From: a virus
Virus record (IMG/VR): IMGVR_UViG_3300030108_001163
Span: 1-25,785 of that record
Length of the DNA: 25,785 nucleotides
Reading direction: 5' to 3' (one strand)
The notes under the pieces were generated by a model. That model did not search any database and was not told the origin of the DNA. It saw nothing but the letters and a program-made list of their open reading frames with translations. Every line of letters starts with the position of its first letter. The stretch's first letter is position 1. Made by a program: the position numbers and the translations under genes. Positions 1 to 25,785 of this stretch are shown here, piece by piece.

Positions 1-834
1 GCCTACGCTTTGCTCCAAGCCCGCCGCTTGCATACCAAGCTGACCACCTAGTTGAGCCCCGCCCATCTGCCTTTGTTTGGCGGCCTCAAAGGCTTGCTGA
101 GATTGTTGTAAAGCTTGCCCAAAACCTGCCTGACGTAGTTGAGATGCGGCTCTTGCCTCCTGATCCATCACATTACGGGCAAGTTCTTGTTCAGCTACGG
201 CTTGTCTAGAACCACCAAATGCTCCTGTCGCCGCGGCTTGAGCTTTTAAATCTTGTTCTCGCATTTTTCCTTGACGAGCAAGGTCGTCAAGAGTTTGTTG
301 AACCACTTCATCTTCATATTCGCTCATGAACGGTTGCAAACGATCTACTGGAGAATACTCACCCAAGGCGGTCCGTATGTCCTGACGGCCCGTGCCCAGC
401 ACATCACGGCCCATGTCCGACGCGCCCGTCAAGTAATTAGCAGCACGTTCTTGATATCCAAAAGGCACGTTCCTGTTTAGGTTTGCGCGAGCCGCAGCTT
501 GAGCCAACATTGACTGACCCTCGCGGGTAGCGCCTAAACCTTCTCGAAGGCCGCCAAAACCAAATGTCTCTACCCCTTCTGCACCTTTTTGGCCTAACTG
601 TGCAGCCTGCTGAACATAAGGGGCGTACATACCAATACCCATCTGCGCCATTTGCGCGGCCTGCTGTTGCAGGGGCGTGAGTCCCGCAACTTGATAAGCC
701 GGTGCAGAAACCGGTGGCGGCGGCATGTTTGCCAAGTTGTCAGTAATAAATTTTGATACCGCATCGAGAAGCCCCGTGCGATATTGTTCAATCGCGGGAT
801 CTTCACGGACAATAGTTGTTGTTGTTTCAGCCAC
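1..834 (-). CDS. Internal virion / ejection-type protein, C-terminus cut by window edge
   Basis: The frame is open from a GTG at 834 to base 1, giving 278 codons and no stop, so the 3' end lies outside. The start is fixed by a strong GGGAGGG at 841-847, six bases upstream; the gene overlaps the stop of the preceding gene by 8 bases. The protein begins MAETTTTIVREDPAIEQYR, has a Pro-rich stretch near residue 40, and then is dominated by Ala, Gln and Gly with long predicted helices. It includes the segment ATGAFGGSRQAVAEQE, followed by Gln/Ala-rich helices. Such sequences are common in marine phage proteins encoded next to membrane-active internal proteins. I infer an internal head or DNA-ejection protein; a tail-associated scaffold is an alternative. 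Confidence 0.75.
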   Translation of the reverse strand, partial: MAETTTTIVREDPAIEQYRTGLLDAVSKFITDNLANMPPPPVSAPAYQVAGLTPLQQQAAQMAQMGIGMYAPYVQQAAQLGQKGAEGVETFGFGGLREGLGATREGQSMLAQAAARANLNRNVPFGYQERAANYLTGASDMGRDVLGTGRQDIRTALGEYSPVDRLQPFMSEYEDEVVQQTLDDLARQGKMREQDLKAQAAATGAFGGSRQAVAEQELARNVMDQEARAASQLRQAGFGQALQQSQQAFEAAKQRQMGGAQLGGQLGMQAAGLEQSVG

Positions 835-2419
835 GAGCGGCCCTCCCTTCAAAGGTTCGCATCATGTCGTACATGCGTTTCATGCCGTCCTGCCGACTGC
901 CGTTGCCTGCACCCCGCACGGCTCGTGCGGTCATGACAAACTCGCCATCGGACAGCATTGCTGGGATGTCATCGGAAGTTTCGGTGCCGGGGCCACGAAT
1001 CGCCCCGTTTTTACGTGGGAAGTTGGTCATTTCCCCGCCACCTGCGGCGGCTTTGAACTGTGATCCGGGGAACGCGAACTGATAGGGTGTTCTGTCCATA
1101 CCGGCAAAGAAGTCGAAAGGCTCGGGCGGATCGCCGGGTTTAAAGCCACCCATTGCGCCGGTCAACGCCAAGCCTCCAAAACCTAAAGGTCCGTATGTTC
1201 GTAAAAGGCTAGGAGCCAATTCTTTAGCTAATTCTTTAGCTACCCCAAAACTTACCTCTCTGCCGGTTTCGTTGAGAATTAACTTTTGCATTTCCGTAGG
1301 GTCTAACTTTCCACTAAAAAATATGTCTTTTAAACTGTCTAACTTATTTGGTTGTGTAAAAAAGTTTTTCAAAGAGGTAAGAAGCCCCGGATCAGCCGCT
1401 TGTGCAACTGCGTCAAAATTAGGAAGGGCTAACGCGTCATCTACGGTGTCTATCAATTGTGTGGGATCGGATGCTTTTGCCGCAACACCGGGTGCGCCTG
1501 TAGATGTTTTTGCCGCAGCACCGGGTGAAGTAGCGTCAAAGGCGGTAGAAAGTTGATCTTGAGGTATCAAAGACCCACTAGGTGGAGGTTGTACGCCCGT
1601 AGAAAAAGGTTGTGCGCCTGTCGCTGCGGCTGGTGTGCCTGCCGCAGCAGGCGCTGTCGATACTAACTCAGACGCAGGCAATTCGGGTGCTACATAATCA
1701 GGGACAGCTTCTGTAAGTTTACTTGTTAAATCAGAAGGTGTGGGTAAAGTTGGGTTAACACCTCCCCCAAGACCTGTTGGCAAACCAGCTTTGACCCCGG
1801 CCATGAACTCTCCGCCCTTCAAGACACTACCGATTCCCGAAGAAAGACCGCCCATAGCACCACCAATCAACGCCCCTTTAAGTGCGTCTTTCAGGCTTCC
1901 ACCTTGAATAAGAGTGCCAATACCGCCGCCTAAAGTACCCGCCAGAATAGGTCCTACTCCGGGAATAAAACTAAGTCCGATAGACAGAACAATCGGAGCA
2001 ATCTTCTTGAATACTTTAACGACGCCTTTTACAGCTTTTTTGATCCCTTTAAATATCTTCTTTAGAAAAAACTCAGGCTGGCCGGTAACAGGGTTGATGC
2101 TGTTAAGTTCGTTACCCACGACATAACGCTCGGGTTCAATGCCCATGTCCCGCATACGGGCAAAAAGAGCTTCTTTCAAGGCAGGATCTTCTTCAAACAC
2201 CGCCATCGGTACGACTGTCTCACCCGTTGCAACGTGGGCTATGCGATCATCTTCTTCACGGCCAAACTCCGCAAGTTGCTCTGCTGTGGGTTTTACAATG
2301 TCGTAATAGGTGTCGGAGTTCAGGGCTTCGTCTGACCAATCGCCAACGGTGGCCGTCAAAAACGACGCTAACCCGCCCTCTGGGACCTCATATGGTTGTG
2401 GGGTTGCAACTGCGTTCAT
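827..2419 (-). CDS. Membrane-active internal virion (ejection-like) protein, 530 aa
   Basis: I place the start at the ATG at 2419 (MNAVATPQ); the longer frame needs a TTG. The N-terminal ~110 residues include IAHVATGETVVPMAV and MGIEPERYVVG. At about residues 118-139 there is a strongly basic amphipathic stretch (FLKKIFKGIKKAVKG and on). Residues 140-200 form a Gly-rich hydrophobic region with GxxxG-like spacing. The middle is low-complexity Ala/Pro/Thr. The C-terminus carries GPGTETSDDIPAMLSDGEF, a motif seen near the ends of many phage tail or internal proteins. A basic helix followed by a glycine-zipper segment suggests membrane insertion during DNA ejection. That role is inferred; a tail-tip structural role is possible. 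Confidence 0.75.
   Translation of the reverse strand: MNAVATPQPYEVPEGGLASFLTATVGDWSDEALNSDTYYDIVKPTAEQLAEFGREEDDRIAHVATGETVVPMAVFEEDPALKEALFARMRDMGIEPERYVVGNELNSINPVTGQPEFFLKKIFKGIKKAVKGVVKVFKKIAPIVLSIGLSFIPGVGPILAGTLGGGIGTLIQGGSLKDALKGALIGGAMGGLSSGIGSVLKGGEFMAGVKAGLPTGLGGGVNPTLPTPSDLTSKLTEAVPDYVAPELPASELVSTAPAAAGTPAAATGAQPFSTGVQPPPSGSLIPQDQLSTAFDATSPGAAAKTSTGAPGVAAKASDPTQLIDTVDDALALPNFDAVAQAADPGLLTSLKNFFTQPNKLDSLKDIFFSGKLDPTEMQKLILNETGREVSFGVAKELAKELAPSLLRTYGPLGFGGLALTGAMGGFKPGDPPEPFDFFAGMDRTPYQFAFPGSQFKAAAGGGEMTNFPRKNGAIRGPGTETSDDIPAMLSDGEFVMTARAVRGAGNGSRQDGMKRMYDMMRTFEGRAARG
841..847 (-). promoter_or_regulatory. Shine-Dalgarno setting a GTG start at 834
   Basis: The minus strand reads GGGAGGG here, six bases before the GTG at 834-832. 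It supports a GTG start for a gene that has no nearby ATG. Confidence 0.7.
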
Positions 2420-2457
2420 AGCTCTATCCCATCGCAATACATTATTGTATCAAAGCC

Positions 2458-2754
2458 CTACGGGGTTGACACTGTTACTGACCCCACACTACCGGTCGCC
2501 GAAAGACCCGCGGGGTGTGGTTTGTCAATTAAAACTATCTTTAGGATGCCATCTTGCTGAAAAATGGCCCCCGTCTCAAGGTTGTAGTCATTCTGCTGTA
2601 AATTCGTCAAAGTAAGGTCCGTGTGCCGTGCATCTCCAGGGTTGTTGAACTGGCGCAGAAACACGGAAAAAGAGCGCACGACCTCGGACATATACCCCGC
2701 GTTGTAGGCTTCTGGGGCGTTAGGAAACTCTGGTAATACAAGGCGACGGCTCAT
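2458..2754 (-). CDS. Small conserved virion-associated protein, 98 aa
   Basis: The ATG at 2754 overlaps the upstream stop as ATGA, showing translational coupling to the gp10-like gene. The protein starts MSRRLVLPEFPNAPEAYN and is globular in composition, with no membrane segment. It ends in GLSATGSVGSVTVSTP, which is almost the same as one unit of the 22-residue repeat in the 213-aa protein at 8445-9086. That shared tail suggests both are in the virion and perhaps share a contact or assembly module. I do not recognise a named family. A 38-base gap separates it from the next gene and holds a short AT-rich dyad (ATACA/TGTAT) of doubtful meaning. Confidence 0.75.
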   Translation of the reverse strand: MSRRLVLPEFPNAPEAYNAGYMSEVVRSFSVFLRQFNNPGDARHTDLTLTNLQQNDYNLETGAIFQQDGILKIVLIDKPHPAGLSATGSVGSVTVSTP

Positions 2755-4640
2755 CTTCGGCCATCCGGGCGGATATCGACTCTAGGTGCCCCCAAACGCC
2801 ACTGAATGTCTTCTCCAGTGCTTTGCAGCTTCAAAGCCATGCTACGGCCCCGGAGGCGAACATGCACGAGGTCCGTGAATTGCTCTACAGGCACCGTTGC
2901 CGTGCGCGTCACGCCGTTGGTTGACGTGGTGCTGTAGGCGGCTCCGGGTGCATTACGGGTCTGTAGGATAAAATTGACAGACGGACTATCCGAAATAGAC
3001 CCTGTAAACGTCACATCTGGCACCATTCTACGGATAAATGAGAAGTTTTCGCCGTCCCCAATATCAATCTGACTAGACTCAATAAACGAGTCCAAGCCGG
3101 TGTCGTTTTGCCCGTCGTTCAAGCCCAGTTCATGTTGATACAAGATGCCGTCTGTGCCTGCGGCTAAGGGGAAATCGTTGATGCCTCGGTCCACCCACGC
3201 CGTTCTGGCCATAGTGCCAAAAAACCACAATTGCTGCTGGTAGTCATAAACTACGTAGCGATCTATCTCATCAGACCCGGATGACGGGTAAAACCACCAA
3301 ACTTCACTAAAACTGGAGTTAAGCGCGGCAAAGACTTTTTCACCTTGCGCGTTGTTGAAATCAGAAAACACATAGTCCTTGACGGAGCAGGGCAAAGTCT
3401 GAACACGCCCCGTATACACGTAAAAATCGTCGTTACCCATCCAGTAAATCGTATCGTTGACCGATTTAGCGGCATTCGGACCCATAATCGTGACATTTTC
3501 AGACACCATGTTGATGCCAAACGTGAAAGGCGGTCCCAAAAATTGCATGGCATGTAGCGAAACGTCAGTAAAAACAATGATCTGTTGCCGTGTTTCTACC
3601 GCCGTGACGATCTCTGATCCAGAGCCCAAGCGAAGATCACCCGCAGTGTTCGTGGCTAAAGACTGCCACACCAAAGGGTTTTCTTGGTCTGAAAAACGTA
3701 TTAACAGCGGGTCTTGTGTGCCAATCGCATTTTCAGGGTCACACCCAAAAACAATCACGTGCCGGTCCCTATCGGAAACCAGCACCTGTTTGGCAATAGT
3801 AGGCGTCGTAGAGTCGGCACCCGCTCGGTCACTAATTGCCACGGCGCGTGAAGTCAGGCCCGTGCTTTTATCCCAATAAAAAATACCGGCATCTCGGGCA
3901 TTTATGATTAAATCTTCGCCAAAATTGTCATGACTCCACAGTCGTAGTGTAGATCCTACAGCAATCAAAGAAGACGCTGAGCCCCATGTTCCACGGCCCC
4001 ACAAACCCGCACCCCAACCTGTACCTGCTACGGTGGTATCTAGACCAGTATTAATCTGGTAAGCGCCAACTACAGAGCTTCCTCCGTTACCCGTGTCACT
4101 GCTGTTAGCACTTACAGCGGTCCCGGAAGTGTCTTTTGCAGCAACGGTATAGCTGTTGTCGTTAACAATACTGGCGATTTGGTACTCTTGGTTAAGGACA
4201 GCCGCCGTAATGTTACCCCCGAGAGATGCCGCGCCACTAAAAGTAACAAAATCATTAACAATTGCGCCGTGGGCCGTGTCAGATACAGTGATGGTGGAGG
4301 AGCCGTTGGTGGCTGAAAAAGTCACATCCCCCGCAGAGGTGGTTAGCCTAATAGGGGTGATATCGTTATAGCCCCCACCCTCTTCTATATAATATTTAAG
4401 ATGTGTCCCCACACCGTTAAAACGGCTGCCGTCTAACGCTACAAAAGGCTTGAGGGCTCGGGCCGATCCAAGGTACGTGGCCGCAGATAATTTAATCCAG
4501 CCGCCTAGTTTTTCTGGGGTTCCAAACCGAAAACGAATTTTATCGCAGTTAAACCAGCCACCCTCATTGGCATAAGAGGTCAGTTCTCTAACTATTCCGG
4601 GTCTAAATTGTAGCTTTGTAAGTGGCACGTTATTTAGCAC
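2751..4640 (-). CDS. Large structural protein, P22 gp10-like (tail hub/nozzle-type), 629 aa
   Basis: The start is a GTG at 4640 (MLNNVPLTKLQF), overlapping the upstream gene by 11 bases; a second in-frame GTG four codons on is possible. The N-terminus has NEGGWFNCDKIRFRFGTPEKLGGW, then a Ser/Thr/Val-rich section around residues 95-190, a section with repeated aromatic and acidic beta-strand-like segments (residues 210-500), and a conserved-looking end with LVHVRLRGRSMALKLQS and WRLGAPRVDIRPDGRR. This pattern recalls large beta-rich phage proteins annotated as P22 gp10 or tail stabilisation proteins. In P22, gp10 caps the gp4 adaptor. A gp4-like gene is in the same operon, which supports the assignment, but the homology is from memory. 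Confidence 0.65.
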   Translation of the reverse strand: MLNNVPLTKLQFRPGIVRELTSYANEGGWFNCDKIRFRFGTPEKLGGWIKLSAATYLGSARALKPFVALDGSRFNGVGTHLKYYIEEGGGYNDITPIRLTTSAGDVTFSATNGSSTITVSDTAHGAIVNDFVTFSGAASLGGNITAAVLNQEYQIASIVNDNSYTVAAKDTSGTAVSANSSDTGNGGSSVVGAYQINTGLDTTVAGTGWGAGLWGRGTWGSASSLIAVGSTLRLWSHDNFGEDLIINARDAGIFYWDKSTGLTSRAVAISDRAGADSTTPTIAKQVLVSDRDRHVIVFGCDPENAIGTQDPLLIRFSDQENPLVWQSLATNTAGDLRLGSGSEIVTAVETRQQIIVFTDVSLHAMQFLGPPFTFGINMVSENVTIMGPNAAKSVNDTIYWMGNDDFYVYTGRVQTLPCSVKDYVFSDFNNAQGEKVFAALNSSFSEVWWFYPSSGSDEIDRYVVYDYQQQLWFFGTMARTAWVDRGINDFPLAAGTDGILYQHELGLNDGQNDTGLDSFIESSQIDIGDGENFSFIRRMVPDVTFTGSISDSPSVNFILQTRNAPGAAYSTTSTNGVTRTATVPVEQFTDLVHVRLRGRSMALKLQSTGEDIQWRLGAPRVDIRPDGRR

Positions 4641-5100
4641 CTTGTATGAGAGAAACTGTGCCTAAAATCACACTTCCTGCAAGCAACACTCCAATCACAA
4701 TAAAAATAGCGTCTTTAAAAACTCGTTTACGCCTGCGTTGTCGATAAATGGCATCTTCCCGTTGAGCTTTGATTTTTCTACGAAGAAATATCATTTCTTG
4801 GTAGGTTTCAACGCCGTAAGTCCAGACTATCAATTCTCGTATTTGTTTTTCCTGTTCCTCTAACTTTTTTTTCGCTATGACGCTGTTAAGGGCTTGTTGT
4901 TCAACCGTGTTGCCATCAAATAACTTTTTAAATATCCCAGGTGACTCTGCTTCTTTTTCTGCCTCTTTAAGATCCGAGGCGTAGCCATACCATGCGCCCA
5001 GTTTTTGAGCCACATGCTCTATTTCTGCACCCTGATTGACTAGAGTCTGAATGCCCTTGAAAGTCGTAGAGGCCATTGCAATTAAAGAAAGCGGGTCCAT
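4630..5100 (-). CDS. Phage protein with C-terminal membrane anchor, 156 aa
   Basis: The ATG at 5100 overlaps the upstream stop in a TAATG junction. The N-terminal part (MDPLSLIAMASTTFKG) is followed by a charged, helical middle with many Glu, Lys and Arg residues. A basic run, RQRRRKRVFKD, sits at about residues 121-130. Residues 131-152 form one transmembrane helix, leaving only a few residues after it. The basic patch just before the helix predicts that most of the protein is cytoplasmic. Similar tail-anchored proteins recur in marine T7-like and related podoviruses beside structural genes, without a known function. A role in lysis or ejection is possible but unproven. Confidence 0.8.
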   Translation of the reverse strand: MDPLSLIAMASTTFKGIQTLVNQGAEIEHVAQKLGAWYGYASDLKEAEKEAESPGIFKKLFDGNTVEQQALNSVIAKKKLEEQEKQIRELIVWTYGVETYQEMIFLRRKIKAQREDAIYRQRRRKRVFKDAIFIVIGVLLAGSVILGTVSLIQGAK

Positions 5101-5255
5101 TAGTCATCGCTTTCAACTTCTGGCTCGACCTGACTTCCAGCCTGCTCTTTGATTTTGACAACCAAGGGCCATGCACCTGATTTGGTAGGCATCTCACCTA
5201 AAACTTGTAGCACGGAGTTAACTTCCTCCACACTAAGCTCTAATTTTATGACCAC
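5100..5255 (-). CDS. Small conserved phage protein, 51 aa
   Basis: This short frame fills the gap between two genes. It reads (M)VIKLELSVEEVNSVLQ, then VLGEMPTKSGAWPLVVKIKEQ and an acidic end, and stops in a TAATG overlap with the next ATG. The pattern VEEVNxVLxxLGxxP followed by a KIKEQ-type helix recurs in many marine phage small proteins, from memory. The start is unusual: no ATG is available, only a GTG at 5255 or an ATA three codons downstream at the place where relatives usually have Met-Lys-Leu. I chose GTG. The upstream GGGGCGGG is a weak ribosome site, so translation may be coupled to the overlapping upstream gene. Function unknown. Confidence 0.75.
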   Translation of the reverse strand: MVIKLELSVEEVNSVLQVLGEMPTKSGAWPLVVKIKEQAGSQVEPEVESDD

Positions 5256-5560
5256 GGAATGCCCGCCCCTGTTGTAGGGGTCTTTGACTCCGTTATCTGT
5301 GCATCAATAGATGCTTCGATAGCTGTCACCTCGTCAGCCCCAATCGCCGCCTTCGCCCAACCCACAGCCGTGGACTCAGTGATATCAGCCCACTCGACAA
5401 ACGATTCTCCGGGAGCTTCAAGCCCTACAGAACCATAACGTGACCCAGCGTGATCGCCATCAACCTTATCGCAACACCAATGCACTTGCGTAACTACGTT
5501 AGTTTTACCGTCAAATGAAACGTCGTAGTCCATTGCAGCAATAGTCCATGTATGTGCCAT
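5246..5560 (-). CDS. Small conserved phage protein, 104 aa (DUF7936-like)
   Basis: The ATG at 5560 is preceded by GGAG a few bases away. The protein starts MAHTWTIAAMDYDVSFDGK, has a TQVHWCC segment, then ESFVEWADITESTAVGWAKA, and ends in GAGIPWS. The order of an N-terminal beta section, a helix with VGWxxA and a short Pro-Trp end matches a widespread small phage family located right after tail-fibre genes, which I believe is DUF7936; the name is from memory. It follows the fibre gene by one base, so a role as fibre chaperone or connector can be suggested, but nothing in the sequence shows it. Its last 10 bases overlap the 51-aa gene. Confidence 0.75.
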   Translation of the reverse strand: MAHTWTIAAMDYDVSFDGKTNVVTQVHWCCDKVDGDHAGSRYGSVGLEAPGESFVEWADITESTAVGWAKAAIGADEVTAIEASIDAQITESKTPTTGAGIPWS

Positions 5561-5561
5561 T

Positions 5562-8432
5562 TTATGCTCCTTTTAGTGCCGCTATTTCGGCCTTTAATTC
5601 ATTTACCTGTGCAGACAGTTCTTGGATAGCTTTAACCATTGACGGAATCATGTCGCTCATCTTTAAAGCAAGCTTGGTTTCTTCATCTGTATACTTGTAT
5701 TCGTGTACAAGCTCTGGCAAAACGTCTTCGACCTCTTGAGCCACAAAACCCATGATGTCGTTACCGTCACCATTCTTCCAATCAAACCTGCGCGGCTGTA
5801 GGGCATTAATTGTGTCAAGCCCTTTGTCCAAGTCTCTTACATTTTCTTTAAGAGAAACATCCGAAAGAGATGTAATGCTACTAGAGGTTGCAAAAATTTG
5901 ACCGGCATACGTAACATAAAACTTATATGCACTATCACCAGTGTCATATAAACCATAACCAACATCACCAGCACCACCATCACCTGTAACTTGACAATTT
6001 GCCGTGCTATTTGTTCCGCTACTTGCTGGGCGTAACTTTATTCCTGCGCCAGAAAGTGTGCCAGAGGTCGTTCCAACGAGTAAATTACCGTCGTGAGTAA
6101 CCCGCATCCGTTCTGTGGTTGTTTGACCGGTGCCGGGTGCTTGTGGAGTAGTATAAAAAACTAACGCCATACCCCCGTCATTGTCTTGGCTATACGCCTC
6201 CCTTGCGACGGCGTTGATAGCCGCGCCAACCTTGGGGTTTGTGGTTGTAAATTGAGGGTCTGTGCTTCCGAACTGAATAGCGGGCGTAAACTTGCTGGTT
6301 GTGTTCATGCCGCCAGCAGTTAACAAAAGACCGGAGCCAGAACCATCAAACGAGCTTGTTCCTGCACCTGTGCTTTCAATGTGAATACGAGATCCAGCAC
6401 CGCTTGTTCCAGAAACATGGAGCTTTGATGTTGGATCTGTTGTACCAACACCTAAATCACCATTGCTATCAAGGCGCATGACCTCTGCTGGAGTAGAGCC
6501 AACTAAAAACTGCATCTGGCTGGTGCCACTGGAGCCGCCATTTTTAATAACAGACACCAAACTGTTTCCAGCGTCGGCAAACTTGATCTCGCCACTAGCA
6601 AGCATCACCTGATTGCCATTTACAGTAAATTTATTGGATAGTGATGTTGCGCCAATACCTACATTACCAGAGCTGTCAATACGCATACGCTCTGCAGCAT
6701 TCACGCCAAATCTTAAAGAGTCACCTGCGTGCTTATATTGAATATATCCAATATCATTATCAGACTCGTTACCGAAAAAAATGTTTGCACTGTTTGCAGA
6801 TGAGCCTGCAAGCAACGTCATCCCAAAATTAGTATCGTTTGACTCCAGCACTAAATTTTGTGCCGAGACGCTTGCAGTGTTGCTACTTGCAGACTCCTTG
6901 ACATGGAGTTGACCACTGACCGTGGCGCCAGTACCAATACCTACGTTACCGGAGCTATCGATACGCATACGTTCTGTTGATGCACCCCCAAAGGTAAACC
7001 CGCCATCACTTGATCCGGTAGATTGAAAACCAATGAGGTTGTTAGCGTTATCTACTGTAATGTCTAGATATGCGTTGTCGCCTGATGTAAATCGCTCAAA
7101 TCGAATTAATGGGTCTGTCGAACCCGTAGATGACTCAGTAACTTTTACATGAAGCGGGGCGTCTACGCTCGACGTACCAATACCTACGTTTCCGGAGCTA
7201 GTGTCAATCCGCATAAGCTCTGAGCCAGAAACGTCAAAAGTAAAATCTCTCAGCGTTGATCCTGTATCAAACTCGATTCCGGTATCGCTATGCGTTATCG
7301 TTGACGCATAGCCTGATGTCGCTGTGCTATCAATAGTAATTCCAGATGTAGACCCATCGCTTGATGCCGCTAAAACACCACCAAGAACGTGCAATGATTT
7401 TTGAGGGTCGGTTGCGGATATGCCCACTTTACCGCCAGCCTGAATAACAAACTTGTCAGCGGTAGACGCAGAGCCAACAGCTAATGCAATGTCTGCTGAC
7501 GCGTTTCCAGCCTGAATGTTTACGCCATTGTCTGAGGCTTCTTGTATGTCTACGCGATAACCTGTTCGCGGTGAAGTAACCCCAACTCCCAAGTCATTTC
7601 CGCTTGTTATGGTAATCGCAGTGCTACTGGCGTTATCGTCGATGCCTGTGGAGGTAAACGTAGTAAACGTGCCTGCGGCGGCTGTTGAGCCTCCAATGGT
7701 GACATTATCTGCGGTGCCGCCATTGATATCAGCAGTAGTCAGCACTGCACTTGCTACCGTTACTACGCCTGTAGAATCGGCAATAGACCCTGCCGACGTG
7801 CCGTCCTTTGCTTTAATGTTGGTAACTTCAATATTGGTGGTGTCAACCGTTGTCGCGTTGGCTGTCGTAAATGTTCCTACAGCGGCGGTAGAGCCTCCGA
7901 TAGTCACATTGTCCGCAGTGCCTCCGTTAATATCAGCAGTGGTTAGTGCCGCACTGGCAGCCGTAAGCCCGGTTACTGTAAGATCAACGTTTACATCTGT
8001 GACTGTGGCACCTGATCCCCCGCCATTAAACTTCAGCAAAACATCTGCGCCGTTGACAATCTCAAAGTCGTTAGATGCGTTGTAAGTGCCCTGAAAGACA
8101 ATGATTGACCGGCTACTAGACAGGCTGTTACGGATGTGAACAATTTTTTCGGCGTCATTTGGCGTGAGTTGCACATATGCCGTGCCACCCAAGTCCCCGC
8201 CATCCACAAACTCAATAAACTTGTTTCTGCCGTTAGATGAGGCCCCGTCCGTTATGGGCAGGCTGTTTGGAGATCCAGAGCTTCCCGCAGACGAAAGCGT
8301 GATTGAAATAATCCCGTTAACCGCTTCGTCTAGAATGTCAAAGTTGGTGTTGGTGGTATCACCCCAGGTGCCTGACTGTTCGCCAGTTCCAATCTTTTCA
8401 ATACCGAGATTAGTTGTGTATGTACTAGCCAT
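5562..8432 (-). CDS. Tail fibre/spike with C-terminal S74 intramolecular chaperone, 956 aa
   Basis: The N-terminus, YTTNLGIEKIGTGEQSGTW with FDILDEAV, is typical of marine phage fibres and probably anchors to the particle. The middle is Ser/Thr/Gly/Asp-rich and built of repeats: five copies of a (E)xMRIDSSGNVGIGT-type unit and two of TTADINGGTADNVTIGG. The C-terminal 100 residues fit a Peptidase_S74 domain: SDVSLKENVRDL, then ALQPRRFDW, IMGFVAQEVEDVLPELV, and a final heptad-like coiled coil. Ser857 and Lys862 have the same spacing as the known Ser911/Lys916 dyad of endosialidase NF, so the trimer probably cleaves before Ser857 and releases the chaperone. Function: host receptor binding. Confidence 0.9.
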   Translation of the reverse strand: MASTYTTNLGIEKIGTGEQSGTWGDTTNTNFDILDEAVNGIISITLSSAGSSGSPNSLPITDGASSNGRNKFIEFVDGGDLGGTAYVQLTPNDAEKIVHIRNSLSSSRSIIVFQGTYNASNDFEIVNGADVLLKFNGGGSGATVTDVNVDLTVTGLTAASAALTTADINGGTADNVTIGGSTAAVGTFTTANATTVDTTNIEVTNIKAKDGTSAGSIADSTGVVTVASAVLTTADINGGTADNVTIGGSTAAAGTFTTFTSTGIDDNASSTAITITSGNDLGVGVTSPRTGYRVDIQEASDNGVNIQAGNASADIALAVGSASTADKFVIQAGGKVGISATDPQKSLHVLGGVLAASSDGSTSGITIDSTATSGYASTITHSDTGIEFDTGSTLRDFTFDVSGSELMRIDTSSGNVGIGTSSVDAPLHVKVTESSTGSTDPLIRFERFTSGDNAYLDITVDNANNLIGFQSTGSSDGGFTFGGASTERMRIDSSGNVGIGTGATVSGQLHVKESASSNTASVSAQNLVLESNDTNFGMTLLAGSSANSANIFFGNESDNDIGYIQYKHAGDSLRFGVNAAERMRIDSSGNVGIGATSLSNKFTVNGNQVMLASGEIKFADAGNSLVSVIKNGGSSGTSQMQFLVGSTPAEVMRLDSNGDLGVGTTDPTSKLHVSGTSGAGSRIHIESTGAGTSSFDGSGSGLLLTAGGMNTTSKFTPAIQFGSTDPQFTTTNPKVGAAINAVAREAYSQDNDGGMALVFYTTPQAPGTGQTTTERMRVTHDGNLLVGTTSGTLSGAGIKLRPASSGTNSTANCQVTGDGGAGDVGYGLYDTGDSAYKFYVTYAGQIFATSSSITSLSDVSLKENVRDLDKGLDTINALQPRRFDWKNGDGNDIMGFVAQEVEDVLPELVHEYKYTDEETKLALKMSDMIPSMVKAIQELSAQVNELKAEIAALKGA
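7663..7959. repeat. Two diverged copies of a ~90-bp coding repeat, 204 bp apart
   Basis: Copies at about 7663-7755 and 7867-7959 encode nearly the same peptide, TTADINGGTADNVTIGGSTAA, within the fibre shaft. Third-position differences show an old duplication, selected at the protein level. Confidence 0.8.
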
Positions 8433-8444
8433 TTTTCAGTCCTT

Positions 8445-9086
8445 TTAGGCTGCAATGTCCTCGTAATTAGGGCTTTGCGACGGCGTTATGTCTGACCAAC
8501 TGGGAGATTGCGACGGCGTAACTGCCGCGTAACTAGGTGTTTGCGACGGCGTAACCCCCGAATAATTAGGTGTTTGCGACGGACTCACAGCAGCCCACTC
8601 CGGTGTTTGAGATGGGATAATTCTACCCCAAACCAAAACATTTGTGACCTCTCCGGTAGCGGCAACGCCTGTCACCTCTACATTTGCGCCTGTGCCCTCC
8701 GATACAGTGACAGAACCTACGGCACCTGTAGCAGAAATACCCGTGACAGACGCATTTACATCGCCCGTAACCGTAACAGAGCCCACTGAACCGGTAGCAG
8801 AAAGCCCTGTGACAGAGACATTTGCAGCGGCATTGACGGTGACCGATCCCACCGCACCTGTGGCGGCAAGACCCGTAACAGAAAGATTTACATCTGTGGT
8901 GACAGAGACAGAACCTACAGCACCTGTAGCAGCAAGACCCGTAACAGAGACATTTGCGTCCCCGGTTACTGTGACAGAACCTACAGCACCGGTTGCACCC
9001 GTGTTGGTAACACTGCCTTCGCCCCAAGCAAGGCTATTCCAGCCTCCTCGGCCCCAGCCTGTTAAAGGGACGATAACGTCAGACAT
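8445..9086 (-). CDS. Repeat-built structural protein, 213 aa
   Basis: The protein starts MSDVIVPLTGWGRGGWNS. Residues 26-152 are about six copies of a 22-residue unit with consensus VTGLAATGAVGSVTV plus a variable 7-residue linker. The C-terminal 57 residues are five copies of an 11-residue unit, TPSQTPNYSxV. Both arrays should form regular beta structures. QTPxW/Y repeats of this kind are common in proteins near the fibre genes of marine phages. The ATG follows the upstream stop directly. It lies just before the fibre gene, so a tail or fibre-adaptor part is likely; an exact role cannot be given. Confidence 0.85.
   Translation of the reverse strand: MSDVIVPLTGWGRGGWNSLAWGEGSVTNTGATGAVGSVTVTGDANVSVTGLAATGAVGSVSVTTDVNLSVTGLAATGAVGSVTVNAAANVSVTGLSATGSVGSVTVTGDVNASVTGISATGAVGSVTVSEGTGANVEVTGVAATGEVTNVLVWGRIIPSQTPEWAAVSPSQTPNYSGVTPSQTPSYAAVTPSQSPSWSDITPSQSPNYEDIAA
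8454..8618. repeat. Five tandem 33-bp coding repeats
   Basis: On the minus strand these encode PSQTPxW/Y repeats of 11 residues. There is no spacer variation of the CRISPR kind and the reading frame is kept throughout. Confidence 0.85.
8631..9011. repeat. About six tandem 66-bp coding repeats
   Basis: On the minus strand these encode the 22-residue ATGAVGSVTV-type unit. One unit is 72 bp (24 residues). Copies differ mostly by synonymous or conservative changes. Confidence 0.85.
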
Positions 9087-9087
9087 T

Positions 9088-9522
9088 TTACGCTATGCGG
9101 ATAATCGCATTGCTTGCGTCAGCGGCAGGAAAAACTATGGTGAAATCACCGGAACTGGATGATTTATCAGCACCAAAATCCAAAACAACCACGGATGGAT
9201 CACCACTTGCACTGTCGTTGTAAATCAATGCACCTCTCGCTGTGAGCGATGAAGAGCTGAACGTCAAGTCTGTAAAGTCTGTGAAAGCGGTGGTGCTAGA
9301 AGTGGTCGGATCCACTCTGGTTAAAGTGCCTCCACCCGCTGTATAGCCTGTTCCGCTAATCTCATTACTGGTTGTGTAGGCTGTTGTAGCCGCCGTAAAA
9401 CTGGCGCTGTTGGTGTACATGGCCAACTTAAATGTGCTGCCACCCGAGTTTTTGAAGTTATGAACGCCCTCCAATAGCTCTTTTTTGAAGGACGTACACA
9501 TGAAATTTCCACTAAACGCCAT
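9088..9522 (-). CDS. Virion structural protein, 144 aa
   Basis: The ATG at 9522 has an AGGAGA site overlapping the end of the upstream gene. The protein begins MAFSGNFMCTSFKKELLEG, followed by STFKLAMYTNSAS and ISGTGYTAGGGTLTRV, and is Ser/Thr/Ala/Gly-rich with alternating hydrophobic residues, as in beta-sandwich virion proteins. It ends with FPAADASNAIIRIA. The pattern is familiar from marine phage structural genes in the tail region, though I cannot name the family. Its place between the adaptor genes and the repeat/fibre genes suggests a tail or decoration protein. Confidence 0.75.
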   Translation of the reverse strand: MAFSGNFMCTSFKKELLEGVHNFKNSGGSTFKLAMYTNSASFTAATTAYTTSNEISGTGYTAGGGTLTRVDPTTSSTTAFTDFTDLTFSSSSLTARGALIYNDSASGDPSVVVLDFGADKSSSSGDFTIVFPAADASNAIIRIA

Positions 9523-9524
9523 CG

Positions 9525-9815
9525 CTAAAGTCTCCTAATTGCATCTGCCAAGTCTTTGTGACCCGCATGTATCAAAGCATTATATACGGTGGTTCTGTCA
9601 CTTTTAATGGCTTCATTCATGTAATGTAGCAATACTTCCCGGAGCTGCTTTTTGTAAGCCAAAGCTTGGTCCCTAATCACTGGAGGGGCATTCTCCGAAA
9701 CACGAACTATCCGGTTCAAACAACGCTCGGCCACCTCTTCTGGCGTAAACCCACGATTATTAGTGGTTTCCACCATGACGGAGCCAACTTCTAATTTTCC
9801 AATGTCTGCTGTCAT
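9525..9815 (-). CDS. Small conserved helical phage protein, 96 aa
   Basis: The start ATG at 9815 overlaps the upstream stop as ATGA. The sequence is mostly helical: MTADIGKLEVGSVMV, then RGFTPEEVAERCLNRIVRV, a central ALAYKKQLREVLLHYMNEA helix, and a final ALIHAGHKDLADAIRRL. No membrane segment or known catalytic motif is seen. The segment FTPEEVAERCLNRI recurs in phage proteins of similar size that sit among neck and tail genes. Function unknown; an assembly chaperone or small virion component would fit its position. Confidence 0.75.
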   Translation of the reverse strand: MTADIGKLEVGSVMVETTNNRGFTPEEVAERCLNRIVRVSENAPPVIRDQALAYKKQLREVLLHYMNEAIKSDRTTVYNALIHAGHKDLADAIRRL

Positions 9816-10462
9816 TGTTTGGGCCGTATGACCATGCCGGTTCTATATTGATCTGTCACTTCTTTAGCCTCTCCAAACAACTTGAGACCCTGCAACCCTT
9901 GCATGAACTGTTGTTGATAGTTTTGAAGAACGTCAGGCTCACCCTTCATAAAGGTATATGCCTCTACCAAAGACCCGTACAACATGGTCATAGGGGCATT
10001 TTCACTTAACCAGGTAGTTCCGGAACTGGCCCCAGCCGTCAAACTGGCCGGTCTATAAAAGTAATTTAGCTCCACCGCAAAAGACGAATTTGGTGTTGGA
10101 CCTATAATAAAATTGGTGACATCAAAAACCGCGTAATACTTCGGTATGCCCGTCGTAGAGCTATTTGGGGCAAAGGTTTGTACGAAATCAGCGTCTTTGA
10201 ACTCCAAAAACACTTTTTCACTACTGGCATTAGTAAAAGAAAGCGACATGGGCGCTAAAAAATCTGTAGGACAGTTCAAAAACTGGTTTGAACTGGTCAA
10301 AGTGCCCGAAGCATTCTTCCGAAACAAACTTAGCTGGATGTTTTTGAGGATGCGCTCTTCAGTGTTTTTTATGAAAATATCAAGATTATTGACAAATGTA
10401 GTCTCGTCATTCTCCGAATAATCTTGAATCGCTTGTTTCAAGCTAGAAAATGTAAAACTCAT
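9812..10462 (-). CDS. Head-tail adaptor/neck structural protein, 216 aa
   Basis: The ATG at 10462 overlaps the upstream stop as ATGA. The N-terminus MSFTFSSLKQAIQDYSEND and ERILKNIQLSLFRKN is helical. A beta-rich middle has a conserved-looking segment, GIPKYYAVFD, and the C-terminus has WLSENAPMTMLYGSLVEAY and FMKGEPDVLQNYQQQF. The NAPxxLxYGxLVEAYxFMKGE pattern is one I associate with phage adaptor proteins in marine podoviruses. Its place two genes after the gp4-like adaptor supports a second connector-ring component. The exact family is uncertain. Confidence 0.7.
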   Translation of the reverse strand: MSFTFSSLKQAIQDYSENDETTFVNNLDIFIKNTEERILKNIQLSLFRKNASGTLTSSNQFLNCPTDFLAPMSLSFTNASSEKVFLEFKDADFVQTFAPNSSTTGIPKYYAVFDVTNFIIGPTPNSSFAVELNYFYRPASLTAGASSGTTWLSENAPMTMLYGSLVEAYTFMKGEPDVLQNYQQQFMQGLQGLKLFGEAKEVTDQYRTGMVIRPKQ

Positions 10463-10764
10463 GACGTATTCACCGTAACCGTTCCAACAATCCCGTATGC
10501 AACAGTGGGCCTAAACTCTTTTTGTTGGACATTAGGAACCCCAACATAAATATTGTAAGGCTCCGGTACGTTTGGACGGGGGTTCATCAAAGCCTGCGGA
10601 TCTACAGCTTTACGTCGAGGCTCCAGTTGAGGCTGTTTGGGGTCGTATTCGTCGGGACCTACCAACAAGCCATTCCACTCTTTTTTCATCTGATTCAGCT
10701 TGTAACGCTGTCCAGAGCGGTCAGAAATGCCGTAAGCAAACTTTCCTGTGGCAAAACGTCCCAT
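10459..10764 (-). CDS. Conserved structural-region protein, 101 aa
   Basis: It starts two bases after the stop of the gp4-like gene. The sequence MGRFATGKFAYGISDRSGQ and RYKLNQMKKEWNGLLVGPDEY is followed by a Pro-rich section (LEPRRKAVDPQALMNPRPNVP) and a C-terminus IVGTVTVNTS. This end resembles the VGSVTV unit found in two other genes of the window. FAYGISDRSGxRY is a pattern seen in small proteins between the adaptor genes of marine phages. I infer a virion or assembly protein; there is no catalytic motif. Confidence 0.75.
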   Translation of the reverse strand: MGRFATGKFAYGISDRSGQRYKLNQMKKEWNGLLVGPDEYDPKQPQLEPRRKAVDPQALMNPRPNVPEPYNIYVGVPNVQQKEFRPTVAYGIVGTVTVNTS

Positions 10765-10766
10765 GA

Positions 10767-11432
10767 CTAGAGCCTTGTATACGCCATAGATGGTTGAATG
10801 TTGAAGGCCGCACGGTCTATGTCTTCCGCGGCAGCCCGGTTAAATTCTTCTTCGTAAATAGCTTTCAGCATTTGCACCCTGTCCGGGGCTCTTTTTACGG
10901 CAATGTAGTAAGCAAGACCCGCTGCCAAACATGGGAAGAATCTGAAAGGCACGTCCATGGTGTTTGTGTAGGCGTCTGCATCATCCATACGGACCAGTTT
11001 GTCAATTAAAATGGTATCTGTGCTGTTTTCTGGCACAGGCCAGATCTTCAACACGGGGTTGATTTGACGATCTACGAAAAACTGTGAAGGTCTTGCCTGC
11101 GTGGTTTTTGTGGGGATATTGATAAAATCACTACGGCTAATGCGTTCTAGACTAAAATCTGTAGTGCTACGGCGTAAAACGGCGCTGAGAACGTCAATCG
11201 TGGATGTTCCAAGGTTGTAAGACCCTGTGCCCTGCGTCAGGGTCACTGTAGTCTGCTCAATGGTCCACTGGTTCAGGCCCCTATTAGCCCACTCTGCAAG
11301 CATCAAATTCAACGATCTTCGGGCAGTTTTAAGGTCATAGCCCGTGCGGACTTCTAAGCCGCACCGCTCAAAAGCCTCTTCAATGTAATCGCTTACATCA
11401 AGCTCAAAATCTGTGGAACCTGACGTGGTCAT
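10767..11432 (-). CDS. Head-tail adaptor, P22 gp4-like, 221 aa
   Basis: The ATG at 11432 overlaps the upstream stop as ATGA. The N-terminal part has DYIEEAFERCGLEVRTGY and TARRSLNLMLAEWANRGLN, then WTIEQTTVTLTQGTGSYNL, typical of the P22 tail accessory factor (gp4-like) family: a helical N-terminal region followed by a beta section. The C-terminal half is helical, with PFRFFPCLAAGLAYYIAVKR and a final EEEFNRAAAEDIDRA. In P22, gp4 binds the portal and makes the platform for the tail. The window also has a P22-type portal and a gp10-like protein, which agrees with this call. Confidence 0.75.
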   Translation of the reverse strand: MTTSGSTDFELDVSDYIEEAFERCGLEVRTGYDLKTARRSLNLMLAEWANRGLNQWTIEQTTVTLTQGTGSYNLGTSTIDVLSAVLRRSTTDFSLERISRSDFINIPTKTTQARPSQFFVDRQINPVLKIWPVPENSTDTILIDKLVRMDDADAYTNTMDVPFRFFPCLAAGLAYYIAVKRAPDRVQMLKAIYEEEFNRAAAEDIDRAAFNIQPSMAYTRL

Positions 11433-11695
11433 TTTTTAGACCTTTTTTCCAACGCATCGCGTATTTTTTTAGATAGCTTTGGGCCGCCTTTATTACCGCC
11501 TTTATTTTTGGGAAGTTTCTTTGCCACGCCTAATACTTCACGTCTTTCTTCTTCTCGGCGCTTTTTATTTAAAATTTCATAATCACCCACGTCTCTAACG
11601 CCTTCATAGCCCTCAACTATTCTTTCGTTACCTAAAGGGGTGCCTATCCTAAGATCCCCTAGATTTGTCTTTTTAACCCGTGCTTTATATGTCAT
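11429..11695 (-). CDS. Small Lys-rich protein, 88 aa
   Basis: I place the start at the ATG at 11695 (MTYKARVKKTNLGDLRIG), preceded by AGGGGTGG; a longer frame upstream lacks support. It overlaps the end of the 229-aa gene by 11 bases. The N-terminal half is mixed and has GxERIVEGYEGVRDVGDYEI. From residue 45 on the protein is strongly charged (KKRREEERREVLG), ending in KNKGGNKGGPKLSKK and KRSKK. It is one of several small basic proteins in this stretch. Function unknown; binding to DNA or another virion protein is possible. Confidence 0.75.
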   Translation of the reverse strand: MTYKARVKKTNLGDLRIGTPLGNERIVEGYEGVRDVGDYEILNKKRREEERREVLGVAKKLPKNKGGNKGGPKLSKKIRDALEKRSKK

Positions 11696-12374
11696 AGTCG
11701 TCCACCCCTTCTGAATACAGATTGTCAAATGTTACATTAGGATCTGTATAGCTACTATGGCCTTCCGCAGAGTGCAAATACTGAGAAGGTCTAAAATCCG
11801 GTGCCCCCTCCCCGGTGTTCCACAAAGCAGGCGACGTGGCACGAGCGCGGTTATTGGGCAAGGCAACTATATTACCCTCCCACGGACCGTCTGTCAGATA
11901 CAAAAGATGGCTTTGTTTATGCTGATCTGGCGAGTCGGCAATGCTGTTGCCGGTGTAATCAACCGTCAAAATGTAACGAGCTTCATGGAACTCATGATCT
12001 ATTTTGGCAATCCACGGGCTAGAGCTAACCCGATCAAGCACCACAACGCTGTGGTCACGGGCTTCACAATCCCAAGGCTGGCAAAGATGATCTTCCATCC
12101 GTTCTGGCCATGATTCCATAGGTCGATCCGCCACCAGAGCTTGAATAGGCATCCTTGCCCACATTGCCCCTCCGTGGACGTTTTCTTCTATTCCGTCAGA
12201 ACTGCACGTTATGCCGGTAAAAACGACCTGAAAGCTCAAAGAGCGGTCTGGTATTGTGTTAACAGCAATAGCAAGAGCGTGTAAAAACTCTCCATGATAC
12301 CGGTCATGGTTACACGTAAATTCTTTGCGGACCCAACATTTAAAATATGGGATATTGCTGATTACATACGACAC
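11685..12374 (-). CDS. Unrecognised 229-aa protein, rich in His, Trp and Cys
   Basis: The frame opens with a GTG at 12374 (MSYVISNIPYFKCWVRKEF) five bases before which the upstream gene stops; no good Shine-Dalgarno is visible. The protein is globular with many His, Trp, Asp and Cys residues: FTCNHDRYHGEFLHALA, GGAMWARMPIQALV, PWDCEARDHSVVVLD, FHEARYILTVDYTG, YLTDGPWEGNIVALP. This composition differs from the Lys-rich and Ser/Thr-rich neighbours and looks more like an enzyme or a beta-rich binding protein. I think similar proteins occur in uncultured marine viruses but know no function. The gene is real: it is long, in the operon and spaced tightly. Confidence 0.75.
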   Translation of the reverse strand: MSYVISNIPYFKCWVRKEFTCNHDRYHGEFLHALAIAVNTIPDRSLSFQVVFTGITCSSDGIEENVHGGAMWARMPIQALVADRPMESWPERMEDHLCQPWDCEARDHSVVVLDRVSSSPWIAKIDHEFHEARYILTVDYTGNSIADSPDQHKQSHLLYLTDGPWEGNIVALPNNRARATSPALWNTGEGAPDFRPSQYLHSAEGHSSYTDPNVTFDNLYSEGVDDYDI

Positions 12375-12376
12375 AA

Positions 12377-12823
12377 TTAAGGTTTCGGGCCGTCTTTTTT
12401 ACCTTTTTTGTACATAGAGCCGCCCTTAGCCATCTTGGGCGGAGGCTTCATCATAGCGCCACCTTTAGACTTTTTAACCGAGCCGCCGTTTTTCATAAAA
12501 CCCATTTTGTTTCGCACACTTTCAGGCAACATGCGGGCCCCTTTGTTAGGCGCGGGCTTTAGCTTTTTAGGACCACCAGACTCATCTGGAATAGTCATCT
12601 GCCGCGTGTTTTTCCTAGTGCCTACTTTCTTTTTTGCTCCACCGCCACGTCTAAATTTACCCTCCGGCAGCGTGGGATCTTTTGTATTAACTCCACCACC
12701 GCCTTTCATACCGGGCGGCTTCGGCTTCATCATCGAACCACCCTTGGATTTTTTGACCGCCGTGCCCTTGGCTTTTTTGCGTCCGGGCTGACCCATTCCG
12801 AGATTTACTCTACTTCCAGGCAT
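12377..12823 (-). CDS. Lys/Gly-rich low-complexity protein, 148 aa
   Basis: The ATG at 12823 has a strong AGGAGG six bases upstream. The protein starts MPGSRVNLGMGQPGRKKAK and is made of Lys, Gly, Pro and Met. The segment VKKSKGGxMMKPxP occurs twice (near residues 23 and 115), and KGGSMYKKGKKDGPKP ends the protein. It is expected to be disordered and very basic. KGGSMMK-type repeats are common in small phage proteins of structural operons. Its function is unknown; charge neutralisation of packaged DNA or association with the virion is a fair guess. Confidence 0.75.
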   Translation of the reverse strand: MPGSRVNLGMGQPGRKKAKGTAVKKSKGGSMMKPKPPGMKGGGGVNTKDPTLPEGKFRRGGGAKKKVGTRKNTRQMTIPDESGGPKKLKPAPNKGARMLPESVRNKMGFMKNGGSVKKSKGGAMMKPPPKMAKGGSMYKKGKKDGPKP

Positions 12824-12833
12824 TTTACGCCTC

Positions 12834-13157
12834 CTATGTGTAACGAGTGCGTTTTCGACGATTAGGCATCACCGCACCACACCCCCTATGGTTTTTACGA
12901 ATCTCTCCACCCTTGGCCGCTTTACGGACTTTGGCCGCTTTTGTATTAGCCACAACTTTCTTCCCTTTAGCGCCCTCTCGTTTCTTTTTACGTGCTGTAG
13001 CTGCACGTTCTGCTTTGCTTAAACTACGTGCTTTTGCCTCGGGCAAACACCTGTCAGGCATTTTTTTGTTTTTGGAGGTGCCACATTCACCAACAATGTT
13101 GCCCTCCGTATCAATTCGGACCCATTTTTTGTCCAACCAATCCTGTAACTCGCCCAT
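12834..13157 (-). CDS. Small basic phage protein, DUF6321-like, 107 aa
   Basis: The ATG at 13157 shares a base with the upstream TAA (TAATG). The sequence WVRIDTEGNIVGECGTSKNKK, then PDRCLPEAKARSLSKAERA, ATARKKKREGAKGKKVV and a final GGEIRKNHRGCGAVMPNRRK is a well-known order in phage proteins that I recall as DUF6321. Two Cys (GECG and DRCLP) and the last CGAVM Cys could make a small fold. It is very basic. The C-terminal GGEIRKNxRGCGAVM segment is shared by many marine phages. Function unknown. Confidence 0.8.
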   Translation of the reverse strand: MGELQDWLDKKWVRIDTEGNIVGECGTSKNKKMPDRCLPEAKARSLSKAERAATARKKKREGAKGKKVVANTKAAKVRKAAKGGEIRKNHRGCGAVMPNRRKRTRYT

Positions 13158-13291
13158 TAACGTTTTTTCCGGGCTGTTTTTGCTTTAGGTAAGGTTTTTT
13201 CAATCATTGCAGCTTGTGCGGCATGGGTCTTTGACGCTTTTTTCAACGCAGCGATCATCTTTTTTTTCTGTGCAAGGGTTAGTTCTGCCAT
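13157..13291 (-). CDS. Very small Lys/Ala-rich protein, 44 aa
   Basis: A short frame reads MAELTLAQKKKMIAALKK, then ASKTHAAQAAMIEKTLPKAK and ends TARKKR. The ATG at 13291 has AGAGGT five bases upstream, and the TAA is joined to the next gene's ATG as TAATG. Those signals, and the lack of any other gene in this 143-base gap, make it credible despite its size. It should form one or two amphipathic, basic helices. It is one of the cluster of small basic proteins; function unknown. Confidence 0.75.
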   Translation of the reverse strand: MAELTLAQKKKMIAALKKASKTHAAQAAMIEKTLPKAKTARKKR

Positions 13292-13300
13292 TTCACACCT

Positions 13301-13549
13301 CTACCGACCTTTTCGCTTGCCGCCCTTGGCTTTTTTGGCGTAGTTGGGGTCTTTACAGTATTTACTCGCGGCTAAATTAGCATAAGCAGAAGGGTATGTA
13401 TCAAAAGTTCGCTTGGCCCACGCTTTACCCTCCGGGCATATCTTGCTCCCCTTACTTTTCTTGGAAGCCCCGCCGCCTTTTCGCATGTAAGTGACTTGAA
13501 CTTTTGTTTTTTTTGGGCCTGTGCTGACTCTAGAACCGTTATTTTGCAT
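13301..13549 (-). CDS. Small basic phage protein with TFDTYPSAYANLAASKYC motif, 82 aa
   Basis: The start ATG is near the upstream stop. The N-terminal part is GPKKTKVQVTYMRKGGGAS, followed by KKSKGSKICPEGKAWAKR and TFDTYPSAYANLAASKYC and a very basic tail (YAKKAKGGKRKGR). The combination of a CPxGKAWAKRTFxTYPSAYAN segment with a second Cys is found in many phage and marine viral small proteins. The two Cys could bind a metal or pair. No function is established that I know of. It is close in style to the neighbouring Lys-rich proteins. Confidence 0.8.
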   Translation of the reverse strand: MQNNGSRVSTGPKKTKVQVTYMRKGGGASKKSKGSKICPEGKAWAKRTFDTYPSAYANLAASKYCKDPNYAKKAKGGKRKGR

Positions 13550-13552
13550 ACC

Positions 13553-13756
13553 TTACCCCAAAAATTTAGCCGCAAATGGCGTTGTTATGATCAAAACAGC
13601 CAAACCCCACACTTTTAGATCCAAACGTTCTAAAGAGGTGGAGTTTTTAGATATTAACTCTTTCTGGTCATCTAACCGCTCTTCGATCCGTGCATATCGC
13701 AAATTACACTCTGCCTCATGACGTTCTATCCGCGAAAGAATTTCTTGAACATCCAT
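13553..13756 (-). CDS. XhlA-like coiled-coil protein with C-terminal TM, 67 aa
   Basis: The ATG at 13756 (MDVQEILSRIERHEAE) is chosen over an upstream TTG. Residues 1-48 make a charged coiled coil (RIEERLDDQKELISKNSTSLERL), and residues 49-66 form a single membrane helix, WGLAVLIITTPFAAKFLG, at the C-terminus. That layout is like haemolysin XhlA/holin-associated small proteins of phages. It lies far from the main lysis cassette at 18788-19730. It may be a lysis helper or a virion membrane protein; the call rests on layout only. Confidence 0.7.
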   Translation of the reverse strand: MDVQEILSRIERHEAECNLRYARIEERLDDQKELISKNSTSLERLDLKVWGLAVLIITTPFAAKFLG

Positions 13757-13758
13757 GC

Positions 13759-14043
13759 TCACCAAGCCTTACAAGACCAATAACGAGCAGTGAACTTGTC
13801 TTTTGCCGTATCACAGTTGTGACGCGCTCTAAAATTGCTTCTACGCCCCGGTTGCGACTTTTTAATCGACATGTTTGGGTCACCAAAGCGAACAAGCTTT
13901 ACTTCATTGCCTTTTTTAGCCAAAACGGCACTTTTCTTTGATTTACCGGGGGTCTTTTTTGGCTTGTTATAACCTGAAAAAGTCTCACCCCGGTACTTCA
14001 AACGACCTGAAGGTAGTCTTGTAACATCCTTGGTAGTAGCCAT
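13759..14043 (-). CDS. Small basic phage protein, 94 aa (DUF5872-like)
   Basis: The start is the ATG at 14043 (MATTKDVTRLPSGRLKYRG), one base after the upstream stop; a longer frame would run into the upstream gene. The order RGETFSGYNKPKKTPGK, KSAVLAKKGNEVKLVRFGD, NFRARHNCDTAKDKFTARY and WSCKAW matches a very common phage protein that I recall as DUF5872. It is basic, with two Cys. RFGDxNM and FRARHNCDTAKDKxxARYWSC are the key parts. In other phages it sits next to structural genes; its function is not known. Confidence 0.8.
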   Translation of the reverse strand: MATTKDVTRLPSGRLKYRGETFSGYNKPKKTPGKSKKSAVLAKKGNEVKLVRFGDPNMSIKKSQPGRRSNFRARHNCDTAKDKFTARYWSCKAW

Positions 14044-14044
14044 A

Positions 14045-14449
14045 TCAAGCAAACTTCTTCCGCATGTACAAAATAATCGTGTAAGTGTCAGCACTGCTAT
14101 GGCCCACAGTAGTAAAGGCCACATCTCCAGTTTTTCCACTACCTGCATTGTTTGTCAGGCCACCAAACGACGTGTAGTCGTGGTCGCCGCTTTGGTTTTC
14201 ACCAAGCTCTATACAAAAAGCATCTGAAGTAGCGTCAAAAAGAATTTTGACCTTCATGCCTATGCACTGCCACCAAATTCGTTCGATAACGACTTCGTTA
14301 CAAGTGTCACCGTCTGCACTAGCTGCCAAAGCAGAAACATCTACTTTTACAACCGCACTTTCACCCGTCCCATCCGAAACGTTCGTGAACTTCATGACGG
14401 CATGTTTGGGGCCATCGATTAGCGTTTGTGACGTTACTGCATCAGCCAT
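14045..14449 (-). CDS. Small virion-type protein, 134 aa
   Basis: I place the start at the ATG at 14449 (MADAVTSQTLIDGPKHAVM), five bases after a TGGAGG; the longer frame needs a TTG. It contains KFTNVSDGTGESAVVKVDV, then VVIERIWWQCIGMKVKILF, and a C-terminal YTIILYMRKKFA. The alternation of beta-like segments suggests a virion or decoration protein. The pattern (DGPKxAVxKFTxxSDGTGE, IxWWQCxGMxVxILFDA) is known to me from marine phage genes near the capsid. Function unknown. It follows a hairpin terminator and so may be expressed at a lower level than the gene before it. Confidence 0.75.
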   Translation of the reverse strand: MADAVTSQTLIDGPKHAVMKFTNVSDGTGESAVVKVDVSALAASADGDTCNEVVIERIWWQCIGMKVKILFDATSDAFCIELGENQSGDHDYTSFGGLTNNAGSGKTGDVAFTTVGHSSADTYTIILYMRKKFA

Positions 14450-14454
14450 AAAAA

Positions 14455-14460
14455 CCTCCA
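14455..14460 (-). promoter_or_regulatory. Shine-Dalgarno TGGAGG for the ATG at 14449
   Basis: TGGAGG is followed by five bases and the ATG. It decides the start against the longer frame. The T tract of the hairpin at 14462-14481 abuts it. Confidence 0.7.
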
Positions 14461-14461
14461 A

Positions 14462-14481
14462 AAACGGGGGCCAAGACCCCC
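14462..14481 (-). terminator. Rho-independent terminator-like hairpin
   Basis: The minus strand reads GGGGG, a six-base loop (TCTTGG), CCCCC, then G and a T run. It stands just after the stop of the 168-aa gene. Stem of five G:C pairs; the run of T is short and merges with the next ribosome site, so it may only weaken readthrough. Confidence 0.6.
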
Positions 14482-14488
14482 TCTTAGA

Positions 14489-14995
14489 TTATTGATCAGC
14501 AAACGCGGGGGCTGTTGCGCCCGTCACAGTGCCAAAAATCTGATAATTGGTGGTGTTCAGGCCAACGATAGTTACGTCAAAACCAGCAGGAACATTTATC
14601 TGAATACTGCTGTTTGAGTTACCGTCAGAAAACACTGCGCTGACTTCATTGTCTGTATCCAAGAAAGTCACGCCGCCTATGTAGAAGTTGGTGTTTCCTG
14701 GGGTAACGATAAGCGCATCCGTGCCGTCTGCCGCACCGCCCGCGTAAACAAACCGAAACACTGATCCCGCAATAGGCGCAGGCAAAGTGTAGGTGTTGTC
14801 TTGACCACCGTCTGGAACAAGAAGAATCCTGCCACTGTGGGTCGCATTAGTGAGCGTTACATTACCGTCAGCAAGGCTTACAGGGCCGTCACCAAGAGTA
14901 GAAACCTCTGTAATGGTGCCCGTGGTAGCGTTTTTGCTTACGGTTTTGAAGGTGCTTTCGGAACGCACGGGTCCCGAGAAAGTAGAATTAGCCAT
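14489..14995 (-). CDS. Virion structural/decoration-type protein, 168 aa
   Basis: The ATG at 14995 has AGGAGA upstream. The protein starts MANSTFSGPVRSESTFKTV, followed by Thr/Ser/Gly/Val-rich beta-like segments, RILLVPDGGQDNTYTLPAP, and an end in FGTVTGATAPAFADQ. The N-terminal MANSTFSGPVRSExGFK is a pattern I know from capsid-associated proteins in marine phages, next to the major capsid gene. The gene is first after the major-capsid terminator and lies just downstream of the palindrome at 15025-15040. It may be a head decoration or fibre protein. No enzyme motif. Confidence 0.75.
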   Translation of the reverse strand: MANSTFSGPVRSESTFKTVSKNATTGTITEVSTLGDGPVSLADGNVTLTNATHSGRILLVPDGGQDNTYTLPAPIAGSVFRFVYAGGAADGTDALIVTPGNTNFYIGGVTFLDTDNEVSAVFSDGNSNSSIQINVPAGFDVTIVGLNTTNYQIFGTVTGATAPAFADQ

Positions 14996-15024
14996 GTCTG
15001 TCTCCTGTCTTGGCTGGTGTCTAA

Positions 15025-15040
15025 TGTTCCACGTGGAACA
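15025..15040. promoter_or_regulatory. Perfect 16-bp palindrome matching the parS consensus
   Basis: TGTTCCACGTGGAACA is a perfect palindrome and fits every fixed position of the widely conserved chromosomal parS consensus (TGTTnCACGTGnAACA), the binding site of ParB. It lies between the major capsid terminator (15051-15073) and the ATG at 14995. Flanking CTAA and TTAG extend the dyad with one unpaired A. Other readings are an operator for another dimeric regulator, or a hairpin in a 5' leader. It has no T tract of its own. Confidence 0.6.
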
Positions 15041-15050
15041 ATTAGTCAGG

Positions 15051-15073
15051 AAAAAGCCGCCCGAAGGCGGCTC
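15051..15073 (-). terminator. Strong rho-independent terminator after the major capsid gene
   Basis: On the minus strand AGCCGCC, a TTCG tetraloop and GGCGGCT form a perfect seven-pair stem, followed by a T run. It begins a few bases after the capsid stop codon. It should end most transcripts coming from the capsid module. Confidence 0.9.
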
Positions 15074-15079
15074 TAGTTT

Positions 15080-15985
15080 TTAAGCACCGGGGGTGCCAAA
15101 CACACAACGCCAGTCAGAAACTCCAAAACTGTAACGCTCACGCGCCTTGAAGCGCATGTTGCCAGTGTCAAAGTCACCTTCCATGGCAGTCTTGATCGGG
15201 CTACGGTTAAACAACTTGAAGCCGTTAGGTGCATCCGTCTTGATGAAGAATGCATCTGTATCGGTCAAAAAGTGGTTTACAACAGCGCCGTCAGGGAGCA
15301 TTCCCATAGACTTCAATGCGTTGGTGTCGTTGTCCGCTGTTCCCGAGCGAAGGTTAGAGTTGATAACTCTTTCTGCAATAAATTGCAGTTCTTTCGGGAT
15401 AATCAGCTTCATGCCACGAACAGCAATCTTCAAGCCACGCTCATCGGTGAAGCCCGCGATATCAATCATCATCTGCTCCAGCGAAGTCTCATTGAGATCC
15501 GCAGCAGTAGACAGAAGGTTTCGCTGGTTACCCGACAGAGACGGGTGAGCGGCTGAACACAAAGCAGCACCGTCCCCTACGGGGAAAGTAGTATCAAAAG
15601 CATTGTTCAAAATAGACGCTGCTTTGATCTGCTTGGTTTGTGACATAGATCGTGCCAAAGCACGGGTGTAGCGAGACGCCAGACGATCATAAAGATTGTC
15701 TTCGATTGCCTCTTCAGTGATGCTGAAGGCAAGAGCAATTGTCTCGTGCGTATAACGTGCAGTGAAAGTCTCCTGCGCGTCATCAAACGAGATTGCACCG
15801 CCTTCTGACTTAACCGGCGCAGTGCCGAAGCCAGACAGCATTACCTCTTCTTCAAAAGCACGGTCTGAGGTTTCTTCTTCAAAGATCTCAGAATGCTCTT
15901 GCTCGTAGCGATCATACTCAAGGCCGAAGAGAGCATTCAGTCCGGGCTCAAGCTCCTTCGCCAGTTGTGCGCGAGAAATAGCCAT
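15080..15985 (-). CDS. Major capsid protein, Mu gpT-like / HK97-fold type, 301 aa
   Basis: The ATG at 15985 has GGGAG upstream. The order MAISRAQLAKELEPGLNAL, then EYDRYEQEHSEIFEEETSD, YTHETIALAFSITEEAIED and LYDRLASRYTRALARSMSQ, with DGAALCSAAHPSLSG, follows the Mu-like major head subunit gpT family. These elements would correspond to the E-loop/spine-helix region and the P-domain of an HK97 fold. It ends in YSFGVSDWRCVFGTPGA. It sits after a scaffold-like gene and before a strong terminator, as expected for the most abundant virion protein. No N-terminal pre-sequence cleavage is evident. The link of a gpT-type capsid with a P22-type portal is known in marine phages only from memory. Confidence 0.85.
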   Translation of the reverse strand: MAISRAQLAKELEPGLNALFGLEYDRYEQEHSEIFEEETSDRAFEEEVMLSGFGTAPVKSEGGAISFDDAQETFTARYTHETIALAFSITEEAIEDNLYDRLASRYTRALARSMSQTKQIKAASILNNAFDTTFPVGDGAALCSAAHPSLSGNQRNLLSTAADLNETSLEQMMIDIAGFTDERGLKIAVRGMKLIIPKELQFIAERVINSNLRSGTADNDTNALKSMGMLPDGAVVNHFLTDTDAFFIKTDAPNGFKLFNRSPIKTAMEGDFDTGNMRFKARERYSFGVSDWRCVFGTPGA

Positions 15986-15998
15986 TACTCAATCTCCC

Positions 15999-16646
15999 TT
16001 AAATACCAGTAGAGTCAGCAGTCGTCTGAGACGCTGAAGCTGACGCTGGCGAGTTGAAGTGGAAGTTAAACCGAACTACGAAGTTCACTCCCGCCGCATC
16101 ATAATCGAGGTTGGCCACATCTGTGGTCAGCCCGACAATACGCATAAACAGCGTTGCTGTTGTAGCTGCGGTAGAAATGTCTAGTTCAGCAGTGGATCGG
16201 CCTGTGTTGGTAGACCCTGAAGTACCATTTGCCAAAGAGCAGTTGGAGAAAACATCAGCCAACGCGGTTGCCCGGTTGGTAACGCTTTCATCAGCGGCGA
16301 CCATGAACAGTTGGTTAGGGTTATCAGCAACAAAAGCTTTAACAGGGAAGTTAGTGTCTACACTAACGTTGTTAGAGCCGGGCCAATAGTTTTTGAAAAC
16401 GGTCTTCTTGCTAGAGCTATCAACGTACTCTACGCCCATTAGGACTCCAAGAGCGGGGACCGTACCACCGTTAGCTGCGCCAACGATATCAATCACACCA
16501 GCAGCCAACGGGATCACCGCAGAATACTGGTAGATGGCATTGGTGTTGTCATTCGCAATCTCGTATTGCGTAACACCTGTGGTATTAGCACTCGCGCCAT
16601 TAAGACCAATAGGACGAAGACCAAAGGCAGTATCTTGATTTGCCAT
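15999..16646 (-). CDS. Capsid-associated structural protein, 215 aa
   Basis: The ATG at 16646 has GAGGAA upstream; the stop is near the capsid start. The N-terminus MANQDTAFGLRPIGLNGAS and the segment VTQYEIANDNTNAIYQYSA recur in phage proteins just before major capsid genes. The sequence is Ala/Thr/Asn/Val-rich with beta-like strands: VLMGVEYVDSSSKKTVFKN, WPGSNNVSVDTNFPVKAFV, NQLFMVAADESV. It ends in a low-complexity NSPASASASQTTADSTGI. I infer a head decoration or secondary capsid protein. Exact function not known. Confidence 0.8.
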   Translation of the reverse strand: MANQDTAFGLRPIGLNGASANTTGVTQYEIANDNTNAIYQYSAVIPLAAGVIDIVGAANGGTVPALGVLMGVEYVDSSSKKTVFKNYWPGSNNVSVDTNFPVKAFVADNPNQLFMVAADESVTNRATALADVFSNCSLANGTSGSTNTGRSTAELDISTAATTATLFMRIVGLTTDVANLDYDAAGVNFVVRFNFHFNSPASASASQTTADSTGI

Positions 16647-16672
16647 CGATTAGTTCCTCGTTCAGTGCGGCC

Positions 16673-17155
16673 CTATTTCTTGGGGCCGCCAAAAGTTACA
16701 CGACTTTGACGCTCGGGTTTGCCGATTGTCATAGTTGGATGAGCGTTTTCTCGCAACATATCACTCTCAACAGCTTCGATCTGGTCCGCGTTACGTTGAG
16801 CAAAATACTCAGCGCGTTCCTGCACTGTTTCAACTGGTATCCGTGCGAGCATCAATCCACCCACGCCAAACACACCCTCATATCTACCTGATTCAATTAC
16901 CGGGGACTCAAAATCGGGGTATTCGTCTTGCCGTACTAGCTCATAGCCTTCTCGCAATCTTGCTGAAATGTTTTTCGTGTCATCAAAGCCACGAACTTCA
17001 GCACGAATCCAACGATGTTTAAACCCTTCTGGTGCAGGCGGTGCGTCCAACATGGACGGGGGAGCCCAAGGCTTACGAGTTCCTTGTTTTTCCCGTGACG
17101 CTGCATTACGTGAGGCGCGTTTGATGCCTTCAAAGCCTTTTTTCTCTTCCGACAT
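16673..17155 (-). CDS. Capsid-module protein, 160 aa
   Basis: I prefer the ATG at 17155 (MSEEKKGFEGIKRASRN) because AAGGAG at 17164-17169 is eight bases upstream; an earlier in-frame ATG at 17161 is only two bases from it. The N-terminal third is basic and probably disordered (ASREKQGTRKPWAPPS). The rest has RWIRAEVRGFDDTKNISAR, LREGYELVRQDEYPDF, and IESGRYEGVFGVGGLMLAR, a pattern common in marine phage proteins between scaffold and capsid genes. The end is a helix and TMTIGKPERQSRVTFGG. Its place suggests a capsid-assembly or head-joining role. No enzyme motif. Confidence 0.8.
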   Translation of the reverse strand: MSEEKKGFEGIKRASRNAASREKQGTRKPWAPPSMLDAPPAPEGFKHRWIRAEVRGFDDTKNISARLREGYELVRQDEYPDFESPVIESGRYEGVFGVGGLMLARIPVETVQERAEYFAQRNADQIEAVESDMLRENAHPTMTIGKPERQSRVTFGGPKK

Positions 17156-17160
17156 GTCCA

Positions 17161-18078
17161 TCACTCCTTCACATATTTCGCGTATTCTTCAAGCGGCACT
17201 CCCAATTTTTTAGCAATGGCAACTTGGGTCTGGGAGAGTCGAACCCTTTTGCCGCGCCCAGATGAACTGGAGCGTGAAACACCAGCCACAGCCTGAGTAG
17301 GTCTACGACTAGCTGATTGATCTTCTCCAAATTTATGCGGAAACTCCCGCTTAATTCTGGAATCTAGCTCAGTATAATAGTCATCACTCTGAGGATCAAA
17401 TCCTTCATCCTCTATTAATTTTTTATGTATTCCAAACGCAGCAAAAGTCATTGCCTCGTCTTGACCAAACCAAGAATTACGGCCCGCCCAGTCTTCTGCT
17501 TTGGCGTCAGGTCTAATCGGTTGTTGAGGCTGTTGGGGCTGTTGGTAAGCCTGTGGTTGTTGATATTGCTGATTTTGTGCAGTTTGTTGGTAAGCTTGGG
17601 CTTGCCGTTGCGCGGCAGAATAGTTGTTTGCGGCCACAGAAACGTCTGTGAGGGCTTTTTGTGCGGCAACGGTCCCGTCCGCATCCCCAAGCTCTACCGC
17701 CCGTTTTAACGCCGCCTCTGCTTGCTGTTGCTGTAGTGCCAAACGGTTGCCATATTCAGACATATACCCTTGGTCTAAATTTTCCATCCGTTGACGAAGT
17801 TGTTGAGCCTCGCTTTGGACATTTTTAGCGTAAGTTAGAGCCTCTTCTCGCTCTCGCTCCGCATCGCGCATTTTTTTAGTCAGACGATTGATGCGTTTTT
17901 GCACAGATTCACTGTACTGCTCCATTTCCGCCTCTGCCCCTGGAGCTGAGTCTTCTGAAACAGAGACTTCTGCGACTTCTTCGGTGTTTTCTTCTTCCGA
18001 AACAGGGACTTCTATTTCCGTTTCTTCTGCATCCCCTACTTCTAGCTCAAATTGAGCGTTTTCCGCAGCATTTGCCAT
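17161..18078 (-). CDS. Scaffolding-like protein, 305 aa
   Basis: The ATG at 18078 has AGGAGG upstream. The first 55 residues are very acidic (EEENTEEVAEVSVSED), followed by a long coiled coil at about residues 55-130 (RINRLTKKMRDAEREREEA), a Gln/Ala-rich section (QQYQQPQAYQQPQQPQQP), and a basic end KRVRLSQTQVAIAKKLGVP with LEEYAKYVKE. An acidic and coiled N-terminus with a small basic helical C-terminus that can bind coat is the plan of P22-type scaffolding proteins. Its place one gene before the capsid genes agrees. Homology is by pattern, not by search. Confidence 0.8.
   Translation of the reverse strand: MANAAENAQFELEVGDAEETEIEVPVSEEENTEEVAEVSVSEDSAPGAEAEMEQYSESVQKRINRLTKKMRDAEREREEALTYAKNVQSEAQQLRQRMENLDQGYMSEYGNRLALQQQQAEAALKRAVELGDADGTVAAQKALTDVSVAANNYSAAQRQAQAYQQTAQNQQYQQPQAYQQPQQPQQPIRPDAKAEDWAGRNSWFGQDEAMTFAAFGIHKKLIEDEGFDPQSDDYYTELDSRIKREFPHKFGEDQSASRRPTQAVAGVSRSSSSGRGKRVRLSQTQVAIAKKLGVPLEEYAKYVKE
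17164..17169 (-). promoter_or_regulatory. Shine-Dalgarno AAGGAG for the ATG at 17155
   Basis: AAGGAG lies within the end of the scaffold-like gene, eight bases before the ATG at 17155. It decides among three possible starts (GTG 17164, ATG 17161, ATG 17155). Confidence 0.65.
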
Positions 18079-18092
18079 GCTGATTACCCTCC

Positions 18093-18539
18093 TTACAGAC
18101 TAAGAATATCCTCGGGATCGTCAATAACAGCAAGAATCTCATCATCATTCAAGATCCTGCACTCGCCACCCTCTATGCGAAACCGAGAACCCGCATAACG
18201 AGCAAAAATAACCCATTGTTTTTCTTGGCACCAAGGCCCGTCTGGAAATTTTTCTTCGTCTTTGTAACAAAGGGAGCCTTGTTTTACGACATACCCCACT
18301 ACCGTTTGTATTTGAGTGTCATCTAACACTTTAGTGGGTATGTAAATGCCGCCATCTGTGGTTTCTTTACCACGATACGGCAAAATAAGCATTCTCCACC
18401 CGGTGGGTGTGGGCATTCTGTCCAGCAAACTTTTATCCATAGCCGCTGGATCAAGAACTTTTGGTTGGGGTGCCTTATATAAGCTTTTTATGCCTTCTTC
18501 GGCACTTTCAAGATCGACTGTCTCCGCTAAATCAGTCAT
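18093..18539 (-). CDS. GroES-like co-chaperonin (Cpn10 family), 148 aa
   Basis: After a ~45-residue acidic N-terminal extension, residues 47-145 follow the Cpn10 fold: GWRMLILPYRGKETTDGG, IYIPTKVLDDTQIQT in the mobile-loop place (GGIYIP at 63-68 matches GGIVLT of GroES), VVGYVVKQG, then WCQEKQWVIFARYAGSRF and CRILNDDEILAVID. The roof-loop section (SLCYKDEEKFPDGPW) is longer than in GroES. The ATG has AGGAG eight bases upstream. It stands just before the scaffold and capsid genes, so it probably forms a cap on host GroEL for capsid folding, like T4 gp31. No GroEL gene is in the window. Confidence 0.87.
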   Translation of the reverse strand: MTDLAETVDLESAEEGIKSLYKAPQPKVLDPAAMDKSLLDRMPTPTGWRMLILPYRGKETTDGGIYIPTKVLDDTQIQTVVGYVVKQGSLCYKDEEKFPDGPWCQEKQWVIFARYAGSRFRIEGGECRILNDDEILAVIDDPEDILSL

Positions 18540-18729
18540 TTAGTTGCTCCTGTTGTTCTAGCAGGCCCGAGAGTTCCTGTGCGATGTGATTCAAAGCAGC
18601 TATTTCACCCATGAGGTGTTGATATTGCTCCATTGATTTGACTTGGTTGTTTTCTAATATCTCTAAAATCTGGGTTTTTCTGTCCTTTATCAGCCTCTGG
18701 ATAAACTGAACCAGTTGTAAAACGTCCAA
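18532..18729 (-). CDS. Small coiled-coil protein, 65 aa, TTG start
   Basis: The only early start is a TTG at 18729, with GGAG eight bases upstream, so a TTG start is reasonable. The sequence VLQLVQFIQRLIKDRKTQ and ILEILENNQVKSMEQYQ, then HLMGEIAALNHIAQELSG is entirely helical with heptad-like spacing of Leu and Ile. Its end overlaps the co-chaperonin start by eight bases (ATGACTGA). Similar short helical proteins precede capsid modules in marine phages, from memory. Function unknown; it is the first gene of the capsid module. Confidence 0.7.
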   Translation of the reverse strand: MDVLQLVQFIQRLIKDRKTQILEILENNQVKSMEQYQHLMGEIAALNHIAQELSGLLEQQEQLND

Positions 18730-18746
18730 GATGCGCTCCGTCTTAG

Positions 18747-18775
18747 ATTATCGTATCTATATACCATTTTGTTAT
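18747..18775 (-). promoter_or_regulatory. Possible sigma-70 promoter for the capsid module
   Basis: In the 58-base AT-rich gap on the minus strand, ATAACA (18775-18770) and GATAAT (18752-18747) are 17 bases apart; they match the -35 and -10 consensus at 4/6 and 5/6. An imperfect TCGTAT/ATACGA dyad overlaps it. The place between the lysis and capsid genes is sensible, but AT-rich gaps give such matches by chance. Confidence 0.35.
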
Positions 18776-18787
18776 ATACGATGCAAG

Positions 18788-19135
18788 CTAATACGTCCAC
18801 ATCACGGGAGTTGTGACTCTCATGTCCACGTGAACAAACGTTTTTGCAACACCTATCCCTGTGAAACCTACAAGAAAAGCTTCTTCTACAATCTTTCGGC
18901 GCTGAACACCATTAGCCACAGCAATGTCCGCGGCTAGTCCCGTTGTATGAATCCCAGGTTTTTCCTTAATTTTTTCAACGCTGTGTGTGGGAGCCCTGTA
19001 ACCAGATGTGACCGTAAAAGGAAAGTTGCAACGCTCCCGCAACTCATCCAACTGCCCAACAAAACCGGTGTCTATAAAGTTGTCACCCGTCTCTGAACAA
19101 GCAAATTCATCCAAAGTAAAATACTTGTAGTTCAC
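18788..19135 (-). CDS. M15-family peptidase endolysin, 115 aa
   Basis: The start is a GTG at 19135, in a GTGA overlap with the 2-TM gene; a longer frame upstream would run 61 bases into that gene. The protein starts with NYKYFTLDEFACSETGDN, has VTSGYRAPTHS, and the zinc-site motifs HTTGLAAD (His63, Asp70) and FVHVDMR (His102) of the Peptidase_M15_3 (D-Ala-D-Ala carboxypeptidase-like) family. Its length is normal for a single-domain phage endopeptidase. It cuts peptide cross-links in murein. It has no signal peptide, so it should need a holin, and holin-like genes are directly upstream. Confidence 0.9.
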   Translation of the reverse strand: MNYKYFTLDEFACSETGDNFIDTGFVGQLDELRERCNFPFTVTSGYRAPTHSVEKIKEKPGIHTTGLAADIAVANGVQRRKIVEEAFLVGFTGIGVAKTFVHVDMRVTTPVMWTY

Positions 19136-19332
19136 TCTTTTTTGCCTTGACCTAAAAACAAACCAAAAACGGCTGTCATAGCCCCAGTGCACACGGAAAC
19201 CAAACCGGCCTGCTCAAAAGTAGGGTCAGAAAGTGTTGTAAACCAATGAATCACGTCCCACGTCGCCCATGCCATCATCAAAACAAGCACACGGGGTACA
19301 ACGCGCCACTTGTCAAATGTCTCTGGCGTCAT
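19132..19332 (-). CDS. Small two-helix membrane protein in lysis cassette, 66 aa
   Basis: The ATG at 19332 overlaps the holin-like gene's stop as ATGA. The protein MTPETFDKWRVVPRVLVLM has two membrane segments: about residues 14-31 (VLVLMMAWATWDVIHWF) and 43-61 (GLVSVCTGAMTAVFGLFLG). A short basic tail QGKKE follows. Proteins of this pattern (KWRVxPRxxVL, HWF, GxxTAxFGxFLG) recur beside endolysin genes in marine phages. Coupling to both the 3-TM holin-like gene and the M15 gene suggests a second holin, an antiholin or pinholin. Which one cannot be told from sequence. Confidence 0.75.
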   Translation of the reverse strand: MTPETFDKWRVVPRVLVLMMAWATWDVIHWFTTLSDPTFEQAGLVSVCTGAMTAVFGLFLGQGKKE

Positions 19333-19730
19333 TTTTCACGCGCTATGTTTTTGGTTTTTTCAAATGTCCTTAAACCACCCAACCCGAGCATCCCAAGGAG
19401 TACAGTTAACAGGCTTTCCATCTCAAAGGCAGGCAATTCAGGGGTTTCCACACCAAATACCGCAATCCCAAAAACAACGAGAGGCTGGCCAACAAAGTGC
19501 CAAGCCAAAGCAACCCCGCAAGTCCACCCAACAAATGGCCGCCAACCTGCGACAAACAATGACTTATGTGCCGCCTCTGCCTTGTTAATCTCCAACTGGC
19601 CTTTGGCAAGCTCCTGTGCGTGTCGTTCAGACATGGTTGCAATTTCATGAGCTAACCTCGCCTTTTCATCGGCATCCGGGATGAACTTATCTAAAAGCCC
19701 TGTTACTGGACCAATAAGTGCCTGTAGCAT
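19329..19730 (-). CDS. Holin-like protein, 3-TM GTA holin family, 133 aa
   Basis: The ATG at 19730 shares a base with the upstream TAA. The N-terminal ~55 residues are a soluble helical section (LLDKFIPDADEKARLAHEI, MSERHAQELAKGQLEINKA). Then come AGWRPFVGWTCGVALAWHF, a second hydrophobic stretch PLVVFGIAVFGV and a third at MESLLTVLLGMLGLGGLR, before a short basic end. The GWRPFVGW signature and order match the 'holin of 3TMs, for gene-transfer release' family (PF11351, from memory). It should allow the M15 enzyme to reach the periplasm. Next gene overlaps by ATGA. Confidence 0.85.
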   Translation of the reverse strand: MLQALIGPVTGLLDKFIPDADEKARLAHEIATMSERHAQELAKGQLEINKAEAAHKSLFVAGWRPFVGWTCGVALAWHFVGQPLVVFGIAVFGVETPELPAFEMESLLTVLLGMLGLGGLRTFEKTKNIAREK

Positions 19731-20821
19731 TAAAAAACGCCCCCGCCTCCACTTTGTGCCGTGTTTATCATCGGCGCACCCGCATCCGCACGGAAAAGGG
19801 CACCTTGGTTTGGATCTGGTGGCTGCACCGCCGGGGCGGACATGCCGCTCGGCTGTGGCATGGCTCCTGCGCCAACACTAAGAGTACCGTCTGGGTTGGT
19901 AGTGCCCATCATGCCACCGCCCTGAAGGGGGTTGCCCTGAAACGCCGCGATAGAGAGACCGTCTCCAGCGGGGATTATTTCACCAGATGCCAGTCTTGTT
20001 TGCCTGTCAATCATGTATGGGTTAAATCCACCACCGAAGCCACCACCGAAGGGCCTAGAAATAGGGAATCCTCCATACGGGTTAGGCCGTGGACCCCCCG
20101 TCATGGGCGGGGGCATTTGGTTAAATCGCGGGGGCATTTGACCAAATTGTTGATTAAATTGGCTAAAACGATCCATCCCCATGCTGTATTGTTCTGGCGT
20201 CATTTGAGCTAATTGATTAAACATGCCAAAACCGCCGCCCATAGAAGGACCAAATTGCTGTCGGAATTGACCAAAACGGTCCATTCCCATGCTGTATTGC
20301 TCTGGAGACATCATCGCCAACTGATTGAAAAAGGCTCCAATTCCACCAAACTGGTTGCCGCCAAATGGTCTTGGCGGTTGTGAAATTGGCGGCGGCATTG
20401 GCGGAGGGGTCTGTGGGGGCGGAGGAGGTCCGGGAGTTGGTAAAGGCTCTCCTCTAATACCTGCTGTGCCTTCTAAAGGTGTGCCTGCAAAAGGGTCAAT
20501 ATCTGGTTTCTGAAACGGTCTAGACGGTCTAGGTATTGGTCTTCTAATTACAGGGGAGCTGAACCTTGGGTCAGGATTAAATGAAAAAAGGGCTGGGTTC
20601 ATTGGCCGACCCGTAGCCATGTTTGTTCCGGGGGCGGCCATGCGGCCTCCGAAACTAGTGGGTCCTTGCATCAGCGCCGCCCCCATTTGTCGATCAGGAC
20701 GTATAGAACGAGCAAAGGGGGATGGTTGGGGCTGAAAACTAATACTGGGCGTATCTGAGGGAAAACCACCATACAACTGAGCATATTGCCCGTAGCTCAT
20801 TCCGGGAGGAGGCATAAACAT
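19730..20821 (-). CDS. Pro/Gly/Met/Gln-rich repeat protein, 363 aa
   Basis: The ATG at 20821 follows a GGTGA site. The protein starts MFMPPPGMSYGQYAQLYGG and is low-complexity and Pro/Gly-rich. It has two copies of a ~36-residue unit centred on MSPEQYSMGMDRFGQFRQQ and MTPEQYSMGMDRFSQFNQQ, a Pro-run section PLPTPGPPPPPQTPPPMPPP, and a Gly-rich GGGFGGGFNPYMID. It has no clear domain. It is downstream of the portal and before the holin; a virion-associated, disordered protein is likely. Function unknown. Repeat and composition suggest fast evolution. Confidence 0.75.
   Translation of the reverse strand: MFMPPPGMSYGQYAQLYGGFPSDTPSISFQPQPSPFARSIRPDRQMGAALMQGPTSFGGRMAAPGTNMATGRPMNPALFSFNPDPRFSSPVIRRPIPRPSRPFQKPDIDPFAGTPLEGTAGIRGEPLPTPGPPPPPQTPPPMPPPISQPPRPFGGNQFGGIGAFFNQLAMMSPEQYSMGMDRFGQFRQQFGPSMGGGFGMFNQLAQMTPEQYSMGMDRFSQFNQQFGQMPPRFNQMPPPMTGGPRPNPYGGFPISRPFGGGFGGGFNPYMIDRQTRLASGEIIPAGDGLSIAAFQGNPLQGGGMMGTTNPDGTLSVGAGAMPQPSGMSAPAVQPPDPNQGALFRADAGAPMINTAQSGGGGVF
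20160..20330. repeat. Diverged tandem duplication, 108-bp period
   Basis: ATGCTGTATTG on the plus strand occurs near 20181 and 20289; surrounding bases match between the copies. It encodes the MxPEQYSMGMDRFxQF unit twice. Confidence 0.7.
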
Positions 20822-20829
20822 TTTGTCAC

Positions 20830-21030
20830 CTACGCGCTAGTAAAACGCGAGCCACGTAACGCGGCACCCATGCCTCGCTTCGTGCCCGTGGTTACTTTGG
20901 CAAACATCGTATCCGGAGTTTTCTCTTCCTTGGCCGAAGCATACGGAATAGAACCCTGCCCTTGAATGTCTGCCTTGTTCACAGGGGCCGGTGGGTTTTT
21001 TGGTGGAGCGCCATTTACTTTGACCGTCAT
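20830..21030 (-). CDS. Small protein next to portal, 66 aa
   Basis: The ATG at 21030 is immediately after the portal stop, with AGGAGAG upstream. The sequence MTVKVNGAPPKNPPAPVNK, ADIQGQGSIPYASAKEEK and TPDTMFAKVTTGTKRGMGA ends in a basic ALRGSRFTSA. It is Pro-rich at first and probably disordered. Similar short proteins follow P22-like portals in marine phages, from memory (KRGMGAALRGxRFxxx). Function unknown; a portal-associated or assembly role is likely by position. Confidence 0.75.
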   Translation of the reverse strand: MTVKVNGAPPKNPPAPVNKADIQGQGSIPYASAKEEKTPDTMFAKVTTGTKRGMGAALRGSRFTSA

Positions 21031-21031
21031 C

Positions 21032-23467
21032 TCACTCTCCTCTTTTTAACAATTCACGTTGCAGAGCGGCATCAATACGTGCCTGCGTCTGACGCTCTTG
21101 ACTAGCAAGCCTCTGCTGGAACTCAGTGGCCTTATTTTGCATACGTTGCTGGTCGAGTTGCAACTCCGCTTGATCCATCTGAGCATCCTGCTGCATCTTC
21201 TGCTGATCCATCTGAAGCTCTTGTTGCTTCAATTGTATCAAAGGATCGGGACCTTGGTTTTGACCACTAACCTGTGCAGAAAGTTGCTTGAGCTTCTGGA
21301 ACTCCTGTGCGTTGATCTGAGCGGTCATGGCCTCCAACTGAAGCTCTTGCTCGGGATTAAGGGGTTGACCCCCTGTTTGTTGAAGCATTTGCGCCGTAGC
21401 CATTTCCTGGGACTTTAGCTTCACATGCTCAATTACATGCTTCTGTAACAAGATGGGCACTTGCGGGATGGTTTGAAGCGTGGGCGCTGTAGCAAAAACC
21501 AAGTGCGTCATAATATGAGCATCGTGATCTTGGCCCTCAAACGCTTTCAACTGAACCATATCTAGTACATCGATATTTTCTTGCGCTGGATCTTTTGGTA
21601 TCGGATCTTCCGAAGATGGGGCAATCAATATCTTGTCAATATCATTGACCCCCAACGCCTCATACATACGACGATACGCCTCGTGCATATCATGCATTTG
21701 TGGGGCTTGCATGGCCATCTCAAGCTGAGACTGCGCCATTGCTATACGTTGAGCCTGTGAAAAAGTGTTTGGGTTGGAGACAGGTATAACATCTACGCGA
21801 TCATCGAAGTCTTCTCGCATGATCGTGCGGTCACCACCAGATACAGCATACGGGTACTCTTGCGGCAGATACTCCGACATCACCCGAGCCAACAGCCTGA
21901 ACTCTTGCTTCATGCTGTAGTGCAGACGTTTGTGGACTGCACTCATGACCCGTGAGCCCTGTTCCAACAACGCCACTGTAGTGCCCACAGCAGCCTGTTG
22001 ATTGCCGTCCCCTACCTTCATGTCGGTTATGGTGGCAAAACGCCGTCCTGCGTCCACCACGAAGCCCAGAAGCTGCATCAGGGTGCCGTCCGGCCCCTTG
22101 AAGGGCAAAGGCATCAAAGAATCACGGATCGCGCCACCCGGTGCGTCTACGTCTCTAAACTCACCCGGTTGCAAAGGCTCTTCATCGTCACGTACCCGTA
22201 GACCCCTAGCCTTAAAACCCGCAGGTAGATTGGACAAGGTGCCCGCATCAATAAGCTGACGCAACGCCGCGGTGGCTGTTCTGGACAAACCACCAATCGT
22301 GTGAATCAAACCAAGGCCATAAAACCCAAAACCCGGTAAAAACTTGTAGTGAACAAAATATTGTATCTTTTTCTTACGGTCATCATCTTCCCTGAAGTTG
22401 CGTCTAATTGACAGTATCTGACCGTTATCTTCGCTTATTGTGACGATATACGGGACTTTGATGCCCGTTGGCTCGCCATCTTCCCCCATGTCTTCAAAAC
22501 CAGACAAGTCTAAATTGACGTGGCACTCCAAAAGAGTGCAGTCATAATCCAGATTACTGGGCTCCATGCCCTCTAACTTGTCCAACTCACCTGAAATCTG
22601 ACCATCGTCAGACTGAGATGGAATAACAGAGATGTCCCTATAGAACCCCATGACCTGTCTAATCCGCAGATCATTCAAAGACATCTTCACAACCTGCGTA
22701 ATGTTTTCACACGAATCAAGGTCCGTGGCCCCATAGGGCACCACAATGTCCTCCGCCGGGACAAACTTGCTTACCGCCCGGTCAATCGCCTCGTCAAAGT
22801 ACACTTTCTTGAAAGTAGACCCTGCCAAAGGCAAGTAAAACAACATTTGATCAAACTCAGGCGTGTACTCGTCCATCACATTCGTGATGTAGTAGTTCAT
22901 AAACTCTTTGACACGAAACGCCTGCGCCTCATTGCTCTTGGTTTTTTCACCTACAACAGAGGTGCGAACAGGACCAGAAGGGGGCAAAAGCTCGTTGAAC
23001 GCCTGCGCCTGAAACTGTGTGGCAGCTTCTGCAAGCAAGGGGTGTGTCACACCCGTAGCGCCACGAAAAGGCATCGTGCGCTCTTCGTAGTTGTAGCCCA
23101 GAAGCTCCAAGCCCTTGGAATAAGCGTCTTCCCACTCAGAGCGAGAGGATTTGTTAGACTCAAAGTCCTCCAGTAGTTTGGAAGAAAGGGCTCCAAGTTC
23201 CCGGTCATCTAACTCTTCTGCTAAGTTCTCATAAAAATCGCCGCTGCTCAGTCCCATCATCGCCATGGGATCAAGGTCAACGATGACACCCCCATCATCC
23301 TGGGGCTCAATCTCTATGCCTTCTGGCAAAATATCGTTAACAGAACCTACAAAAGTGCCGGGAGCCGCGATCTCTATATCAAGCTCCATCTCGGCTTCTT
23401 CTACTTCAGGCGCTGTTGTGCTGTCCATCAAGGACGAAAGAAGTGCTTTATCGTCACCGTTTGCCAT
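21032..23467 (-). CDS. Portal protein, P22-like, 811 aa
   Basis: The length and order match P22-type portals. After an acidic N-terminus there is SSRSEWEDAYSKGLELLGY, then ERTMPFRGATGVTHPLLAE and FQAQAFNELLPPSGPVRTS, FYLPLAGSTFKKVYFDEAI, AEDIVVPYGATDLDSCENI, VHYKFLPGFGFYGLGLIHT and DMKVGDGNQQAAVGTTVAL, typical of wing and clip/stem parts. The last ~150 residues are a Gln-rich helical region (LKQQELQMDQQKMQQDAQM, then QERQTQARIDAALQRELL), like the long helical barrel of P22 gp1. The portal forms the DNA-entry dodecamer of the head. The start has no strong Shine-Dalgarno (AAGG only). Confidence 0.92.
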   Translation of the reverse strand: MANGDDKALLSSLMDSTTAPEVEEAEMELDIEIAAPGTFVGSVNDILPEGIEIEPQDDGGVIVDLDPMAMMGLSSGDFYENLAEELDDRELGALSSKLLEDFESNKSSRSEWEDAYSKGLELLGYNYEERTMPFRGATGVTHPLLAEAATQFQAQAFNELLPPSGPVRTSVVGEKTKSNEAQAFRVKEFMNYYITNVMDEYTPEFDQMLFYLPLAGSTFKKVYFDEAIDRAVSKFVPAEDIVVPYGATDLDSCENITQVVKMSLNDLRIRQVMGFYRDISVIPSQSDDGQISGELDKLEGMEPSNLDYDCTLLECHVNLDLSGFEDMGEDGEPTGIKVPYIVTISEDNGQILSIRRNFREDDDRKKKIQYFVHYKFLPGFGFYGLGLIHTIGGLSRTATAALRQLIDAGTLSNLPAGFKARGLRVRDDEEPLQPGEFRDVDAPGGAIRDSLMPLPFKGPDGTLMQLLGFVVDAGRRFATITDMKVGDGNQQAAVGTTVALLEQGSRVMSAVHKRLHYSMKQEFRLLARVMSEYLPQEYPYAVSGGDRTIMREDFDDRVDVIPVSNPNTFSQAQRIAMAQSQLEMAMQAPQMHDMHEAYRRMYEALGVNDIDKILIAPSSEDPIPKDPAQENIDVLDMVQLKAFEGQDHDAHIMTHLVFATAPTLQTIPQVPILLQKHVIEHVKLKSQEMATAQMLQQTGGQPLNPEQELQLEAMTAQINAQEFQKLKQLSAQVSGQNQGPDPLIQLKQQELQMDQQKMQQDAQMDQAELQLDQQRMQNKATEFQQRLASQERQTQARIDAALQRELLKRGE

Positions 23468-23498
23468 AAGTAACCCTTATGTTTCCGGCACTATAGTA

Positions 23499-24341
23499 TC
23501 ACGGGGTACAGCTTACTGTAGAAGTGCCGTCTGCATTATTTGTAACGGTACAGGTAAGCTGTGGAACACTGTCCATAATGTTTTGGATGGCCGCAGTATA
23601 ATCCGTCCAGACCGTACTCATAAGGTCATTGTTGCCCTGATCCATGGTCAGTATGGTGTCAAACCCGTCTATCGCAACGTTCGACACGCCCGTTATACCC
23701 GCTGTACCCAAGGTGGTTGTAGCGTCTAGACCCGCAGTTCCAAGGTCCACCAACCCATTCACAGCCGTGTTAGAAATAGAAACGTTGGAATCAAATCCGG
23801 CAGAACCCAAGGCCCCAAGCTCTGTCATACCTGTAGTGCCCAAGGTCACCAGACCATTTATGAACCCAGAATAATCCACGTTACCCGCAGCATTCATACC
23901 CGCAACAGCAACATCACTCGTGATTTGATTGGCATCAACAAAAGCACCGTACAGGGCTTGGTTAGATTGCGAGGTGGCCGCTACACGAGCCAGACTCACA
24001 TCCGCATTATACTTGGCCATAGTCTTAGCTGAGTCCGATTGCATCCACATCATGCCCAAACTTGTGACCGGTGTGGCCAAAATAGAAGCCCACTGAAGAG
24101 CCTGAGACTGTTGAGGGACCGGAGTCACCGAAGGGGTTTGTGTCAACGCTAAAGCCATGACCGCGGCACTTGCAGCCTGCCCATCGCCCGCTGAAGCAAT
24201 CACAGAAAGAGCATCAAACTTGGCTTGTGCTGCCGTTGCGTTGGCTTGTGCTGCCGCTTGAACAGCTTCGTAGTATTCAGTATTTACAGAAGAACAACCC
24301 GTCACCGCTACCGCACACAACAAACCCACGACACCCTTCAT
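23499..24341 (-). CDS. Phage lipoprotein, 280 aa
   Basis: The ATG at 24341 has AGGAG, which overlaps the end of the previous gene. The N-terminus KGVVGLLCAVAVTGC is a signal with a lipobox (VTGC, Cys16) for signal peptidase II; Ser at +2 predicts the outer membrane. A helical Ala/Gln-rich section (EYYEAVQAAAQANATAAQA) follows, then a region of loose repeats with LGTTGMTELGALGSAGF and VDLGTAGLDATTTLGTAGI, ending CTVTNNADGTSTVSC. It lies just before the portal gene. A lipoprotein among virion genes could be for exclusion, lysis or virion assembly. Two Cys near the end may pair. No spanin partner is visible here. Confidence 0.8.
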   Translation of the reverse strand: MKGVVGLLCAVAVTGCSSVNTEYYEAVQAAAQANATAAQAKFDALSVIASAGDGQAASAAVMALALTQTPSVTPVPQQSQALQWASILATPVTSLGMMWMQSDSAKTMAKYNADVSLARVAATSQSNQALYGAFVDANQITSDVAVAGMNAAGNVDYSGFINGLVTLGTTGMTELGALGSAGFDSNVSISNTAVNGLVDLGTAGLDATTTLGTAGITGVSNVAIDGFDTILTMDQGNNDLMSTVWTDYTAAIQNIMDSVPQLTCTVTNNADGTSTVSCTP

Positions 24342-24343
24342 GC

Positions 24344-25785
24344 TTATCTCCTCATGTGTGAAATGTACGAGCCAACCCCGCGTTTTATAGAGGGTATCTT
24401 ATACATGTTTCTCGCTATCGGAGCAAGGCTGCCTACGCCGCCGCCTACGGCGTAACCTCTTACTGCGGCTTCTGATTCGCGTTCCTGCCGCTCCTCTATC
24501 CGCTCTTGGTTTTGTTTTGGCAAGTTTCTGTTGTATTTTTTTAAGTCTTTTAATTCTTTAGCTTTTTTTACAAAAAACGCCGTGTTTAAACGAGATTCTA
24601 TGTAATCCTCTCGGGTTTTCTGTGGGCCTTCTTTTGTGCTTCTTACATCCCGGTCCCATTCTGCTCCAAAAACTAAATTAGCTAGGTCGTCATAGTGCCT
24701 GCTCATTCTTTTGTCTTCTAAAATATCTATTAACCGCTCTTGTGCCTCAGAGGGCGTCATCTCAACGCCAGAGTTTCGATAGTACTGATCTCTAAACATT
24801 TCTACAGATTCTGACCACTGCTCTTCGTTTAAAGCCGTCATCCCATCTACAATTCGCAGTTGAGTTTCATTAAGTTCTGGAAATTGTTTATGACGATATT
24901 CGTGAGCGTATACAAACGGTGTTGCCGCATCGTGTATTACGTTAAGGGTCCCTACTTCCGTGGGCACGTTTGAAAAACCCCTTGAGGTATACCCTGGTAT
25001 AGGCTTATCAAACGTGCCCACGGGTAAGCTTGTTTTGTCCGGGTTAATGTAAAAACCCTTCATATTAAGTTTTTCAGTGCCCGGTAAACCTTTAAACCCG
25101 TGATAACGAGCAATAGAGGGGTCTATGTCCGCCGCATAGTTGCTCTGAGCAGCGACTTCAATAGCAAGCTCATTGTCAAACGCTTGCTCTCGGAGTCGCT
25201 GACGCTCTAGCGCCTCTAAAAACGCAGGCTCTTGCTCTACTTTCCCGCCCTCGGCATATCCGCTGGGATCATCAGTGTTTACTTGCCCTTTTTCCACCAA
25301 ATCTAAAATCATTATTTCTGCTTGGTTTTTGTCTTTTGCAGGCAAGTTGTAACCAATGTCATTGTTTTCTAAGTCCATTCGCCTAGAAACAATAGGGCCC
25401 CCAGCAATCGGACGAAACTCTCTTGCATCCGCAAAAAATTTGGCTAACTCTGGCGTATCTGTTTTAGACGCCAACCACCCTAAAGCTACGTGACGTGCCG
25501 CGTCACGCTTGGAAGGAGACAACCCATAACGATCACCAATAGAAGACGCCCAATCGGTGTCCTTTTGAGAAATACCTAAATAGCTAGCAACGCCCTCTTC
25601 CAAACCGTTTTCTAAAATAGCTTTGAATAAAGGCTTGATAGTCTCATCCAACACAGAACCGCCCTCTGAGTACCGACCAGCTTGCATGGATTTAGATGTT
25701 TTCTGCGTAGGGGTACGAAAAAAACCACCTTGAGATAGAACAGCGCCCTGTCTGGACGGACCTAACTGCGGGCTAGTGCCCTGTG
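24344..25785 (-). CDS. Protein with HExxH and DxxRH/NNxxG motifs, 5' end outside window
   Basis: From the ATG at 25687 there are 447 residues, but the same frame is open to the window edge (another 32 codons, no stop), so the true start may be beyond 25785. Counting from the ATG: residues 60-115 have KRDAARHVALGWLASK (Asp62, Arg65, His66), FFADAREF and MDLENNDIGYNL; at 262-266 HEYRH fits the HExxH zinc-metallopeptidase motif, followed by acidic residues. GGSV/YAEGGK sections look like phage linkers. The C-terminal part is charged and helical (ERIEERQERESEAAVRGY). It may be a virion-carried enzyme acting at entry or on head proteins. No family name is secure. Confidence 0.75.
   Translation of the reverse strand, partial: QGTSPQLGPSRQGAVLSQGGFFRTPTQKTSKSMQAGRYSEGGSVLDETIKPLFKAILENGLEEGVASYLGISQKDTDWASSIGDRYGLSPSKRDAARHVALGWLASKTDTPELAKFFADAREFRPIAGGPIVSRRMDLENNDIGYNLPAKDKNQAEIMILDLVEKGQVNTDDPSGYAEGGKVEQEPAFLEALERQRLREQAFDNELAIEVAAQSNYAADIDPSIARYHGFKGLPGTEKLNMKGFYINPDKTSLPVGTFDKPIPGYTSRGFSNVPTEVGTLNVIHDAATPFVYAHEYRHKQFPELNETQLRIVDGMTALNEEQWSESVEMFRDQYYRNSGVEMTPSEAQERLIDILEDKRMSRHYDDLANLVFGAEWDRDVRSTKEGPQKTREDYIESRLNTAFFVKKAKELKDLKKYNRNLPKQNQERIEERQERESEAAVRGYAVGGGVGSLAPIARNMYKIPSIKRGVGSYISHMRR

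Follow-up and report, generated by a model that had tools for sequence, protein, structure and literature searches.

We found that the palindrome TGTTCCACGTGGAACA, at positions 15025–15040 (no strand assigned) of the viral record analyzed here (25,785 bases, hereafter the window), is a parS site under selection rather than a chance match, as judged from comparison with the DNA of related phages. From these comparisons we also infer, with good confidence, that the palindrome is a parS that recruits the ParB protein of the host. What we observed is the site itself, how strongly it is enriched, how it moves from place to place, which letters it prefers, and that no ParB domain could be detected; binding by host ParB is inferred. 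A sequence-only reading made earlier had noted that the 16-mer fits all fixed positions of the parS pattern TGTTNCACGTGNAACA and had put a chance match at about 1 in 10,000. Both statements hold: the match is perfect, and the expected number of chance matches is 25785/4^14, or ~1e-4. The search of the record for further copies, which that reading had proposed, gave none, since TGTTCCACGTGGAACA occurs once in the 25,785 bases, and the next best match in the window has three mismatches, which is chance level.

The main genes near the site are on the minus strand, and no tRNA was found in the window. Read on that strand, the order is the major capsid protein gene (15080–15985; PHROG phrog_371, major head protein, E 2.3e-21), an intrinsic terminator identified from the sequence (GCCGCCTTCGGGCGGC and then a T run, approximately 15052–15072), CCTGAC, TAATTGTTCCACGTGGAACATTA, GACACCAGCCAAGACAGGAG, and the start of a gene of unknown function (14489–14995; phrog_36974). 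The palindrome is thus intergenic, between the capsid-gene terminator and the next gene, as had been stated. The terminator hairpin is given as GCCGCCTTCGGGCGGCTTTTT in the window, and a hairpin and T run of like kind are found 3′ of the capsid gene in relatives. An outer CTAA/TTAG dyad flanks the palindrome; a single base on one of its sides is unpaired. Also on the minus strand are the portal protein gene that defines the family (21032–23467; phrog_1216 portal, E 5.4e-57), a gene at 17161–18078 that in four relatives (L123, L124, L257, and L262) holds a second parS site absent from the window copy, and a phage-encoded Cpn10 (GroES-like) co-chaperonin (18093–18539; Pfam PF00166, E 1.8e-8).

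Exact parS letters were counted in 160 relatives that had been fetched solely by capsid or portal similarity, without use of parS (1.28 Mb with near-duplicates masked), with 419 other palindromes, made by permuting the half-site of TGTTNCACGTGNAACA, as the control. We found 13 exact sites for TGTTNCACGTGNAACA, whereas the control palindromes averaged 0.012 and never exceeded 2, a family-wide enrichment over matched palindromes of about 1000-fold. It is this difference, and not the single copy in the window, that raises the site above chance. Because some of the 13 sites are homologous, they count as roughly seven independent placements, and after masking just 10 of the 160 loci, most of which are short fragments, have the exact site. 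Portal relatives taken from bacterial bins, a set apart from these, had 2 exact sites in 478 kb, while all 419 controls scored 0. In the whole viral contig collection, a backwards control pattern matched 34 stretches, compared with at least 120 for the parS pattern; 24 among the 120 viral contigs listed for the parS pattern encode capsid or portal relatives, while no such relative is among the 34 control stretches, and whole-record searches of all family virus records gave no match to the backwards pattern. A chance match is rejected by the matched-palindrome counts in relatives together with the backwards control across viral contigs.

The parS pattern was also seen outside the family. Several non-family viral contigs hold three to five exact copies, mostly clustered (L033:2657-3444, L032:6637-6894, L016:5525-12145, and L121:276-910), and ParB_N was absent in 46 of the 48 non-family parS contigs examined (L121 not included). 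Distant portal relatives (32–37%) hold clusters of five copies (L089:10535-11462) and three copies (L103:240-961). Two contigs with a microvirus capsid (Phage_F) match the pattern as well (L012:3842-3857 and L050:1966-1981), for which chance is possible given the size of the collection.

Within the family, five of the seven relatives that reach 40 kb or more, all from records obtained without parS selection, have one or two exact copies (G010, G029, G075, G145, and G166), and the exact site is absent from the other two (G036 and G067). The portal protein is 54.0% identical to that of Pelagibacter phage HTVC027P, which has one outer-letter variant (CGTTTCACGTGAAACA), and 54.5% identical to that of HTVC023P, which has a poorer match. 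Alcaligenes phage vB_Af_QDWS535, a named relative, carries the exact site; no site was found in CRP-901, CRP-902, the Caulobacter phages RW and GB2A, or other named relatives. Since G036, G067, and several isolates carry none, the family does not depend on the site. In a search of 84,980 species, the portal gene appeared in no isolate genome and solely in MAG and single-cell contigs, so there is no firm host or lysogeny evidence for an integrated prophage, and we regard that possibility as unsupported.

Among relatives, the 16-mer stays constant while its flanks and positions vary, the outcome that the sequence-only reading had named as support for a protein site. It lies in a leader RNA in the window, after the terminator in L123, L125, L257, and L313, in an acidic segment of one gene in L123, L124, L257, and L262, in other genes in L275, L306, and L322, and between genes in L329, L331, L386, and L387; some family copies are not palindromic. 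In the acidic segment, which is the variable N-terminal part of the homologue of 17161–18078, the site appears as an extra DVPRGT or NVPRGT peptide, and close relatives such as L125 lack the extra VPRGT peptide. In L275, L306, and L322, coding sites in different genes translate to VPRGT or VSRGT. Of the V[PS]RGT translations in the family, 33 are spelled with parS letters and 8 are not (both strands and non-coding frames counted). The prevalence of parS letters in the spelling of these peptides, together with the extra peptide present in one gene, points to selection on the DNA. We reject a selected VPRGT peptide, because most copies keep the exact parS spelling while the peptide itself can change to VSRGT. 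The condition that the sequence-only reading had set for refuting its parS proposal, a 16-mer not kept in near relatives, was fulfilled in part. In L122 (near 1915–1935), whose capsid protein is 99% identical, the site reads TGTTCCACGTAGAACA, with a changed core and most of the RNA hairpin kept, and L124 has no site at this spot; on the other side, the exact letters are kept in L123, L125, L257, and L313, and L124 has a copy in another gene.

The letters left free by the pattern follow a preference of their own. Both are pyrimidines in both half-sites in 30 of 30 exact family sites among the parS matches listed and in 19 of 19 sites of the set fetched without parS (not de-duplicated), compared with 15 of 34 for the control pattern; this preference is that of marine bacterial chromosomes. 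One-mismatch family sites mostly have the outermost letter alone changed (CGTT, AGTT, or GGTT), comparable to Pelagibacteraceae chromosomes with AGTTTCACGTGAAACA, and most sampled Pelagibacteraceae have a single TGTTTCACGTGAAACA or AGTTTCACGTGAAACA per genome. The window's own letters, TGTTCCACGTGGAACA, occur in SAR86 and Methylococcales genomes. The phage letters match marine bacterial parS, and these bacteria are likely hosts, although which of them the window phage infects is unknown. Compared with the chromosomal parS of bacterial ParABS systems, the phage sites share the 16 bp and the preference shown at the two free positions but are scattered among structural and neighboring genes, with no parAB alongside. 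In Pseudomonas aeruginosa, one parS can be enough for segregation (PMC4368675).

We searched the phage records for a ParB of their own. ParB_N (PF02195) gave nothing above the cut-off in 28 records, among them relatives of 54–69 kb, and ParB-HTH (PF17762) was not found in 20 records; both searches were positive in Caulobacter and B. subtilis controls. Both domains are absent from the window, a fragment record, in agreement with the earlier statement that it contains no parB. ParB_N matched weakly within an open frame of 972 residues (G021:C1:2510-2704, L142 record, locus L248), at 22.4 bits against a cut-off of 26.3. Thus, a ParB of the phage's own was not found as the binder in the records searched, although, because the window record is a fragment, one elsewhere in the genome of this phage cannot be excluded. 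Host ParB is the likely binder because no phage ParB domain was found and the same letters occur in marine bacteria, and we consider it highly probable that host ParB binds the phage site, an inference made without binding data. The sequence-only reading had proposed a parS that recruits host ParB, and this proposal is supported by the roughly 1000-fold enrichment and by constant letters in changing flanks and positions, as well as by the correct free-position preference and the failure to find a phage ParB domain.

The palindrome is best explained as a genuine parS belonging to marine phages of a lineage akin to the HTVC023P-type pelagiphages. ParB is known to load at parS as a CTP clamp, to spread, and to couple DNA to ParA (PMC12704722); host ParB would most likely load on the phage parS in this CTP-dependent way, as a clamp that spreads over phage DNA, and a phage genome with one or two parS sites would be coupled to the host ParABS system as cargo or as a rival. 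One or a few phage copies could then be positioned and, in slowly dividing hosts, handed to daughter cells before lysis. That partition or positioning is the benefit of the site is an inference we hold only tentatively; it is nevertheless the benefit we favor, ahead of rivalry with the host centromere and, after that, of effects on compaction or transcription. A partition role is odd for phages without visible lysogeny. Other points weigh against recruitment of host ParB in general: the core of the L122 site is changed despite 99% capsid identity, sites are missing in some relatives, exact sites are few among the 160 loci, and the window comes from a fragmentary record of a phage with an unknown host.

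An alternative that accepts host ParB binding differs on the benefit: many phage parS copies would divert host ParB and stall host segregation and division, aiding lytic growth. Because most sampled Pelagibacteraceae show a single parS-like site, a phage with one site would outnumber the host parS once replicated, and the parS mimics of SGI1 both stabilize that element and displace its IncC helper (PMC10954446). However, most phage genomes hold one or two sites, where arrays would be expected of a decoy, and host segregation is of little importance close to lysis; we therefore regard diversion of host ParB as unlikely, while keeping it in view. Less probable again is that loaded host ParB, possibly with SMC, compacts phage DNA or damps nearby transcription for packaging or late-gene control. 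In its favor, the longer records have their sites between about −15 and +8.5 kb of the portal start, where some of the distances assume a circular record; terminase, portal, and capsid genes are found in this region, and in the window the site belongs to the leader of a gene of the structural module. This closeness to the portal start is a post hoc tendency only, with no unbiased complete-genome set behind it, and the sites are not bound to one promoter or gene and fall on either side of the capsid gene.

The remaining alternatives dispense with ParB. Palindromes are frequent targets of phage repressors, and one of the sites precedes a gene, within a leader region, as might an operator recognized by a phage-encoded regulator other than ParB. 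Such a regulator would not account for letters and free-position preferences equal to those of host chromosomal parS, and in-gene sites at shifting positions are unlike one operator; we consider this explanation very improbable.

The other such alternative starts from a leader RNA of the Mu-gpT-DE family (RF03012), which cmscan places at 14993–15051 on the minus strand (45.4 bits compared with a gathering score of 49, E 1.4e-9) and at whose ATG the gene at 14489–14995 starts. L123, L125, L142, and L157 pass the gathering score, and near relatives reach 62–70 bits. Among 80 capsid relatives, the corresponding gap is usually made up of CCTGAC, a hairpin whose letters vary, GACACTAGCCAAGACAGGAG, and the start codon of the following gene. 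In the window and in L122, the parS palindrome takes exactly the place of this variable hairpin, and the window palindrome is predicted to fold as one. The CTAA/TTAG dyad, noted earlier as an extra element, is indeed present and is explained, because its bases are the foot of the hairpin. The palindrome might then be merely the Mu-gpT-DE hairpin, with an accidental likeness to parS, and the base change in L122 adjoins the loop. Against this, L123, L125, L257, and L313 have the RNA with its own ordinary hairpin and carry the 16-mer earlier and outside the RNA, directly after the terminator T run, so that near relatives hold the 16-mer in two different places. Further sites are inside genes or are non-palindromic variants, the exact letters are enriched about 1000-fold over other palindromes, and parS is no feature of the RNA family, whose hairpin letters are unrelated in most relatives. 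The RNA hairpin that the sequence-only reading had offered as a simpler option is thus real locally, in the window and L122, but is rejected as the full explanation; we give an accidental likeness almost no credence. A different, longer conserved leader, GGGCGTAACT...TTTGTAGACAGG...CACCTGACATTGCACGGACTACAAAGC, follows the capsid gene in L131, L133, L149, and L168 and is possibly a pseudoknot version of the Mu-gpT-DE leader.

Returning to a parS that recruits host ParB, we found no earlier report, in open-access papers only, of chromosomal-type parS in phages lacking ParB. We lean toward the view that a large group of abundant marine phages without visible lysogeny, and apparently some unrelated phages too, carry the chromosomal centromere of the host without ParB and, in infected cells, ride or jam host segregation. 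If host ParB does load, members of an abundant marine phage group would tap the chromosome-segregation system with 16 bp alone, and this would offer a concrete handle on the positioning or retention of phages without visible lysogeny genes in slow-growing marine hosts. Mycobacteriophage RedRock, an extrachromosomal prophage with its own ParA and ParB and a parS made of an array of 8-bp direct repeats (PMC7157519), likewise has centromere sites on phage DNA; unlike RedRock, the family described here has a 16-bp chromosomal-type site and no ParB that we could find. The parS-like sites of SGI1 hijack the ParABS system of IncC plasmids and can both stabilize SGI1 and oust the other replicon (PMC10954446). 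In that case a helper plasmid is the source, and binding of ParB has been demonstrated, whereas the phage site is of chromosomal type, no lysogeny is seen, and binding data are lacking. SGI1 is nonetheless the closest precedent, as a mobile element that carries the parS of another replicon and exploits its ParB and partition system (PMC10954446).
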